Shown one piece after another: positions 1 through 64,000 of a stretch of DNA of 64,000 nt. The notes under the pieces were generated by a model. That model did not search any database and was not told the origin of the DNA. It saw only the letters and a program-made list of their open reading frames with translations. The DNA comes from Levilactobacillus tangyuanensis (GTDB lineage: Bacteria; Bacillota; Bacilli; Lactobacillales; Lactobacillaceae): assembly GCF_003946545.1 (NCBI RefSeq), contig NZ_RHOA01000005.1:1-64000 (forward strand), in the 5' to 3' direction. The stretch's first letter is position 1. Each line of letters begins with the position of its first letter. A program made the position numbers and the translations under genes.

Positions 1-212
1 GTTGTGGTGACACCATTAAAGACCTTTATGGGTTTTTCTGTCCACTAATATGTTCAACTTAAATTTTACAATCTACCATTATGAATAAAAAATGACGGAA
101 TTAATGTAATTTTTATGCAAAGGGCTTTTTTCTCAGCCGATTTTTGGTACCATGAACGTATAACCTAATGTCGCCGGGCTCACCGGGGATGTTCAAACGA
201 GGGATAAAAGCC

Positions 213-1091
213 ATGGAAAACCAAGAACAAACAGCAAGTGCCGCCGACGTCTTGACGCAGGCAATCGCCAACAAACTCGATTATTTAAGCACCTTACAGG
301 CCGCCGTCCAACATGGCGACGACCGCAAAGTGTATGAACTCTTAGACCAAGTTCGTTATTTCCAGGAAGTTAAGAAGACCCGGGCAACGCGGACGGTTAA
401 TCATTTAGCGGAATTAGTTGATAACATTCATCCCCAAATCAGTCACTACTTAAGTGATAACCTGATTGACTATTTAGGGCATATTTATCCATTTTTCTAT
501 TACGAAGAATACACGACCGGCCTCTTCCACATCTACTTCGGTAACTGGTGGGACCGGCGGTTATTCGGTGATCTAGACGTGATCAACGTTAAGTTTAATT
601 TTGATCAGACCGAATACCAGAAGTTACAGGACTCTTTTGCCTTAGAAAGCCATAATCAACGACTGAATACGGCCAAGATTGAGCAGATTTCGGCGAACAG
701 CGAACGGCTTCAACAATTGGTCGATGATCAAGGGAAGCGGGACACCGAAAAGGCCACGCTACGCGAGCAGCTCAAGGAAAACAGTGGTCGGAGTAGCATG
801 CCATGGGATTCTGGTAAGGTGAAGGACGAACGTCAAAACATCATTGACCAATTGACCAAGTTGGCCGATGAAGATGAAAAAGCGCTGGACGCTCACAAGG
901 CCATCAAGGAAAATGATGACCAAATCCTGGTCTTGTCGAAGGAAGACACCATCCTGAATTACGAAAAGCAAAGTATTCGCGACGCCTTCGATGACTTCGA
1001 ACATTTTGAATCACACAATACGAGTCTCTATGCGGACTACTTGAACAGCCTGTTAGGAAAGAGCGAAGGCGGGGTGACTGTCGATGATTAA
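213..1091 (+). CDS. Conserved hypothetical protein with predicted central coiled coil
   Basis: I do not recognise this 292-residue protein. The ATG at 213 is chosen because a GAGGGA ribosome binding site lies 8 nt upstream; in-frame ATGs at 168 and 189 lack one. The N-terminal half is aromatic-rich (FFYYEEY and GNWWDRR near residues 100-120). Residues about 150-250 are charged and rich in Glu/Lys/Gln, which suggests a coiled coil. No signal peptide or membrane segment is visible. It overlaps the next gene by 8 bp (1084-1091), so the two are probably translationally coupled and may form a complex. With the dUTPase-like gene at 2041 it makes a three-gene unit. No function is assigned. Confidence 0.8.
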   Translation: MENQEQTASAADVLTQAIANKLDYLSTLQAAVQHGDDRKVYELLDQVRYFQEVKKTRATRTVNHLAELVDNIHPQISHYLSDNLIDYLGHIYPFFYYEEYTTGLFHIYFGNWWDRRLFGDLDVINVKFNFDQTEYQKLQDSFALESHNQRLNTAKIEQISANSERLQQLVDDQGKRDTEKATLREQLKENSGRSSMPWDSGKVKDERQNIIDQLTKLADEDEKALDAHKAIKENDDQILVLSKEDTILNYEKQSIRDAFDDFEHFESHNTSLYADYLNSLLGKSEGGVTVDD

Positions 1092-2025
1092 CGAGAATGA
1101 TCCCTCGACCCTAACCACCAGCGGGCGGTTACTGAACTATAACGAAGCCATTAAGTCCGGTTTGGAAACGGGGCTGACGTTTACCAAGTTGATGGACCAA
1201 CTGATTAAGACGACCGATACCGACGAGTTGGTATCCGCCGCCACGCAGTTAGCCAGCTTCCAATTGGATTCGGACTTTGTGACCTTCCCGCACCAATACA
1301 GTAATGCCGATTATTACCTATTATTTATGTCACGGATGTTGGAACTGCATGACCAAGGGAACAATGTCATTTTGCAGTCCCGTGACCACAAGGAAGAGTT
1401 AACGCAACAACTGACACCGCTTGGCGACCGTGGCACCTTTAATTTCCGGATTGAAACGTCCGAAAACGGTGGGGTGTTCTATCGCGAACGGGCGACGGGG
1501 CAGGCATTGTTCTACCTCAACTTGGAACGGAAGATGTTCCGGTTCAGCAGTCACGCTTTAACCCAACTGTTTATTATCGATTTACACGACACGGTGCCTG
1601 CCGAAACGGTGAAGACCTCCGTTCAAATTCTGGTCGACTTCGCCCGGTTCCTTAAGGAAGATTACGGTTATTCCGTGGACTTTAACGTCCTGGACGCCGC
1701 TAATCGCCAAAACTATGCCGTGCGGGCGGCCGATTTACCAGCCGGCATCGTCGATCGACTCTTCGTGGTGGCTGCGCAAAACGATTACATGTTAACCAAT
1801 GGGGTTAATGGTAATGGTGCCGAGATTACGTTGGATGGGGATGTCGTGGTAGATATCTTCAACAACCAATTAGAAGGTCAACCGGAATGGGTGCTCACGG
1901 TTCATGACAACGAACAAAAGGTGTCGTGGTTCGATGTGCTGATTAAATATCCATTCATGCGCGACTGGTACTTAGAAAACTTAACAGATCTTGAAATTAA
2001 ATCGGATCCACTGGTGTTTGATTAG
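1084..2025 (+). CDS. Conserved hypothetical protein
   Basis: This 313-residue protein is not recognised. Its ATG lies inside the end of the upstream gene (8-bp overlap), pointing to translational coupling. The sequence looks soluble and globular: acidic, with no signal peptide and no membrane segment. It has a mixed alpha/beta character around residues 110-240. The stop at 2025 is 15 nt before the dUTPase-like gene, so the three genes form one transcription unit ending at the terminator at 2594-2622. The pairing with a nucleotide-hydrolase-like gene is the only functional hint. Confidence 0.8.
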   Translation: MINENDPSTLTTSGRLLNYNEAIKSGLETGLTFTKLMDQLIKTTDTDELVSAATQLASFQLDSDFVTFPHQYSNADYYLLFMSRMLELHDQGNNVILQSRDHKEELTQQLTPLGDRGTFNFRIETSENGGVFYRERATGQALFYLNLERKMFRFSSHALTQLFIIDLHDTVPAETVKTSVQILVDFARFLKEDYGYSVDFNVLDAANRQNYAVRAADLPAGIVDRLFVVAAQNDYMLTNGVNGNGAEITLDGDVVVDIFNNQLEGQPEWVLTVHDNEQKVSWFDVLIKYPFMRDWYLENLTDLEIKSDPLVFD

Positions 2026-2040
2026 AGAGGGATTGACGTC

Positions 2041-2583
2041 GTGTTAGAGTTAGCAAAATTGGTTCAACAGTCCATTGCATTAGACAATCAAATCACAACC
2101 GAGCGAGACATTGAGTTGCCTCGTCATCGGCAGATTGAGAACGCCTATGTGGCGTTGGACGTGGAGTTGGCCGAAGTTGCCAACACCTCGGAATGGTTTA
2201 AGGTTTGGAAGACCCATCGTGGCAAGGCCGACGAGGGATCAACTGCGCGCGAGACGCTGTTAACCGAATATACCGATGCCATGGACTTCTTCTTTCTGGT
2301 TGCTACTAAGAAGGTTTGGACGCAACTGATTATGTTGAAGGAAGAGGATTTACAGGCGTTGGCCAGCAGCCGACCGGCCAAGGATCCCGACCAACAATAC
2401 TTAATCCTGAAACGCATGGTCTTCAATAGCCATTTTTCACATCGGCAGGAAGACTTCCGTCATGCTTGGCGGTTATTCCTGAAGTGGGGCTTCGTTGACT
2501 TCGGCTTCAGCCAAGATGAAATTCAGGCGGCTTACGAGGCTAAGCGTCAGGTAAACCTCGACCGTCAGGCTAATAACTATTAG
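2041..2583 (+). CDS. All-alpha dUTPase/MazG-superfamily nucleotide pyrophosphohydrolase-like protein
   Basis: Probable dimeric dUTPase-type (dUTPase_2 family) enzyme of 180 residues. Family members hydrolyse dUTP/dUDP to dUMP, keeping uracil out of DNA. Seen in the sequence: VELAEVAN near residue 40, giving the ExxE metal motif, followed by an FKVWK segment. A second acidic motif, EYTDAMDFFF, near residue 78 gives ExxD. These two helices form the Mg-binding site in the superfamily. The start is GTG at 2041 with GAGGG about 9 nt upstream. It is the last gene of a three-gene unit and is followed by a strong terminator. Substrate specificity is an inference, since MazG-like and dUTPase-like members share these motifs. 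Confidence 0.7.
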   Translation: MLELAKLVQQSIALDNQITTERDIELPRHRQIENAYVALDVELAEVANTSEWFKVWKTHRGKADEGSTARETLLTEYTDAMDFFFLVATKKVWTQLIMLKEEDLQALASSRPAKDPDQQYLILKRMVFNSHFSHRQEDFRHAWRLFLKWGFVDFGFSQDEIQAAYEAKRQVNLDRQANNY

Positions 2584-2593
2584 AAACAGGCAG

Positions 2594-2622
2594 GCTAGTT
2601 CGTACTCACGAACTAGCTTTTT
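2594..2622 (+). terminator. Rho-independent terminator of the 213-2583 operon
   Basis: Perfect 10-bp stem GCTAGTTCGT/ACGAACTAGC with a 4-nt loop, directly followed by five T. It separates the dUTPase-like operon from the TetR gene. Confidence 0.92.
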
Positions 2623-2647
2623 GTCCACAAAAAGGGGGAGTGCCGTG

Positions 2648-3268
2648 ATGGAAACCGTTGATCCGCGGGTCATTCGAACGAACGACCGCCTTCGCCGGGC
2701 GCTACATCAGTTGTTGCAGGAACAATCTTTGAAACAGATTTCGGTTCAGAAGTTGACCCAGGCCGCCCAGATTACCCGGGGAACGTTCTATCTTCATTAC
2801 AAGGATAAGGCGGACTTCTTGGCTCAGACGGAAGACCAGGTCATTGACGAATGGTTTGCCGCCGCTAAGGTGACCCTGGCCCCGAACGGGGAACCGGTAG
2901 CGGGGTTTGCCTTAGCTCCGGCGCTGCAATACATCGAGAGTCATCGTCACATTGTTTCGGTGCTGCTCGGGCCGGCCTTTAGTCGGTTTCGACCGTACCT
3001 TCGGGATCGCTTTGAGCATGAGCTGATGACCTATTCTCGGCAACTTAGCCCGCAAGCTGCGAACCTACCCCCGAAGGATATTCAGGTCACCTTCCTCGTC
3101 ACCGCCTTTCTTGGCTTGGTTCAGCAATGGCTGGATGACGATCTGCGGTATCGTTCAGAGTTCTTGGCCCGGTCATTTCGGCAAATGATTTCGCCGGAAT
3201 TACGGCCATTGGCCGGGTGGTTTTCGCTGGTGGGCTTAGATGTCGAGCCAATTTCAGAAAAGCCTTGA
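2648..3268 (+). CDS. TetR/AcrR-family transcriptional regulator
   Basis: A DNA-binding repressor-type protein of 206 residues. The N-terminal TetR helix-turn-helix spans about residues 10-55; the ITRGTFYLHYKDKADFL segment is the typical recognition-helix signature. The C-terminal domain is the divergent ligand-binding/dimerisation domain and gives no ligand clue. The ATG at 2648 follows a GGGGGAG ribosome binding site by 7 nt; an in-frame TTG at 2621 lies in the preceding terminator and is rejected. The stop codon overlaps the -35 box of the rplU promoter. The target is unknown; the upstream operon is a candidate, but no operator was identified. Confidence 0.9.
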   Translation: METVDPRVIRTNDRLRRALHQLLQEQSLKQISVQKLTQAAQITRGTFYLHYKDKADFLAQTEDQVIDEWFAAAKVTLAPNGEPVAGFALAPALQYIESHRHIVSVLLGPAFSRFRPYLRDRFEHELMTYSRQLSPQAANLPPKDIQVTFLVTAFLGLVQQWLDDDLRYRSEFLARSFRQMISPELRPLAGWFSLVGLDVEPISEKP

Positions 3269-3293
3269 CTCGGGTAATTGGTTCAGGTATAAT
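3265..3293 (+). promoter_or_regulatory. Promoter of rplU-prp-rpmA
   Basis: -35 TTGACT (3265-3270), 17-nt spacer, -10 TATAAT (3288-3293). It lies upstream of the L21 leader. The -35 box overlaps the stop codon of the TetR gene. Confidence 0.85.
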
Positions 3294-3299
3294 TTTCAT

Positions 3300-3405
3300 G
3301 TTGTATTTGTGGACTTCCACAGCTGCAACCGCTCGGAATAAGTCTTAAGTTTTCCGCCTTGCGGAGCACTTATCTTCGGCGAGTCTAAGTCTAAATATAT
3401 AAGGA
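3300..3405 (+). promoter_or_regulatory. Ribosomal protein L21 leader (autoregulatory mRNA leader)
   Basis: The transcribed leader between the promoter and rplU is about 115 nt with several hairpins: GTGG/CCAC at 3309-3320, and competing CGGAA/TTCCG and TCCGC/GCGGA pairings around 3333-3365. Position and composition fit the L21 leader family of Firmicutes, where free L21 represses its own operon. The family call rests mainly on position and was not checked against a covariance model. Confidence 0.6.
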
Positions 3406-3416
3406 GGTGCACATAC

Positions 3417-3725
3417 ATGTACGCAATTATCGTAACTGGCGGCAAGCAGTACAAGGTCGAAGCAGGCCAAGCTGTTTACGTCGAAAAGTTGAACGTTGAA
3501 GCTGGTGAAAAGGTTACTTTTGACCAAGTTGTCTTTGTCGGTGGTGACAAGCCTAAGATTGGGACGCCAACTGTCGCAGGAGCAACTGTTACCGGGACTG
3601 TTGAAAAGCAGGGTCTGGAAAAGAAGGTTGTTACTTTCAAGTACAAGGCCAAGAAGGGTTCTCATACGAAGAAAGGTCACCGTCAACCATACACTAAGGT
3701 TGTCGTTGATGCGATCAACGCTTAA
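3417..3725 (+). CDS. rplU: 50S ribosomal protein L21
   Basis: Full-length L21 (102 residues), a 23S rRNA-binding protein of the large subunit. It opens with the canonical [18 protein letters not shown] segment and ends with a Lys/His-rich [15 protein letters not shown] region typical of the family. A strong AAGGAGG ribosome binding site precedes the ATG. It is the first gene of the rplU-prp-rpmA operon, the standard Firmicutes arrangement, driven by the promoter at 3265 through a structured leader. Confidence 0.98.
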
Positions 3726-3753
3726 AGCCTAAAGATTAAGAGAGGCGATCCCG

Positions 3754-4092
3754 ATGATTCATGCGACGTTCCATCATGGAACTAACCGAATCAATTCATT
3801 CCAAATCACTGGCCACGCTGACTCAGGTGAGTATGGTCAAGACATTGTTTGTGCTGCAGTTTCGGTGCTCGCGATTAGTACGGTGAACGGCTTACAACGA
3901 ATCGCTAAGATTCCCGTTGAAGTCGAGAACCGCGATCAGGCAGGCGGCTTTCTGGAAGTCCGCTTACCACCAGAGCTGGGGGCAACGGCTGAACTTAAGG
4001 GACAAACACTCCTCCAGAGTTTTGAGGATGGATTACGAGATGTCGCCACAAATTACGCGGATTTTGTTAAATTCGTAGAAATCAAAGATTAA
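3754..4092 (+). CDS. prp: Ribosomal-processing cysteine protease Prp
   Basis: Cysteine protease (YsxB/Prp, 112 residues) that removes the N-terminal extension of ribosomal protein L27 in Firmicutes. The family signature is visible: GHADSGEYGQDIVCAAVS, giving the catalytic His (about residue 22) and Cys (about residue 34). It sits between rplU and rpmA, the conserved place, 18 nt before its substrate gene. The ATG at 3754 follows AGAGG by 8 nt. The substrate assignment is supported by the adjacent L27, which carries the cleavage-type LQFF N-terminus. Confidence 0.95.
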   Translation: MIHATFHHGTNRINSFQITGHADSGEYGQDIVCAAVSVLAISTVNGLQRIAKIPVEVENRDQAGGFLEVRLPPELGATAELKGQTLLQSFEDGLRDVATNYADFVKFVEIKD

Positions 4093-4110
4093 TTTGCGGA
4101 GGTGAAACTT

Positions 4111-4410
4111 ATGCTGATGAACATGAACTTACAATTCTTCTCTCACCATAAAGGTGGTGGGTCTACTGCTAACGGTCGTGACTCTGCTGGTCGTCGTCTT
4201 GGGACGAAGGCTGCTGATGGTTCTACTGTTACCGGTGGTTCTATCCTTTACCGTCAACGTGGGACGCACATCTACCCTGGCCTTAATGTAGGTCGCGGTG
4301 GTGACGATACTTTGTTTGCTAAGGTTGCTGGCGTCGTTAAATTCGAACGTCTGGGCCGTGACAAGCGTCAGGTATCCGTATACCCAGTTGCAGAAGAAGC
4401 AGCTAAATAA
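4111..4410 (+). CDS. rpmA: 50S ribosomal protein L27 with Prp-cleaved N-terminal extension
   Basis: L27 (99 residues), whose N-terminus reaches the peptidyl-transferase centre. It begins with a short extension ending in NLQFF, followed by [15 protein letters not shown], the normal mature start. In Firmicutes Prp cuts after the FF pair. The ATG at 4111 is chosen because GGAGG lies 8 nt upstream; a GTG at 4102 overlaps that ribosome binding site and is rejected. It is the last gene of the operon and is followed by a terminator at 4434. Confidence 0.97.
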
Positions 4411-4433
4411 CACGAGGTTTTCCTCGTACGACT

Positions 4434-4479
4434 GAAGAGCTTGAGGCGAGACCAATTCGCTTTGAGTTCTTCTTTTTTT
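4434..4479 (+). terminator. Rho-independent terminator after rpmA
   Basis: A 16-bp imperfect stem (4434-4449 with 4457-4472, several G-T pairs) is followed by seven T. A smaller perfect hairpin ACGAGG/CCTCGT at 4412-4427 precedes it but lacks a T-run. Confidence 0.8.
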
Positions 4480-4525
4480 CCACTAAAATGACGAGTGAGT
4501 CCAGTCATCAGAAAGGGTGTTGTTC

Positions 4526-5590
4526 ATGACGAATAGAATTGAACGGCTTCAAGCAAGTTTTGCGTCACTCAGTATCGATGCTTTCTTGGTCTCGTCACCG
4601 AGCGATCAACGCTATTTAACCGGAACCAGTGTTGAGGCTGGTGACGGGTACCTCTTGGTCATGGCCGATTCGGCCGTCTTCGTGACGGATGCCCGTTACG
4701 AGGCTGAGCTGGCAACGACGATGCCCGGTGTGCCCAAGACCATCACTCGGGACTATCTGCAGGCGGTTAATGACGCCTTAGATGCCGCTGGTGCGACCGT
4801 TCTTGGGATTGAGGATAGTTTAACCGTGGCCGAGTATGAGTGGTTAGACGAGCATCTGATGACGGACATTGTTCCCATAGCTGGGGTTGTTGGCGAGTTG
4901 CGTCAGATCAAGGATCACACGGAGTTGAAAGCCATTCGGCGGGCCACCCGGCTGACCAGTCAGGGACTAGCAGCCCTGTTCACGGTTCTGAAGCCGGGGA
5001 TGACTGAGCGGGAAGCTGCTCAGTGGTTGGAGCGGTGGATGTTGGAACATGGGTCAACCGGCCCGAGTTTTGGCACCATCGTGGCTAGTGGGGAACGATC
5101 CGCTTGGCCTCATGGCCAGGCCAGTGAGAAGTTGTTGGCTACGGGCGAACTGGTCACCATTGACTGCGGGTTTTACGTGGATGGTTATACATCGGACGTG
5201 ACGCGCACGGTGGCCTTGGGTGATCCTGGCCAAGCGTTGACGGCCGCCTACCAGGCCGTCCAACAGGCTCAAACGATGATCCGTGCGGCGGTTAGGCCAG
5301 GCGTGACCGGCGACGAGCTGGACCGGATTGGTCGCGATTACCTCACCGAACAGGGCTATGGCCCCGCATTCATTCACGGGACTGGTCATGGGATTGGTGT
5401 GGATATTCACGAAGGCCCGAACATTGGCCGAGGTTGGCCCGATGTCATGCAGGCTAACGAGGTCATTACGGTGGAGCCCGGTGTCTACTTTACTGGCAAG
5501 GGGGGCATCCGTATTGAGGATGATCTCTTGGTCACTGAAACAGGCAACGAGTGTTTAACGACCACACCACGAAATTTAATTATTCTGTAA
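4526..5590 (+). CDS. pepP: Xaa-Pro aminopeptidase/dipeptidase (M24 family)
   Basis: Cytoplasmic metallopeptidase of 354 residues that releases N-terminal residues next to proline, useful for casein- or plant-peptide use. The creatinase-like N-domain (about 1-125) is followed by the pita-bread catalytic domain. Metal ligands are visible in order: TIDCGFYVDGYTSD (two Asp), FIHGTGHGIG (His), TVEPG (Glu) and GIRIEDD (Glu). The ATG at 4526 has GAAAGGG 8 nt upstream; the in-frame GTG at 4517 lies within that site. The position just before efp matches B. subtilis yqhT. PepP versus PepQ specificity is not decided by sequence. Confidence 0.9.
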   Translation: MTNRIERLQASFASLSIDAFLVSSPSDQRYLTGTSVEAGDGYLLVMADSAVFVTDARYEAELATTMPGVPKTITRDYLQAVNDALDAAGATVLGIEDSLTVAEYEWLDEHLMTDIVPIAGVVGELRQIKDHTELKAIRRATRLTSQGLAALFTVLKPGMTEREAAQWLERWMLEHGSTGPSFGTIVASGERSAWPHGQASEKLLATGELVTIDCGFYVDGYTSDVTRTVALGDPGQALTAAYQAVQQAQTMIRAAVRPGVTGDELDRIGRDYLTEQGYGPAFIHGTGHGIGVDIHEGPNIGRGWPDVMQANEVITVEPGVYFTGKGGIRIEDDLLVTETGNECLTTTPRNLIIL

Positions 5591-5604
5591 GCGGTCCTGG
5601 TATC

Positions 5605-5634
5605 TTGCTTTTTATGGGTAAGAATTGATATTAT
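5605..5634 (+). promoter_or_regulatory. Putative efp promoter
   Basis: TTGCTT (5605-5610), 18-nt spacer, TATTAT (5629-5634), 32 nt before the efp start codon. Confidence 0.5.
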
Positions 5635-5666
5635 AAAGAGGACATATTTTAGGAGGCTGACACATT

Positions 5667-6227
5667 ATGGCAATTTCAACTGCTGATTTTAAAAATGGTT
5701 TAACTATCGAGGTCGATCACGCAATCTGGCGGATCGTCGAATTCCAACACGTTAAGCCCGGTAAGGGTGGCGCTTTCGTTCGTTCAAAGCTTAAGAACTT
5801 GCGGACGGGTGCTGTTCAAGAAAAGACTTTCCGTGCCGGTGCTAAGATGGAAAAAGCTGACATCTTGACGCGGAGCATGCAATACCTTTATGAAGACGGT
5901 GATAACCGGGTCTTCATGGATACTGACAACTTTGAGCAAATCGAAGTTCCAGAAGAACAGATCAAGGGTCAATTACCTTACTTGCAAGAAAACATGAACG
6001 TGGACTTGGTTCAATTTGGCAACGAAATCTTAGGGGTTGAAGTACCAAACACGGTTGTCTTAGAAGTTACGGCAACCGAACCTGGTATCAAGGGGAACAC
6101 CGCTTCCGGTGGTTCCAAGCCTGCTACCATGAACACTGGCTTAGTTGTACAAGTGCCATTCTTTGTTAACGAAGGCGACAAGCTTTCTATTAACACGACC
6201 GATGGGACTTACATTTCCCGGGCATAG
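5667..6227 (+). CDS. efp: Translation elongation factor P
   Basis: EF-P (186 residues) rescues ribosomes stalled on polyproline runs by stimulating peptide-bond formation. The KOW-like N-domain carries the loop VKPGKGGAF, whose tip lysine (Lys33) is the residue that is modified in many bacteria. The central and C-terminal OB domains follow, with the conserved C-terminal segment [17 protein letters not shown]. The ATG at 5667 has a strong TAGGAGG site. It is probably the first gene of efp-yqhY-nusB. Confidence 0.97.
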
Positions 6228-6263
6228 TTTTCAAATCTTTTATCAGTAAGGGAGGGTCAATGA

Positions 6264-6704
6264 ATGGCAGAAGAGACTAATATCATTTTAGAATCAAAGG
6301 AACCGGCTTTGGGCAAGATTGAAGTGGCACCACAAGTGCTCGAAATCATTGTCGGTATTGCTGCAAGTCAGACTGAAGGGGTTGCCCGGATGCGTGGCTC
6401 ACTTGCCAACAGTTTTACCGAATTGCTGGGTCGCAAAGAACAGCACGGTAAGGGTGTCAAGCTGGTATTTGATGACGGTGAACTGGCCGTTGACGTATAC
6501 GTCTACTTGAATTATGGCGTGGCGGTACCTAAGGTTGCCTTGGCCATTCAAGACAGCGTGAAGCAGCAACTATTATTCATGACTGATCTCGACTTACGTG
6601 AAGTCAATGTTCACGTGGAAGGCGTCATTCCCGAAAAGACGGCGCAACAGGTTGATCCTGATCACCTGTTCAACGAAGCCGACGAAGGAGACAGTGATCA
6701 ATAG
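6264..6704 (+). CDS. yqhY: Asp23/Gls24 family protein (YqhY)
   Basis: Asp23-fold protein of 146 residues. The family is found next to lipid synthesis or transcription-termination genes in Firmicutes; YqhY homologues are often linked to malonyl-CoA/fatty acid homeostasis, though here the acc genes are absent. Seen: the core APQVLEIIVGIAASQTEGVARMRG, then the beta-rich YVYLNYGVAVPKVA segment and VNVHVEGV. The C-terminal tail is acidic. The stop codon TAG shares its G with the nusB GTG start, so the two are coupled. Confidence 0.92.
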   Translation: MAEETNIILESKEPALGKIEVAPQVLEIIVGIAASQTEGVARMRGSLANSFTELLGRKEQHGKGVKLVFDDGELAVDVYVYLNYGVAVPKVALAIQDSVKQQLLFMTDLDLREVNVHVEGVIPEKTAQQVDPDHLFNEADEGDSDQ

Positions 6705-7132
6705 TGGCACTTACACGACACCAGATTCGGGAACGGGCGTTTCAGATGCTCTTTGCCCTGAATGCCAATCCCGACGCCGATCATGATGCTCTGTACCAAC
6801 GGGTCTTAACGGACGACACAACGCAGGTTGTGCCGGTTCCGGCTTACCTTGATACGCTGGTTACAGGTGTTTTGACCAATCAAACCGAACTGGATGCGCA
6901 GATCGAACAGTATCTGAGCACCGGTTGGCAATTAAAGCGAATTGCCAAGACCGACTTGGTCATCTTACGACTGGCCTTTTATGAAATTGACCATGTTGAT
7001 GATGTGCCAGACCGGGTTGCGGTCAATGAAGCTTTGGAACTGGCCAAGAACTTTAGTGATGATCGTTCACGTCGTTTTATTAACGGTGTGCTCGCTCATA
7101 CGCTGGACGATTCGTCAGCACCTCAAGACTAA
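6704..7132 (+). CDS. nusB: Transcription antitermination factor NusB
   Basis: NusB (142 residues) binds boxA with S10 and prevents premature termination of rRNA operons. It has the typical start LTRHQIRERAFQMLFAL and the conserved C-terminal RVAVNEALELAKNFSDDRSRRFINGVL. The GTG start at 6704 overlaps the yqhY stop by one base, with a GGAG site about 12 nt upstream. A strong terminator follows at 7142. Confidence 0.96.
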   Translation: MALTRHQIRERAFQMLFALNANPDADHDALYQRVLTDDTTQVVPVPAYLDTLVTGVLTNQTELDAQIEQYLSTGWQLKRIAKTDLVILRLAFYEIDHVDDVPDRVAVNEALELAKNFSDDRSRRFINGVLAHTLDDSSAPQD

Positions 7133-7141
7133 GAAAAATGA

Positions 7142-7170
7142 CCGATGACGGGTAACTGTCATCGGTTTTT
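7142..7170 (+). terminator. Terminator after nusB
   Basis: Perfect 8-bp stem CCGATGAC/GTCATCGG with an 8-nt loop, followed by five T. Confidence 0.9.
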
Positions 7171-7345
7171 GAGTCTGGGACAAAACCCCAGGCTCTTTTT
7201 TCGTGTACCCATTTATATGGCCGAAACGTGCGAAAAAAGGCACCCGGTTCCGCTTAAAACTGCTAACCAAACAATCCAAGACCAGGATTATTCGGTTAGC
7301 AGCCTTAATGCTCGCCGGCTAACCGCCTTTTGTCCAACTCTCTTT
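7171..7345. repeat. Structured intergenic element with inverted ends
   Basis: This is most of the 308-bp gap between nusB and folD. The ends are imperfect inverted repeats: GAGTCTGGGACAAAA at 7171-7185, and TTTTGTCCAACTC at 7328-7340, which is the complement minus two bases. The left end also folds as a terminator-like hairpin, GAGTCTGGG/CCCAGGCTC plus six T. The centre holds a 16-bp stem (7262-7277 with 7285-7300, two mismatches, 7-nt loop). No coding sequence is credible. Possible readings are a small nonautonomous mobile element, a dispersed repeat, or a structured RNA. No second copy was seen in this window. Confidence 0.6.
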
Positions 7346-7392
7346 TTTGTTGGTTAATGGCGGGGCGCCCGTTCCCGTTTTCAGAATAACTA

Positions 7393-7401
7393 TGCTAAAA
7401 T
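7393..7401 (+). promoter_or_regulatory. Putative extended -10 promoter of folD
   Basis: TGC followed by TAAAAT (7396-7401), an extended -10 without a convincing -35, 39 nt before the folD start. Confidence 0.35.
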
Positions 7402-7440
7402 GAAAGATAACTTTGAATTTTAACTGGGAGGAAATTCTTC

Positions 7441-8292
7441 ATGACGACCATTATTGACGGCAAGCAATTGGCCAAACAGGTGAATGCGGAGACCAAGGAA
7501 CGGGTTGCCCAACTGAGTCAACGCGGAATTGTTCCGGGACTAGCAGTAATTATGGTGGGTGAAGACCCAGCGAGTGCCATTTACGTGCGCAACAAGCATC
7601 GTAAGGCAACCCAGCTCGGCATTAAGTCGGTCGTCCGCGACTTGCCGGCAACCATCACACAGGCAGAACTTTTAGCGGTGGTTCAGGGATACAATCAGGA
7701 CCCGTCAATTCATGGCATTCTGGTGCAGTCGCCATTGCCCGCAGGCCTCGATGAACGGGGCATTGTTGCCGCCATCGATCCGGCCAAGGACGTTGATGGT
7801 TTCCATCCCTTGAATGTGGGGAAGATCTTCGCTAACTTGCCTGGAAATTATCCGGTTTCCTGTACGCCACGAGGCATTATGACCATGCTGAAATCGCTGA
7901 ATGTCCCGCTGAAGGGGAAGCATGCCGTGGTCGTTGGCCGAAGCATGATTGTTGGTCGGCCAATGGGGGCACTGCTTTTGAACGCCGATATGTCGATGAC
8001 CATCACCCATCAATACAGCGAGAACCTAAGCGACATTACCAAGACGGCCGACGTGTTGGTCGTGGCCACGGGGGTGGCGCATTTGATTAAAGCCGCCGAT
8101 GTGAAGCCTGGGGCCATCGTCATCGACGTGGGCATGGATCGTGATGAAAATGGCAAGTTAACCGGAGATGTCGACTTCGACGGCGTCTTTGACAAGGTTA
8201 GCGCGATTTCCCCCGTCCCCGGTGGCGTGGGGCCAATGACGATTGCCACCTTGATGCAACAGACCGTGGATTTATGCGAGTGGAGTGAGTAA
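7441..8292 (+). CDS. folD: Bifunctional methylenetetrahydrofolate dehydrogenase/cyclohydrolase
   Basis: FolD (283 residues) interconverts 5,10-methylene-, methenyl- and 10-formyl-tetrahydrofolate for purine and formyl-Met synthesis. The catalytic domain carries VGEDPASAIYVRNK with the active-site Lys, and later VQSPLP and KDVDGFHP. The Rossmann domain has VVGRSMIVGRPM, and the C-terminus has the signature PVPGGVGPMT. GGAGG precedes the ATG. Its end overlaps the region of the xseA start, so folD-xseA-xseB-ispA-tlyA form one tightly packed operon. Confidence 0.97.
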   Translation: MTTIIDGKQLAKQVNAETKERVAQLSQRGIVPGLAVIMVGEDPASAIYVRNKHRKATQLGIKSVVRDLPATITQAELLAVVQGYNQDPSIHGILVQSPLPAGLDERGIVAAIDPAKDVDGFHPLNVGKIFANLPGNYPVSCTPRGIMTMLKSLNVPLKGKHAVVVGRSMIVGRPMGALLLNADMSMTITHQYSENLSDITKTADVLVVATGVAHLIKAADVKPGAIVIDVGMDRDENGKLTGDVDFDGVFDKVSAISPVPGGVGPMTIATLMQQTVDLCEWSE

Positions 8293-8293
8293 T

Positions 8294-9646
8294 TTGGCAA
8301 GCAACGACTATCTATCAGTAACGACGTTGACGCAGTACCTGAAGCGGAAATTTGACGTCGACCCCTACCTGGGCAAGGTCTATCTGACCGGTGAAATCTC
8401 CAACTTTCGCCTGCGACCGCATGCCCATCAATACTTTAGCCTGAAGGATGACCACGCTAAAATTAATGCGATCATGTTTCGGTCGGCCTTCGAAAAGCTA
8501 AAGTTTACGCCAGAGACCGGGATGAAGGTCCTGGTCACGGGCCGAATCTCCCTCTATGAACCCACTGGCAGTTACCAAATCTACGTCGAACGCATGGAAC
8601 CAGACGGGATTGGTCAGCTATATCAAGCCTACGAGCAACTTAAAAAGAAGCTGGCTGCCGAGGGGGTGTTCACGGCGCCCAAGCAACCGCTGCCACGCTT
8701 TCCCAAACGGATTGCGGTGGTGACAAGTCCCAGTGGGGCGGTCATCAGAGATATCATTACGACGGTCCGGCGTCGTTATCCGATCGCCCAGATTGTCCTA
8801 TATCCGGCGGTTGTCCAAGGGGATGCGGCCGCTGACGATATTGTTCGGCAGATCGAACGGGCCAATGCGGCCGGGACCTTTGATACCCTAATCATTGGTC
8901 GTGGTGGTGGGTCGATCGAAGACCTCTGGCCGTTCAACGAAGAGCGGGTTGCCCGCGCTATTGCGGCCAGTCGCTTGCCGGTGATTTCTTCGGTTGGTCA
9001 TGAGACCGATACCACGATCGCCGATCTGGTGGCCGATGTCCGGGCGGCGACGCCAACGGCTGCGGCCGAACTGGCGGTGCCCGTGCTCAAGGATGAGTTG
9101 TTAAAATTAACCCAGGAACGCACGCGGTTGTTGAACGCCATGGCCAATCGGATTAATTTCCAACAGCAACGCCTGAATAAATTGATGACGGCGTATGTTT
9201 TCCGGCAGCCGCAACGCCTCTATGAGACCTATGTGCAGCGGTTAGACCGGGCACAACAGGGACTGCAACGGGGCATGAGTCAACAGGTGACCCGCCGCCA
9301 GCAACAATTTCGACTGGCCAGTCAAGGCTTAGCCAATCAATCGCCCTTGGAGCGCGTTAAACGGGCCCAGGTCGATCTTGGCCAAACGACGCAACGGTTA
9401 AATGAAAATGCAGAACGTCTATTAACAACGAAAAAGCAACGAGTCGGCCAATTGATTGAGGGCTTAGACTATCTGAGTCCCCTGAAGATTCTCGGTCGGG
9501 GGTATAGCTATGTGACCCAAGAGGATCGGGTCATTCGGCAGACAGCCGATTTGAAGAAGGGCACCGCCACCATTCATTTGAGTGACGGGAGTGCCACCGC
9601 AGAGATTCAGACCATCACACCAGCAACGGAGGATCAACATGAGTGA
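8294..9646 (+). CDS. xseA: Exodeoxyribonuclease VII large subunit
   Basis: Catalytic large subunit (450 residues from the chosen start) of exonuclease VII, which degrades single-stranded DNA in repair. The N-terminal OB fold (about 1-100) is followed by the central nuclease domain with [13 protein letters not shown] and [16 protein letters not shown], then a long coiled-coil region (about 250-400) that binds XseB. TTG at 8294 is chosen because GGAG lies 8 nt upstream; a GTG at 8285 adds three residues and has no clear site. It overlaps xseB by 8 bp. Confidence 0.95.
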
Positions 9647-9887
9647 AGAAAAGCAACCAACATTTGAAGATAATTTAGCAACCTTGGAAAACATTGTGGC
9701 GCAGCTTGAACAGGGCGACGTGCCGTTGGAACAGGCCCTGGATCAATTTCAAAAAGGGGTCGCCTTGAGTAAGAGTCTGCAGAGCACCCTCCAAGATGCC
9801 GAGAAGACCCTGACCACCATGATGAACGACGAGGACCACGAGGAAGCCTTCGAAGCACCACAAGGAGGCCAAGGGGATGCCGAGTAA
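9639..9887 (+). CDS. xseB: Exodeoxyribonuclease VII small subunit
   Basis: XseB (82 residues) packs along the XseA coiled coil. The family motif [32 protein letters not shown] is split here over residues about 9-41: the start [12 protein letters not shown] is followed by a Glu/Leu helix pair. The C-terminal tail is acidic and probably disordered. The ATG at 9639 sits inside the xseA end with GGAGG 7-8 nt upstream; the in-frame ATG at 9582 lies deep in xseA and is rejected. It overlaps ispA by 11 bp. Confidence 0.95.
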
Positions 9888-10782
9888 TGAACGGCTACAG
9901 GCCTTTGAACAGACCTGGCTCCCACAGTTAAATCAACCGTTGGCGGCGGCCATCGCCGCCGATGCCGGTGACGATCGGTTGGCTGCCGCAATGCAGTATT
10001 CGGTCCTGGCGGGCGGTAAGCGGCTGCGACCATTGCTGACGGTGGCGACGTTGACCACCGTCGGTCACCCGGTCGATATGGCCAGGGACTGGCGGCCAAT
10101 CATGGCGCTGGAACTGCTACATACCTATTCTTTAATTCACGATGATCTGCCGGCGATGGACAATGATGACCTACGCCGGGGCGAACCCACCAATCATGTT
10201 AAGTTCGGTGCGGGGATGGCCACGCTGGCGGGTGACGGGTTACTAACGCTGGCCTTTCAATGGCTAACGGCCACGGCCTTGCCCCCAATGGTGCAGGCCA
10301 AGTTGACACAGGCGCTGGCTCGAGCAGCCGGTCCGAATGGCATGGTGGCCGGTCAAGCGAAGGATATTCGGTCCGAACACATTGACTTACCCTTGGCGGA
10401 TTTACGGGTTCTCCATCGCGAGAAGACGGGGGCACTCCTCCACTATGCCGTTCAGGCGGGATTGATTCTCGGCGAATTACCAGCGGATCAGTGGACGCCT
10501 TACTTGAAGTTTGCCGATGCCTTTGGTCTGGCCTTCCAAATCTATGACGATATCTTGGATGTGGTCAGTACGCCCGGTGAATTGGGTAAGGCCACGCAGA
10601 AGGATGCCGGTGAAGCTAAGAATACTTACCCAGGTAAGTTAGGCCTCGAGGGGGCCAATCAGGCCTTGATTGCGACCATTGAACAGGGACGGGCCGCGCT
10701 CGCCACCTTGCCAGCATCGGTGGATACCAGTCTGCTGGCGGCCTTCTTTAGTTATTTCGATACGAAACGGGTGAAAGCATGA
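9877..10782 (+). CDS. ispA: Farnesyl/geranyl diphosphate synthase
   Basis: Polyprenyl synthase of 301 residues. It condenses IPP with DMAPP/GPP to make farnesyl diphosphate, the precursor for undecaprenyl phosphate (cell wall) and menaquinone. Both aspartate-rich motifs are present: [10 protein letters not shown] (about residues 88-97) and QIYDDILD (about 221-228). Other family segments seen are GGKRLRP, HDDLP and KTG. It overlaps xseB (11 bp) and tlyA (4 bp), so it is translated as part of the folD operon. Confidence 0.95.
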
Positions 10783-11594
10783 AGAAAAAACGAGTAGCAG
10801 ATTTGCTGGTCGAACAGGGCGTCTTTGACTCGAAGGATGAAGCGAAGCGTGCCGTTATGGCCGGGGAAATCTTGGGGACCAATGAGGAACGGTTGGACAA
10901 ACCGGGGACCATGGTGCCGATCGATACCGAATTACATATCAAGGGGCATCCCTTGCCATACGTCTCACGTGGGGGCTTCAAGTTGGCTAAGGCCATCGAA
11001 GCCTTTCAGATTGATCTCCGTGACCGGACGGTACTGGATATTGGGTCCTCAACTGGGGGCTTTACCGATGTGATGCTACAGAATGGCGCGAAGCTGAGTT
11101 ATGCCCTAGACGTCGGTAGTAATCAACTTGTTTGGAAGCTCCGGCAAGATCCCCGGGTGGTGGTCATGGAGCATACCAACTTTCGTTACAGTAAGCTGGC
11201 GGACTTTATGCAGGGGCAACCAACGTTTGCCTCGATTGATGTTTCCTTCATCTCGTTGCGGTTAATTTTGCCGCCGTTGAAGGGAATTTTGGCCGCGGAT
11301 GGTGACGTGGTCGCCCTCATCAAGCCCCAATTTGAGGCGGATCGTGAGGATGTTGGGCAACACGGGATTGTCCGGGATCGGGCCGTTCATCTGGCCGTGG
11401 TGCAGGGGATTATCGACTTTGCCGTTGAGACCGGCTACAGTGTTCTTGGATTGGATTATTCGCCAATTCGGGGTGGCGAAGGGAATATTGAATTCCTGGT
11501 TCATTTACGCTCAGTTGATAAACATGCAGTCTGTGCAAGTTCAGTTTCCGTTGAAGAAACGGTTGAGGCAGCCTATGAAGGCCTGAAACAATAG
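10779..11594 (+). CDS. tlyA: TlyA-family rRNA (cytidine-2'-O)-methyltransferase
   Basis: A 271-residue RNA methyltransferase (B. subtilis YqxC type). The N-terminal S4 RNA-binding domain (about 1-60, KKRVADLLVEQGVFDSKDEA) is followed by a FtsJ-like SAM-dependent domain with LDIGSSTGGFTDVMLQ and the DVSFISL and ALIKPQFE segments. In the TlyA family it 2'-O-methylates 16S/23S rRNA; haemolysin annotations of this family are historical. ATGA overlap with ispA. It ends the operon upstream of argR. Confidence 0.92.
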   Translation: MKKKRVADLLVEQGVFDSKDEAKRAVMAGEILGTNEERLDKPGTMVPIDTELHIKGHPLPYVSRGGFKLAKAIEAFQIDLRDRTVLDIGSSTGGFTDVMLQNGAKLSYALDVGSNQLVWKLRQDPRVVVMEHTNFRYSKLADFMQGQPTFASIDVSFISLRLILPPLKGILAADGDVVALIKPQFEADREDVGQHGIVRDRAVHLAVVQGIIDFAVETGYSVLGLDYSPIRGGEGNIEFLVHLRSVDKHAVCASSVSVEETVEAAYEGLKQ

Positions 11595-11620
11595 ACTATG
11601 AGAAAATTATGAGAATTCAC

Positions 11621-11649
11621 TTCCCAAATACTCACGTCTGGTATATGAT
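11621..11649 (+). promoter_or_regulatory. Putative argR promoter
   Basis: TTCCCA (11621-11626), 17-nt spacer, TATGAT (11644-11649). A 7-bp inverted repeat, TCTGGTA (11637-11643) and TACCAGA (11665-11671), flanks the -10 and start region and could be an operator or an mRNA hairpin. Confidence 0.45.
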
Positions 11650-11690
11650 AAGAATATACATTTTTACCAGATAGAAAAGGGGGGCTAGGT

Positions 11691-12146
11691 ATGAAGAAGC
11701 AGGAACGCCAGCAGTTGCTGAAAAGACTGCTGACATCGCGAGAAATCGAACGGCAGGAGGATTTTGTTCGCCTACTGGCCGAAGACGGCATTCACGTGAC
11801 GCAGGCCACGATTTCACGGGATATTAAGGAGATGCAACTCGTTAAGTTACCCGCGGATTCAGGGGGTTACCGGTATAGTCTCCCAGTTCAAAAGAAGATT
11901 GACACCCAGAAGAAATTACAGCGGACGTTGCAGAACGCCTATATTTCTTTTGCCGTTCAGGATCAATTTACAATCTTGAAGGTGTTGCCAGGGAATGGCC
12001 CAGTGATCGCTTCCCTCCTGGACCAGATGCGCTATGACTTCATCTTCGGCACGGTCGGGGATGACAGCTCGGTCTTGGCCGTTTGTGTTTCTCATCAGGG
12101 TGCCTTACAATTGGAAAAGACAATCAATCAGATGTTAGAAGACTAA
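11691..12146 (+). CDS. argR: Arginine repressor ArgR/AhrC
   Basis: Arginine-responsive hexameric DNA-binding regulator (151 residues). The N-terminal winged helix (about 1-70) carries the conserved TQATISRDIKEMQLVKL. The C-terminal oligomerisation and arginine-binding domain has the GDDSSVLAV-like segment near residue 122. The position between tlyA and recN is conserved across Firmicutes. It has its own promoter and a GGGG-rich ribosome binding site. Lactobacilli often encode more than one ArgR, so this could be a paralogue devoted to one part of arginine metabolism. Confidence 0.94.
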   Translation: MKKQERQQLLKRLLTSREIERQEDFVRLLAEDGIHVTQATISRDIKEMQLVKLPADSGGYRYSLPVQKKIDTQKKLQRTLQNAYISFAVQDQFTILKVLPGNGPVIASLLDQMRYDFIFGTVGDDSSVLAVCVSHQGALQLEKTINQMLED

Positions 12147-12154
12147 CGTCGACG

Positions 12155-12213
12155 CGATCACGACTCACCAATCAGCGGTTAGCTGACCTAGGCGGCGTGG
12201 TCGTTTTATTTTT
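12155..12213 (+). terminator. Putative terminator after argR
   Basis: 8-bp outer stem (12155-12162 with 12196-12203) enclosing a small AGC/GCT hairpin, followed by TTTTATTTTT. Confidence 0.5.
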
Positions 12214-12227
12214 GAGGAGGTCAGACC

Positions 12228-13946
12228 GTGTTACAAGAGTTATCCATTAAAAATTTTGCGATTATCGATCAGCTGGACGTGACGTTCAAGCGGGGCATGA
12301 CGGTCCTTACCGGGGAAACCGGTGCCGGTAAATCCATTATCATTGACGCGGTCGGCCTCCTGGCCGGCGGACGAGGCTCAGCGAATTTCGTGCGGACCGG
12401 CACCGATAAGGCCATCATTCAGGGAAGCTTTACTTTTCCCGATGGCGGAACGACCTACCGGGTACTGGACGAGTTGGGAATCGACCACGATGATGGCAGC
12501 GTCATTCTCCAGCGAGAAATCCATCAGAATGGCCGCAATACCTGTCGGGTCAATGGCATGCTGGTTAATACCAACACCTTGAAACGCATTGGGGAAACCG
12601 CCGTGGACATCCACGGACAAAACGAACATCAAGAGCTCATGCAACCCGAGAAGCATTTAGGGATGCTGGATGAGTTTGCCGGCGACAAGGTCGCCAAGCT
12701 ACGGGCTCGCTACCAGACCATTTACCAACGCTATACGCAACTTCAATCGACCTTAGAGAATCGGCGGACCAACGAGAAGGAATGGGCCCAACACCTGGAC
12801 ATGCTAAAGTTCCAGGTCAACGAGATTGAGTCGGCGAACCTGCAACCGGGCGAAGAAGACGATTTGATTGCCGAACGGGAACGCTTGGACAACTACCAGA
12901 AAATTAACGATGCCTTGCAGCGGAGTCAGATGACGTTAACCGGTGAGGATGCCACTCCCGGCGTGAATGACCAGCTCAGCAGTGCCTTGCAGGCGATGCA
13001 GGGGATTGCCGACTTCGATCCGGCGTTCAAACAGATTAGTGCCAGCCTGGAGACGGCCTACTATGCCCTGACCGATGCCGTGGGGGATGTTTCCTCTCAA
13101 CTGGACCTGTTGGAATGGGACGAGGGCCGGTTAGATGAAATTGAACAACGGTTAGACGTGATTAACCAGTTGAAGCGGAAGTACGGCGACTCCGAGTCGC
13201 AGGTTCTGAAGTACTTCGATAAGATTGCGGCCGAGTTGAAGCAGATGCAGACGACCGATGCGCAGGCCGACGATTTGGAAGAACAGGTGGCTACCCAGGA
13301 GACCAAGCTCCACGAGGTTGGTGAACAGCTCAGTGAGGCCCGGCACCATGCCGCCGAGAAATTGGAGCGCGCCATTCACGGTGAGTTGGGTGACCTGTAC
13401 ATGGCCAAGACGGTCTTTGCCGTTCGTTTCTCGCGACCAAAGAATGAGGGCCTATTGAGCACGGGACTAGACCACGTGGAGTTCTATCTGCGGACGAATC
13501 CCGGCGAGGACATGCGGCCATTGGCCAAGATTGCCTCCGGTGGGGAATTGTCCCGGATCATGTTGGCCCTAAAGACGATCTTCTCCGAATCACAGGGAAT
13601 TACCTCGATTATCTTTGATGAGGTTGATACCGGGGTCAGCGGCCGAGTCGCCCAAGCCATTGCCGAGAAGATTAGCGGTATTGCTCGAGCGTCACAGGTC
13701 CTATGTATCACGCATTTACCACAGGTAGCCGCGATGGCCGACCATCACTACTTTATTGCTAAGCAGATCGTTGGCGAGCGGACCGAGACCAGTCTGACCC
13801 GGTTGAATGCAGATGCACGGATCGATGAGATTGCCCGAATGTCCGCGGGTACCCAGGTCACGAAACTCGCGTTAGAGCATGCCAGCGAGCTCCTGGCACT
13901 GGCCGATGAAACCAAGCAACAACAAGCAAATAAGCAAAATAAGTGA
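12228..13946 (+). CDS. recN: DNA repair protein RecN
   Basis: SMC-like ATPase of 572 residues acting early in double-strand-break repair. The N-terminal Walker A is GETGAGKSII (about residues 29-38). A coiled coil spans about 150-370. The C-terminal ABC signature is ASGGELSRIMLAL, followed by Walker B IIFDEVDTGVSG and CITHLPQVAAMADHH. The start is GTG at 12228 with GAGGAGG 7 nt upstream. It follows argR as in B. subtilis. Confidence 0.97.
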   Translation: MLQELSIKNFAIIDQLDVTFKRGMTVLTGETGAGKSIIIDAVGLLAGGRGSANFVRTGTDKAIIQGSFTFPDGGTTYRVLDELGIDHDDGSVILQREIHQNGRNTCRVNGMLVNTNTLKRIGETAVDIHGQNEHQELMQPEKHLGMLDEFAGDKVAKLRARYQTIYQRYTQLQSTLENRRTNEKEWAQHLDMLKFQVNEIESANLQPGEEDDLIAERERLDNYQKINDALQRSQMTLTGEDATPGVNDQLSSALQAMQGIADFDPAFKQISASLETAYYALTDAVGDVSSQLDLLEWDEGRLDEIEQRLDVINQLKRKYGDSESQVLKYFDKIAAELKQMQTTDAQADDLEEQVATQETKLHEVGEQLSEARHHAAEKLERAIHGELGDLYMAKTVFAVRFSRPKNEGLLSTGLDHVEFYLRTNPGEDMRPLAKIASGGELSRIMLALKTIFSESQGITSIIFDEVDTGVSGRVAQAIAEKISGIARASQVLCITHLPQVAAMADHHYFIAKQIVGERTETSLTRLNADARIDEIARMSAGTQVTKLALEHASELLALADETKQQQANKQNK

Positions 13947-13953
13947 TCATCCC

Positions 13954-13993
13954 TAGTGGTTTACCAGTCATCTTGACTGGGGCCACTATTTTT
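13954..13993 (+). terminator. Terminator after recN
   Basis: Two-part stem: TAGTGG/CCACTA outside and CCAGTC/GACTGG inside, followed by five T. Confidence 0.88.
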
Positions 13994-14031
13994 ATCTGGT
14001 CAGTTAGTTTAAAAGGTTTATGGAATTTGTC

Positions 14032-14060
14032 TTAAATTATTTAGGTAATTGGCTTATACT
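14032..14060 (+). promoter_or_regulatory. Putative promoter of the adhesin gene
   Basis: TTAAAT (14032-14037), 17-nt spacer, TATACT (14055-14060), in an AT-rich stretch 54 nt before the start codon. The -35 is weak. Confidence 0.4.
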
Positions 14061-14113
14061 AAGGATAAAGACCTCGCTTTAAGAGATGAAAAAGTTAGTT
14101 GAGGGTGTAAATT

Positions 14114-16330
14114 ATGAAAAAAAGATTTATGGGCTTGGTCATCGGATTATTGTGCCTGGTGACCGTCTTGGTAACCGGGTCGGTTACGGCCCAAGCTAAG
14201 GATCTGACAGAAGAGGGAAACAATGTAACAACCGGGTTAGACGCGCCATCGTCGATTGCTGAAGAAACCGGCAACAATGTCTATACGCCGGTCACTGACA
14301 CCTCCAAGCTCTATTCTGGTCAAAACTACCAATTAAATTACACTTGGGGCATTAATGATAATGTCAAGGTGGAGGCTGGCGACACCGCCACGATTACGAT
14401 GCCAACCAATGCCTCGGCTTCACCGGCCAAGTTTGACGTCACGGCGAAGGACGCTAATAACACGGTCGTTGGTGAAGTTTTGATCGCGGTTGGCACGAAC
14501 GTCGGGGTCATCACCTTTAATGATGCGATGTCTCAGACCAATGTTGGCCGAACCGGTACCCTGCAGTTCAATGCCGTTGGGACCGATAAAAAAGCCTCGA
14601 GCGGTGGGGCAACCTATGTCATCAATAAGAATGGCTGGGTCAACGACAATGACTATACTGGGGTCTTACCCAATAAGGTCACCTGGGATATCGTTTTCAA
14701 TCCCAATAATAAGGACATGGGTAAGGTCACACTAACTGATACCATTGGGCCGTTGCAAACCTTTATCAACGATGACTCGATCTCGGCCAAGTATGATGAT
14801 GGCACCGTGTTAAAGCCAACCGTGGCCGTCAACGGGTCTACGGTGACTTTTACCTTCGATAACATTACCAAGAATACGACCCTGGTCTATTACACGTCGG
14901 TGGACACCACTGCGCTTACGGGCAATACCTCGGGGGTCTTCAGTAACAAGGTTGACCTGGTGAGTGCGGCCGGCGATACCGGCAGTTCGAGCACGGGGGG
15001 AGACCCCGGTACGGGCACCGGCACCACAGATAATCCCATCACTTCGACCAAGAACTTCCACTGGGGTGGTAAGGCCGTCTTAGATGGTGACTACGTGGGT
15101 GGCTTTAACCTGACAAAGACGGGGTTAAGTGAAACCGGCACGACCATACCGTTAGATGGAGCCGAGTACACCGTGCAAAAGCAGGATGCCGATGGAAATT
15201 GGGTTGACGATCAAACCGGACTGACCACCAAGGGAGGTGGCGTCTTAAACGATCCACTGCTGCCAGTTGGGGATTATCGGCTGATCGAAACCAAGGCGCC
15301 GGATGGCTACCTCTTAAATAAGGACCCAATTGAATTTACCATTGCCGCTAGTGATGCGGCTGCAGGCAACACGATTCATGAATTAACCCAGGTCGACAAT
15401 CCGAACTCGGTCACCCTGACCAAGAAGGATGCCAGCACCGGTGACGTTCTCGCGGGCGCCACGTATCAGTTGAGGGACTCGGCGGGAAACGTCGTTGCCG
15501 GTGCCGATAATTTGGTAACAGATGCCAACGGTCAAGTGACGGTCAGCAAGTTGGCCCCTGGCGACTATAACTTCTATGAAGTGACACCACCGGATGGCTA
15601 TGAGAAGAACACCGATCCGGTACCCGTCACCGTTTTGTCTACCGACACAACCGCTGTCGGCGTCGATCAACTCGACAAGCCGATTACGGTTGACTCATCG
15701 AGTTCTTCCGTGGCCTCAAGCACGCCATCGTCGAGTGCTACCAGTTCGACGACGTCCTCGGTGGCCAGCAGTTCAAGTTCGAGTGAGGAGTCTTCGGCTT
15801 CATTGTCCGAATCAAGTTCCAAGCCGGTGGTAAGTTCCTCGATTCCATCCAGTTCAAGTTCTGAGGAACATAGTTCCTCGATTCCATCTACTTCGATTCC
15901 GAGTGCCTCTTCTGAGCCGGTGTCGATTGAGAGCAGTAGCGCGATTAAAGCAGGCTCTTCAATTCCACAAGGCGCGAGTTCTTCAGAGCCGAGTTCAAGT
16001 AGCACATCGTCAGGTGATTCAACGGGCTCGAGCAAACCTGAACGCGTAAAAAAGCCTTCAGGTTCTTCCTCGAGTTCTCACCCAGCAACCGTTAAACCTA
16101 ACGCCAATCAGAGTAGCGGGGCGGACCTTGCCTCGAACGCTCTCACAACGGCGAATGCCGGTGGGACGACCCTGCCTTCTGCTGGCGGTGCCGCCGCTAA
16201 GCCCAAGGGCCTGAAGCGTTTCTTGCCACAGACCAATGAGCAAAAGAGTCTCTTTGCAATGATCCTTGGCTTACTCGTCTTTGGGACGAGCCTTAGTCTC
16301 TGGCAATGGCGCCGGTCCACTAAACGGTAA
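14114..16330 (+). CDS. Sortase-anchored SpaA/Cna-type surface adhesin
   Basis: Cell-wall-anchored protein of 738 residues. A signal peptide spans residues 1-28 or so, ending VTAQA. Residues about 35-320 form adhesin-type beta domains resembling collagen/fibrinogen-binding Ig-like folds. Two SpaA (Cna_B) domains follow at about 330-430 and 440-525, each with a Lys in TK and the ETKAPDGY or EVTPPDGY box expected for isopeptide bonds. Residues about 535-665 are a Ser-rich stalk, then LPQTNE at 704-709, a hydrophobic segment and the RRSTKR tail. LPQT-x-E is the sortase A signal of plantarum/brevis-type lactobacilli. It lies between two housekeeping operons and looks like an accessory insertion; the ligand is unknown. 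Confidence 0.9.
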   Translation: MKKRFMGLVIGLLCLVTVLVTGSVTAQAKDLTEEGNNVTTGLDAPSSIAEETGNNVYTPVTDTSKLYSGQNYQLNYTWGINDNVKVEAGDTATITMPTNASASPAKFDVTAKDANNTVVGEVLIAVGTNVGVITFNDAMSQTNVGRTGTLQFNAVGTDKKASSGGATYVINKNGWVNDNDYTGVLPNKVTWDIVFNPNNKDMGKVTLTDTIGPLQTFINDDSISAKYDDGTVLKPTVAVNGSTVTFTFDNITKNTTLVYYTSVDTTALTGNTSGVFSNKVDLVSAAGDTGSSSTGGDPGTGTGTTDNPITSTKNFHWGGKAVLDGDYVGGFNLTKTGLSETGTTIPLDGAEYTVQKQDADGNWVDDQTGLTTKGGGVLNDPLLPVGDYRLIETKAPDGYLLNKDPIEFTIAASDAAAGNTIHELTQVDNPNSVTLTKKDASTGDVLAGATYQLRDSAGNVVAGADNLVTDANGQVTVSKLAPGDYNFYEVTPPDGYEKNTDPVPVTVLSTDTTAVGVDQLDKPITVDSSSSSVASSTPSSSATSSTTSSVASSSSSSEESSASLSESSSKPVVSSSIPSSSSSEEHSSSIPSTSIPSASSEPVSIESSSAIKAGSSIPQGASSSEPSSSSTSSGDSTGSSKPERVKKPSGSSSSSHPATVKPNANQSSGADLASNALTTANAGGTTLPSAGGAAAKPKGLKRFLPQTNEQKSLFAMILGLLVFGTSLSLWQWRRSTKR

Positions 16331-16349
16331 ATAAGTGATGATGCGACAA

Positions 16350-16391
16350 AAAAGGAGCCTTCCTAGTCTATGGTCTAGGAAGGCTCCTTTT
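16350..16391. terminator. Bidirectional terminator between convergent genes
   Basis: 17-bp perfect stem (16350-16366 with 16375-16391) with an 8-nt loop and A/T tracts on both sides. It serves the adhesin on the plus strand and the LexA-box gene on the minus strand. Confidence 0.93.
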
Positions 16392-16395
16392 AAGT

Positions 16396-16719
16396 TTAGT
16401 AACGCTGAATTGAACGCAAGAGTCGTGGGGCAACGATAGTTGTTAGCCGGCGGTCTTGCTTCAAGACGAGGTGACCAGCGGCATCTTCACTTAAATAGCC
16501 ACTCGCCGTTGCGGGGGCAACGTCAGGGACGCTCTTGAATTGGAGACGGACAAAGTAATGCCGGTCAAGTGATTGCCGGATGAAGTAATGCAGCTGTTCA
16601 TCGGGCATTTGGGACTCGATCACTTGGCCTTGAACGACAGGTCGACTACTAAAGAGTTCCTTATAGGCAGTCGCAACCCGATCGGACAGGGCTGCACGAT
16701 TAATATTTAAGTTTTGCAT
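16396..16719 (-). CDS. Small LexA-box-controlled protein, possibly YolD-like
   Basis: A 107-residue soluble protein of unknown function. The ATG (complement of 16717-16719) is chosen because GAGG lies 8 nt upstream; a GTG three codons earlier overlaps that site. Its promoter spacer is a perfect SOS box (see 16752-16780), so it is very likely DNA-damage inducible. The layout, a helix near QLHYFIRQSL, then beta strands VRLQFKS, SGYLSE, HLVLKQD and a final LLRSIQRY, faintly resembles YolD-like proteins, small SOS-linked partners of Y-family polymerases. That resemblance is an impression, not a match. It converges on the adhesin and is divergent from gmk. Confidence 0.8.
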   Translation of the reverse strand: MQNLNINRAALSDRVATAYKELFSSRPVVQGQVIESQMPDEQLHYFIRQSLDRHYFVRLQFKSVPDVAPATASGYLSEDAAGHLVLKQDRRLTTIVAPRLLRSIQRY

Positions 16720-16751
16720 ACTGCTCACCTCGAACGTTTGTTTGTATTTAC

Positions 16752-16780
16752 ATTATACGAACATCCGTTCGAGAATGCAA
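16752..16780 (-). promoter_or_regulatory. SOS promoter with perfect LexA (DinR) box in the spacer
   Basis: Read on the minus strand: TTGCAT -35 (16780-16775), 17-nt spacer, TATAAT -10 (16757-16752). The spacer begins with CGAACGGATGTTCG (16771-16758), which fits the Gram-positive LexA/DinR consensus CGAAC-N4-GTTCG exactly in both half sites. Binding there would block RNA polymerase directly. Confidence 0.85.
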
Positions 16781-16867
16781 GAACTTTTTGTTGCAGCCGC
16801 TAAATCCCTTTATTTCGGACTTTTTCTGGATTTTAAAGGGTAAACCAACCTATTTAGGCGGAAATAG

Positions 16868-16876
16868 TGGTAATAT
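16868..16876 (+). promoter_or_regulatory. Putative extended -10 promoter of gmk-rpoZ
   Basis: TGG plus TAATAT (16871-16876) without a clear -35. The leader of about 110 nt that follows contains a GC-rich hairpin GCCGGC/GCTGGC near 16901-16917. Low certainty. Confidence 0.35.
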
Positions 16877-16995
16877 AGTTATCTATAGATTGTCGATAAG
16901 GCCGGCTAACGGCTGGCACGAGACCTGCTTCATTTCGGTTACCAAGACGAATTGGGTCAGTAATTAAATTTTTTGGATGAAGGGATTTTTTCGAA

Positions 16996-17613
16996 ATGGC
17001 TAAACGTGGAATGCTCATCGTACTCTCGGGTCCTTCGGGAGTAGGTAAAGGAACGGTTCGTAAGGCGTTATTTGAGACCGGTGCAACCGACTTCTCTTAC
17101 TCCATCTCAATGACCACTCGTCAACCACGAGAAGGCGAAGTCAATGGGGTCGACTATTACTTTGTTTCCAAGGAAGAATTCGAGGAGAATATCCGTAACG
17201 GGGAGATGCTCGAGTATGCCAAGTATGTTGACAACTACTATGGCACCCCGTTAAAATATGTAAATGAGACCCTTGATCAAGGCAAAGATGTCTTCTTAGA
17301 AATCGAAGTCAACGGGGCCATGCAGGTTCGGGCCAATTGTCCGGACGCCGTCTTTGTCTTCTTGACACCACCCGATCTGATGGAACTTAAGCATCGATTA
17401 ATTGGGCGGGGGACGGATGCCATGGATGTCATCAACAAGCGTATTAAAAAGGCCGTTGGTGAGATTCGGATGATGCGCAACTATGATTATGCCGTGGTTA
17501 ACGATGAAGTTAGCCAGGCGGTTGCTCGGATTCAGATGATTATCCGCAGTGAACGGTTACGGGTAACCCGGGTCATGCCGGATTACGAACAAATGATTGG
17601 AGACGAAAACTAA
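16996..17613 (+). CDS. gmk: Guanylate kinase
   Basis: Converts GMP to GDP with ATP (205 residues). The P-loop [14 protein letters not shown] is at about residues 11-24. The GMP-binding segment includes [20 protein letters not shown] and GEMLEYAKY. The lid segment [17 protein letters not shown] follows. Overlaps rpoZ by one base (TAATG). Gene pair gmk-rpoZ precedes coaBC-priA as in other Firmicutes. Confidence 0.97.
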
Positions 17614-17828
17614 TGTTACTTTATCCCTCAGTTGATGATTTATTAGCACAAGTTGATTCACGTTACTCATTAATTATGCTGGCTAGCAAGCGGGCCCACG
17701 AGTTGGACGCCGGTGCCAAGCCATTATTAACCGACTACAAGTCGCCCAAGACCATTGGTCGTGCATTGGAAGAAATTGCTGCCGGTGCATTGATGATTGA
17801 TCCGGACGAAAAGGATCTGGACGCCTAA
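17613..17828 (+). CDS. rpoZ: RNA polymerase omega subunit
   Basis: Omega (71 residues) helps beta-prime fold and assemble. It has the characteristic [27 protein letters not shown] start and the [23 protein letters not shown] segment, then an acidic tail. The ATG overlaps the gmk stop codon by one base. A terminator follows at 17845. Confidence 0.95.
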
Positions 17829-17844
17829 CTTGGCGATTCAGGAA

Positions 17845-17879
17845 GGACCAGATTACCGTTGGGTGATCTGGCCTTTTTT
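17845..17879 (+). terminator. Terminator after rpoZ
   Basis: 13-position stem (17845-17857 with 17861-17873, one mismatch and one G-T pair), 3-nt loop, then six T. Confidence 0.85.
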
Positions 17880-17904
17880 ATCGTAAGTGACAAGGAGGGA
17901 CGAC

Positions 17905-19116
17905 ATGTTAACTGGAAAACACGTGACATTAACGGTCAGCGGCAGCGTTGCGACCTATAAGGCGGCAACCCTTGCCCGTGACTTGCAGCGAGCTGGTGCG
18001 GAGGTCCGGGTTGTTTTAACGACGGCAGCGGAGAAATTTGTGACGGCGGCAACGTTCGCGGCGTTGACCAAGGCCCCGGTTCTAACCGATGAGAGTTGGT
18101 GGCGAGCCTCTGGTGAAATTGACCACGTTGCCTTGGCCGACTGGACGGACCTGGCCATTGCCGCGCCGGCCTCCGCCAACCTCATGGCCGAATTGGCCAA
18201 TGGATTAGCCGGGGATGCTGCCAGTACCACTTGGCTGGCAACGGCCGCGGTTAAGGTGGTCGTTCCCGCCATGAACACGCATATGTGGACGACCCCAGCA
18301 ACGCAGCGTAATCGGCAACAACTGGAGGCGGATGGCGTCCACGTCTTGACGCCGGCTACCGGCTTGTTGGCCGAAGGCTACGCCGGTCAAGGCCGCTTCC
18401 TGGAACCGGCCGAAATTGTTCGCCAAATTGACGATCTGCACCTGTTTCAGGCGCCCATTTTAAAAGGCAAGCGGGTGGTCGTCACGGCCGGCGGCACACG
18501 GGAACGATTGGATCCGGTTCGCTTCTTGTCGAATGATTCCTCCGGCAAGATGGGTTACGCCGTGGCGGCCGCTGCAATAGCCGCGGGGGCCGAGGTGACC
18601 TTGATCACCGCCCCAACGCGGCTGGATCCACCGGTCGGGGCCAAAGTGGTGCCGATTGAAAGTACCACGGAGCTCCGCGATGCCGTGCTTGCGGCGTATC
18701 GGCAGGCCGATGCGCTGGTGATGGCGGCGGCGGTAGCCGACTTTCAACCATTACAAACGGCCGATCAGAAGATTAAAAAGACGCCCGGGGAAACCGAGTT
18801 CACCTTACGGCTGCAGCAAACGCCCGATATTCTACAGGAGGTGGCGGCGATTAAGCAGCCACATCAAGTGACGGTAGGTTTTGCCGCTGAGACGCAAGAT
18901 TTACTAGCTAACGGGCAGAAAAAGTTAGCAGCCAAGCACTTAGACCTGTTGGCCGCAAACGACGTCTCCCAGGCTGGCATCGGCTTTAATAGCGATGACA
19001 ACCAGGTAACCTTTATTCAACCGAATGGGGTGACCGATCAGACGCCAAAAACCAGTAAAACGCTGATTGCTCAGGCCTTAATTAAACGATTAGCAGAAAT
19101 TTTAACCAGTAAGTGA
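17905..19116 (+). CDS. coaBC: Bifunctional phosphopantothenoylcysteine decarboxylase/phosphopantothenate-cysteine ligase
   Basis: Two consecutive steps of coenzyme A synthesis in one 403-residue protein. The N-terminal CoaC flavoprotein domain (about 1-180) has VSGSVATYKA, the WTDLAIAAPASANLMAELANGLA active-site region and PAMNTHMW. The C-terminal CoaB domain has VTAGGTRERLDPVRFLSNDSSGKMG and the AAVADF and KIKK segments. ATG at 17905 has AGGAGGG just upstream; the GTG at 17887 precedes that site and is rejected. Confidence 0.95.
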   Translation: MLTGKHVTLTVSGSVATYKAATLARDLQRAGAEVRVVLTTAAEKFVTAATFAALTKAPVLTDESWWRASGEIDHVALADWTDLAIAAPASANLMAELANGLAGDAASTTWLATAAVKVVVPAMNTHMWTTPATQRNRQQLEADGVHVLTPATGLLAEGYAGQGRFLEPAEIVRQIDDLHLFQAPILKGKRVVVTAGGTRERLDPVRFLSNDSSGKMGYAVAAAAIAAGAEVTLITAPTRLDPPVGAKVVPIESTTELRDAVLAAYRQADALVMAAAVADFQPLQTADQKIKKTPGETEFTLRLQQTPDILQEVAAIKQPHQVTVGFAAETQDLLANGQKKLAAKHLDLLAANDVSQAGIGFNSDDNQVTFIQPNGVTDQTPKTSKTLIAQALIKRLAEILTSK

Positions 19117-19126
19117 GGTGACAACA

Positions 19127-21544
19127 GTGGCCCAGATTGGTCAAATTCTAGTAGACGTACCGACGATGCAAACCAATGATCCCTATTCCTATGCCATTCC
19201 AGCGGAGTGGGAACATCAACTCCAGGCGGGGATGCGGGTCATTGTGCCGTTTGGGCGGGGTCACCGGATGGTTGATGGGGTCGTCGTTGGGGTATCCGAC
19301 GTGACCAGCTTCGATGGGACACTTAAGCCCATTGAGGCGGTACTCGATCTCTCGCCAGTCCTTAATGAGGAATTACAACGACTGGCCGACTGGTTGGCCG
19401 ACGAAACGTTTGCCTTCCGCATTACCTGTATTCAAACGATGTTACCCAATTTATTAAAAACCAAGACCGAACGGGAGATTGCGCCGTTGGCCGCCATTAC
19501 GCCGGCCGAAAAGGCCCAGTATTTTCCAGACGGGGAACCACGGCCCTTTGATCCGGACAAACTGGACGATGGCACGGTGGCTAACCTATTGAAGCTGCAA
19601 CGCGCGGGCAAGGTGACGGTCCTGTATCACGTGAAGAACCAGGCCGCAGCGAAGACCACGGTTGGTGTGGCGCCGCTGTTGCCACCCGCTAAGTTGGCAG
19701 AGATTCAAGCGACCGTTGCTAAGCGGGCCCCAAAGCAGGCCGATCTCCTGGCCTACCTGCAACAAATGGTGCCCAAACAACCACAGCCGCAGGCGAAGGT
19801 TGTGAAGGCGGCCGGCATTTCTAGTGCCGTGATTAACACCGGGGCCGAGAAGGGCTGGCTGGAGAAGTCAACGCTGGAGGTCTATCGCGATCCGTTCCAT
19901 CAGCCGGTCAAGCCAACGCAGCCGTTAACGTTAAATCCCGACCAGGCTAAGGCCGTTACGGCCATTACCGCCGCGATTGATGGCGATGAAACGCAGAACT
20001 TTCTGGTTGAAGGGGTGACTGGCAGCGGGAAGACGGAAGTCTATCTGCAAAGTATTGCCGTGGCCTTACGACAAAAACGGACGGCATTAATGCTGGTGCC
20101 AGAGATTGCCTTGACGCCACAGATGGTCAATCGGGTGAAGGCCCGGTTCGGCGAACAGGTGGCCGTTTTGCATAGTGGTCTATCGAAGGGTGAACAATAC
20201 GACGAGTGGCGGCGCATCGATAGTGGTGCAGCCACGGTGGTGGTCGGCGCTCGTTCGGCGGTCTTTGCCCCCGTTAAGAATGTTGGCCTAATCATTATGG
20301 ATGAGGAACATGAGAGTAGCTACAAGCAAGACGAGACGCCGCGGTACCATGCACGTGACGTGGCCCTCTGGCGGGGGAAATATAATCACTGCCCCGTGGT
20401 CCTAGGGAGTGCCACACCGTCCCTAGAAAGTCGGGCGCGCGCCGCCAAGGGCCTATATACCCGCCTGGTGTTACCCAAGCGGGTCAACGACCGGCCGTTA
20501 CCCACGGTTCACATCGTGGACATGCGGGAAGAGATGAAGAGTATTGGCGACAGTGACTTCTCCACGCCTTTGGTATCGGCGATTCAAGAGCGACTGGATC
20601 GCCACGAACAGGTCGTGCTGATGCTGAACCGACGTGGCTACTCCTCCTTCGTGATGTGTCGCGACTGTGGTTTTGTCTTGAAATGTCCGAATTGCGATAT
20701 TTCATTGACGCTGCATATGGATAGCCATTCCATGAAATGCCATTATTGCGGGCATGAGGAGGCCATTCCCAAGATCTGCCCCAATTGTCATAGCCATAAG
20801 ATTCGGTACTATGGCACCGGGACGCAGAAGGTTGAAACGGCCCTGCAAGCGCAATTTCCAACGGCGCGGATTCTCCGAATGGATGTCGATTCTACCCGGC
20901 GGAAGGGGTCCCATGAGCGGATTTTAAAACAGTTCGGGAATCATGAGGCCGATATTCTATTGGGGACCCAAATGATTGCCAAGGGCCTCGATTATCCTAA
21001 TGTAACGTTGGTTGGGGTGTTGAATGCCGACACGGCCCTAGGCTTGCCGGATTTCCGGGCGAGTGAACGGACCTTCCAACTGTTGACGCAAGTGAGTGGT
21101 CGGGCCGGTCGATCGACCAAGCCTGGTGAGGTCTTCATCCAGACTTTTAATCCCGATCACTACGCGATTCAGTTGGCTCAGAGCCAAGACTACGAGCGAT
21201 TCTTCGTGACGGAAATGGCGATGCGGCATCAGGGAAGTTATCCACCGTATTACTTTGCCGTTCAGGTGACGGCCAGCCACGAGGATGAGGCGGTTGCCGC
21301 CAAGGCGATGTATCAGATAGTCGATGCCTTGAAGCTGGACCTGAGTGACCAAGCCATTGTGCTGGGTCCCACGCCAAAGGCAATTGCACGGGTTAAGCGG
21401 AAGTATTATTATCAAGTTGTGATTAAATATAAGAATGAACCAGATCTAAAGGCTGGCCTGGAGCAAATTCGGCAGGCAGCCCAGATCCCGGCCCGTCACG
21501 GCTTGGCTGTGACGATCGATCCGGAACCCATGAACTTTATGTAG
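19127..21544 (+). CDS. priA: Primosomal protein N' (replication restart helicase)
   Basis: PriA (805 residues) recognises stalled forks and reloads DnaB-type helicase. The N-terminal 3'-DNA-binding domain starts VDVPTMQTNDPYSYAIP. Helicase motifs are GVTGSGKTEVYL (Walker A) and IIMDEEHESSYKQ (DEEH). The zinc-binding insertion has four CxxC pairs between about residues 510 and 555 (CRDCGF, CPNCD, CHYCG, CPNCH). GTG at 19127 is preceded by GAGG at 8 nt; the GTG at 19118 overlaps that site. In B. subtilis def lies between priA and fmt; it is absent here. Confidence 0.95.
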   Translation: MAQIGQILVDVPTMQTNDPYSYAIPAEWEHQLQAGMRVIVPFGRGHRMVDGVVVGVSDVTSFDGTLKPIEAVLDLSPVLNEELQRLADWLADETFAFRITCIQTMLPNLLKTKTEREIAPLAAITPAEKAQYFPDGEPRPFDPDKLDDGTVANLLKLQRAGKVTVLYHVKNQAAAKTTVGVAPLLPPAKLAEIQATVAKRAPKQADLLAYLQQMVPKQPQPQAKVVKAAGISSAVINTGAEKGWLEKSTLEVYRDPFHQPVKPTQPLTLNPDQAKAVTAITAAIDGDETQNFLVEGVTGSGKTEVYLQSIAVALRQKRTALMLVPEIALTPQMVNRVKARFGEQVAVLHSGLSKGEQYDEWRRIDSGAATVVVGARSAVFAPVKNVGLIIMDEEHESSYKQDETPRYHARDVALWRGKYNHCPVVLGSATPSLESRARAAKGLYTRLVLPKRVNDRPLPTVHIVDMREEMKSIGDSDFSTPLVSAIQERLDRHEQVVLMLNRRGYSSFVMCRDCGFVLKCPNCDISLTLHMDSHSMKCHYCGHEEAIPKICPNCHSHKIRYYGTGTQKVETALQAQFPTARILRMDVDSTRRKGSHERILKQFGNHEADILLGTQMIAKGLDYPNVTLVGVLNADTALGLPDFRASERTFQLLTQVSGRAGRSTKPGEVFIQTFNPDHYAIQLAQSQDYERFFVTEMAMRHQGSYPPYYFAVQVTASHEDEAVAAKAMYQIVDALKLDLSDQAIVLGPTPKAIARVKRKYYYQVVIKYKNEPDLKAGLEQIRQAAQIPARHGLAVTIDPEPMNFM

Positions 21545-21569
21545 ATAAAAAAAGAAAGTATGGTGTGAC

Positions 21570-22514
21570 ATGACATCTGTTATTTTTATGGGAACGCCCA
21601 AGTTTTCGGCGCCCATTCTAACGAGTTTGATTGAGCATGGCTACGATGTTTTAGCCGTCGTAACCCAACCGGACCGTCGCGTCGGACGGAAACACATTCT
21701 GACGCCATCGCCCGTGAAGCAAGTCGCTGTCGAACATGACATCGAGGTGCTTCAGCCAGAGAAGATTTCCGGCAGCCCCGAGATGGCCCGGGCCATCGAA
21801 TTAGCTCCAGACCTGATCGTGACCGCAGCCTTCGGGCAATTCTTACCAACTAAGCTGCTCAATGCGGCCAAGGTTGCGGCGGTTAACGTTCACGCCTCAC
21901 TTCTACCTAAGTATCGGGGTGGCGCGCCCGTTCACTATGCCATCATGAACGGGGATGCTGAAACCGGCGTTTCAATTATGTTCATGGAAAAGAAAATGGA
22001 TGCGGGGGCCGTCTTGGCCCAAGAAGCCATTCCCATTACCGATCAGGATGACGTGGGTAGCATGTTCGACAAGCTTAGCGACCTCGGCCGTGAGTTACTG
22101 TTGGCCACCTTGCCTAAATTGTTGGCCGGCTCGATCACGCCAATTCCACAGGATGAGGACCAGGTGACCTTTGCACCAACGATCAAACCAGATGAAGAAC
22201 GGGTCGACATCAATTTGAGTGCCCGGCTCTTCGACTGCAAGGTTCGTGCGTTACGGCCATTACCTGCCGCACATATCTACTTGAATGGGGTCCGGACCAA
22301 GTTGTGGCACGTGACGGTCATGCCCGAACAGACGGATCTCAAGCCGGGACAAGTGGTCAGTCGGGACAAGCATCACTTGGCGATTGCGACCGGGGAAAAC
22401 GGTGTGATCGGCCTGGATGAATTACAACCGGCTGGTAAGCCCAAGCTCAGCATCACAGACTTTCTAAATGGAACCACGGACGAATTGGCCGTGGGCGAAC
22501 AGGTGGCAGAATAA
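21570..22514 (+). CDS. fmt: Methionyl-tRNA formyltransferase
   Basis: Formylates initiator Met-tRNA using 10-formyl-tetrahydrofolate, which FolD (7441) helps supply. 314 residues. The N-terminal Rossmann domain begins VIFMGTPKFSAPIL and has the catalytic signature NVHASLLPKYRGGAPVHYAI with the conserved Asn-His; the C-terminal OB-like domain covers about 205-314. The ribosome binding site is weak (AAAGAAAG). It is followed directly, with no gap, by rsmB. Confidence 0.96.
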   Translation: MTSVIFMGTPKFSAPILTSLIEHGYDVLAVVTQPDRRVGRKHILTPSPVKQVAVEHDIEVLQPEKISGSPEMARAIELAPDLIVTAAFGQFLPTKLLNAAKVAAVNVHASLLPKYRGGAPVHYAIMNGDAETGVSIMFMEKKMDAGAVLAQEAIPITDQDDVGSMFDKLSDLGRELLLATLPKLLAGSITPIPQDEDQVTFAPTIKPDEERVDINLSARLFDCKVRALRPLPAAHIYLNGVRTKLWHVTVMPEQTDLKPGQVVSRDKHHLAIATGENGVIGLDELQPAGKPKLSITDFLNGTTDELAVGEQVAE

Positions 22515-23858
22515 ATGACAAAGAATAATACACCACGGGCACTGGCCGTCGAAGCACTGACGCGCGTTGCTAACGGGGCATACTCAAACTTACAACTGGA
22601 ACAAACGCTGGAAAAGAACGCCCTCAGTGACGTTGACCGGCGGTTTGTGACGAACCTGGTTTACGGGACGATCCAACATCGATTGACCTTGGAATACTAT
22701 TTGGAAGGGTTTATCAAACCTAACCAGAAGGTCTTACCTTGGGTAAAGATGACGCTGTTGGTTGCCCTGTACCAAGAGATCTACCTGGATCGGGTGCCTA
22801 AGCGGGCCATCTTCAATGAGGCCATTCAATTGGCCAAGGATCGGGGCCACGAAGGCATTCGGCGCTTCGTCACCGGGGTCTTACACGCTATCGATCGGCA
22901 AGGCTTACCGGATATTGCGGCTATTAAAGATCCAACGAAACGATTAAGCCTCGAATACTCTGTTCCTGAATGGCTGATTACGGCCCTGCAGGAGCAGGTT
23001 GGTGAAGACAAGACCGTGAAGATCTTGGAAACGATCAACCAACCGGCCGCCCAATCCGTTCGGGTCAACGTGGCGGTTACCACTGTGGAAGCCGTTCAAC
23101 AAGCCTTGACGGCCGAAGGCTATGGCGTGACGCCAAGTGAAGTGGCTGGCGAAGCCTTCCGTTTGGACGATGCCGCAGCCAACCAAAGCAAAGCCTTTGC
23201 GGATGGTCGACTGACCATTCAAGATGAGAGTGCGATGCTTCCAGTTGAAGCCTTACAGATTCGACCTGGCGACCAGGTCCTTGACGCCTGTGCGGCGCCT
23301 GGTGGGAAGACGACGCAAATTGCCGCCCACCTTGATGCGCACTCTGGTGGGAAGGTTACCGCGCTTGATTTGCATCCCAAAAAAGTTGCTTTGATCGAAA
23401 CGAATGCCGAACGGCTTCATGTGGCAGACCGCGTGGATGCGGTGGCCCTGGATGCGCGTGACATTAATGACGCGTACCCAAAGAAGATGTTCGACCGGAT
23501 CTTGGTCGATGCCCCTTGTTCCGGACTGGGCCTGATCCGGCGGAAGCCAGAGATTCGTTACGAAAAGACACCAGCAGATATTCAACAACTTCAGAAGGTG
23601 CAACTCGGTATCTTGGATGCCGTCAGTGCCAAGTTGAAGCCAGCTGGGATCATGGTTTATAGTACGTGTACCATTTTAGATACTGAAAATAATGACGTTG
23701 TGAAGCAGTTCTTGGCCGGTCATCCCGACTTCGAGAGTGTGCGGGTCGCAACGACTAAAGCTATCAAGGAAGACCGCACCACGGATACCCTGAGCCTGTA
23801 TCCCGATGATTTTGATTCGGATGGGTTCTTTGTCAGTGCGTTCCGTCGTAAAAAGTAG
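22515..23858 (+). CDS. rsmB: 16S rRNA (cytosine-967-C5)-methyltransferase
   Basis: Rsm/NOP2-family m5C methyltransferase (447 residues). The N-terminal NusB-like RNA-binding domain (about 1-140) is followed by the SAM domain with LDACAAPGGKTTQIA (motif I), VDAPCSGLGLIRRKPEIRY (motif IV) and YSTCTI (motif VI); the two cysteines are the catalytic pair. The ATG immediately follows the fmt stop codon. B. subtilis order fmt-rsmB-prpC-prkC is kept. Confidence 0.96.
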   Translation: MTKNNTPRALAVEALTRVANGAYSNLQLEQTLEKNALSDVDRRFVTNLVYGTIQHRLTLEYYLEGFIKPNQKVLPWVKMTLLVALYQEIYLDRVPKRAIFNEAIQLAKDRGHEGIRRFVTGVLHAIDRQGLPDIAAIKDPTKRLSLEYSVPEWLITALQEQVGEDKTVKILETINQPAAQSVRVNVAVTTVEAVQQALTAEGYGVTPSEVAGEAFRLDDAAANQSKAFADGRLTIQDESAMLPVEALQIRPGDQVLDACAAPGGKTTQIAAHLDAHSGGKVTALDLHPKKVALIETNAERLHVADRVDAVALDARDINDAYPKKMFDRILVDAPCSGLGLIRRKPEIRYEKTPADIQQLQKVQLGILDAVSAKLKPAGIMVYSTCTILDTENNDVVKQFLAGHPDFESVRVATTKAIKEDRTTDTLSLYPDDFDSDGFFVSAFRRKK

Positions 23859-23870
23859 GAGTGAGTGACC

Positions 23871-24620
23871 ATGGAAGTGGCATACCAAACGTCGATTGGC
23901 AAGCAACGCGAAGATAATGAAGATTATGTAGACGTCTTTACCAACCAGGCGGGCCAACATTTAGCCATCATTGCGGATGGCATTGGGGGTCACCAGGGTG
24001 GTGACGTCGCCAGTGCGATGGCCGTGTCACATCTAGGCCATGAGTTTGAACAGACTGAGATTACCTCACCGGAGACAGCCGGGCAGTGGATTACCACGCA
24101 GATCACGGCAGAGAATCAGTCGATTATCGATAAGTCTAACCAGTTTGCCGACCTGAATGGCATGGGCACCACCTTGGTGGCCGCCGTGTATTTCACGGAT
24201 GAAGTGGTCATTGCTAACATTGGGGACTCACGGGCCTACCTGTTACGCGACGAACAGCTTCGGCAGTTGACCGAGGACCATTCCTTAGTGAATGAACTGG
24301 TCAAACGGGGCGAGATTAGTCGGCAGGCGGCACGGCATCATCCCCAAAAGAACGTGATTATTCGTTCCCTGGGAATTTCCAACGATGCCAAGTTTGATTT
24401 GAATACCTATCCCTTGATACCCGGCGACCAATTATTGCTGTGTACCGATGGGTTAACCAATATGGTGGACGATGATCAGATTCAGTCGGTCTTGCTCAGT
24501 GATCAACGGGCCGAGGATAAATGCAAACAGCTCATTGACTTGGCCAATGCCGCTGGTGGACTGGACAATATTACCGTTCTTCTGATCACGAATCCTCCTC
24601 GGGAGGTGATGGGACAATGA
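23871..24620 (+). CDS. prpC: PP2C-family serine/threonine protein phosphatase (Stp/PrpC)
   Basis: Cytoplasmic metal-dependent phosphatase of 249 residues that reverses PrkC phosphorylation. PP2C motifs are present: GKQREDNEDY, IADGIGGHQGGDVAS with the metal-binding Asp-Gly, IGDSRAYLL, and CTDGLTNMVDDD near residue 190. ATG at 23871 is preceded by GGAG at 9 nt; the GTG two codons earlier lacks spacing. It overlaps prkC by 4 bp (ATGA), matching their paired function. Confidence 0.96.
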   Translation: MEVAYQTSIGKQREDNEDYVDVFTNQAGQHLAIIADGIGGHQGGDVASAMAVSHLGHEFEQTEITSPETAGQWITTQITAENQSIIDKSNQFADLNGMGTTLVAAVYFTDEVVIANIGDSRAYLLRDEQLRQLTEDHSLVNELVKRGEISRQAARHHPQKNVIIRSLGISNDAKFDLNTYPLIPGDQLLLCTDGLTNMVDDDQIQSVLLSDQRAEDKCKQLIDLANAAGGLDNITVLLITNPPREVMGQ

Positions 24621-26611
24621 AAGCGGGTTATACACTGAACGGGCGCTACCGAATCGTTCGGGCGCTTGGTGAAGGTGGCATGGCCAACGTGTACTTGGCC
24701 CATGATCTCATTCTCGACCGGGATGTCTCGGTCAAGCTGTTACGGCTGGACTTACGAGACGATCCGAATACAATTCGCCGGTTCCAGCGAGAAGCATTAG
24801 CTGCCACGGAATTGGTTCACGATAACATTGTTCAAGTTTATGATGTTGGTGAGGAAAACGGGATGCAGTACCTGGTGATGGAATACGTCGAAGGGACCGA
24901 CCTGAAGGCCTATATCAAGCATCACTTTCCCATTCCTTATCAAGAAGTCATCAAGATTATGGAACAGATTCTCAGCGCCGTTTCGATGGCGCACAAGCAC
25001 AACATTATTCACCGGGATTTGAAGCCGCAAAATATCTTGATCGACGAGCATCAGGTCGCCAAGATTACCGACTTCGGGATTGCCGTTGCCCTGTCGGAAC
25101 ACAGTCTAACGCAGACCAACACGGTGTTGGGCTCCGTGCATTATCTGTCGCCCGAACAGGCACGTGGTGGCATGGCCACCAAGCAGTCCGACATTTATTC
25201 GTTAGGGATTATCCTCTACGAGATGTTGACGGGCACGGTGCCATTCCAGGGCGAAACGGCGGTTTCCATTGCCCTGAAGCACTTCCAGTCGGAGATTCCA
25301 TCCGTTAGAGACATCGACCCACGGATTCCCCAGGCCTTGGAAAATGTTGTCCTAAGGGCGACTTCCAAGCAACCACGGGACCGTTATGCGGATGTTGCTA
25401 GCATGGCCGAGGACCTGAAAACCTCACTGTCACCAACCCGGGCGGGTGAAGTACGCTTCACGCCTAGCGAGGATGACAACGGTGAGACTAAGGTCTTGCC
25501 GGCCAGTGCGATCGCGGCAATTTCTGAAATCGACCATCCGGAGGAAACGGCGCAGGCCGATGTTAAGTCGGCGGCCAAGCCCGAGAAGGACAAGAAGAAG
25601 GGGCGCAAGTTCCATCGACACCCCCGTCGGCGGAAGTTCATCATTGCCGGTTCGGTGATTCTCTTGGTCCTCTTAGGAATTCTGCTCGGCGTGGGCCTCT
25701 TTCAACCACGCATGACCACCGTTCCCAAGGTCACCGGGAGGACGGAAACGGCCGCCCGTAGCGAATTGGTTGCGGCCAACTTGAAGGTTGGTGAGATTCA
25801 TAAGGTCTCCAGTAGCACGGTCAAGGTTCATCGGGTGGTTCGCACGGAACCGCGTTCAGGAACGCAATTACGGCGGAAGAGCATGGTCGATCTGTGGATT
25901 AGCACGGGGCCTAAGCGGTTCCGAATGGCCGATTATCAGGGTGAATCCTATGCCAGTACTGCGGCTAAATTAGAGGCGTTGGGCTTCACGGTTCACCGGG
26001 AGTCGGTTCATTCGACGAGTGTGCCGGCGGGCAAAATTATTCAGCAGAGTGTTACCGCGGGCAAGAACGTTGTGCCGGCGAATACCGAGGTGACCTTTAC
26101 GGTCTCAACGGGATCAAAGACGGTGACGTTGGCGGATTTGACCGACAAGACCAAAGCCCAGGCCCAAAGTTATGCCACCGACCATAACCTGAACCTAGCG
26201 TTCAAGTACGCTTACTCCTCGGACGTGGCGAAGGGCCATGTCATTCGGCAGTCACCGGGTGAGGGGGCCGTTGTGCATGAAGGGGACAATGTGACCTTGA
26301 CGCTGTCTCGCGGCCCTGAGAGCGATAGTAGCTCCTCGGTTGATGAGTTTAGCGTTGACGTTAAGATTCCTTACGATAGCGGTTCAACGGACGATGATGA
26401 TAGTAGTAATAATGGGTCCAGCGAGAATCTTATTCAGATTTATCTTCGGGACCAGGACCACTCATTAAGTTCGGTTTATAAACAGATGACCATTACCGAC
26501 GATACCCAAGTGACGCTGCCGTTTACGGTGGCAAGTGGGAAGGATGGGGCTTACAAGGTCGTTCGCGACGGCCATGTAATTGCCTCTGACAACCACGTCA
26601 CGAAAAATTAG
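24617..26611 (+). CDS. prkC: PASTA-domain Ser/Thr protein kinase PrkC/StkP
   Basis: Membrane kinase (664 residues) that senses muropeptides/lipid II and tunes cell-wall growth. The kinase domain is at about 10-275, with Lys40, HRDLKPQN (catalytic Asp134) and DFG (152-154). A basic linker precedes one membrane helix at about 340-362. Three PASTA repeats (about 365-430, 435-500, 505-570) follow outside the cell. The last 90 residues are an Asp/Ser-rich linker and a small extra domain not typical of every homologue. It is coupled to prpC by a 4-bp overlap. Confidence 0.96.
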   Translation: MKAGYTLNGRYRIVRALGEGGMANVYLAHDLILDRDVSVKLLRLDLRDDPNTIRRFQREALAATELVHDNIVQVYDVGEENGMQYLVMEYVEGTDLKAYIKHHFPIPYQEVIKIMEQILSAVSMAHKHNIIHRDLKPQNILIDEHQVAKITDFGIAVALSEHSLTQTNTVLGSVHYLSPEQARGGMATKQSDIYSLGIILYEMLTGTVPFQGETAVSIALKHFQSEIPSVRDIDPRIPQALENVVLRATSKQPRDRYADVASMAEDLKTSLSPTRAGEVRFTPSEDDNGETKVLPASAIAAISEIDHPEETAQADVKSAAKPEKDKKKGRKFHRHPRRRKFIIAGSVILLVLLGILLGVGLFQPRMTTVPKVTGRTETAARSELVAANLKVGEIHKVSSSTVKVHRVVRTEPRSGTQLRRKSMVDLWISTGPKRFRMADYQGESYASTAAKLEALGFTVHRESVHSTSVPAGKIIQQSVTAGKNVVPANTEVTFTVSTGSKTVTLADLTDKTKAQAQSYATDHNLNLAFKYAYSSDVAKGHVIRQSPGEGAVVHEGDNVTLTLSRGPESDSSSSVDEFSVDVKIPYDSGSTDDDDSSNNGSSENLIQIYLRDQDHSLSSVYKQMTITDDTQVTLPFTVASGKDGAYKVVRDGHVIASDNHVTKN

Positions 26612-26632
26612 GGAAAAGGCCTGCAATTGGTG

Positions 26633-26670
26633 CTCAGTTCTTTTATAATATAAGAGAACTGAGTTTTTTT
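26633..26670 (+). terminator. Terminator after prkC
   Basis: Perfect 9-bp stem CTCAGTTCT/AGAACTGAG, 13-nt loop and seven T. The stem and loop also contain TATAAT (26642-26647 region) with CTGCAA 17 nt upstream, so a promoter for rsgA may be interleaved. Confidence 0.85.
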
Positions 26671-26694
26671 ATTCAAACTATTAGGAGGTGCGTT

Positions 26695-27591
26695 ATGGCT
26701 GAAGGACAGATTCGCCAATCATTGAGTGGCTTTTACGATGTCTTTAGCGCGGGCAAAATGTATCGAACGCGGGCTCGCGGTAACTTTCGTAAGCGCCGAA
26801 TTACGCCGTTGGTTGGTGACCGGGTGGTCTTTGAAAGTTCTTCGCCCAAAGAAGGCTATGTCTTAGAGATTTTGCCGCGAACCAACTCTTTGCGACGGCC
26901 ACCGGTGTCCAACATTGACCAAGGTGTGGTGGTCACGGCAGTTGCTGAACCAGAGTTTTCCACCAACCTGCTGGATCGGCAGTTGATTGCCTTAGAGGTC
27001 AGTGACATTACCCCGGTGATCTACTTCACCAAAACCGATCTGATTGACGATGCCCGCTACCAGGAATTTGAAACGCTGGCCGAAGGTTATCGAAACATTG
27101 GGTATGCGGTCTGCTTGACGCGGGAACCCTTTGCCGAGGAGGGCCTGAACCAGTTGAAGACCACCTTAGCGGATAAGGAAACGGTAATCATGGGGCAAAC
27201 CGGGGCGGGTAAATCGACGCTACTGAACCACATCTCGCCCGATTTAACCTTGGCAACCGGTGAAATATCGAAGGCCTTGAATCGTGGGCGGCATACCACG
27301 CGGAAGGTCAGCCTGATGCCAATTGCCGGGGGCCTCGTTGCCGATACGCCAGGTTTTTCATCCTATGATACGCTGACGATCGATTATCGTGATCTGTGTC
27401 ACTTCTTTCCAGAATTCGTGGCCCTGGCCGATGACTGTCGGTTCCGGGGATGCGTTCACATCAACGAACCCGGTTGTGCGGTGAAGGAAAGCTTGGCGGA
27501 CGGCAAGCTTCTGCAGAGTCGTTATGACAACTACGTCCAACTCCTAACGCTGTTAAAAAATCAAAAACCAGTCTATAACAAGAAGAAATGA
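26695..27591 (+). CDS. rsgA: Ribosome small-subunit biogenesis GTPase RsgA
   Basis: Circularly permuted GTPase (298 residues) that checks late 30S maturation. N-terminal OB domain, then the permuted motifs in the order TKTD (G4), GQTGAGKSTLLN (G1) and DTPGFSSYD (G3). The C-terminal zinc finger has CRFRGCVHINEPGCAVK. GGAGG precedes the ATG. It leads an operon with rpe and thiN, the usual Firmicutes order after prkC. Confidence 0.97.
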   Translation: MAEGQIRQSLSGFYDVFSAGKMYRTRARGNFRKRRITPLVGDRVVFESSSPKEGYVLEILPRTNSLRRPPVSNIDQGVVVTAVAEPEFSTNLLDRQLIALEVSDITPVIYFTKTDLIDDARYQEFETLAEGYRNIGYAVCLTREPFAEEGLNQLKTTLADKETVIMGQTGAGKSTLLNHISPDLTLATGEISKALNRGRHTTRKVSLMPIAGGLVADTPGFSSYDTLTIDYRDLCHFFPEFVALADDCRFRGCVHINEPGCAVKESLADGKLLQSRYDNYVQLLTLLKNQKPVYNKKK

Positions 27592-27603
27592 GGAAGAGAA
27601 TTT

Positions 27604-28257
27604 ATGATTAAAGTAGCGCCTTCAATTTTAAGTGCTGATTACGTCAATTTACAAAAGGATATCGAAATGGTCGACCAGGCCGGTGCCGAAGTCTTGCACA
27701 TCGACGTCATGGATGGGGCTTTCGTGCCCGCTATCTCATATGGTCCCGGTTGGGTTAAAGCGATTCGGCCAATCACCAAGATGGTCTTAGACGTTCACAT
27801 GATGGTCCAAAACCCTGAACGGTACGTGGAAGACTTTGCCAAGGCCGGTGCCGATATCATTGGTGTCCATGTCGAAGCAACACCCCATATTCACCGGGCC
27901 TTACAAATGATCAAAAACGCCGGTGCTACCCCAGAAGTTGTCATCAACCCGGGGACACCGGTTGCCATGATCGAACCCGTCTTAGACATGGTTGGTCAAG
28001 TGCTGATCATGACGGTTAACCCCGGTTTTGGTGGACAAAAGTTCTTGCCAAGTTCCGTGGACAAGATTGCCGAATTGAATGCCATCAAGGAAAAGAAGGG
28101 CTACGACTTCGACATCGAAATTGATGGTGGGGTTAATAATGAAACGGTCGTTGACTGTGCCAAGGCCGGCGCAACGGTTGCTGTTGCCGGGTCATACGTC
28201 TTCAACGCTGACGACCCAGCTGCTAAAGTTCAAGCCTTAAAGGATGCGACAAAATAA
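27604..28257 (+). CDS. rpe: Ribulose-phosphate 3-epimerase
   Basis: Interconverts ribulose-5-phosphate and xylulose-5-phosphate (217 residues), feeding the phosphoketolase/pentose phosphate route central to heterofermentative lactobacilli. TIM barrel signatures: PSILSADYVNLQKDI, HIDVMDGAFVPAISYGP, LDVHMMVQNPERYV, MTVNPGFGGQKF and DGGVNNET. The stop overlaps the thiN ATG by one base. Confidence 0.97.
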   Translation: MIKVAPSILSADYVNLQKDIEMVDQAGAEVLHIDVMDGAFVPAISYGPGWVKAIRPITKMVLDVHMMVQNPERYVEDFAKAGADIIGVHVEATPHIHRALQMIKNAGATPEVVINPGTPVAMIEPVLDMVGQVLIMTVNPGFGGQKFLPSSVDKIAELNAIKEKKGYDFDIEIDGGVNNETVVDCAKAGATVAVAGSYVFNADDPAAKVQALKDATK

Positions 28258-28934
28258 TGCTACGTGGGGGAACGTTTAATCTGTTAGTTGGTGGGCCGAA
28301 GGCTAATTGGCCGAGTGATTTAGCTGCTAAAGCAATTGACGGTCCCTGGATTGGGGTTGACCGGGGAACGTTGCGGCTGATCGATTTGGGGTTTCAACCA
28401 GTTGCCGCTATCGGCGACTTTGATTCGTTGCAACCTGGTGAGCTCCAACGCGTCCGGCGGAACGTGAAAGACATCCGCCAATCACAACCGGAAAAGGACT
28501 TCACGGACACCCAGTCCGCGGTTTCCGTGGCTTTTGGTGACTATGGTGCCGATAAGCTCGATATTTACGGCGCCACCGGTGGCCGGATGGACCATTTTCT
28601 GGCCAATCTGTTTCTGGTGTTAGAACCTCAGTACAAGCGCTATGCGAGTCAGATTCGATTGATCGACCGGCAGAATACGATCCAGTTTTTTGCCCCGGGG
28701 ACCTACACGATTGATAAGGAGTCAGATAAGAAGTACCTGGCTTTCATTCCGTTAACCCCAATCGATCATTTGAGCTTGATTGATGAGAAGTATCAGCTGC
28801 ATAACGAGCCGATCCCATATCCCATTTCATTCGCCAGTAATGAGTTCGTTGGCGACCAGGGGTCCTTTCAGTTCGACACAGGGCTACTCTGTGTGATTCA
28901 GAGTTGTGATACCTATGAAGCGCGTCATGAATAG
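28257..28934 (+). CDS. thiN: Thiamine pyrophosphokinase
   Basis: Transfers pyrophosphate from ATP to thiamine, making thiamine diphosphate (225 residues), the cofactor of phosphoketolase. Visible family segments: VGGPKANWP, GVDRGTLRLIDLGFQPVAAIGDFDS with the metal-binding DFDS, QPEKDFTDTQSAV, and GATGGRMDHFLANL. It overlaps rpe by one base and is followed by a terminator. Confidence 0.95.
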   Translation: MLRGGTFNLLVGGPKANWPSDLAAKAIDGPWIGVDRGTLRLIDLGFQPVAAIGDFDSLQPGELQRVRRNVKDIRQSQPEKDFTDTQSAVSVAFGDYGADKLDIYGATGGRMDHFLANLFLVLEPQYKRYASQIRLIDRQNTIQFFAPGTYTIDKESDKKYLAFIPLTPIDHLSLIDEKYQLHNEPIPYPISFASNEFVGDQGSFQFDTGLLCVIQSCDTYEARHE

Positions 28935-28947
28935 TCATTAACTAAAG

Positions 28948-28992
28948 AAGGCCTCCTCACGGACACTGAACAGCGTCTTGAGGGGGCCTTTT
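28948..28992 (+). terminator. Terminator after thiN
   Basis: 12-bp stem (28948-28959 with 28979-28990, one G-T pair) and a TTTT run. Confidence 0.82.
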
Positions 28993-29007
28993 AAAATTTG
29001 CGTGCAA

Positions 29008-29043
29008 CAAAAAAAGGCCCAAACCAGTTTCCTGGTTTGAGCT
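29008..29043 (-). terminator. Terminator of rpmB
   Basis: On the minus strand: CAAACCAG/CTGGTTTG stem with a GAAA tetraloop, then a run of T (A-run 29008-29015 on the plus strand). Confidence 0.88.
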
Positions 29044-29067
29044 TTCCTTTTATAACCGTGGCTATTA

Positions 29068-29253
29068 CTAGACGCGGGTTACTTTACCTGATTTCAAAGT
29101 CCGAGCAGAAATCCAGACTTTTTTTGGCTTACCGTCCACTAAGATGCGAACTTTTTGTAAGTTCGGCTTCCAAGCGCGACGACTTGAATTCAAAGCATGA
29201 GAACGCTTGTTACCGAAGCGCGTCCGCTTACCGTTGATAAAATCCTTTGCCAT
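29068..29253 (-). CDS. rpmB: 50S ribosomal protein L28
   Basis: L28 (61 residues), a large-subunit protein. It starts [20 protein letters not shown] and ends with [15 protein letters not shown]. The start at 29253 is fixed by AAAGGAGG just upstream on the minus strand; a longer frame from 29280 is rejected. No zinc-binding CxxC pair is present, so this is the zinc-independent form. As in B. subtilis it is transcribed opposite to its neighbours, between thiN and yloU. Confidence 0.97.
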
Positions 29254-29319
29254 GGCGTAAACCCTCCTTTGTGGATTCATTACTTTTTAAAAAAAGCAGT
29301 GCTTTTTACTCACCTGAAT

Positions 29320-29348
29320 AATTTACCATACAATTTCTGTGAAATCAA
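29320..29348 (-). promoter_or_regulatory. Promoter of rpmB
   Basis: On the minus strand: TTGATT (29348-29343), 17-nt spacer ending in TGG, TAAATT (29325-29320), an extended -10 type. A 7-bp hairpin AAAAAGC/GCTTTTT lies in the leader near 29290-29307. Confidence 0.6.
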
Positions 29349-29435
29349 TGTTTTCTTTCAAGGAAATTTACTTGACACTTGTTTACCGTCAAGACGTGGT
29401 TTTCAGTCATCCTATTTCTATTTTTGGTCGGGTTG

Positions 29436-29444
29436 TGGTAAGAT
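29436..29444 (+). promoter_or_regulatory. Putative extended -10 promoter of yloU-fakA
   Basis: TGG plus TAAGAT (29439-29444), with only a weak TTCTAT at the -35 distance. Confidence 0.45.
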
Positions 29445-29487
29445 TAATCTCTGTTAAGATTCTAAATCAGACAAGGAGGCTATTTCC

Positions 29488-29850
29488 ATGGCCGTAAAGA
29501 TTAAGACTCAGTACGGAACAATTGATATTACCAATGAAGTGATTGCGACCGTAGTTGGGGGTGCCGCGACTGATAATTATGGTGTCGTGGGCATGGCAAG
29601 TAAAAATCAAATTCGTGACAACGTCAACGATATTTTACGCCGGGAGAACTATGCCCGTGGGGTCGTTGTTCGCCAGGAAGAAAACGGCGTTGCAATCGAC
29701 GTCTACGTGATTGCTAGCTACGGAACCAAGATTTCCGAAGTCTCACGTAGTGTTCAATCTAAAGTTAAATACAACCTAGAAACAATGCTGGGGGTTACCG
29801 CAAACTCAGTCAATGTCATTGTGCAAGGGGTGCGGGTGTTGGCTGACTAG
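29488..29850 (+). CDS. yloU: Asp23/Gls24 family protein (YloU)
   Basis: Asp23-fold protein of 120 residues, paralogous to YqhY at 6264. It carries the VIATVVGGAATDNYGVVGMA segment, a VYVIASYGTKISEV strand-helix unit and the final VNVIVQGVRVL. In Firmicutes it always precedes the fatty acid kinase gene, as here (32-nt gap), suggesting a linked but undefined role. A strong AAGGAGG site precedes the ATG. Confidence 0.93.
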   Translation: MAVKIKTQYGTIDITNEVIATVVGGAATDNYGVVGMASKNQIRDNVNDILRRENYARGVVVRQEENGVAIDVYVIASYGTKISEVSRSVQSKVKYNLETMLGVTANSVNVIVQGVRVLAD

Positions 29851-29882
29851 CCAGACGTACTGAAATCAAGGAGGATACTTAG

Positions 29883-31568
29883 TTGAAAGTAACAGAAATT
29901 ACTAATCTTGAGTTTGGTAAGATGGTCCAGGCAGCCTCGCAAAAGCTAAACCAGAACGCAGATTTTATTAACTCATTAAATGTTTTCCCTGTGCCCGATG
30001 GGGATACCGGGACCAACATGAGTCTCTCACTGCAAAGTGGGGCCAAGTACGAACGTGATGCTGATACGGAGGCCGTTGGTGCCTTAGCCGAAGCCTTGGC
30101 TAAGGGCCTGTTGATGGGCGCCCGTGGGAACTCTGGGGTTATCTTATCTCAGATCTTCCGGGGCTTTTCTCGTAAGTTGGCCGATTTGAACACGCTGAGT
30201 GCTCAAGATTTGGCCGATGGCTTCGCTGCTGGTGCTGAGACGGCCTACAAGGCCGTTATGAAGCCCACCGAGGGAACTATTCTTACGGTTGTCCGTGAGG
30301 GTGCTCAGGCCGGTTTAAACGCTGCTAAGAAGTCCGATGATGTTTTGGTCGTTATGGACGCCGTATACGAGGCCGCTAAGCAGGCCCTGGCAACGACACC
30401 AGACCTACTGCCTGTTTTGAAGCAGGTTGGCGTCGTGGACTCCGGTGGTCAAGGGTTGACCTTCGTGCTGGAAGCCTTCAACGACTCATTAAACGGTCGG
30501 GTTTCCGAAAACGAAGAATACAAGCCCGACGATGCTGAAATGAACGAAATGATTGATGCTGCGCATCATCAGAGTGTTCAAGGCAAGTTGGACCCTAACA
30601 GCATTAAGTTTGGTTACTGTACCGAAATCATGGTTCGTTTGGGCCGTGGTAAGCAGGTTGACCATGACTTTGACTACGATACCTTCTATAACTACCTCGC
30701 CGACCTTGGGGATTCCCTGTTGGTTGTGAACGATGATGAAATCGTTAAGGTTCACGTCCACACGGAACATCCCGGGAAGGTGATTGCTTGGGGCCAAGAA
30801 TTTGGTGACCTGGCCAAGGTAAAGGTTGATAACATGCGGATGCAACAGGAGACCATCATGGAAAAGGATGATCAAACGCCTGCTGCTACGCCAGAACCCG
30901 AAGAAGAGATTTCAGATACCGCTATTATTTCGATTGCAGCCGGTGACGGTCTTGCAACGCTCTTCAAGAGCCTCGGTGTGACGCACGTGGTCAACGGTGG
31001 TCAAACGATGAACCCAAGTACGCAAGATATTGTCGATGCCATCAACAATAGCAAGGCGAAACGGGCCATTGTTTTACCTAACAACAAGAATATCTTCTTA
31101 GCTGCTGAACAGGCGGCACAGGTTGCGGATATCCCAACGGTCATCGTCCACTCTAAGACGGTTTCCCAAGGAATGACGGCAATGCTGGGCTACAACCCTG
31201 ATTCAGAGCTTGATGAAAACCAGTCCGCTATGGAAGACAACCTGACGGCCGTTAAGAGTGGTCAAGTGACACATGCCATTCGTAACACCCAGTTGGATGG
31301 CTTCGATATCAAAGAAGGCAACTACATGGGAATCGTTGACGGCACCCTTAAGGTGACGGAAGCCGATCTCTTGCAGACGGCTGTTGAAATGGTTAAGGCC
31401 ATGCTGGATGATGAGAGTGAAATTGTGACGATCATCTACGGCACGGACACCACAGCCGAAGTTGCTGAGCAGTTACAAGCAGCCGTTGCCGACTTGGATG
31501 ACGACTTAGAAACGGAAATTCATGAGGGTGACCAACCAGTTTACCCATTCTTGATTTCGGTTGAATAA
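29883..31568 (+). CDS. fakA: Fatty acid kinase catalytic subunit FakA (YloV)
   Basis: DAK-domain kinase (561 residues) that phosphorylates FakB-bound fatty acids to acyl-phosphate, which PlsX/PlsY use for phospholipid synthesis. The N-terminal Dak2 domain (about 1-205) has NVFPVPDGDTGTNMSLS and GARGNSGVILSQ; the middle domain (about 210-320) and the C-terminal DegV-like domain complete the family architecture. The start is TTG at 29883 with AGGAGG about 8 nt upstream. plsX lies only one gene downstream. Confidence 0.93.
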   Translation: MKVTEITNLEFGKMVQAASQKLNQNADFINSLNVFPVPDGDTGTNMSLSLQSGAKYERDADTEAVGALAEALAKGLLMGARGNSGVILSQIFRGFSRKLADLNTLSAQDLADGFAAGAETAYKAVMKPTEGTILTVVREGAQAGLNAAKKSDDVLVVMDAVYEAAKQALATTPDLLPVLKQVGVVDSGGQGLTFVLEAFNDSLNGRVSENEEYKPDDAEMNEMIDAAHHQSVQGKLDPNSIKFGYCTEIMVRLGRGKQVDHDFDYDTFYNYLADLGDSLLVVNDDEIVKVHVHTEHPGKVIAWGQEFGDLAKVKVDNMRMQQETIMEKDDQTPAATPEPEEEISDTAIISIAAGDGLATLFKSLGVTHVVNGGQTMNPSTQDIVDAINNSKAKRAIVLPNNKNIFLAAEQAAQVADIPTVIVHSKTVSQGMTAMLGYNPDSELDENQSAMEDNLTAVKSGQVTHAIRNTQLDGFDIKEGNYMGIVDGTLKVTEADLLQTAVEMVKAMLDDESEIVTIIYGTDTTAEVAEQLQAAVADLDDDLETEIHEGDQPVYPFLISVE

Positions 31569-31577
31569 CGCGTAAAA

Positions 31578-31617
31578 GCGAAAAAGATTGGGCGATTGAG
31601 TCCAGTCTTTTTTTCGC
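31578..31617 (+). terminator. Terminator after fakA
   Basis: Stem of about 14 bp between 31578-31591 and 31602-31617, with a T-run inside the right arm. Confidence 0.75.
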
Positions 31618-31643
31618 ATTAATGAAGAAGGGAGTGAAGGTGG

Positions 31644-33677
31644 ATGCCAAGTTTAAGCGATAGTGTCAGCGTCTTGGCCGGTGTCGGTCCTAAACGAGTC
31701 GCAGCGCTTAAGGAATTAGATATCAACAATATTAATGATCTGTTGACCTATTTTCCGTTTCGCTATGAAGACCTTCAGGCTAAAGATCCCAGTGAGTTAA
31801 CGGATCAGGCCAAAGTAACCTTAAAGGGAACGGTAGCGGTTGTGCCGGTGCTGACCCGTTTTGGCCGCAAGAAGAATCGACTGAACTTTCGGCTACTCAT
31901 TGATGAGCACACCATCATTCCCGTGACGTTCTTTAACCAGCCATGGTTGAAGGATCAACTTGAGGTTGGGTCGGAAGTCGTTGTCTACGGTCGGTTTGAT
32001 GCCAAACGGCAGAGCCTGTCCGGGATGAAGATTCTGGCCAGTGCGGCTAATGCCATGGGATCGATTTATCCCGCTAATAAATCGATTCGGCAGGGAACCA
32101 TTAAGCAACTGGTTGAGGCGGCCTATGATCAGTATTCGGAAAAGATTGTTGACCTGGTGCCGGAGCCGTTGCGTGACCAGTATCACTTGCTACACCGCCG
32201 GGAAATGATTCATGATATGCATTTTCCTGCGGACGATGCAGCCGCTCAGGCGGCACGCCGAACGGCAAAATTTGAGGAATTCTATTTGTTTGAAATCCGA
32301 CTACAGATTGTTCGGCAACAGGACCATACGCTGCATGGCCAAACGCTGGCCTACGACTTAAAGGCGCTGAAGGCCTTTATCGATTCATTGCCATACGAGT
32401 TAACCGCCGCGCAGAAGCGGGTCGTGAACGAAATTTGTTTCGATCTCAAGCGGCCCATCCACATGAATCGCCTTTTGCAGGGGGATGTTGGTAGTGGCAA
32501 GACGGTCGTGGCGGCGATTGCCATGTATGCCGCCATTACCGCCGGAACTCAGGCGGTGTTGATGGCCCCAACCGAAATTTTAGCGGAACAACACGCCGAT
32601 AACTTGGCGAAGCTGTTCGCCGATTTTCCCGTCAACGTGGCGCTGCTAACCGGGGCGACGAAACCGGCCGCCAGGAAGACCCTGCTCCCGCAGATTGCCA
32701 ATGGGACGGTCAACCTGATTATTGGCACCCACGCCTTGATTCAACCGGAGGTCACGTACCATCACTTGGGACTGGCGGTGATTGACGAGCAACATCGTTT
32801 TGGGGTCAATCAACGGCGAGCGCTCAGAGAAAAGGGGCAACAGCCTGACGTCTTGGCTATGACGGCCACCCCAATTCCTCGGACGTTAGCAATTACCGCT
32901 TATGGTGAGATGGATGTTTCGGTGATTAATGAGTTGCCGGCTGGGCGTCAACCAATCAAGACGACCTGGATTAGAAGTAATCAGGTCGATTCGGTTCTTC
33001 GTGAGGTCAAGGCCGAGCTGAGTACCGGCTCGCAGGCCTACGTGGTCACGCCGTTGATTGAGGAATCGGAGGCGGTCGACATGAAGAATGCCGAGGCCAT
33101 TTATGACCGATTCAAGGAAGAGTATGAACCGACCTATCAGGTGGGACTCCTGCATGGGCGGATGAAAAATGACGAGAAGAATAGCATCATGGCGGACTTC
33201 AAGGCCAATAAATTCCAGGTGTTAGTCGCAACTACCGTGATCGAGGTGGGGGTCGACGTGCCCAATGCAACCCTGATGCTGATCTACGACGCTGACCACT
33301 TTGGCCTGGCTCAGCTGCACCAATTACGCGGCCGAGTTGGTCGGGGACAGAAAGCCTCGGCATGTATCCTAATCGCCGATCCGAAGAACCAGGTCGCGAT
33401 TGAACGGATGACGACCATGACGAATTCCAATGATGGGTTTGTCCTCGCGCAAAAGGATTTGGAATTACGTGGCGCAGGTGATATTCTTGGAAGAAAGCAA
33501 TCCGGTGTTCCCGACTTTAAAGTTGGTGATCCGGTGGCCGATCTGAATATTTTAAGTGTGGCCCAGCAGGCTGCGAAGGAAACGGTGGCCGCTCCCAATT
33601 GGGATGACAAGGACGCTAACCTGGCGTTGGCCGCATTCTTAAGTACAACCGCCCATCAGAACACCACGATGGATTAG
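31644..33677 (+). CDS. recG: ATP-dependent DNA helicase RecG
   Basis: Fork-reversal and branch-migration helicase (677 residues). The N-terminal wedge/OB domain covers about 1-230. Helicase motifs: LLQGDVGSGKTVVAA (Walker A), AVIDEQHRFGVNQR (DEQH), and a C-terminal ATTVIEVGVDVPNATLM plus QLHQLRGRVGRG. The C-terminal TRG-type segment ALRGAGDILG-like is seen as LRGAGDILGRKQSG. GGGAG site before the ATG. Confidence 0.97.
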   Translation: MPSLSDSVSVLAGVGPKRVAALKELDINNINDLLTYFPFRYEDLQAKDPSELTDQAKVTLKGTVAVVPVLTRFGRKKNRLNFRLLIDEHTIIPVTFFNQPWLKDQLEVGSEVVVYGRFDAKRQSLSGMKILASAANAMGSIYPANKSIRQGTIKQLVEAAYDQYSEKIVDLVPEPLRDQYHLLHRREMIHDMHFPADDAAAQAARRTAKFEEFYLFEIRLQIVRQQDHTLHGQTLAYDLKALKAFIDSLPYELTAAQKRVVNEICFDLKRPIHMNRLLQGDVGSGKTVVAAIAMYAAITAGTQAVLMAPTEILAEQHADNLAKLFADFPVNVALLTGATKPAARKTLLPQIANGTVNLIIGTHALIQPEVTYHHLGLAVIDEQHRFGVNQRRALREKGQQPDVLAMTATPIPRTLAITAYGEMDVSVINELPAGRQPIKTTWIRSNQVDSVLREVKAELSTGSQAYVVTPLIEESEAVDMKNAEAIYDRFKEEYEPTYQVGLLHGRMKNDEKNSIMADFKANKFQVLVATTVIEVGVDVPNATLMLIYDADHFGLAQLHQLRGRVGRGQKASACILIADPKNQVAIERMTTMTNSNDGFVLAQKDLELRGAGDILGRKQSGVPDFKVGDPVADLNILSVAQQAAKETVAAPNWDDKDANLALAAFLSTTAHQNTTMD

Positions 33678-33700
33678 GTTGATGATAAAGGAGAGTTAAC

Positions 33701-34735
33701 ATGAAAATTGCCGTTGATGCCATGGGCGGGGACTACGCACCCGCCGAAATTGTAAAGGGGATTGAATTAGCCCGGGATGCCTATGCCGACGTTGAGTTCC
33801 TCTTATTCGGCCAGGAAGAGGCTGTGAAGCCCCTGATTAAAAACTCGGACCGCATTGAATTTGTTCCCGCCACGGAAGTCATTACGATGGAGGACGAACC
33901 CGTTCGGGCCGTTCGCCGTAAGAAACAGTCAAGTATTGTTTTGGCCGCCACGGCGGTTAAAGAGGGCCAAGCGGATGCTTTCTTCTCTGCTGGGAACTCC
34001 GGGGCCGTCTTGACTGCTGGCCTGCTAATCGTGGGTCGGATCAAGGGAATTGACCGCCCAGGGTTGACCACGACCTTACCCGTTCTGCAAAAGCCTGATC
34101 AGAGTAGCTTTGTGATGCTGGATGTCGGGGCCAATGCCGACACCAAGGCCTTTAACGTGATTCAGTATGCCATTATGGGCCAATACTACGCTCAGTCAGT
34201 GATGCACGTTAAGCAGCCACGAGTGGGACTCCTGAATAACGGGACCGAGGCCGACAAGGGTGATAAGAATCACCGGGCAATTCATGATGCCTTGGCACAG
34301 ATGAGTGAAATTAACTTCATTGGAAACGTGGAATCACGGGAGTTGCTGAACGGTGCGGCCGACGTGGTGGTTACCGATGGATTTACCGGGAATGCGACCT
34401 TGAAGGCCATTGAAGGAACCGCACTGTCCATGCTAAAGCTTATCAAGGGTGAAATCATGGGCGGCGGCCTGGGTGGCAAGATTGGTGCCAGCATGTTGAA
34501 GCCCGTCTTCGGCAAGGTTCGCTCGGCCATGGATTACTCCCAATATGGTGGGGCCGTTCTGCTGGGCTTGAAGGCGCCAGTGGTCAAGACTCATGGTTCC
34601 TCCAAGGCACCGACCGTTAAGAACACGATCGGCCAGATTCGGGAATTGGTTGCGAGTCACAGTGCCGACCAGTTAGTTAGCTATTTTGACCAACACACCG
34701 ACGAGATGGCTGAGTTGAAAGAATCCCTGAAATAA
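33701..34735 (+). CDS. plsX: Phosphate acyltransferase PlsX
   Basis: Makes acyl-phosphate from acyl-ACP (344 residues), the first step of the PlsX/PlsY phospholipid route. Begins with the invariant MKIAVDAMGGDYAP; also FFSAGNSGAVLTAG, DVGANADTK and LLNNGTEADKGDK. FabD/FabG and FapR, neighbours in B. subtilis, are absent; only acpP follows. In this window FakA supplies the same intermediate from exogenous fatty acids. Confidence 0.97.
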   Translation: MKIAVDAMGGDYAPAEIVKGIELARDAYADVEFLLFGQEEAVKPLIKNSDRIEFVPATEVITMEDEPVRAVRRKKQSSIVLAATAVKEGQADAFFSAGNSGAVLTAGLLIVGRIKGIDRPGLTTTLPVLQKPDQSSFVMLDVGANADTKAFNVIQYAIMGQYYAQSVMHVKQPRVGLLNNGTEADKGDKNHRAIHDALAQMSEINFIGNVESRELLNGAADVVVTDGFTGNATLKAIEGTALSMLKLIKGEIMGGGLGGKIGASMLKPVFGKVRSAMDYSQYGGAVLLGLKAPVVKTHGSSKAPTVKNTIGQIRELVASHSADQLVSYFDQHTDEMAELKESLK

Positions 34736-34810
34736 CGGGGCTGAATTGGCTAGACAAGGCTGGTTAAAACGGTTAGACTACTAATGAATACAACGAATGA
34801 GGGATTGCAA

Positions 34811-35062
34811 ATGACTAGAACAGAAATTTTTGACAAGATCGCTGACATCATCGCCGACCGGTTTGAAACCGATCGGGAAGGTATTAACGAACAATTAAAC
34901 TTCAAACAGGATTTGGATGCTGATTCCATTGACTTTGTTGAGTTTGTCCTTGAATTAGAAGATACCTTTGGTGCCGAAATTTCAGACGAAGATGCTGAGA
35001 ATTTAAACACCATCGGTGAAGTGGTTGACTACATCGTTGCCCACCAGAGTCAACAAAAATAA
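34811..35062 (+). CDS. acpP: Acyl carrier protein
   Basis: ACP (83 residues) carries acyl chains on a phosphopantetheine attached to the Ser of LDADSIDFVEFVLELED (Ser about residue 39). It is acidic and helical as expected; the family more often shows DSL at the attachment site. The ATG at 34811 is preceded by GAGGGA at 6 nt; an in-frame ATG at 34784 lies before that site and is rejected. Many lactobacilli have a second ACP in a fab cluster; this copy is tied to plsX. Confidence 0.95.
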   Translation: MTRTEIFDKIADIIADRFETDREGINEQLNFKQDLDADSIDFVEFVLELEDTFGAEISDEDAENLNTIGEVVDYIVAHQSQQK

Positions 35063-35072
35063 GTTTTGAGCG

Positions 35073-35106
35073 AGTCCGGGCCGCACCTTTTCGTCCCGGG
35101 CTTTTT
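35073..35106 (+). terminator. Terminator after acpP
   Basis: 8-bp stem AGTCCGGG/CCCGGGCT with one G-T pair, 14-nt loop and five T. Confidence 0.8.
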
Positions 35107-35130
35107 CAATCTTTTTAGGGTGATCGTGTC

Positions 35131-35329
35131 CGCCTTACCGGTTGGCCCGGTGGGGGCTGGAACGCGGTGGGCACGGCTAGCAGCCTCAAAGAACGAGTCT
35201 GTTAGTCCGACCTTTTCCTAGGCCGAGAGAATCACTCGACCAAGGAAAATTTCACCACTGAGCCCCCACCGGACCAACCTCACGGCTCTGATCGACCTGC
35301 AAGGTTGAAATGGGTGGTCCGGTAAGGCG
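35131..35329. repeat. GC-rich structured element, copy 1
   Basis: This fills the acpP-rnc gap. Nested long-range inverted repeats: perfect 11-bp ends CGCCTTACCGG (35131-35141) and CCGGTAAGGCG (35319-35329); a 19-bp arm pair (35140-35158 with 35261-35279, 18 of 19). The core hairpin is 15 bp (35213-35227 with 35235-35249, two mismatches) with the 7-nt loop AGAATCA. The strand before the hairpin (about 35160-35215) shares GTGGG, CAGCC, AAAG, GTCTGTT and CGAC with the element at 56994. No credible ORF. It may be a structured RNA or a nonautonomous mobile repeat. Confidence 0.7.
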
Positions 35330-35373
35330 ACCTTTGTCATCGGTAAGAAATTAGGAAATGAGGGAAATAGCAC

Positions 35374-36069
35374 GTGATTGCTGGATTAAATAAGGAATTA
35401 GAAGAAGTTTTTGATATTCATTTTAAAGACCAGTCATTACTTGACGAAGCCTTTACACAGGCATCGTATGTCAATGAACATCCGAACCAGGGGTTAAAAT
35501 TTTACGAGCGAATTGAATTTTTGGGGGATGCGGTGATGCAGTTGGTCGTTTCCAATTACATTTTCCGACGGTATCCGAACATGCCCCAAGGACGGTTAAC
35601 TCGGCTACGGGCGGCAATGGTTAACGAACAAAGCTTCGCTAGTTTTGCTCGGGAATGTCATTTTGATCAGTACATTCGGCTCGGCAAAGGGGAAGAAAAG
35701 GCGCAGGCTCGGCAACGGGACTCGCTACTTTGTGATATCTTCGAATCCTTCATTGGGGCATTGTACATGGATCAGGGACTGGAAAAGGTCGTTCCGTTTG
35801 TGACTCGCGTCGTCTTCCCTAAGTTGGATGAAGGCCGGTTTGATGAATTCTTTGACCACAAGACGGAGTTACAAGAACTGGTTCAACAACACGGACCGGT
35901 CGAAATTGATTACCGGTTATTAGACGAAGAAGGTCCCGACAATGACCGGGCCTTTAAGGTCGCCGTGTACGTGGACGACAAGCTGTTGGGTGAGGGACAA
36001 GGGCATTCTAAGAAGCATGCGGAACAAAACGCTGCCAGACATGCCCTCGAAAATTTAGAAACGAAGTAG
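35374..36069 (+). CDS. rnc: Ribonuclease III
   Basis: Double-strand-specific RNase (231 residues) that processes rRNA precursors and structured mRNAs. Catalytic domain (about 1-150) has the signature ERIEFLGDAVMQL; CDIFESFIGALYMDQG provides the second acidic site. The dsRNA-binding domain is about 160-230, ending GHSKKHAEQNAARHAL. GTG start at 35374 with GAGGG 9 nt upstream. Followed after 12 nt by smc, the conserved rnc-smc-ftsY order. Confidence 0.97.
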   Translation: MIAGLNKELEEVFDIHFKDQSLLDEAFTQASYVNEHPNQGLKFYERIEFLGDAVMQLVVSNYIFRRYPNMPQGRLTRLRAAMVNEQSFASFARECHFDQYIRLGKGEEKAQARQRDSLLCDIFESFIGALYMDQGLEKVVPFVTRVVFPKLDEGRFDEFFDHKTELQELVQQHGPVEIDYRLLDEEGPDNDRAFKVAVYVDDKLLGEGQGHSKKHAEQNAARHALENLETK

Positions 36070-36081
36070 GGATGACTAGCG

Positions 36082-39000
36082 ATGCGGTTAAAGACATTAG
36101 AAATTAGCGGATTCAAGTCCTTCGCGGATAAAACCCGCATTGACTTCTTGCCGGGAATGACTGGCATCGTCGGCCCCAATGGTAGTGGAAAGAGTAACAT
36201 CTCGGAAGCGGTTCGCTGGGTTTTAGGGGAACAATCGGCCAAGAGCCTGCGGGGCAGTAAGATGCCCGATGTTATCTTTGCGGGTTCCGCCGATCGGCAC
36301 CCACTGAACCGGGCATCCGTGGCCATTACTTTTGACAACAGTGATCATTATTTAAAGAGTGACTATACCGAACTGACGATCAGTCGGGTGTTGTATCGAA
36401 ATGGCGACAGCGATTACCAATTAAATGGGCAAAGCTGTCGGTTGAAGGACATCACGGAACTGTTGATGGATTCGGGGATGGGGCAAGATTCCTTCTCGAT
36501 TATCTCGCAAGGGCGGGTCGAAGCGATCTTTAACAGCAAGCCCGAAGACCGACGAAACATTATCGAAGAGGTTGCCGGCGTTTACAAATACCGGAAGCAT
36601 AAGGAAAAGGCCCAGCGTGAGCTTGATGACACGATGGCTTATTTGAATCGGGTTGAGGATATTATTGCCGAGCTCGAAGGCCGGTTGGAGCCGTTGGAAG
36701 AACAGAGTAGTCTGGCCGAGGACTATCTGGACCAACAAAAAAAGTTTGCCCTGTTGGACCGGACGCAACTGGTTCGGCAGTTGCATACTGAGTTAGACCA
36801 GAAACAAGCGGTCGACACCGAGGTTCAGGAAAAGCAAGGGCAAGTCACGGAGCATCAACGTGCCGAACAGAAACAAAATGAACGGGTTCAATCGTTGAAA
36901 GGCCGGCAGACAGAGTTATTGGCCCAAAAGGACGATCTGCAGGCGAAACTCGTTTCCGCCACTCAGTTGGTTGAGCAGTCCCAGGGACAGGTTAATCTGT
37001 CTGGCGAACAACAGCGTCATCAGGCTGAGCAACGGCAACAGCTGGAAGCCCAACTGGTGGCGACCAAGGACCAAATCCAGGAAAATCAGGCGCGATTAGC
37101 CGATGTGCAAAAGCAGTTGACGGCCCTGACTAGTGAGATGGCCGCGACGAAGACGGTTATTCGCGATCTGACTAAGGCCACCGATCCGAAAAACATGGCC
37201 GACCTGCGAGAACAGATTGAGCAACAGCGAAACACCTATTTTGACCAGAAGCAACAGGTTGCCAATTGGCGTAACGAGCAACAATATCGGCAACAGGATC
37301 AGGAACGCCGGCAACAAGCCGGTCAACGGGTACAGCAACAGCTGGCCACGCTCCAGTCGGATTCGACGACCGCCAAGCAGGCCGTTGTGGCGTTAACGAC
37401 TCAGGCAACCGCGTTAAAGGGGCAACTGACCGAGGCCGAACAAAACCTGGATGCCGAGGCCGGTCACTACCAGCAAGTGGAGAAAACGTATCAGGGTCTC
37501 CAGCATAACTGGCAGTCGGCCTTAGAAGTTTACCAACGGGCCCAGACTAAGGTGGCCAGTCAGCAGGCCGCTTCTGCCGAATATGGTGGCTTTTATCAAG
37601 GGGTGCGGGCCATTTTGAAACAACGGCAACGATTCCGTGGGCTGCTTGGCGCGGTCTCCGAGTTGCTTCAGGTTCCAGACCGGTATACGCAGGCCGTCGA
37701 GTTTGCCTTAGGCGGCCAACTGCAACAGGTGGTTGTCGATGACGAAACCACGGCTAAGGCAGCGGTTGGTTACCTGCGGGAACAACGAGCCGGCCGGGCC
37801 ACTTTCTTACCGCTGAGCACCATTCGTGGCCGTCAGGTCGACCGTAACACGCTGAGTCTCTTGCACAGCATGCCGGGGTATCTGGGGGTTGCGAGTGATC
37901 TGGTCACGATTGATACTCAGGCTCAGGTTATTTTGCAATATCTACTTGGAACCACGATCTTTGCGGCCAACTTAGATAGCGCTGTGGCGATTAGCCAACG
38001 GATTCATCATCGCTACCGGATCGTTAGCCTCAGTGGGGATGTTGTCAGCGCAAGTGGGGCCATTACCGGTGGCCAGACGAAGCAGACCCATAGCAGCGTT
38101 TTACGTCAACAACAGGAGCTGCAACAACTTGAGGGCTCCATTAAACAGATGCAACAACAATTGACCGACCAGGAGGCCAAGATTAAGGCCCAACGGTCGG
38201 TGCTGATGAGCAGTGAAAAACGGCGGCAGGATTTGCAGGCCACCATTAACGACCTGCAGCCAAAGTGTCGTCAATTGGATGACCAATTGGCTAATGCCCA
38301 GACGACGGCTGACCAGGCACAACGTAAATTGGCCGCGGCGGAACTCGAGATTAAACAGGCCACAACGGGCGATGATGATGCGAAGACGGCCGAGTTGACC
38401 GAGCATATCAAGGCCGGTGAAGCGGCGATCGTCGAGACGGAAGCGGCCGTGAAGGCCCTACAAGATCGCCTGGAAACATTAGGGACCGATCAGGAGGCCC
38501 AGCAAGCAACGTTGAATCAGAAGCAGACCTGGCTAGCCGGGGCCAAAGAGCGCCGGCAACAGCAGGCAGCCACGGTTCAGCAGTTATCGACCGACGAACA
38601 GGCCGGTCGTGACCGAACCCAGAGCCTGCAAGACCAATTGAAACAGTTGAGCCAGCAGCAAGCCTTAACACCGGCCTCGGCCCAGCAGCAGCTGAAGTCG
38701 GCCCAAGCGGACCGACAACAGATTGAGCAGGATCTGGCCACGACGAACGAGCAATTGACCACGGTTAATGACGATCTGGCCGCCGCAGAGACGGCTAATC
38801 AGCGGACCAGTGGCCTTCTGCAACTGGCCAATGATGATTTGCAACGGGCCCAGGTGCAACAGGCCCGGTTAGCCGCTCTGATTGATCAGCAACAGAATCA
38901 ATTGTCCGAGAAATATTCGTTGAGTCTAGCGGCCGCCGAACAGGATGTCAGTGACATTGCTCCCGATGAATTGGCCGTTCAATTAAAGCTATTGAAGCGG

Positions 39001-39636
39001 GGACTCGATGAGATCGGCTCGGTTAACGTCAACGCGATTGAGGAATATCATGAGGTAAAGGAACGTTACGACTTCTTGACACAGCAGCGCGACGATCTCC
39101 TAACCGCTAAGGACCAGTTAACCACGACGATGACGGAGTTAGACGATCAGGTGAAGACCCGTTTCAAGGCGAGCTTCGATCAGATCGCGGCGAAGTTTAC
39201 GGCGACCTTCCGGCAGATGTTTGGCGGTGGGACGGCCGAATTGGTCTTAACCGATCCCGATAACTTGTTAACCACAGGCATCGATATCATGGCACAGCCA
39301 CCTGGCAAGAAATTCCAGAATATGGGACTGTTGTCCGGGGGCGAACGGGCGTTGACCGCCATCACCCTGTTATTTGCCATCCTACAGGTGCAGCCAGTAC
39401 CATTCTGCATTCTGGATGAGGTCGAAGCGGCCTTGGATCCGGCCAATGTGACCCGATTCGCCCGCTACATTCACCAATTCCAGGACCAAACGCAATTTAT
39501 TGTGATTACCCACCGTAAAGAAACCATGGTGCAGGCCGATATTTTATACGGCGTCACCATGCAAGAATCCGGCGTTTCCAAAATGGTCGCCGTTGATCTT
39601 GACCAAGAAACCACCACGGAAAGGAAGCCATCTTAA
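36082..39636 (+). CDS. smc: Chromosome partition protein Smc
   Basis: Condensin ATPase (1184 residues) that organises and segregates the chromosome. Walker A GPNGSGKSNISEAVRW is at about 32-47. Two long Gln/Glu-rich coiled coils flank a hinge at about 515-640, with the Gly-rich SGAITGG at its end. The C-terminal ATPase lobe has the ABC signature LLSGGERALTAI and Walker B FCILDEVEAALDPAN. The coiled coil is unusually rich in Gln. The stop codon overlaps the ftsY ATG (TAATG). Confidence 0.97.
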   Translation: MRLKTLEISGFKSFADKTRIDFLPGMTGIVGPNGSGKSNISEAVRWVLGEQSAKSLRGSKMPDVIFAGSADRHPLNRASVAITFDNSDHYLKSDYTELTISRVLYRNGDSDYQLNGQSCRLKDITELLMDSGMGQDSFSIISQGRVEAIFNSKPEDRRNIIEEVAGVYKYRKHKEKAQRELDDTMAYLNRVEDIIAELEGRLEPLEEQSSLAEDYLDQQKKFALLDRTQLVRQLHTELDQKQAVDTEVQEKQGQVTEHQRAEQKQNERVQSLKGRQTELLAQKDDLQAKLVSATQLVEQSQGQVNLSGEQQRHQAEQRQQLEAQLVATKDQIQENQARLADVQKQLTALTSEMAATKTVIRDLTKATDPKNMADLREQIEQQRNTYFDQKQQVANWRNEQQYRQQDQERRQQAGQRVQQQLATLQSDSTTAKQAVVALTTQATALKGQLTEAEQNLDAEAGHYQQVEKTYQGLQHNWQSALEVYQRAQTKVASQQAASAEYGGFYQGVRAILKQRQRFRGLLGAVSELLQVPDRYTQAVEFALGGQLQQVVVDDETTAKAAVGYLREQRAGRATFLPLSTIRGRQVDRNTLSLLHSMPGYLGVASDLVTIDTQAQVILQYLLGTTIFAANLDSAVAISQRIHHRYRIVSLSGDVVSASGAITGGQTKQTHSSVLRQQQELQQLEGSIKQMQQQLTDQEAKIKAQRSVLMSSEKRRQDLQATINDLQPKCRQLDDQLANAQTTADQAQRKLAAAELEIKQATTGDDDAKTAELTEHIKAGEAAIVETEAAVKALQDRLETLGTDQEAQQATLNQKQTWLAGAKERRQQQAATVQQLSTDEQAGRDRTQSLQDQLKQLSQQQALTPASAQQQLKSAQADRQQIEQDLATTNEQLTTVNDDLAAAETANQRTSGLLQLANDDLQRAQVQQARLAALIDQQQNQLSEKYSLSLAAAEQDVSDIAPDELAVQLKLLKRGLDEIGSVNVNAIEEYHEVKERYDFLTQQRDDLLTAKDQLTTTMTELDDQVKTRFKASFDQIAAKFTATFRQMFGGGTAELVLTDPDNLLTTGIDIMAQPPGKKFQNMGLLSGGERALTAITLLFAILQVQPVPFCILDEVEAALDPANVTRFARYIHQFQDQTQFIVITHRKETMVQADILYGVTMQESGVSKMVAVDLDQETTTERKPS

Positions 39637-41012
39637 TGGGATTATTTGATATTTTTCGGCGCCGGGCCAAGGAAGAACCGACCAACCAGGCCGAGAATGA
39701 AACGCCAGCCAGTGAAAGTGACGTCACCAGTGAAGCCCCGGTAGCCAGTGAGGCCAGTGAAACGAATGAGGTCACCAGTGAAGCGGCCCCCGTTACCAGC
39801 GAGAGTGAGGTTGCTGAGCCGGTTAGCGAGAGTGAAACCGTTGTGGCCAGTGAGTCCGAGTCTAGTGAATCAGAAGCAAATGACCCGGTAGCCAGCGAGG
39901 TCACTGCCAGTGAAACAACGGCTTCGGCTGACACTGAGTCCGAGACCGAGATCACTAGTGAGAGCGAAGAGACGGTCAGTGAAGCCTCGGAGAGTGAAGC
40001 CCCGGTTGAATCCGAGGCGGAACCATCGCCAGTGGCGGAAACCGAAACCCCCGTTGAAAAGACCGACGAACAGCTCTATGACCAGGGGTTGGAGAAGACA
40101 CGGACCACATTTGGTGAGCGGCTGAATGCCCTGCTCGCTAACTTCCGTCACGTCGACGAGAGCTTCTTCGATGACTTAGAGGAGACTCTGATCGGGGCCG
40201 ACGTTGGCTTCGACATGGCCGTCAAGTTAAGTGACGAGCTACGTGATGAGGTTAAACTTCAAAATGCTAAGAAACCCCAGGATGTTCAGAACGTCGTCGT
40301 CGAAAAGCTGGTTGAAATCTACGATGCCGCTGGAAACGACGAGAGTACGGCCTTGAACATGGCCGAATCCGGTCCCACGGTGATCCTGTTCGTCGGGGTC
40401 AACGGGGTTGGGAAAACCACGACCATCGGAAAGATGGCCAACCGGTACCATGAGGCTGGCAAGAAGGTCTTACTGGCCGCCGCGGACACGTTCCGGGCCG
40501 GTGCCACCGAACAACTCGATGTGTGGGCTAAGCGGGCCGACGTGGATATCGTAACGGGGAAACCCCAATCGGATCCCGCTGCGGTTGTGTTTGACGCCGT
40601 ACAAAAGGCTAAAAAAGAGGACTATGACATTCTCTTTGTCGATACCGCTGGCCGACTGCAGAACAAGGTTAACTTGATGAATGAGTTGTCGAAGATGAAA
40701 CGGATTATTACCCGTGAAATTCCAGCAGCCCCTCACGAAGTATTATTGGTGTTGGACGCGACGACCGGTCAAAATGCGTTGACGCAGGCTAAGTTATTCA
40801 AGGAATCGACCGATGTCACCGGGATTGTGTTGACTAAGTTGGATGGGACCGCCCGTGGTGGGATTGTCTTGGCTATCCGTAATGAACTCCACGTTCCCGT
40901 GAAGTTTATTGGGCTAGGCGAACAGATCTCTGACTTGCGGCCATTTGACCCGAACGAGTTTGTTTACGGCCTGTTCAAAGGGCTCATCGATGTTAATGCA
41001 TTAAAAAAATAA
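39636..41012 (+). CDS. ftsY: Signal recognition particle receptor FtsY
   Basis: SRP receptor GTPase (458 residues) that docks Ffh-ribosome complexes at the membrane. Residues about 15-145 are an acidic low-complexity region built from Ser-Glu, Ala-Ser-Glu and Val-Thr-Ser-Glu units. The NG domain follows, with GVNGVGKTTTIGKMA (G1), DTFRAGATEQL, DTAGRLQNK (G3) and LTKLDGTARGG (G4). The acidic A-domain is a membrane/ribosome-contact region in the family; here it is longer and more repetitive than usual. It is the last gene of rnc-smc-ftsY. Confidence 0.97.
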   Translation: MGLFDIFRRRAKEEPTNQAENETPASESDVTSEAPVASEASETNEVTSEAAPVTSESEVAEPVSESETVVASESESSESEANDPVASEVTASETTASADTESETEITSESEETVSEASESEAPVESEAEPSPVAETETPVEKTDEQLYDQGLEKTRTTFGERLNALLANFRHVDESFFDDLEETLIGADVGFDMAVKLSDELRDEVKLQNAKKPQDVQNVVVEKLVEIYDAAGNDESTALNMAESGPTVILFVGVNGVGKTTTIGKMANRYHEAGKKVLLAAADTFRAGATEQLDVWAKRADVDIVTGKPQSDPAAVVFDAVQKAKKEDYDILFVDTAGRLQNKVNLMNELSKMKRIITREIPAAPHEVLLVLDATTGQNALTQAKLFKESTDVTGIVLTKLDGTARGGIVLAIRNELHVPVKFIGLGEQISDLRPFDPNEFVYGLFKGLIDVNALKK

Positions 41013-41053
41013 TGGTAAAATTTCGGTGAAAGACAAGGAGCGGGGTGTGACTG

Positions 41054-41758
41054 ATGACTAAACGACGAGCACTGGTTATTGCGGTTGGTGTCATCACTTT
41101 TTTCCTCTTCGTGGGAATTCTTATTTCTGAAGCCGAATTTCTTGTTGAGAATGATGTCGACCATTGGGATTTCAAGCTTCTGTTGTTATTGGTGTTGACG
41201 GGAGTCGGGTTAGTCGCGACGATGCTTTCGGTGATTATGAATAGGTACTTCAGTCATCACCTCGTCGTGCCGGTACTCCTCGTCATGCTGTTTTTAGGCG
41301 TTAAAGCGCTGCCGGTCCGGTTAGCCGACTATCGGCAGGTCTTTTATCCGATTAGTAACTCGGAAGTGGATAAGGTTTCTCGGCTCAAGCTAAGCAAGGA
41401 TGATGATTATCAGATCTACTTGTATCGATCGGACGATAAAGAATCCATTCGGTTCATGTCGAGGCTGAAGGCTTGTTTGAAGGCCGGAGACCAGAGCGTC
41501 GAGACCTATGACCTGACCAGGGCTAAAGCAAAGCTGACGACTGGTCAGTACGCGGCGCTCATCAAGCGGCTGGGCGTCGAAAAGCTCCCCACCATGGTCT
41601 TCAGTTATCGGGGCCTGGCCAAGAATAGTAAGCCGTCCATGGTCACCTTTAACGCGATTAACGATCAGACGAGGTTTTCCACGATGCAGCGCTATTTGAA
41701 TGGCGATCGTGATAAAATTTCTGGACCGGGAATTGTGTTCAGGGGTAGTGAACCTTAG
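41054..41758 (+). CDS. Membrane protein with extracytoplasmic thioredoxin-like domain
   Basis: Unrecognised 234-residue protein 41 nt after ftsY. Three hydrophobic segments lie at about 7-27, 42-62 and 70-86. The remaining 145 residues look like a thioredoxin fold: a YQIYLYRSDD strand, then helix, and a VEKLPTMVFSYRG segment with the cis-proline-type Pro. The catalytic CxxC is absent (SDDKESI at that place), so it is unlikely to be an oxidoreductase. Bacteriocin accessory-type proteins have a similar fold, but this link is weak. A terminator follows. Confidence 0.7.
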   Translation: MTKRRALVIAVGVITFFLFVGILISEAEFLVENDVDHWDFKLLLLLVLTGVGLVATMLSVIMNRYFSHHLVVPVLLVMLFLGVKALPVRLADYRQVFYPISNSEVDKVSRLKLSKDDDYQIYLYRSDDKESIRFMSRLKACLKAGDQSVETYDLTRAKAKLTTGQYAALIKRLGVEKLPTMVFSYRGLAKNSKPSMVTFNAINDQTRFSTMQRYLNGDRDKISGPGIVFRGSEP

Positions 41759-41787
41759 CGATCGACCGCTATTGACCGTTAAAATAG

Positions 41788-41823
41788 AAAATGGTGTTCT
41801 CAAAGTTGAGAACGCCATTTTTT
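41788..41823 (+). terminator. Terminator after the 41054 gene
   Basis: Long stem (AAAATGG-GTTCTC with GAGAAC-CCATTTT, one G-T pair) with a short loop and T-run. Confidence 0.88.
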
Positions 41824-41929
41824 AATGGGATGGGTCGATCAGTGTGTTTCAACGCTTTTAAATCGTTAGGGTCGAGTGGGGGTAACCACCCATAAGAATG
41901 GTCAGATTGAAATACAAATAAAATAGACT

Positions 41930-41965
41930 TTGATAATTGTTTTTTTTTTGAAGTTGGCCTAACAT
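41930..41965 (+). promoter_or_regulatory. Putative promoter with T10 tract, secreted protein A
   Basis: TTGATA (41930-41935) and TAACAT (41960-41965) are separated by 24 nt that include ten consecutive T (41940-41949). The spacing is too long for a standard promoter. The paralogue at 53496 has the same arrangement. Confidence 0.35.
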
Positions 41966-42000
41966 TAAGGTGGTTCTTATTTTTAGGGAGGAATTATTTT

Positions 42001-42771
42001 ATGAAGAAAATTGTGCAAGCCATGCTGATTTTAGGTGTTGGTGCGGGGATCGTCGGTGTGACGAGCACCACGGCATCGGCCAACAGCCAGTACTCGGCTA
42101 AGCGGTCCAAGTCTGTTCGCCTGGTTTGGCGGAAGAGTATGAAGCGTCATGCCATGACGGCGACGACCGGTGCTCGGTACTCTAAGCATCTGGGTATCCG
42201 TTACAGCAACAACGACGTCACCCCAACGGTGACCTGGTATACGGATGCTCATGAAAAACTCTACAAGAAGAACAAAGGCCACAATGCCATCTATTATCAC
42301 GTTAAGAGCGCCGATGGGACCTTACAAGGTTGGATCTGGCGGGGCTATTTGAAGCCAGTTTCCACGAAGAAGAATGCCTTGGCCGCTGTCAATGCTCAAC
42401 CCGATCCTAAGAATCCCGACTGGGTTTCGTTGAAGGATGAGACACCCGTTGACAAGGAAATCCTGAGCTTATTCCCTGGCACCATTGAGGATAAGACGTT
42501 GGATGCTCAGGCCGGCAGCGTCGTTTATACCAATGACGGTGAGGAAACACCAGCCACGCCAGCGGGTCAAACCTTTATCTATCTGGCCAACAGTTCGGCT
42601 CTCATGGACACGAAGAATTACGACAAGCTGTTGACGGCGGCTGGGTATCCTGCCGCTAAGCGGGCTCAGTATCGTGGTTGGCACATTGGTGTCCGGACCC
42701 AAATCGACAACGAGTGGGGCGAAGGCATTTCTGAAGGTGACGCGGCCGTTTACCTGGCACCAGCCAAATAA
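42001..42771 (+). CDS. Secreted SH3-like protein, paralogue A
   Basis: A 256-residue exported protein. A signal peptide spans about 1-27 (cut near TASA-N). Residues about 28-119 form a basic, aromatic domain (RLVWRKSMKRHA, TWYTDAHEKLYKKNKG, GWIWRGYLK) resembling lactobacillus SH3-like surface modules. This domain is 90/92 identical to the protein at 53496. The C-terminal half is acidic and divergent, with a shared LTAAGYPAAKR-type segment near residue 220. A wall or polymer-binding role is an inference. It sits between ftsY's operon and ylxM-ffh, which are adjacent or close in other genomes. Confidence 0.85.
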   Translation: MKKIVQAMLILGVGAGIVGVTSTTASANSQYSAKRSKSVRLVWRKSMKRHAMTATTGARYSKHLGIRYSNNDVTPTVTWYTDAHEKLYKKNKGHNAIYYHVKSADGTLQGWIWRGYLKPVSTKKNALAAVNAQPDPKNPDWVSLKDETPVDKEILSLFPGTIEDKTLDAQAGSVVYTNDGEETPATPAGQTFIYLANSSALMDTKNYDKLLTAAGYPAAKRAQYRGWHIGVRTQIDNEWGEGISEGDAAVYLAPAK

Positions 42772-42792
42772 TTAAACAATTTTCATTTCGCA

Positions 42793-42828
42793 GAGGCAAT
42801 TCCTTAAGACAGGGAATTGCTTCTTTTT
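42793..42828 (+). terminator. Terminator after secreted protein A
   Basis: Stem GCAATTCC/GGAATTGC extended by GAG/TTC, 8-nt loop, five T. Confidence 0.85.
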
Positions 42829-42858
42829 GTCGTTTAGCGGTCGAGTCCGCGAAAAAAA

Positions 42859-42887
42859 TTGACGCGCCCGGTAAAAATCGGTACTCT
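42859..42887 (+). promoter_or_regulatory. Promoter of ylxM-ffh
   Basis: TTGACG (42859-42864), 17-nt spacer, TACTCT (42882-42887). Confidence 0.7.
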
Positions 42888-42921
42888 AGTAGAGTGTGTA
42901 ACTATGTGGGAGGACCCCAGT

Positions 42922-43263
42922 ATGGAGCTTGAAAAAAATAATCGAATTAATTCCCTATTTGCGTTCTACCAGCCGTTACTGACCGCAAAGCAAAATAACT
43001 ATATGCAACTTTACTATGGGGATGACTATTCCCTGGGCGAGATTGCGGAGGAATATAGCGTGAGTCGGCAGGCGGTCTATGATAACCTGCGGCGGACCGA
43101 GAAAATCCTCGACGATTATGAAGAGAAATTACATCTTTTCCAAGAATTTACCGCGAGAAACGACCAAGCGGACGAAATTCAGGCCTATGTGGCCACAAAT
43201 TATCCCCACGATGCCAAGCTTAATCGCCTCGTAGCGGGGTTGGAAAATCTAGAAGAACAATGA
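42922..43263 (+). CDS. ylxM: YlxM/p13-like helix-turn-helix protein, SRP-associated
   Basis: Small helix-turn-helix protein (113 residues) of the UPF0122 family, always next to ffh; in streptococci it modulates SRP activity. Sigma-70 region 4-like [31 protein letters not shown] (residues about 35-65). ATG at 42922 has GGGAGG 8 nt upstream; an in-frame start at 42859 falls on the -35 box and is rejected. ffh follows 20 nt downstream. Confidence 0.94.
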
Positions 43264-43282
43264 AAGTTAGGTGGCAAATCGA

Positions 43283-44725
43283 ATGGCGTTTGAAGGTTTA
43301 ACTGAACGACTACAAGGCGCGATGCGCAAGCTTCGTGGCAAAGGTAAAATTTCTGAAAAAGACCTCCGTGAAACGATGCGGGAGATTCGTCTGGCCCTCT
43401 TAGAGGCCGACGTTAACTTCACGGTCGTTAAAGACTTCGTGAAGCAGGTTCGCGACCGAGCAATGGGGGCCGACGTCCTCGAAGGGTTAAACCCGGCCCA
43501 GCAAATCGTTAAGATTGTTGACGAAGAATTAACCAAGACGATGGGTGACGAGGCCGTCTCCTTAAACAAGTCACCAAAGATCCCAACCATTATCATGATG
43601 GTTGGTCTTCAAGGGGCTGGTAAGACGACCACTGCCGGTAAGCTGGCACTGAAGTTAAAGGACGAAGAGAACGCGCGACCATTAATGATCGCGGGCGACG
43701 TTTACCGGCCAGCCGCCATTGACCAATTGGTTCAAGTGGCCGAAGGTATTGATGTGCCGGTATTCCAGCTTGGCACGGATGTTAATCCGGTCGAAATTGT
43801 TCGGCAAGGGTTGGCCCAGGCCGCCGAGAACCACAATGACTACGTGATCATCGATACCGCCGGTCGTTTACAAATTGATGAACAGTTGATGAACGAACTG
43901 AGTGAGATCAAGGATCTGGCTCATCCCGATGAAATTCTGCTGACGGTTGATGCCATGACCGGTCAAAACGCTGTGGCAACTGCCGAAGGATTCAACGATA
44001 AGTTGGATGTTACCGGGGTTGTCCTGACCAAGCTTGATGGGGATACCCGTGGTGGGGCTGCACTGTCCATTCGGGCCGTGACCGGCAAGCCAATCAAGTT
44101 CATTGGTCAAGGTGAAAAGATGACCGATTTGGACGTCTTCCACCCCGACCGGATGGCGTCACGGATCTTAGGGATGGGGGACATGCTGTCCCTGATCGAA
44201 AAGACCCAGAAGGATTTTGATGAGAAGCAGGCCAAGGCCTTAACGGAGAAAATCCAGGAAAATTCCTTTGATTTCGATGACTTCTTAGACCAATTGGAAC
44301 AGATTCAGAAGATGGGACCCATGGAAGAAATCATGAAGATGATTCCTGGCATGGCGAATAACCCTGCGCTGAAGAATGTTCAGATGGATCCGAAGGACAT
44401 GGACCACTTGAAGGCCGTTGTTTATTCAATGACCCCGCAAGAACGGGCCAATCCCGACCTCTTGAATCCTTCCCGTCGCCGGCGGATCGCCGCTGGTTCC
44501 GGTCGTCCCGTTCAGGCGGTTAACCGGATGATTAAGCAATTTAATCAGATGAAGAAGACCATGAACCAGATGTCCAAGGGGAACATGGCCGGCGTCGAAC
44601 AGATGATGGGCAGCGCCGGTGGCAGTGGCATGGGCGGCCGGATGCAGAAACTGGCCTTGAACCGGATGTCGCGGCAAATGAAGAAGAATAAGAAGAAACG
44701 TTTGAAGCGTAAGAAGCGCCGTTAA
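43283..44725 (+). CDS. ffh: Signal recognition particle protein Ffh
   Basis: SRP54 homologue (480 residues) that binds signal sequences and SRP RNA and docks with FtsY (39636). N domain, then G domain with GLQGAGKTTTAGKLA, DTAGRLQID and LTKLDGDTRGG. The C-terminal M domain is Met-rich with the RNA-binding SGRPVQAVNRMIKQF region and a very basic tail of Lys/Arg. ATG at 43283 has AGGTGG 8 nt upstream; a GTG at 43271 lies in that site. Confidence 0.97.
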   Translation: MAFEGLTERLQGAMRKLRGKGKISEKDLRETMREIRLALLEADVNFTVVKDFVKQVRDRAMGADVLEGLNPAQQIVKIVDEELTKTMGDEAVSLNKSPKIPTIIMMVGLQGAGKTTTAGKLALKLKDEENARPLMIAGDVYRPAAIDQLVQVAEGIDVPVFQLGTDVNPVEIVRQGLAQAAENHNDYVIIDTAGRLQIDEQLMNELSEIKDLAHPDEILLTVDAMTGQNAVATAEGFNDKLDVTGVVLTKLDGDTRGGAALSIRAVTGKPIKFIGQGEKMTDLDVFHPDRMASRILGMGDMLSLIEKTQKDFDEKQAKALTEKIQENSFDFDDFLDQLEQIQKMGPMEEIMKMIPGMANNPALKNVQMDPKDMDHLKAVVYSMTPQERANPDLLNPSRRRRIAAGSGRPVQAVNRMIKQFNQMKKTMNQMSKGNMAGVEQMMGSAGGSGMGGRMQKLALNRMSRQMKKNKKKRLKRKKRR

Positions 44726-44783
44726 AGCAATGGCGCGTGGCTGCCAGATTGCCTTTATTGGTGGCGGACGTGAGGACAATGTC

Positions 44784-44816
44784 GGGTAGCGACCGCGGTC
44801 GCTACCCTATTTTTTA
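44784..44816 (+). terminator. Terminator after ffh
   Basis: 24-nt perfect palindrome (GGGTAGCGACCG and its complement) followed by TATTTTTT. Confidence 0.92.
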
Positions 44817-44853
44817 ACAAATCAATAATGTTAATCATTTAATCGCTTTTTTG

Positions 44854-44882
44854 TAGACTGCTCAAGGAAACTCCGGTATAAT
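44854..44882 (+). promoter_or_regulatory. Promoter of the riboswitch-ATPase unit
   Basis: TAGACT (44854-44859), 17-nt spacer, TATAAT (44877-44882). Transcription would start near 44889, just upstream of the aptamer. Confidence 0.65.
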
Positions 44883-44900
44883 TCTGGTTATAGAAATCAA

Positions 44901-45033
44901 CATAAGGGAGTAACTAGCAGACCTCTGCGGCAATATCGTCAGCAAGAAGCCATTCCGGTATTGTCTTAAATAGTGAGACTTATGGGTGTCCACAATTATT
45001 TTTGTGTGCGCGCGTGGGTCTCTTTTCTTTTCC
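44901..45033 (+). promoter_or_regulatory. yybP-ykoY family (manganese-sensing) riboswitch and expression platform
   Basis: The aptamer is bounded by P1, CATAAG (44901-44906) with CTTATG (44979-44984). The hallmark 5' loop AGGGAGTAAC follows P1, then hairpin GCAGA/TCTGC, a long arm closed by GGCAATA/TATTGTC, and the 3' loop AGTGAGAC before P1 closes. Downstream, GTCTC (45018-45022) can pair with GAGAC (44975-44979), followed by TTTTCTTTTCC: a terminator that competes with P1. In this family Mn2+ stabilises the aptamer and allows readthrough, switching on export. The downstream cation ATPase fits that logic. Confidence 0.82.
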
Positions 45034-45081
45034 GCTAAATGTGGGAACGGGCCGGCCGGACACGTCAGGAGGAATGGATTA

Positions 45082-47730
45082 ATGAAGCAGCAACCGATTT
45101 ACCAACGGACGGTGGCCGACCTCTTAGAGGCCCTACAGGTCACCGAACAGGGTTTAAGTGAGCAGCAGGTTCAGGAGCGACTGGTCAAGCATGGCAAGAA
45201 TGTGTTGAATCAACAGCAGACCAGCTCGCTACTACAGAAGTTTTTGGCTCAATTCAAGGACTTCATGATTATTGTGTTATTGGCGGCGGCACTGATTGCC
45301 GGGCTGACGGGCGAGGTGGTCGATGCCGTGATCATCCTGGTAGTGGTCGTCTTAAACGCGGTCTTTGGTGTCTTTCAGGAGGCCAAGGCGGAAGAGGCCA
45401 TCAATGCGCTAAAGGAAATGTCGGCGCCTAACGCGGCCGTTCGCCGTGGCGGTGAAATCGTGACCGTTAAGAGTGAGGATCTGGTTCCCGGTGACGTGGT
45501 GCTGTTGGAAGCGGGGGATATCATTCCGGCCGACCTTCGGCTCATTGAGGTGGCCTCACTGAAGGTTGAGGAGTCCGCGTTGACCGGTGAATCGGTGCCG
45601 GTGGACAAGTCGGCCGAACGGTTGGCTGCAGCGGATCTGGCCATTGGTGACCGCACCAATATGGCCTTTATGAACAGTAACGTTACCTATGGCCGGGCGA
45701 CCGGGGTGGTTGTTGCGACCGGGATGCAGACCGAAGTCGGTCGGATTGCTGGCATGATTGAAGCGGCCGATGAGACAACGACGCCTCTGCAGGCAAACCT
45801 GACGCAACTTGGGAAATCATTAACCATTTTAATTCTAATCATCGCCGCCATTGTCTTTGGGATGGGCATGTGGCGTCAGACCGAAACCTTGGTTGACATG
45901 CTACTGACGGCCATCTCCTTGGCCGTGGCCGCTATTCCAGAAGGGTTACCGGCCATCGTCACCATCACCTTGGCCCTGGGGACCCAACGGATGGCCAAGC
46001 GGCATGCCATCGTGCGGAAATTACCGGCGGTTGAGACGCTGGGGAGTACGGACATCATTGCCTCCGATAAGACGGGGACCTTGACGCAAAACAAGATGAC
46101 CGTGGAGAAGGTTTACCGGAATCGACAATTGGTGGATGCTCACAAGCAGCATTTCCAACCGGCCGATCGGTTAGCCCAGGTCATGATTCTAAGCAACGAT
46201 ACCAAGATGACCACGGAGGGCCTGACGGGGGATCCAACCGAAACGGCACTGGTTCAATATCAATTAGACCAGGACTTTTCGGTGGAACAACTCTTAAGCG
46301 ATATGCCCCGGGTTGGCGAAATTCCGTTTGATTCGGAACGAAAGCTGATGACCACGGTGCACCCGTTGGCCGATGGTCGTTACCTGATCGCGGTTAAGGG
46401 GGCCCCCGACGAGTTGTTGAAGCGCGTCACGCAGATTGATTTGAAGGACGCGGTTTACCCGCTGGAGACGACCACGCGTGAACAAATCTTAACGACCAAT
46501 CATGATATGGCGACGCAGGCCTTACGGGTCTTGGCGTTTGCTTACCGGATTGTGCCGGAAGTTCCAACCAATTTAACTAGTGCAACAACGGAGCAAGACC
46601 TGATCTTCGCCGGACTGGTGGGGATGATTGACCCCGAACGTCCAGAGGTGGAACAGGCCGTCGCCGATGCCAAGTCAGCCGGGATTCGGGCGCTCATGAT
46701 TACGGGTGACCACCGTGACACGGCGGCCGCCATTGCCACGCGACTGGGAATCATCGACAAGGGCGAGACCGATGCCGTGATTACCGGGGCCGAGCTGGAC
46801 GAGATGGATGACGCGACCTTTGCTAAACGAGTCGGTGACTTTGCCGTGTATGCCCGGGTTGCCCCGGAGCATAAGGTGCGGATCGTGAATGCTTGGCAGC
46901 GTCACGGCAAGGTGGTGGCCATGACCGGGGACGGGGTTAACGATGCCCCGGCGCTGAAGGCCGCCGACATTGGAATTGGCATGGGGATTACCGGGACCGA
47001 AGTTTCCAAGGGGGCCAGCGATATGATTCTGGCCGACGATAATTTTTCCACCATCGTGGTGGCCGTTGAAGAGGGCCGGAAGGTCTTTGCCAATATTCAA
47101 AAGGCCATTCAGTACCTCTTATCCGCTAACCTCGGTGAAGTTCTGACCCTGTTCATGATGACCATGCTGGGTTGGCAAATCTTGGCCCCGGTCCACATCC
47201 TCTGGATTAACCTGGTGACCGACACGTTGCCAGCCATTGCTCTTGGGATCGAACCAATGGAGAAGAACATCATGCGGCAACCACCGCGGGGACGACAGTC
47301 TAACTTTTTCTCCGGTGGTGTGTTGACTGGCATTCTCTATCAAGGTCTGTTAGAAGGCCTGATCACGTTGGGCGTGTACTGGTTTGCCATCACCTATCCG
47401 GTCCATTCGGCCACGGGCTTGGCCCATGCCGACGCCTTAACCATGGCCTTTGCCACGTTAGGCTTGATTCAACTGTTCCATGCCTTTAACTCCAAGTCGA
47501 TTCATGGATCGCTGTTTACGGTTGGTCTATTCAAGAACAAGTTCTTTAACTGGGCCATCTTGATTGCCTTTGGCTTGTTAGCCGCAACCATCTTGATTCC
47601 AGGATTAAATGGGATGTTCCACGTGACGCATTTAGACTGGCACCAATGGGCAACGGTTCTGATTGCCTCATTCCTGATGGTGGTCATCGTGGAAATCGTT
47701 AAGTTCTTCCAGCGCCGCGTGGTAAAATAA
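45082..47730 (+). CDS. P-type cation-transporting ATPase, probable Mn2+/Ca2+ exporter
   Basis: P2A (SERCA-like) ATPase of 882 residues. N-terminal cation ATPase domain, TGESVPVDK (actuator), PEGLPAIVT (M4 ion-binding), [11 protein letters not shown] with phosphorylated Asp329, [22 protein letters not shown], and NLVTDTLPA in M6. About ten membrane helices. The ATG at 45082 has AGGAGG upstream; longer in-frame starts run back into the riboswitch leader. Calcium-type motifs plus control by a yybP-ykoY riboswitch match the YoaB/MgtA exporters of lactococci and streptococci, so manganese efflux is the best guess. Lactobacilli hoard Mn2+, making an Mn-gated exporter sensible. Confidence 0.9.
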
Positions 47731-47762
47731 GACTAATGATCTTTTAGAAAGTGGTGACGACG

Positions 47763-48944
47763 GTGTCCTTAACCTATGAAGCGTGTTTACAGGCAGTTGA
47801 AGTGGTCCTGGCGAGCGGAAGCGTGCCCACCATTGTTGGTGAGGCCGGGATCGGCAAGTCGGCCCTGGTGGCCGATCTAGCCGCCAAACGTGGGGCCAAG
47901 CTTTTCACGACGGTGGTTAGCCTGGTTGAAAAGGGAGATCTGGTGATCCCCGTGCCGCCATTGACCACCGACTCGTTTATTCAGACCGCTGACTACGGGT
48001 CGCTGGCCGACGTCCAGTTTGGTTATTCGCATACCCTAGTCGCCATGATTCGCCAGGCCGAGGCGCACCCGGACCAGGAGATTATTTGGTTCCTGGATGA
48101 ATTTAACCGGGGGACGCAGGCGGTGCAAAGTGAATTAATGAACCTCGTCTTACAACGACAAATAAACACGTTAAAACTGCCACGACAGGTCCGCCTGATC
48201 CTGGCCGAAAATCCGGATGCCACCATGGCAGGCTTTGAACAGAGTCATTATGGGGTGACGCCGGGGGATGCCGCGATCGCCGACCGGACGACTCGGCTGA
48301 TCCTACGGGCTGATGCGGCCAGCTGGTTAGACTGGGCAACGGCCGAAACGGCTGGGCAACCTCGAATTGACCCGCTAGTCACGACTTACCTTGCCGAAAA
48401 TCCCGGGGATCTGTATGTCGCCGCTACGGGGACGATGGCGGATGATGATTTACAGCCCACACCCCGAGCATGGGAACGGGTTTCCCGGGCATTACGTGAG
48501 GTTGATCGACAAAACCTCTGGGGCCACCTGGACATGTTGACGGCAATTCTTCAGGGGAACTTAGGCGTGACGGTGGGCATGGCGTTTGCCGGGTATATCA
48601 GTGAGCAACGTCCCGGCTTGACCGTTGAACAGGCCTTTCAGGCCGCTGACGCCGTGACCGTTTTCAATGATCTGGTTCCGGCCCAACAGCAACAGGTGCT
48701 GCAAATGTGTCTCGACTCGCAGACGAACTGGCCGCTCACAGATGCGGCTAATGCCACTCGATTTGCCGAACTTTTAGCACTCTGCCCGCCGGATGGTCAG
48801 TTTGCCATTGCCCAGGCGATGGCCGATCTGCCGGATTTGTTGGAACAACTGGCGGACCGCGTTGACCTGACACCGGCCGTTGCCAGTCTGTATCAGTTGT
48901 TGACCAAGATAGGTCAACGGAGTAGCCAGATCGAGGTGTCGTAA
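47763..48944 (+). CDS. MoxR-type AAA+ ATPase
   Basis: AAA+ chaperone-like ATPase (394 residues from the chosen GTG). Walker A GEAGIGKSALV near residue 28, Walker B with IIWFLDEFNRG, and a sensor segment RLILAENPDA. The C-terminal lid region is less conserved. MoxR ATPases usually work with a VWA protein to mature or remodel a target; the next gene is such a partner, overlapping by one base (TAATG). The start is uncertain: GTG at 47751 would add four residues. Confidence 0.88.
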   Translation: MSLTYEACLQAVEVVLASGSVPTIVGEAGIGKSALVADLAAKRGAKLFTTVVSLVEKGDLVIPVPPLTTDSFIQTADYGSLADVQFGYSHTLVAMIRQAEAHPDQEIIWFLDEFNRGTQAVQSELMNLVLQRQINTLKLPRQVRLILAENPDATMAGFEQSHYGVTPGDAAIADRTTRLILRADAASWLDWATAETAGQPRIDPLVTTYLAENPGDLYVAATGTMADDDLQPTPRAWERVSRALREVDRQNLWGHLDMLTAILQGNLGVTVGMAFAGYISEQRPGLTVEQAFQAADAVTVFNDLVPAQQQQVLQMCLDSQTNWPLTDAANATRFAELLALCPPDGQFAIAQAMADLPDLLEQLADRVDLTPAVASLYQLLTKIGQRSSQIEVS

Positions 48945-50293
48945 TGGCTAATTTAAGTCAATCGTTACGGCAACTGACCACGCTCCCTGGTGAGCAGCGG
49001 TCATCAGCAACCGCCAAGATCTATCGTGACGCGGTCATTTATCTGTTGCGAACCGATCCCTTCTATGGTCGGGTTCTTAGCCGCCTAACCGTGACCACCG
49101 CTGACCAGCAGCGGTGGCCTTTGGCGTTGGTGGGGACCACCGATGACTGGCAATTGCGGCTAGGGAGTCAGGCGCTGGCTAATAGTCATTGGACTGGCCC
49201 ACAAATGGTCGCCATGCTGCGACATACGGTGTTGCACCTGCTGTGGCGCCATCCGGACCGATATGCCGATCAGCAAGGGCCAACGCAGGCGCCCTTGGTT
49301 CGCTGGGCGACGGATGCGGCGGTCAATGATTACCTGACGGATTTACCCGCCGGCGCCGTCACCAGTGCTAAGCTGAGCCAGCTGCTTGGACATCCGGTAG
49401 AGCCACGTCAAGACTCGGCGGTCTATTTGGACCAGTTGCGCCGATGGCAGGCGGCCTCACAGGCCGGTACCGATCGCCAGGCGGGCAGCGTTGGTGGGGC
49501 CTTGGCCGATCAGAATTCGGCTAGCGGGGCCGTGACCCCGGGGACAACCCCCAGCGCACATGACGGCCACGAGGATTGGCAGACCGGAGCACTCACGAAC
49601 GCGACCAGTCGCGAGCAATGGCGTTCTCAGCTCTTTCAAGACGTTAGTGGGTCCTTATCGACTAAGCAGCGAGGAACGCTGCCAGGCAGCATCCAGGCGG
49701 CATTAACCCCGATGGTTGCGGAACACTCGTTGAATTGGCGGGCGTTGTTGCGTCGTGGACTGGGCCAGGTTCCGGCCGGTCGCCAGGCGGCGTACGGTCG
49801 TTTCAATCGCTGCCAACCTTATCGGATGGAATTACCCGGCACCTTGGTCCAGACCTGGCAGAAGATTGCAATCTTTGTGGATGAGTCCGGTTCCATGGGT
49901 AACGATGAAATTAGTTATCTCTTGGGGCAAATCGCCACTATCCTGACCGTCTATCCGGCGACCGTCTCGGTGTATCCCTTCGACACGCAGGTCCATGAGG
50001 ACGCGGCGTTTACATTGGCACAGCGGCCACGGCAATTAAAACGGACCGGTGGCGGTGGGACACGGTTTCAGGCGGTCTTCGATGCCTTGCCCCGCTTGAT
50101 AGGCGGGCAATCGGGTGAACTCGTGATCATCTTGACGGATGGCTTTGGCGAGAATGCGATCCGACCAACGACCCCGGCAACGTTGCTTTGGTTGCTGACG
50201 AGTCCGGTCGAGAAATTTTCCGTTGAACGAGCACCCGGGACCGTGATCAGCCTAACGACCGATCCCCAGTGGCAAGCCCTAAGGAGGCAATGA
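48944..50293 (+). CDS. VWA-domain protein with degenerate metallopeptidase-like N-domain
   Basis: A 449-residue partner of the MoxR ATPase, DUF2201/VWA-metallopeptidase type. The N-terminal half has TVLHLLWRHPDRYAD (about 90-104), the position of the zincin motif; the expected HExxH glutamate is not there, so catalysis is doubtful. A low-complexity linker (about 165-215) follows. The VWA domain starts near residue 305 with FVDESGSMGNDE (MIDAS DxSxS) and continues to ILTDGFGENA. Overlaps the ATPase gene by one base. Substrate unknown. Confidence 0.88.
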   Translation: MANLSQSLRQLTTLPGEQRSSATAKIYRDAVIYLLRTDPFYGRVLSRLTVTTADQQRWPLALVGTTDDWQLRLGSQALANSHWTGPQMVAMLRHTVLHLLWRHPDRYADQQGPTQAPLVRWATDAAVNDYLTDLPAGAVTSAKLSQLLGHPVEPRQDSAVYLDQLRRWQAASQAGTDRQAGSVGGALADQNSASGAVTPGTTPSAHDGHEDWQTGALTNATSREQWRSQLFQDVSGSLSTKQRGTLPGSIQAALTPMVAEHSLNWRALLRRGLGQVPAGRQAAYGRFNRCQPYRMELPGTLVQTWQKIAIFVDESGSMGNDEISYLLGQIATILTVYPATVSVYPFDTQVHEDAAFTLAQRPRQLKRTGGGGTRFQAVFDALPRLIGGQSGELVIILTDGFGENAIRPTTPATLLWLLTSPVEKFSVERAPGTVISLTTDPQWQALRRQ

Positions 50294-50295
50294 GC

Positions 50296-50589
50296 ATGAC
50301 AACCTTAACCGCCAAAGAATTACGAGCGTTATTAAAACAAACGGCCGCCTTCAAAAATGCCCAGGCCATCCTGGCCGATGAATGGGGGGCCCGCGCGGAT
50401 GAGAATCCCTTGTTTCGGGCCCCTATCAGCGTGGCCGATCTCCAGTTTGCCAAGAAGTTACAGGCAACGGGTGTCAGTCAACGTGGGGTGGACTTTGACG
50501 ATTATGCCGCCGTTCAAGATTGGATCGCGGCGAATCGCCAATTCCTGACCGAGACCGATCTGACCTGGTTGCGACGGCCATTTGATTAA
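50296..50589 (+). CDS. Small hypothetical protein of the MoxR-VWA operon
   Basis: 97-residue soluble, helical protein of unknown family. ATG at 50296 has AGGAGG 8 nt upstream; the ATG at 50290 overlaps the VWA stop codon but is only 2 nt from that site. It begins right after the VWA gene (2-nt gap), so it is probably a third component or adaptor. Features seen: VSVADLQFAKKLQATG-like segment and an acidic C-terminus ending RRPFD. Confidence 0.8.
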   Translation: MTTLTAKELRALLKQTAAFKNAQAILADEWGARADENPLFRAPISVADLQFAKKLQATGVSQRGVDFDDYAAVQDWIAANRQFLTETDLTWLRRPFD

Positions 50590-50613
50590 TTTGAAGGTGT
50601 AAAGAAAAAACCC

Positions 50614-50642
50614 TTTACATCATATCCAGAAACTGGTATATT
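50614..50642 (+). promoter_or_regulatory. Promoter of rpsP
   Basis: TTTACA (50614-50619), 17-nt spacer, TATATT (50637-50642). A 6-bp inverted repeat GTAAAG/CTTTAC overlaps the -35 (50599-50618 region). Confidence 0.8.
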
Positions 50643-50676
50643 ATTACACGTTGAAAGAAATACAGGAGGTGTCTAC

Positions 50677-50952
50677 ATGTCAGTTAAGATTCGTTTAAAG
50701 CGGATGGGCTCAAAGAAGCGTCCATTCTACCGGGTTGTGGTTGCCGATTCACGGAGCCCTCGTGACGGTCGTTTCATCGAACAAGTTGGAACGTACAATC
50801 CAGTTACCCAACCAGCAACGATTACGTTAAAGGAAGAATCTATCATGAACTGGTTGAACAACGGTGCTCAACCTTCAGATACGGTTAAGACTTTGCTTTC
50901 TAACGCTGGTATCATGAAGCAATACCACGAAGCTAAGTACACTAAGAAGTAG
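50677..50952 (+). CDS. rpsP: 30S ribosomal protein S16
   Basis: S16 (91 residues), an early assembly protein of the small subunit. Starts with [31 protein letters not shown], of which the key motif is [15 protein letters not shown] strong AGGAGG site precedes the ATG. It leads the conserved rpsP-khpA-rimM-trmD group. Confidence 0.98.
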
Positions 50953-50961
50953 TGATTAGCG

Positions 50962-51222
50962 ATGACCGATTTTAAGGCACTAATTCTAGCAATTGTTAGC
51001 CCACTCGTTGAACATCCCGAAGACTTGGTGGTGACACCAGTCGAGACGGACCGGTTCTACGAATATCGGTTAGCTGTCCACCCCGACGATGTCGGCCGTG
51101 TGATTGGCAAACAAGGCCGTGTGGCGCAGGCAATCCGTACGATCGTCTACAGCGTCCGCGTGCAAGGTAATAAACGGGTGCGACTCATCATTGATGACCG
51201 CCCGGCAAAGACTCTCGAGTGA
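50962..51222 (+). CDS. khpA: KH-domain RNA-binding protein KhpA (YlqC)
   Basis: Small RNA-binding protein (86 residues) with one KH domain: RVIGKQGRVAQAIRTIV contains the GxxG loop. In Gram-positive bacteria it pairs with KhpB (Jag) and influences cell elongation and small RNA regulation. It sits between rpsP and rimM as in B. subtilis (ylqC). A terminator-like hairpin overlaps its stop codon. Confidence 0.94.
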   Translation: MTDFKALILAIVSPLVEHPEDLVVTPVETDRFYEYRLAVHPDDVGRVIGKQGRVAQAIRTIVYSVRVQGNKRVRLIIDDRPAKTLE

Positions 51223-51249
51223 GGCGGCGACGTTTCCCTCGAGTTTTTT
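51214..51249 (+). terminator. Putative terminator after khpA
   Basis: CTCGAG at 51214-51219 pairs with CTCGAG at 51238-51243, extended by a few G-C pairs, then six T. The left arm overlaps the khpA stop codon. Confidence 0.55.
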
Positions 51250-51334
51250 GTATCTCAAGATAAATCAGACGTGCTGACCAGGACACTGGCGTCAGGACAT
51301 TAAAAAAATTATGAATGAAGAGGAGGCTGGTAAC

Positions 51335-51853
51335 ATGGCCTATTATACCGTTGGCACGATTGTTAACACGCATGGGATTAAGGGCGAGGTGCGGGTCATT
51401 GCAACGACAGACTTTCCGGAAAGTCGTTTCGCAGTTGGATCCACGCTCTACCTTTTCCAGCAGGGACAGGCGAAGCCACTAACGTTGCAGGTGGCGTCGA
51501 TGCGTAAACACAAGCAGTTCTACCTATTGAGTTTTGAAGGTAAGCCTTCCATTAATGATGTGGAAATTTACAAGCAGGGAACGCTGAAGGTCACCGACAA
51601 TGAGTTGGAAACGGGCGACCTACAACCTGGCGAATACTATTATCATCAAATCGTTGGGCTGAAGGTGGTTACCGAAGATGGCGAGGAACTGGGTAAGATT
51701 AAGGAAATTCTTGCACCGGGGGCCAACGACGTCTGGGTGGTTGACCGGCCAGGTAAGGACGACTTGTTATTACCAAAGATTGACCAAGTGATTAAGACCG
51801 TCGACTTAGATGCCGGCCAGGTCACGGTTGAACTGATGGAGGGACTCGAGTAA
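51335..51853 (+). CDS. rimM: Ribosome maturation factor RimM
   Basis: Assists 30S head assembly by binding S19 (172 residues). N-terminal RimM domain with [24 protein letters not shown]-terminal PRC-barrel with [16 protein letters not shown] at 51335 has GAGGAGG 8 nt upstream; the ATG at 51311 lies before that site. The stop overlaps the trmD ATG (TAATG). Confidence 0.95.
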
Positions 51854-52632
51854 TGCGGATCGATGTTTTAAGTTTATTTCCAGATATGTTCTCAGGTCCC
51901 ATGCACGACTCCATCGTTGGTAAGGCCATTCAGAATGGTCATCTGACCATGCCGGTGACGAACTTCCGTGACTACTCCACCAATAAGCACGGGAATGTTG
52001 ACGATTACCCATTTGGTGGGGGGGCCGGGATGTTACTGCAACCCCAACCGATCTTTGATGCTCTGAAGGCCACCGAGGAACAGGCCGCGGCCGAGGGCTT
52101 ACCCAAAGGTCGGGTGATCTTGCTCGATCCCGCCGGGGTGACCTTCAATCAACACGTTGCGGAGGAGTTTGCCCACGAGGAGCATTTAACCTTCCTGTGT
52201 GGCCATTATGAGGGCTATGACGAACGAATTCGGACGCTGGTGACCGATGAGGTGTCCCTGGGTGACTTCGTGCTCACGGGGGGCGAATTGGCCTCTATGG
52301 TCATGATCGATGCCACGGTGCGGTTGTTGCCTGGTGTCTTAGGAAACGCCGAATCGGCGCCGGGAGATTCGTTCTCCTCAGGCCTCTTGGAATACCCGCA
52401 ATATACCCGTCCGGCCGAATTCCGGGGGATGCAGGTTCCACCAGTCCTGACGAGTGGTGACCATGGCAAAATTGCCGAATGGCAGCAAAAGGAGGCCCTT
52501 CGCCGGACCTATCAACGGCGGCCGGATCTGATCGATCACAGTAAGTTAACCGCCGAACAGAAACGATTGTTAGCAGATGTTCGGATTGAGGAAGAGGAAC
52601 GACAGGCGGCGGCCAAGGGGTCAAGAAAATAA
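51853..52632 (+). CDS. trmD: tRNA (guanine37-N1)-methyltransferase
   Basis: TrmD (259 residues) makes m1G37, which prevents +1 frameshifting. SPOUT knot segments: [43 protein letters not shown] and the knot [21 protein letters not shown], whose core is [14 protein letters not shown]. Coupled to rimM by a one-base overlap. Followed by the rplS promoter and leader. Confidence 0.97.
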
Positions 52633-52634
52633 CC

Positions 52635-52663
52635 TTTACAGGCATATGCTGATATGGTAGACT
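52635..52663 (+). promoter_or_regulatory. Promoter of rplS
   Basis: TTTACA (52635-52640), 17-nt spacer, TAGACT (52658-52663). Confidence 0.72.
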
Positions 52664-52669
52664 TGTCTT

Positions 52670-52740
52670 TGGCTGTTTAGCCACAGAAACAACATTCCGC
52701 TGTCGAAACCGAGGATGAATGTTGGCGAAAGGATAGATTA
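52670..52740 (+). promoter_or_regulatory. Ribosomal protein L19 leader
   Basis: Short leader before rplS with hairpins GGCT/AGCC (about 52671-52682) and AACATTC/GAATGTT (about 52690-52721), followed by GGCGAAAGGATAG at the ribosome binding site. Fits the L19 leader family of Firmicutes, an autoregulatory RNA; not checked with a covariance model. Confidence 0.6.
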
Positions 52741-52744
52741 AATT

Positions 52745-53107
52745 ATGCGCCAAAACAATTTGATTGCTAAGATTAACCAAGAACAATTACGGGACGATGT
52801 TCCTGACTTCCGTGCCGGTGACACTGTTCGTGTCCACGCCCGGATCGTTGAAGGTACGCGTGAACGTATCCAATTGTTTGAAGGGGTTGTCATCAAGCGT
52901 AAGGGTGCCGGTATCCAGGCTACCTATACTGTACGTAAGATCAGTAACGGTGTCGGTGTTGAACGGATTTTCCCAGTAAACTCACCACGTGTTGCTCAGA
53001 TTGACGTTATTCGTCAAGGTCGCGTACGTCGTGCTAAGTTGTACTACCTCCGTGATCTTAATGGTAAGGCTGCGCGGATTCCAGAACGCCGTCGTGCTGC
53101 TAAGTAA
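52745..53107 (+). CDS. rplS: 50S ribosomal protein L19
   Basis: L19 (120 residues), located at the subunit interface. Canonical segments: [55 protein letters not shown] and a basic C-terminus. It has its own promoter and leader separate from trmD. A strong terminator follows. Confidence 0.98.
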
Positions 53108-53117
53108 GTCACACTTA

Positions 53118-53148
53118 AACATCAACCCGTCGTGGTTGGTGTTTTTTT
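53118..53148 (+). terminator. Terminator after rplS
   Basis: 10-bp stem AACATCAACC/GGTTGGTGTT (one G-T pair), 6-nt loop, seven T. Confidence 0.9.
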
Positions 53149-53176
53149 GTAGGATTGAACTTTTTTAAAATAATCC

Positions 53177-53205
53177 TTGACGATCGTCACTTTGTCGTGT
53201 ATAGT
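53177..53205 (+). promoter_or_regulatory. Promoter of an orphan RNA unit
   Basis: TTGACG (53177-53182), 17-nt spacer, TATAGT (53200-53205). Strong, but no protein gene starts before the terminator at 53284-53325. Confidence 0.78.
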
Positions 53206-53211
53206 TATCTA

Positions 53212-53325
53212 TTAGAGTTTAAGAGATGCTAATAACGTGATTCAGAGAGATTGGTTAGCAAGCCGGAGTTTCTTAGATTTTAAAAGTCGTCCGCTCATTC
53301 AGCTGGAATGAGGGACGACTTTTTT
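53212..53325 (+). ncRNA. Candidate small RNA or relic leader
   Basis: A transcript of about 114 nt is implied by the promoter at 53177 and the terminator ending at 53325. It contains AGAGAGATTGGTTAGCAAGC but no credible ORF; the best is a 24-codon GTG frame without a ribosome binding site. The AGAGAG start and the terminator shape recall a T-box leader, yet the invariant T-box TGG-ACC-CG bulge is missing. So it is either an independent sRNA or a decayed leader. The next 100 nt (53326-53430) show nothing recognisable. Confidence 0.5.
53284..53325 (+). terminator. Terminator of the orphan RNA unit
   Basis: AAGTCGTC/GACGACTT and CTCATTC/GAATGAG form a two-part stem of about 16 bp, 5-nt loop, then six T. 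Confidence 0.92.
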
Positions 53326-53438
53326 GTGCTTGAATTTATAGGCGATCGCAATGGTAGGAGCGAGTGTCCAGATTGTCGTTGTCAAATTCCTTATTCAGCT
53401 ACTGGTTGAAAGTGTTTCGGACGAATTGGTTTTTGTGT

Positions 53439-53472
53439 TTGACTTTTCCCCCCAAAAAAAAAGTGCTAAACT
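53439..53472 (+). promoter_or_regulatory. Putative promoter with C6A9 tract, secreted protein B
   Basis: TTGACT (53439-53444) and TAAACT (53467-53472) are 22 nt apart, with six C and nine A in the spacer. Same over-long layout as the promoter of paralogue A at 41930. Confidence 0.4.
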
Positions 53473-53495
53473 GGGTAATAGTGGGAGGGATTCAT

Positions 53496-54272
53496 ATGAA
53501 AAAAATGATTCAGGCACTGGCCGTTTTGGTTGCCGGTGCTGGGGTTCTTGGTGTGTCGAGTGTGACGGCTTCCGCAAACAGTCAATATTCGGCAAAGCGG
53601 TCAAAGTCAGTTCGGTTGGTTTGGCGGAAGAGCATGAAGCGCCACGCCTTTCAAGCCACAACTGGAGCGCGGTATTCTAAGCATTTGGGCATTCGTTACA
53701 GTAACAACGATGTTACCCCAACGGTGACCTGGTACACGGATGCTCACGAAAAGCTCTACAAGAAGAATAAGGGGCACAATGCCATTTACTACCATGTCAA
53801 GAGTGCCGATGGGACCTTGCAAGGCTGGATCTGGCGGGGGTACTTGAAGACGCCTAAGAAGGCGGCCACACCAACAGTGGACACGTCGGCCGATTCTGGT
53901 AAAACCGTCGACGACATTGCCATGACGCGGTATTTGTTCCCCAATTCCATCTATGATGCCAAGTTGCATAATGCTGCAAATAACTTCTTGAGTACTGATG
54001 AATTTTCTGCCGTGAGTGATATGCGAGACAACATGAGTAGCCAAGTGGCCTTCTTCACGCCATTCAAGACGACGAAGTACATTGACTTTCAGAGTAAGGA
54101 TCCTAACAGCCTGAAGTCGATTGATGCCGCTTTGACCGCTGCCGGGTATGATGCCAAGACTAGAAGCACGACGTACAGTGGTTGGTACGTTGGTGGTAGT
54201 CTGGTTAGCCTGGACTCCTCATACGAAGGAATCGAACCTGGTGAAGGTATCATCTACTTAATCCAAAAGTAA
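53496..54272 (+). CDS. Secreted SH3-like protein, paralogue B
   Basis: 258-residue exported protein. ATG at 53496 follows GGGAGGG and begins a clean signal peptide (KKMIQALAVLVAGAGVLG, cut near TASA-N); longer in-frame starts are rejected. Residues about 28-119 differ from paralogue A at only two positions, while the genes differ at many synonymous sites. The C-terminal half diverges except for the LTAAGYDAKTR segment and a YEGIEPGEGIIYL end. A surface or wall-binding role is inferred from the signal peptide and the basic aromatic domain. Confidence 0.85.
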   Translation: MKKMIQALAVLVAGAGVLGVSSVTASANSQYSAKRSKSVRLVWRKSMKRHAFQATTGARYSKHLGIRYSNNDVTPTVTWYTDAHEKLYKKNKGHNAIYYHVKSADGTLQGWIWRGYLKTPKKAATPTVDTSADSGKTVDDIAMTRYLFPNSIYDAKLHNAANNFLSTDEFSAVSDMRDNMSSQVAFFTPFKTTKYIDFQSKDPNSLKSIDAALTAAGYDAKTRSTTYSGWYVGGSLVSLDSSYEGIEPGEGIIYLIQK

Positions 54273-54300
54273 ACCGCTAGTTCTATAATTATGCGTTGCG

Positions 54301-54336
54301 AGCGTTCAATCCCATTGATGGATTGAACGCTTTTTT
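54301..54336 (+). terminator. Terminator after secreted protein B
   Basis: Perfect 12-bp stem AGCGTTCAATCC/GGATTGAACGCT, 7-nt loop, six T. Confidence 0.94.
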
Positions 54337-54460
54337 GTTTGGGCACGGGTTGCTCGGTAACCAGATAAAAATAAATTTGTAAGACGTCCTGACCTCGGGT
54401 GTGGCTAGTCGGTGGTAGTCTAGGAGGAACACTGTTAGTGAAATGACATAGGAGGCTATC

Positions 54461-54787
54461 ATGGACTTAATGACGCATCAAGCGTGGCTGGTTCGATTCT
54501 ATCGAAGTCGGCAATGGTATCAGTACTCGCCCTTTATCCGCCTGAATTTTTTAACGGAGGAAGTTGGTGAACTGTCGCGGGCCATTCGGGCCATCGAGAT
54601 TGGCCGTGACCATCCAGGAGAAGCGGACCGGACGCCAGCAGATCTGACGGCTAATTTGGAAGAAGAACTAGGGGATGTTCTGGACCAGGTGTTGATCTTG
54701 AGTCATAAGTTCAACGTGAGCCCAGAACGTCTCTTAGCGGCCAGTGAGCAGAAACTGCGGGCCAGATTCGATGAATCAGCGACTTAG
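54461..54787 (+). CDS. MazG-like nucleotide pyrophosphohydrolase
   Basis: All-alpha NTP pyrophosphatase of 108 residues. The metal-binding ExxE is in LTEEVGELSRAI (about 33-44) and ExxD in LEEELGDVLDQVLIL (about 70-84). Family members remove non-canonical or excess NTPs. GGAGG precedes the ATG by 5 nt. It stands alone between terminated units. It belongs to the same superfamily as the dUTPase-like gene at 2041 but is a different subfamily. Confidence 0.88.
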   Translation: MDLMTHQAWLVRFYRSRQWYQYSPFIRLNFLTEEVGELSRAIRAIEIGRDHPGEADRTPADLTANLEEELGDVLDQVLILSHKFNVSPERLLAASEQKLRARFDESAT

Positions 54788-54869
54788 TGGTTAGCCGGCG
54801 TTAGCGATTCGCCTTTGATTCATGTTGGTCAGAATTAGATCAGTCACTTACTCAAGTGCTCGCCGTTGC

Positions 54870-54898
54870 TTGGGTTTTGGTGGGGACAACTCTATCAT
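54870..54898 (+). promoter_or_regulatory. Putative kup promoter
   Basis: TTGGGT (54870-54875), 17-nt spacer, TATCAT (54893-54898), 32 nt before the kup start. No c-di-AMP riboswitch was recognised in this leader. Confidence 0.45.
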
Positions 54899-54930
54899 GT
54901 GCAGTAGCATCAAGTTAGGGGGGTCTAGCC

Positions 54931-56925
54931 ATGAAAATGACGACAAGGTCGTTATCCGGCGTGGGCATGATCATTACTTTGGGGATTGTGTATGGGGACA
55001 TTGGTACCTCGCCACTCTACGTCATGAACGCCATCATTAGTCAGTCGGGTCATCAGGGGGCAGCGGCGACCACACCGATTATGTTGGGGAGCATCTCATT
55101 AATCTTTTGGACCTTGATGCTGATAACTACGATTAAATATATTCTGTTGGCCATGCGGGCCGATAACAACCATGAAGGAGGAATCTTTGCCCTGTATGCC
55201 TTGGTTCGGCCGCATGCCAAATGGTTGATTTTTCCCGCGCTAATTGGTGGGGCGGCCTTGTTAGCCGATGGGACCTTAACCCCGGCCGTAACCGTCACCT
55301 CGGCGATTGAAGGACTGAAGGGGCAGACGTTAGGGCCCTTACACTTTAGCACCGGACAAGGTTGGGTCCTGTTAGTCGTTACGGGGATTCTCTTAGGATT
55401 ATTCCTGGTTCAACGCTTTGGCACTGAAATGATCGGCTGGTCATTTGGCCCGTTGATGTTGATCTGGTTTAGTTTCATCGGTATCGTGGGTCTGCTCAAC
55501 CTGTTGGCCATGCCAACGGTGTTGCGGGCCCTGTCGCCGGTGTATGCCATCACGTTTCTCTTCAGTCCGGTGAATCGCCACGGCATCTTCATCCTGGGAA
55601 GCATCTTCCTGGCAACAACCGGGGCAGAAGCTTTGTATTCCGACATGGGGCAAGTGGGCAAACAAAATATTTATGGCACCTGGCCGTTTGTGTACCTCAC
55701 GCTCATGCTGAGCTACTTGGGGCAAGGCGCCTGGGTGATTCGGCATGGCGCCGAAATGGCCGCCAGCAGCCCGGCTAATCCGTTCTATGCGATGGTGCCG
55801 GGGCACTGGCAAATCTTTGCGATCGTGATTGCGACGGTGGCCGCAATTATTGCCTCACAAGCGTTGATTACCGGGTCGTACACGCTGGTCCACGAAGCGA
55901 TTAGTCTGAAGCTGTTACCGCGGTTGCGGATCAAGTTTCCCGGTAATGTGAAGAGTCAACTGTATATTGCCACGGTGAACTGGCTACTCTGTGCGGTGAC
56001 CCTGTCCATCGTTTGGTATTTCCGGACCTCGGACAACATGGAAGCCGCCTATGGCCTGGCCATCACCGTCACGATGTTAATGACCACGATGTTACTCCAC
56101 GCCTTCCTGATGCAAAAACACCACCGAGCATTGGCGCGGGTGTACGTCATCGGTTTTGGCTTGTTGGAAAGCCTTTTCCTGTTAGCGAGTCTCGCCAAGT
56201 TTGTCCATGGCGGGTACGTCACCTTGCTGATTACCCTGGTCATCTTGACCGTCATGGTCTTCTGGTACTACGGTAACCAACGGCGTGACGCCCATCTGGC
56301 CGAGACGGAAGACGTGTCGCTCTCGGAATTCTTGCCACAACTTGAGGCCCTAAGCGCGGACGATGAGATTCCGTCGTTCTCGACAAATCTGGTCTATCTG
56401 AGTCCGGTCACCAAGGACTATCAGATCAAGCGCGCCACGATTTACTCCATCCTGGACCAACAACCCAAGCGGGCCCGGGTCTACTGGTTTGTGACCGTTA
56501 ATGAGGCGGATACGCCGTATGAATGTTCCTATACCATCGATACCTTGGGCACTCGTAACGTGATTGACGTGCAACTTTACCTGGGCTTCAAGAAGCCGCA
56601 ACGCTTGAACGTCTATCTGCGGCAAATCGTTAATGACCTGTTGGACGAAGGTTTAATCGATGACCAAACACCGCCGTATTCCAGCATTCCATTCCGACGG
56701 GTCGGGAACTTTAAGTTTGTCATGTTGAATCAACAATTCCAAGACCTTGGGGTTCAAGGCGAAATGTCTACCTGGGATCGACTGCTGATTGGTGGGCGGT
56801 TGTTATTGCAACGAATCACCTTATCACCAACGCGGTGGTACGGTTTGGAATTTAGTGATGTCATCGAAGAACGGGCGCCGCTATTCATCGGTCAACAACC
56901 GGACCGAACCTTGCGTCGTCGGTAA
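54931..56925 (+). CDS. kup: Low-affinity potassium uptake protein Kup
   Basis: K+/H+ symporter of the KUP/HAK/KT family (664 residues). About twelve membrane helices fill residues 1-450; the first contains the family signature [17 protein letters not shown]. Also seen: [14 protein letters not shown] and [17 protein letters not shown]. The cytoplasmic C-terminal domain spans about 460-664. GGGGGG ribosome binding site before the ATG at 54931. It has its own putative promoter and a strong terminator. Confidence 0.96.
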
Positions 56926-56930
56926 CCTTG

Positions 56931-56967
56931 CACCCAGCAACCTTTCCTTGGTTGCTGGGTGTTTTTT
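56931..56967 (+). terminator. Terminator after kup
   Basis: Perfect 12-bp stem CACCCAGCAACC/GGTTGCTGGGTG, 7-nt loop, six T. Confidence 0.94.
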
Positions 56968-56993
56968 GCTTTAGTTGAATGTTGGCCGCCTAC

Positions 56994-57162
56994 GGCCGCC
57001 AGGGCGGGTGTTCGCCGTGGGGACCGCCACCAGCCAAAGGGCGGTCTGTTGGCTCGACTTGAAGCCGCCCAAGCCCGACGTCTCCAAGCTCGTCCCCTGG
57101 TGTAGGTTGGCAGAGAACGCCAACCTACACCAGCGACACCGCTCACGCCCGCCCTGACGGCC
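56994..57162. repeat. GC-rich structured element, copy 2
   Basis: Lies in the 449-bp gap between kup and yjeM. End arms GGCCGCCAGGGCGGG (56994-57008) and CCCGCCCTGACGGCC (57148-57162) are inverted (14 of 15). The core is a perfect 15-bp stem (57097-57111 with 57119-57133) with the 7-nt loop AGAGAAC. The strand before it (about 57013-57060) matches copy 1 at 35131: CGTGGG, CAGCC, AAAG, GTCTGTT, CGACTT. Its outer bounds are uncertain. The rest of the gap (57163-57334) shows nothing recognisable apart from the terminator at 57338. Confidence 0.7.
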
Positions 57163-57334
57163 TCCGGCTTGGATCGACCGTGCCGCGAGAACCGGATTGA
57201 TGCGGTGGTTACAAATCCTGGCATAAGCTTTGGGATGCATCATCGGTTGCGTCCTGAAGTTTAAGGGAATGGTAACCGGGCCGGTTTTGTCAGATGATAA
57301 ACGGCGTTAGTTTATCGATTCAATAATTTTAGTT

Positions 57335-57364
57335 AAAAAAGGGTGCCCAGGCAGGGCACCCTTT
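57335..57364 (-). terminator. Terminator of pepD-yjeM
   Basis: Minus-strand stem AAAGGGTGCCC/GGGCACCCTTT with a T-run (A-run at 57335-57340 on the plus strand). Confidence 0.9.
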
Positions 57365-57374
57365 AAATGTTAGA

Positions 57375-58886
57375 TTAGTCTTCGTCAGAAGCGGTTTCGG
57401 TTAAGTCATTGCGCTTCTGGGCGTTGTGGTAGAAGATCCAGGCCACGGCACCGAAGAAGATTGGGCCGATAACCGTCCAGAAGGCGGTCATGTAGTCGTG
57501 TTCCAACATTGGTTCCAGGCAGGTGAAGCCAATCCCACCAACCAGGACAATCAGGACCAACGTGACAATGGTGTTGGTCCAGAAACGGCTGGTGTAGACT
57601 TCGAATGGCCGGTCCAGGTCCTGACGCTTCTTGAAGAATGGGAAGGCCCCAATCAAGAAGAGGTAAGGGAAGGACGTGGAGACGTTAGCCATGTCGGTCA
57701 GAATCAAGTAGAACTTGTTCGCAGCGGAACCCCCGAAGGCCACCAAGAAGATGAAGACGGCGACCACGATGGCTTGGAGCCACATGGAGAAGGCTGGTAA
57801 ACCGGCCTTGTTTAACTTCGTCATCTTCTTAGGCCATAGCTTTGGTGAAGATCCCATGATGAAGGACTTCAGTGGGGAGTAAACCAGAACGAAGAAGGAC
57901 CCTAAGTAGGCCATGAACATACTCAACCCAGTGAAGCGAGCCAAGAGTTGGCCCATGGTTGCAGCGGTGCTAGTGGAAAGGTGCATGGCCTTCCCTAAGA
58001 CCAGCCCGAGGTTGTTCATCAGGACGTAAGAGATATTCCCAAGGTTAACCTCGTCGCCACCCAACACTTGGTGCCAGTTGGTGCTGATCCCCCACATGAA
58101 GATGGAGAGGGAATACATGATGGTGATGGCAATCGTTGAAATGATAAGTCCCTTAGGGAACGTCTTTTCAGGCTTGTCCATACTATCGGTAATCCCACCC
58201 ATGGATTCCATGCCGGCGTATGCGAAGACCGCATACGTGATGAAGGAAAGCAGGGCCAGTGGGGATGAGAAGCCAGGATTTGGTGAGCTGACGAAGCTGT
58301 GAATGCCATGGATTGGTTCGGCGAGTTGGCCACCATTTAAGAACCAGATGACAATGCTGGCCACGAAGAAGACCCCGGTCAGGAACATCACGAAGAAGCC
58401 CCCGAGTGAAGAAATCTTGGCAATAGAGTTCATCCCACGTGTAGCGAAGAAGGTGACGGCCAGGATCCAGAAGATCCCGAGCAGGCCAACCGTTTGCGTT
58501 GAGGACAAGCCCAAGAAGGACCAGGTTTGCGTCTGGTCACTCCCAGAGATTAACGTGGAGAGTGGAATCCAAACCTTGGTGGAAGTGGATAACATCCAGA
58601 TAATCCATGAGGATAACCAGATGAAGGTCCCAATGAAGGCCCACTTTTCACCGATTGATCCGGCCAGCCAGGAGTAAATGCCCCCCTTGGCTTCCTTGAA
58701 GGCGGACCCATATTCGGCCAGCATCAAGGCACTTGGCAAGAAGAACAGTAGTGCAGCTAAAATGTACCAGATAATACTTGCGTAACCCATTTGGTCATAA
58801 GCAACGGTCGTGTTAGCGAAACCGTAGATGGCCGAAAAAATCATTAAGATCAGGCTCGAAACGCCGATCTTTTTTTGCTTTCCCAT
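57375..58886 (-). CDS. yjeM: APC-family amino acid transporter (YjeM-like, glutamate/GABA antiporter family)
   Basis: Twelve- to thirteen-helix amino acid permease of 503 residues. Strongly resembles E. coli YjeM of the glutamate:GABA antiporter group: MIFSAIYGFANTTVAYDQMG, MLAEYGSAFKEAKGGIYSW and IGEKWAFIGTFIWLSSWI segments near the N-terminus. The ATG at 58886 has GGGAG 8 nt upstream on the minus strand; a longer start five codons earlier lacks spacing. It lies 53 nt downstream of pepD and is likely cotranscribed, so it may move amino acids freed by the dipeptidase. Substrate not proven. Confidence 0.88.
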   Translation of the reverse strand: MGKQKKIGVSSLILMIFSAIYGFANTTVAYDQMGYASIIWYILAALLFFLPSALMLAEYGSAFKEAKGGIYSWLAGSIGEKWAFIGTFIWLSSWIIWMLSTSTKVWIPLSTLISGSDQTQTWSFLGLSSTQTVGLLGIFWILAVTFFATRGMNSIAKISSLGGFFVMFLTGVFFVASIVIWFLNGGQLAEPIHGIHSFVSSPNPGFSSPLALLSFITYAVFAYAGMESMGGITDSMDKPEKTFPKGLIISTIAITIMYSLSIFMWGISTNWHQVLGGDEVNLGNISYVLMNNLGLVLGKAMHLSTSTAATMGQLLARFTGLSMFMAYLGSFFVLVYSPLKSFIMGSSPKLWPKKMTKLNKAGLPAFSMWLQAIVVAVFIFLVAFGGSAANKFYLILTDMANVSTSFPYLFLIGAFPFFKKRQDLDRPFEVYTSRFWTNTIVTLVLIVLVGGIGFTCLEPMLEHDYMTAFWTVIGPIFFGAVAWIFYHNAQKRNDLTETASDED

Positions 58887-58939
58887 GATGATATCTCCCA
58901 TTTATAGTGAAGCCGCTCAATTAGCGACAACCACCTTGT

Positions 58940-60355
58940 TTATAGATTTAGATCCTGATGATAATTCAGCGGACCAAGGTCGGTGGCCTGAGTGATTAAG
59001 GTCGCGGCCAACTCTCGGTAACGCCGAATTCCCAATGCGGCGTTGCCGAAGGCTTGTTGCGTTAAGAAGTGATTGAGTTCGGGACCAGACAGTTGCTTGC
59101 CAACCAGGTCCGTGTGTTGAACGGATTGCTTGAAGGCGATGCGCAGATCCTTTTGAACGGCGCTGACGGTGGGCCAAGCCTCGTGGTAGTGGGCATCCGT
59201 CAGGACGCTCACCAACTTATAGACCCAGTAGGCCGACTGGGTGTCGTAGGTTTCGGCCCCCAGATGATACGCATCCGGCGTGCTATCGATGCCGGCGTAG
59301 AAAGGCACGTAAACACTTTGCGCCGCGACGCCCATGGCTAACCATTGAATGCCGGCCAGGGCAGGGTCCATGTCGGGCCGCACCTGTAAGACGTGTGATT
59401 CCTGCGTCTTAGCCAAGCTGATTGGTCGGAATGCCGTTCGTTGTTCGGGTGAGCCGGAACCAACGGGATCGTACGGTGTCTCCTCGTAATGACTACTCAA
59501 GAAGGCCTGGGCGTCATCGACACTCAGCAGTCGGTCGGCATACTGAATGAATGGCAGGTCGAACGACTGGGGAGCCTGAGAAACACTCGGGGTCAAGGTC
59601 TTTTGTCCGTACCAAACCCGTGGGGTATTGTAGTACAGGTCGGATTGATCTTGCGTCCCAAAAATATCCCGCCAAATGAATTGATTGCGATGCCGATTCA
59701 AGTGATTGTCGGCGACAAACGCTTGGAGGTCGCGGGCAAACATGAAGTTGTCGGCATCGTTGAAGTCGATGGCCTGAATGGCCATTTGATTGGCGACGAC
59801 GGCGTACCCATTTTCGGGAATTCGTTGAGCGACCCAGTAGTGACCGGCACCCGTTTCCAGGTACCAGGCCTCGTGTTGATCGGCAAACAGAATCCCGTTT
59901 GATTCGCTGGTCCCGTAGTGTTCAATCAATTGGCCTAGGCGGGCGACTCCTTCGCGAGCGGTATGAATGTAAGGCAGGACCACGGTAATCATGGCCTCTT
60001 CACCCAAACCGTCCTTAACCAAGGGATCGGCGCCTAGGACGCGCTCATTTGAATAGGTACTCTCGGTGCCGCTCATGGCGATGCCAAATTCGTTGAAGCC
60101 GTCTTCTTCGAATAGGCCATACTTAGACGTCCATTCGGGCGTGGCGGTATATTTGGCAGCGTGCAGGGGTAATGGCATGGTGAAGCCATTATCCTGACTG
60201 ACAAAGGTTTGCGGCGTGGTTGCGGTCGTTGCTGGGTGAACGACGAAGTGTTTTGGCCAAGCGGCCTTAGCATCCTCGTTACGCCCAATGATGACGGACC
60301 CATCGGTCGTTGCCCGGGGTCCAATTAAAATACTCGTGCAAGCCGAATAGTTCAA
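58940..60355 (-). CDS. pepD: C69-family dipeptidase
   Basis: Ntn-hydrolase dipeptidase (471 residues) of the PepD/PepDA family. The predicted nucleophile is Cys6 in YSACTSILIG; DGSVIIGRNEDAKAAWPK follows, the usual N-terminal signature. In some relatives a short propeptide is removed to expose this Cys; here it is near the very start. The start codon is TTG (complement of 60353-60355) with GAGGAG 8 nt upstream. First gene of a probable pepD-yjeM pair. Confidence 0.92.
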   Translation of the reverse strand: MNYSACTSILIGPRATTDGSVIIGRNEDAKAAWPKHFVVHPATTATTPQTFVSQDNGFTMPLPLHAAKYTATPEWTSKYGLFEEDGFNEFGIAMSGTESTYSNERVLGADPLVKDGLGEEAMITVVLPYIHTAREGVARLGQLIEHYGTSESNGILFADQHEAWYLETGAGHYWVAQRIPENGYAVVANQMAIQAIDFNDADNFMFARDLQAFVADNHLNRHRNQFIWRDIFGTQDQSDLYYNTPRVWYGQKTLTPSVSQAPQSFDLPFIQYADRLLSVDDAQAFLSSHYEETPYDPVGSGSPEQRTAFRPISLAKTQESHVLQVRPDMDPALAGIQWLAMGVAAQSVYVPFYAGIDSTPDAYHLGAETYDTQSAYWVYKLVSVLTDAHYHEAWPTVSAVQKDLRIAFKQSVQHTDLVGKQLSGPELNHFLTQQAFGNAALGIRRYRELAATLITQATDLGPLNYHQDLNL

Positions 60356-60600
60356 ACGGAGCGCTCCTCTCTCTAATGAATAAATTTACGTTTTCTATTC
60401 TATCATGTTTCGTGGAAAACCGGGCCTTTTCGGCAGAATTTACATTGAATTATTTATATTTTCTGGATATTCAAATATTTATACATTTTGAACTAATATA
60501 TTCATTAATAACATCGATTGGATTGGAAATTAAGAGTATTGTCCGCGCGAAACATTTGGGAAAGCCCGGGAAATATGAGCCATTTATTCATTAAATTAGG

Positions 60601-60606
60601 TATAAT
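60601..60606 (+). promoter_or_regulatory. Putative -10 box of the yitT-hsdR unit
   Basis: TATAAT without a convincing -35 at 16-18 nt, 34 nt before the start codon, within a generally AT-rich divergent gap (60356-60640). Confidence 0.4.
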
Positions 60607-60640
60607 GATGGGAGCAATGTTTCTGGAAAGGACGATAGTT

Positions 60641-61525
60641 ATGGGTAACAAGCGGCAGCGCGAGCTGGCTAAACAGTTATTAATCATGGTCATGTCTTCA
60701 GTAGTCAGTGCGATTGCACTGAATGAGTTCCTGGTGCCGGGGAAGATTTTCTCGGCGGGGATCAACGGGGTCTCACAGATTATCGCGACCGTTCTAGAGA
60801 TGACGGGGATGCACGTCAGTACCGGGTGGTTTATCCTACTCTTCAACATCCCCATTGGCCTGTTAGGCTGGTTCAAGGTGGGGCGGCGGTTCACGCTATA
60901 TTCCATTATCGTGGCGATTCTGACCTCTGTCTTGACGATTGTCGTACCCGTACATAATATTTCAAATAATCCTCTGTTAGCGGCCCTGTTTGGGGGCATT
61001 CTATCCGGCGTCTCGATTGGTTATCCCTTAAAATACGGGTTCTCAACGGGTGGTATGGATATCATTGCTGTTGTCTTGGAGAAGACCACTGGCCGAACGA
61101 TTGGGACCCTCATGATGATGATTAACTTTACCATCGTGGTGGTGGCCGGCTTCATGTTTGGCTGGGAGAGTGCGCTATACACCATCATTTCCATTTATGC
61201 CATGTCGCGCGTCGTTGATGGTATTCATACCGGACATCAGAAGTTAACGGCCTTCATCGTGACCAGTCACAAGCAAACGGTGGTTGATGAATTGAACCGG
61301 ACCCTGATTCGGGGGATCACGGTGTTACCGTCAACCGGTGCCTATACCGGCAAGGAAAATAACGTGTTGATGGTGGTTATTTCTCGTTATGAGTTGTATG
61401 ACCTGGAACAGGCCGTTAAGGAAGTCGACGAACACGCCTTCGTTAACCTGGTCAACACCATCGACATTGAAGGAAACTTTATTAGTCAGTCGGAACAGCG
61501 GGAAGCCAAGCAGGCCCAGCAGTAG
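60641..61525 (+). CDS. YitT-family membrane protein (DUF2179)
   Basis: 294-residue membrane protein of unknown function, common in several copies in Firmicutes. Five to six hydrophobic helices (about 12-205), with SAIALNEFLVPGKIFSAGINGVSQI and GFSTGGMDIIAVVLEK typical of YitT. The C-terminal cytoplasmic DUF2179 domain (about 215-280) has RGITVLPSTGAYTGKENNVLMVV. ATG at 60641 has AAGGA 8 nt upstream; longer in-frame starts are rejected. Only 21 nt separate it from hsdR. Confidence 0.9.
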   Translation: MGNKRQRELAKQLLIMVMSSVVSAIALNEFLVPGKIFSAGINGVSQIIATVLEMTGMHVSTGWFILLFNIPIGLLGWFKVGRRFTLYSIIVAILTSVLTIVVPVHNISNNPLLAALFGGILSGVSIGYPLKYGFSTGGMDIIAVVLEKTTGRTIGTLMMMINFTIVVVAGFMFGWESALYTIISIYAMSRVVDGIHTGHQKLTAFIVTSHKQTVVDELNRTLIRGITVLPSTGAYTGKENNVLMVVISRYELYDLEQAVKEVDEHAFVNLVNTIDIEGNFISQSEQREAKQAQQ

Positions 61526-61546
61526 AAATCGGGAGGATGGACAACG

Positions 61547-64000
61547 ATGGATGCGGAATTAGAGTTTGAGAACAAGTTGATTGGTTACCTCGAACAGATT
61601 GGTGGGACCAAGCAATGGCAATACGTGCCTGACATTACCCAGACGGAACAGTTGTGGGCTAATTTTAAACAAATTCTTGAGAAAAATAATCAGGATAAAA
61701 TCGACAAACCCTTGAGTGGTAACGAATTCGCTCAAGTGAAAAAACAAATTGATGATTTGGAGACACCGTATCTAGCCGGAAAGTTTTTGTATGGTTTAAA
61801 TGGGGTTTCCCAGGTCGAAATTGACATGGATGACGGTCGGCATATCTTCCTCACGGTATTTGATCAGGCCAATGTTGGAGCAGGAAATACCGTCTATCAA
61901 GTGGTGAATCAGATTGAACGGCCACATAAGTTGGCGGGCTACCGGGATCGGCGCTTTGATACCACGTTGTTGATTAACGGGCTCCCGATTATTCATATTG
62001 AGGAAAAGGCCGCGAATCATAACGTTACAGAGGCCCTGAACCAGATGGAACAGTACGCCACCGAAGGGCAGTTCACGGATATTTATTCCACGGTGCAAAT
62101 TCTGATTGGGATGACGCCGGACGATACCCGTTATATGGCGAATACGACGGCGGATAAGTTCAACTTTGACTTTGCCTTTCACTGGCAGCGGGAAGATAAT
62201 AATCAACCAGTCATGGCCTGGCGAGACTTCTTGAATCGGATGTTGTCGATTCCCATGGCCCATCAGATGGCGACTAACTATATGATTCTGGATGGCACTC
62301 AGCATCACCAAATGTTAAAGGTGATGCGGCCATACCAGGTGTATGCGACGCGCAAGGTTATTCAACAGATCAAGGAGGCTAGCTTTAATTTAGATAGTCA
62401 GAAACTTGGCTACATCTGGCACACGACCGGTTCAGGGAAGACCATCAGCAGTTTTAAGACGGCTTGGTTGGCGTCAAGGTTACCCAATGTCGATAAGGTC
62501 GTCTTCATCGTGGACCGCATTGCGTTGACTCAGCAAACGGTTGATAATTATTCCGCCTACGATCCGGATACCAATGATGAAAATAAAAATGGGGTCGTGA
62601 CGGACACCGCGAACGTCAGTGTCTTGGGCCAAAAGATTCGACAAAAGGGCGGCGGTATCGTGGTTACGTCGATTCAAAAGCTGGATCGATTGGTTCAACG
62701 GGCTAACTTTAAGAAGCCCGATCAACATATCGTGTTCATTGTTGATGAGGCCCATCGTTCAACCAGTGGTGACATGTTACAACGGGCGAAGGCTGGCTTC
62801 CCGCATGGCGCTTGGGTTGGTTATACCGGGACGCCAAGCTTTGACGGAATCACGACGCAGGAGATCTTTGGCGATTTACTTCACGCGTATACGATTCGGG
62901 AGGCCATTGCGGACCGAAATGTCTTGGGATTCAAGGTCGATTTCAATACGACGCTGTCCGAGGATGTGTTGAAGGAACAGTACTTACCGGCCTTCTATCA
63001 GGAGAAGCATCCCGACTGGACTCAGGAACAGATTAAATACAAGATTGACCATTTATCCCGTGAGGACATGGACGACTCCGTTAATTCCGGTGTCTATGAT
63101 GATAATGACGATCACGTTAAATTGGTGGTCGATGATATCTTAAATAAGTGGCGAAATCGGTCCGTTTCCGGCCGGTACAGCGCCATGTTGACGACCCATG
63201 TTGGTGGCGGGAAGGCCTCGTCACCCATGGCAATTAAGTATTTTGAGGAATTTCAACGGCGGAATGCTGAGCTCCCAGCTGACAAGCGACTGAAGGTTGC
63301 GGTGACGTTTAGCCAGGACAATTCCAATGGTAATCATATGTTGCAGACCAATCAGGGCTTGCACAATGCAATGGTGGCCTACAATAAGCAATTTGGAACG
63401 GCCTTCGGGGATGATACCGTCAAGGAATATACCGAGGATGTGGTGTCCCGATTGAATCGGAGTATCAGTACGGATCCCGCTGATTATCTAAATATTGTAA
63501 TCGTCATCGACCAGTTGCTGACCGGATTTGATGCCCCATACTTGAATACCCTTTACGTTGATCGGACCATGCAGGGCGCTAACTTGATTCAGGCATACTC
63601 ACGGACCAACCGGATTCAGGATATGCAACAGAAGCCCTATGGCCGAATCGTTAACTATCGTTGGCCGGCGCAGACTGAGAAGCTCATGAACGAAGCCTTG
63701 CGGACGTATGCCGACCGGAATTCGGCGAATATTCAAATTGAACTGCCAAATACTGATGAAGACGGCGTGGATGTTATTGCTCCAGACTTTGAGGCCACGC
63801 AGGCTACGGCTACCAAGCTGGTTGACCAGTTGGCGGACTTAACTAATGGTTTCGACCATATCCCGGCGAGTGAGGCCAAGCAAGACCAGGCCCTGGATCT
63901 GTTAAAGCAATATAATCACGCGATGGCCCTGCTAAAGCAAGACGATTCATATGATTATGATGAGCCAGATAAGCTATTGGAAACAATTGGTATTACCCCG
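61547..64000 (+). CDS. hsdR: Type I restriction enzyme R subunit HsdR (runs off the window)
   Basis: The open frame runs from the ATG at 61547 (GGGAGG site upstream) to the window edge, 818 codons with no stop. HsdR cuts unmodified DNA after ATP-driven translocation. PD-(D/E)xK nuclease: Asp138, then Glu152 and Lys154 in HIEEKA. Walker A TTGSGKT has Lys298; VDEAHRS starts at about 399; the motif near residue 670, LTGFDAPYLNTLYVDR, and AYSRTNR follow. The C-terminal HsdM-contact region is missing because the window ends. hsdM and hsdS are not in the window and are expected downstream. Confidence 0.93.
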   Translation, partial: MDAELEFENKLIGYLEQIGGTKQWQYVPDITQTEQLWANFKQILEKNNQDKIDKPLSGNEFAQVKKQIDDLETPYLAGKFLYGLNGVSQVEIDMDDGRHIFLTVFDQANVGAGNTVYQVVNQIERPHKLAGYRDRRFDTTLLINGLPIIHIEEKAANHNVTEALNQMEQYATEGQFTDIYSTVQILIGMTPDDTRYMANTTADKFNFDFAFHWQREDNNQPVMAWRDFLNRMLSIPMAHQMATNYMILDGTQHHQMLKVMRPYQVYATRKVIQQIKEASFNLDSQKLGYIWHTTGSGKTISSFKTAWLASRLPNVDKVVFIVDRIALTQQTVDNYSAYDPDTNDENKNGVVTDTANVSVLGQKIRQKGGGIVVTSIQKLDRLVQRANFKKPDQHIVFIVDEAHRSTSGDMLQRAKAGFPHGAWVGYTGTPSFDGITTQEIFGDLLHAYTIREAIADRNVLGFKVDFNTTLSEDVLKEQYLPAFYQEKHPDWTQEQIKYKIDHLSREDMDDSVNSGVYDDNDDHVKLVVDDILNKWRNRSVSGRYSAMLTTHVGGGKASSPMAIKYFEEFQRRNAELPADKRLKVAVTFSQDNSNGNHMLQTNQGLHNAMVAYNKQFGTAFGDDTVKEYTEDVVSRLNRSISTDPADYLNIVIVIDQLLTGFDAPYLNTLYVDRTMQGANLIQAYSRTNRIQDMQQKPYGRIVNYRWPAQTEKLMNEALRTYADRNSANIQIELPNTDEDGVDVIAPDFEATQATATKLVDQLADLTNGFDHIPASEAKQDQALDLLKQYNHAMALLKQDDSYDYDEPDKLLETIGITP

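Follow-up and report, generated by a model that had tools for sequence, protein, structure and literature searches.

The window analysed here, a stretch of 64,000 nucleotides of Levilactobacillus tangyuanensis (contig NZ_RHOA01000005.1, positions 1 to 64,000), carries two structured intergenic modules, one after acpP and one downstream of kup (Table 1). Regarding the latter, inspection of the sequence located the perfect 15-bp stem, with its 7-nt loop starting with AGA, exactly where the preliminary description had placed it, and the RNA fold of positions 56980-57185 reached -106.7 kcal/mol with z = -4.8, none of 200 shuffles being equally stable. The stem had been regarded as the core of the module: it is real and fully paired, but it is not the core feature of the family, and an A-A mismatch (TGTAA / TAACA; judged by eye) occupies this position in most of the 10 aligned type B copies but not in the window copy, so that the perfect stem looks, from the aligned letters, like a derived variant.

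As for the copy after acpP, its RNA fold gave z = -6.98, again with none of 200 shuffles equally stable, and it is followed by the remnant of a second, inverted arm; the closest congener (G048) retains more of this second arm at the acpP-rnc site, without the first one.

Table 1. Coordinates of the two modules in the window and of other inserts elsewhere (R1 and R2, covariance models of type A and type B arms; positions without a locus label refer to the window)
Feature	Position	Strand	Evidence
Type A arm after acpP, first copy	35127..35293	+	R1, E 1.4e-34 (copy in the R1 training set)
Remnant of second, inverted arm (terminal GTCCGCCTTACCGG, inverted)	35313..35331	-	sequence
Whole structured module after kup, solo type B arm	56983..57173	+	R2, 191.6 bits, full model length (member of the R2 training set; high score expected by construction)
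Outer (closing) stem, 5' side; partner ~57145-57156	57000..57011	+	fold; consensus fold of 10 type B copies
Inner hairpin region 1, motif CAGCC AAAG GTCT	57020..57055	+	sequence; type B consensus fold
Inner hairpin 2, CGACTTGAAGCC ... GTCTCCAAGCTCG, C-U mismatch, common to type A	57055..57092	+	consensus folds, alignment (match to type A judged by eye)
Inner hairpin 3, perfect 15-bp stem with 7-nt loop	57097..57133	+	fold, alignment, sequence
Hairpin 3, stem 5' side CTGGTGTAGGTTGGC	57097-57111	+	sequence
Hairpin 3, loop AGAGAAC	57112-57118	+	sequence
Hairpin 3, stem 3' side GCCAACCTACACCAG	57119-57133	+	sequence
Outer stem, 3' side	57145..57156	+	fold; consensus fold of 10 type B copies
Third kind of insert	kup site L254, L258, L274; acpP-rnc site L291, L296, L301		start ~GAGTG..ACCAAGG / GAGTGCAGAACAAGG, towards the end GCGCACGTTTCGGC or similar
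Truncated armless element, L. plantarum and L. paracasei plasmids	L362:3501-3630, L361:3501-3640, L363:3501-3640

Two arm types of one superfamily

The genome of the window (G000; 2.19 Mb in 35 contigs) contains many relatives of both modules. DNA searches of this genome returned 10 matches at E ≤ 1e-3 for the type B copy of the window and 32 at E ≤ 1 for the 35131 copy, each count including the query. Two covariance models were built separately, R1 for type A from 29 aligned own-genome copies and R2 for type B from 10 copies; R1 had 64 matches at E ≤ 0.1 (best 150 of 443 candidates scored) and R2 had 65 at E ≤ 1e-6 (best 150 of 715), corresponding to at least 34 type A and at least 42 type B arms among the candidates scored. 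Since each model finds members of the other (R2 at window 35127-35291 with E 1.3e-12, R1 at window 57017-57175 with E 2.9e-4), the two window copies are homologous and of different subtypes. The kinship proposed earlier is therefore far above chance similarity, which the DNA searches and model matches rule out; the copy at 35131 is of type A and the one after kup of type B. R2 also matches type A arms of other species and genera, so that A and B form one superfamily.

The arms are branched and about 160-190 nt long. Type A folds as a three-way junction of an outer stem and two hairpins, the first of the GACTTTGAGCC...GGTCTCAAAGGTC kind with a C-U mismatch and the second of the form CCTAA...CTAAGG with an A-A mismatch (both mismatches seen by eye), joined by GGAACG and CTG.G, which are invariant in the own-genome copies; type B is a four-way junction with one additional hairpin of type A's first kind. 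Covariation in these folds is extensive. The 29 own-genome type A copies have pair-keeping double changes at 25 of 34 pairs and 94.4% of cells paired, against 33-51% in slid controls, and four of five covariation measures exceeded every one of 500 shuffles; the count of pair types did not (260/500). For 147 copies from other species (76 of 80 loci, fitted to the R1 model) the corresponding values are 32 of 34 pairs and 94.9% of cells, and all five measures exceeded all 500 shuffles. No Rfam family matched over an arm, either at the gathering score (the window plus 15 other arm-bearing loci) or up to E 1 (seven loci), and a known Rfam RNA family was rejected on these grounds; the sole Rfam match in the window is a ribosomal protein L21 leader at 3317-3396, and a Ref68 / Lacto-3 RNA at L327:589-722 precedes a unit of Levilactobacillus genome G023 by about 0.9 kb.

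Regarding its distribution, R1 matched in 22 of 23 congeners (in some of these the top matches are type-B-like) and in none of 16 genomes from other families of the same order (E ≤ 1e-3; at most 73 candidates scored per genome). A pattern scan with one genome per species gave at least 117 stretches; the 80 that were listed belong by title to Lactobacillaceae, with the exception of one Verrucomicrobiia contig (L125), and 76 of them have an R1 match (all but L101, L125, L132 and L141). Eight genera are named among the Lactobacillaceae (Levilactobacillus, Companilactobacillus, Pediococcus, Schleiferilactobacillus, Lacticaseibacillus, Lactiplantibacillus, Lapidilactobacillus and Limosilactobacillus), together with stretches from a few genomes named only Lactobacillus sp.; L125 and a viral contig (L364) matched the short pattern and not the model, and were discarded. 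Among the best 150 candidates scored, 135 arms were matched in G023 (of 677 candidates) and 131 in G003, hence this superfamily passes a hundred arms in some lactobacilli genomes, yet it has no Rfam match.

Paired arms, terminal repeats and variable sites

When several arms lie together, the usual unit consists of two inverted arms with their 5' ends outward and their 3' ends inward. Among the named loci, adjacent arms separated by less than 600 bp are arranged as 44 '+ -', 2 '+ +' and 2 '- -' (n = 48), those less than 800 bp apart in the own genome as 23 '+ -', 3 '+ +' and 5 '- -' (n = 31), and the 135 arms of G023 make 85 units, namely 47 '+ -', one '+ - -', one '+ +' and 36 single; the order '- +' has zero occurrences in these three sets, and its absence together with the dominance of '+ -' means that the arms face each other by their 3' ends. 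Of the 47 G023 pairs, 30 combine an arm that has a high R1 score with one that has a low score, so the two are of different subtypes. The spacer between paired arms spans about 30-370 bp (named loci), and the size of the unit is about 160-600 bp (G023 and Pediococcus). Three-arm clusters, '+ + -' or '+ - -', in which one side carries its two arms in tandem, were also seen (own-genome contigs C1, C7, C12, C32 and C34). This geometry disfavours the single arm as the mobile unit, although 36 of the 85 G023 units are single-armed.

The copies are almost all intergenic, with 1 of 147 overlapping an ORF of at least 100 aa once ORFs lying mostly inside elements are discounted. Both window copies do sit right after a terminated housekeeping gene, as initially pointed out, but this is no rule: both neighbours could be called for 117 of the 147 copies, and between co-directional neighbours 41 copies are in the sense of the genes and 43 antisense, an equality that leaves a 3'-UTR family of fixed sense orientation unsupported.

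The signs of mobility are clearest in Pediococcus. In P. ethanolidurans and P. damnosus, outer ends of about 74 bp, both beginning with CTAAAGGTTGAAAG (96 matches to this terminal repeat against 4 for the reversed-pattern control), enclose the unit, and the standard form is about 510 bp. Direct repeats of 7-8 bp (at most one mismatch) flank 21 of the 27 units that have both ends (24 from P. ethanolidurans, 3 from P. damnosus), compared with 25 of 702 when flanks are paired across different units; six of the 27 have no flanking duplication. Three short copies of 159, 184 and 184 bp have no arms, and as two of them carry perfect 8-bp duplications (8/8), the arms are probably dispensable for the jump. 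In Levilactobacillus, inverted ends CGCCTTACCGG (left) and CCGGTAAGGC (right) were recognized by eye in 10 of 20 G023 units, two of these ten being copies of one larger duplication, and no consistent target duplication was seen (20 G023 units; alignment of G023 with G046). The target-site duplications proposed as a check are thus shown for Pediococcus only.

Occupied and empty sites were both found. The acpP-rnc site (window 35063-35373; 30 loci) holds just 75-130 nt in 18 of 29 congener loci, a type B arm in three (L278, L280 and L281; R2), a decayed inverted arm in G048 (R1, E 2.5e-4) and other sequence of about 200-350 nt in the remaining ones. The kup site was readable in 19 of 30 loci, the other 11 being without a flank; five have about 100 nt only and no model match, L252 retains part of a type B arm, L253 carries a '+ -' pair made up of an A and a B arm, and G048 has apparently the first part of a B arm only (by eye, with no model match). 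Hence, relatives with empty sites, as suggested beforehand, exist at both positions. In other congeners both sites contain a third kind of structured-looking intergenic insert (Table 1), five of whose six loci were scanned against Rfam with no match. Between G023 and its close relative G046 (20 kb, 93-96% identity), one unit is absent from G046, one is clearly inverted at the same site, and another appears to be inverted, judging only by the strands of the matches. The absent unit was considered as a clean empty site and rejected, since its junction is imprecise and gives no readable duplication.

Regarding an autonomous partner, the Pediococcus genome and the plasmids examined yielded neither a transposase nor a full-length autonomous copy. 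Several contigs of Pediococcus genome G040 end within or near elements (L365-L372, L376, L377 and L383), and therefore short-read assemblies may under-report them; an autonomous element, suspected because terminal repeats occur at contig ends, was dismissed, as the breaks fall in or near arms where the sequence suffices to tell, with no long element seen. The 21-bp terminal repeat of the Pediococcus units also occurs on 7 plasmids of lactobacilli, and the four examined carry a different, truncated element with no R1 match (Table 1). As for the superfamily itself on plasmids, one Levilactobacillus query gave one partial match, and three other units and 4 kb of the window gave none, which speaks against a plasmid- or phage-borne carrier; such near-absence from plasmids is unusual for an active transposon and counts against the transposon reading given below.

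Copies are unevenly placed along the chromosome of G023, whose main contig (2,674,724 bp; the assembly of 5 contigs totals about 2.8 Mb) begins, by eye, with a dnaA-like and then a dnaN-like ORF. None of the 85 units, derived from the best 150 of 677 candidates scored with R1, lies within 929-1717 kb, a 29% stretch centred at 1323 kb, opposite the dnaA start; random placement would give such a gap with P about 2e-11, a value to be read knowing that the gap was chosen after being seen, and R2 has none there among the matches listed (best 150 of 1131 candidates scored). In G013, 2 of the 29 matches listed (of 36) fall within 0.81-2.13 Mb (origin position not established), and in G003 the copies are evenly spread, with longer, type-B-like matches. 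The window lies in the region matching the G023 gap (kup at 1.27 Mb and rnc at 1.22 Mb in G023), which agrees with the small number of copies in it, just two, and with the decay of at least one of these. The gap around the expected terminus, seen in one species with a thin zone in another, would offer a handle on the limits to insertion along the chromosome.

Interpretation and rival explanations

Taken together, the paired arms, the terminal repeats and duplications in Pediococcus, and the congener sites that are empty or differently decayed indicate that this superfamily is, with good probability, a foldback-type, MITE-like, non-autonomous DNA transposon of Lactobacillaceae, and the stretch after kup is a solo, decaying arm of it. 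The earlier suggestion of a nonautonomous element spread in this genome is borne out by the many copies, the empty sites, the inverted-pair unit and the Pediococcus ends. Mechanistically, a DDE-type transposase acting in trans would read the outer terminal repeats and move the unit; the branched arms would not be required in cis for the jump, in keeping with two of the three armless copies, and may have been retained because they favour the persistence or multiplication of the element, most probably through hairpins or cruciforms that the DNA forms at strand separation. Inserted copies would then slowly decay, often down to one arm, as in the window.

The alternative that the arms are functional structured RNAs, 3' UTRs or small RNAs whose RNA fold is selected and which were spread by transposition, appears improbable, even though part of the evidence is on its side: the covariation is very strong and recurs in other genera, and GGAACG and CTGAG are invariant in the own-genome copies. 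Conservation in place points the same way. Some loci of the window genome are collinear with loci of L. senmaizukei, and over 10 orthologous arms at 6 sites the identity is 92.8%, against 80.6% for the spacers, 91.8% for non-coding flanks and 90.0% for ORF flanks; changes affect 49 of 1014 paired and 64 of 575 unpaired letters, the structure being taken from single-sequence folds. The arms are thus not decaying freely at these sites, which speaks against a pure passenger role; a conservation above that of the spacer and about level with the flanks, with fewer changes at paired letters, hints at function in place, with slow mutation as the alternative. Against the RNA reading, there is no orientation bias relative to genes, the two arms of a unit point opposite ways, and single changes of Watson-Crick pairs at orthologous sites gave 10 G-U and 22 mismatches.

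The wobble pairs bear on the same question. In RNA helices G-U is usually far better tolerated than A-C and is as a rule much the commoner of the two. In the 147-copy alignment, the 29 helix columns with at least 80% Watson-Crick pairs contain 50 G-U and 45 A-C in 3932 cells, a filter that discards G-U-rich columns; without it, 33 pairs gave 99 G-U and 84 A-C in 4477 cells, the constant G-U column being omitted. In favour of RNA, that column is G-U in 126 of 128 cases, and column 72-146 has 25 G-U against 10 A-C. Alignment A1 (unfitted, 80% filter) has instead 6 G-U against 16 A-C in 868 cells, and the type B alignment (70% filter) 10 against 14 in 467. Control counts on tRNAs were set aside as small or affected by prior selection of paired positions: 17 tRNAs had 20 G-U and no A-C in 366 pairs, where ARAGORN may print only proper pairs, and tRNA acceptor stems taken by position, a badly framed count, had 5 and 4 in 119 pairs. 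Near-equal G-U and A-C would suit a constraint that acts on the two strands of the DNA alike or on hairpins formed by DNA, a hint of folded DNA rather than folded RNA; with the arms in opposite directions and so little G-U excess, the intergenic RNA family initially offered as one option is not favoured. The case also cautions that covariation, however strong, is not enough to identify an intergenic repeat as a functional RNA.

Slightly less probable than the RNA reading is that the covariation arose without selection, with template switching during replication perfecting imperfect palindromes. Double changes far outnumber single ones and include transversion-type swaps, and the window copy is perfect, without the A-A mismatch of most relatives, as such a process would give. 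However, blind correction would erase the A-A and C-U mismatches and the unpaired letters that are conserved in the own-genome copies; GGAACG and the junction G-U are conserved in other genera as well, and only two pairs have pair-keeping double changes between close species. The least probable of the alternatives, and very unlikely, is a REPIN-like system of inverted palindrome pairs moved by a tyrosine (HUH) transposase via single-stranded DNA. Transposition through a single strand is not known to leave target duplications, so this option is weakened by the 7-8 bp duplications of the Pediococcus units; the terminal inverted repeats of these units and the length of the arms, about 165-190 nt against 20-40, also stand against it, whereas the inverted doublets, heterodimer arms, hairpins and many intergenic copies do resemble REP doublets as described before (PMC3733652, PMC3116915).

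Within the transposon reading, a further and tentative proposal, which we regard as possible and doubtful, is that the branched fold, a three- or four-way junction whose mismatches are conserved, acts as single-stranded or cruciform DNA in the transposon and that replication shapes its spread, with type A excluded near the terminus and units flipping in place. The combination of transposon hallmarks with very strong covariation makes selection on folded DNA, beyond folded RNA, testable in bacteria.

Comparison with known systems

No description of this repeat family was found in the open literature, subscription papers being outside the scope. Eukaryotic Foldback and Mutator-type elements have long inverted arms that fold back, together with target duplications; the present units share such arms, with duplications of similar size, and differ in host, size and sequence, with no common transposase shown. 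The Enterococcus Efa elements (PMC1590033), compared by description only, are likewise intergenic structured repeats, in a related family of the same order; the type A model, however, had no match in 16 genomes of other families of that order.

REP/REPIN and CGTC-tagged repeats (PMC3116915, PMC3733652) are also intergenic inverted dimers, often heterodimers, with hairpins, and the CGTC repeats are likewise without a known transposase (PMC3733652); the text of the latter paper contains no word beginning with Firmicutes or Lactobac-. The arms described here are several times longer, at 160-190 nt, and branched, rather than a GTAG/CGTC tag with a 20-40 bp palindrome, and they belong to units with 7-8 bp duplications, seen in Pediococcus only, whereas REP elements are not known to leave any. 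Some Pediococcus and Companilactobacillus arms start with GCCGTC, which resembles the CGTC tag and nothing more.

Finally, ordinary MITEs are simple terminal-repeat elements and often have no matching autonomous element. The present element has the terminal inverted repeats, the target duplication (Pediococcus), the many copies of a size too short for a transposase and the occupied and empty sites of a MITE; an autonomous element with matching ends was absent from the Pediococcus genome and plasmids examined. Bacterial MITEs (reviewed in PMC10969869) are similarly short, with many intergenic copies, terminal inverted repeats, target duplications and no transposase of their own; the element described here differs from them in having two inverted, deeply covarying, branched modules over several genera.
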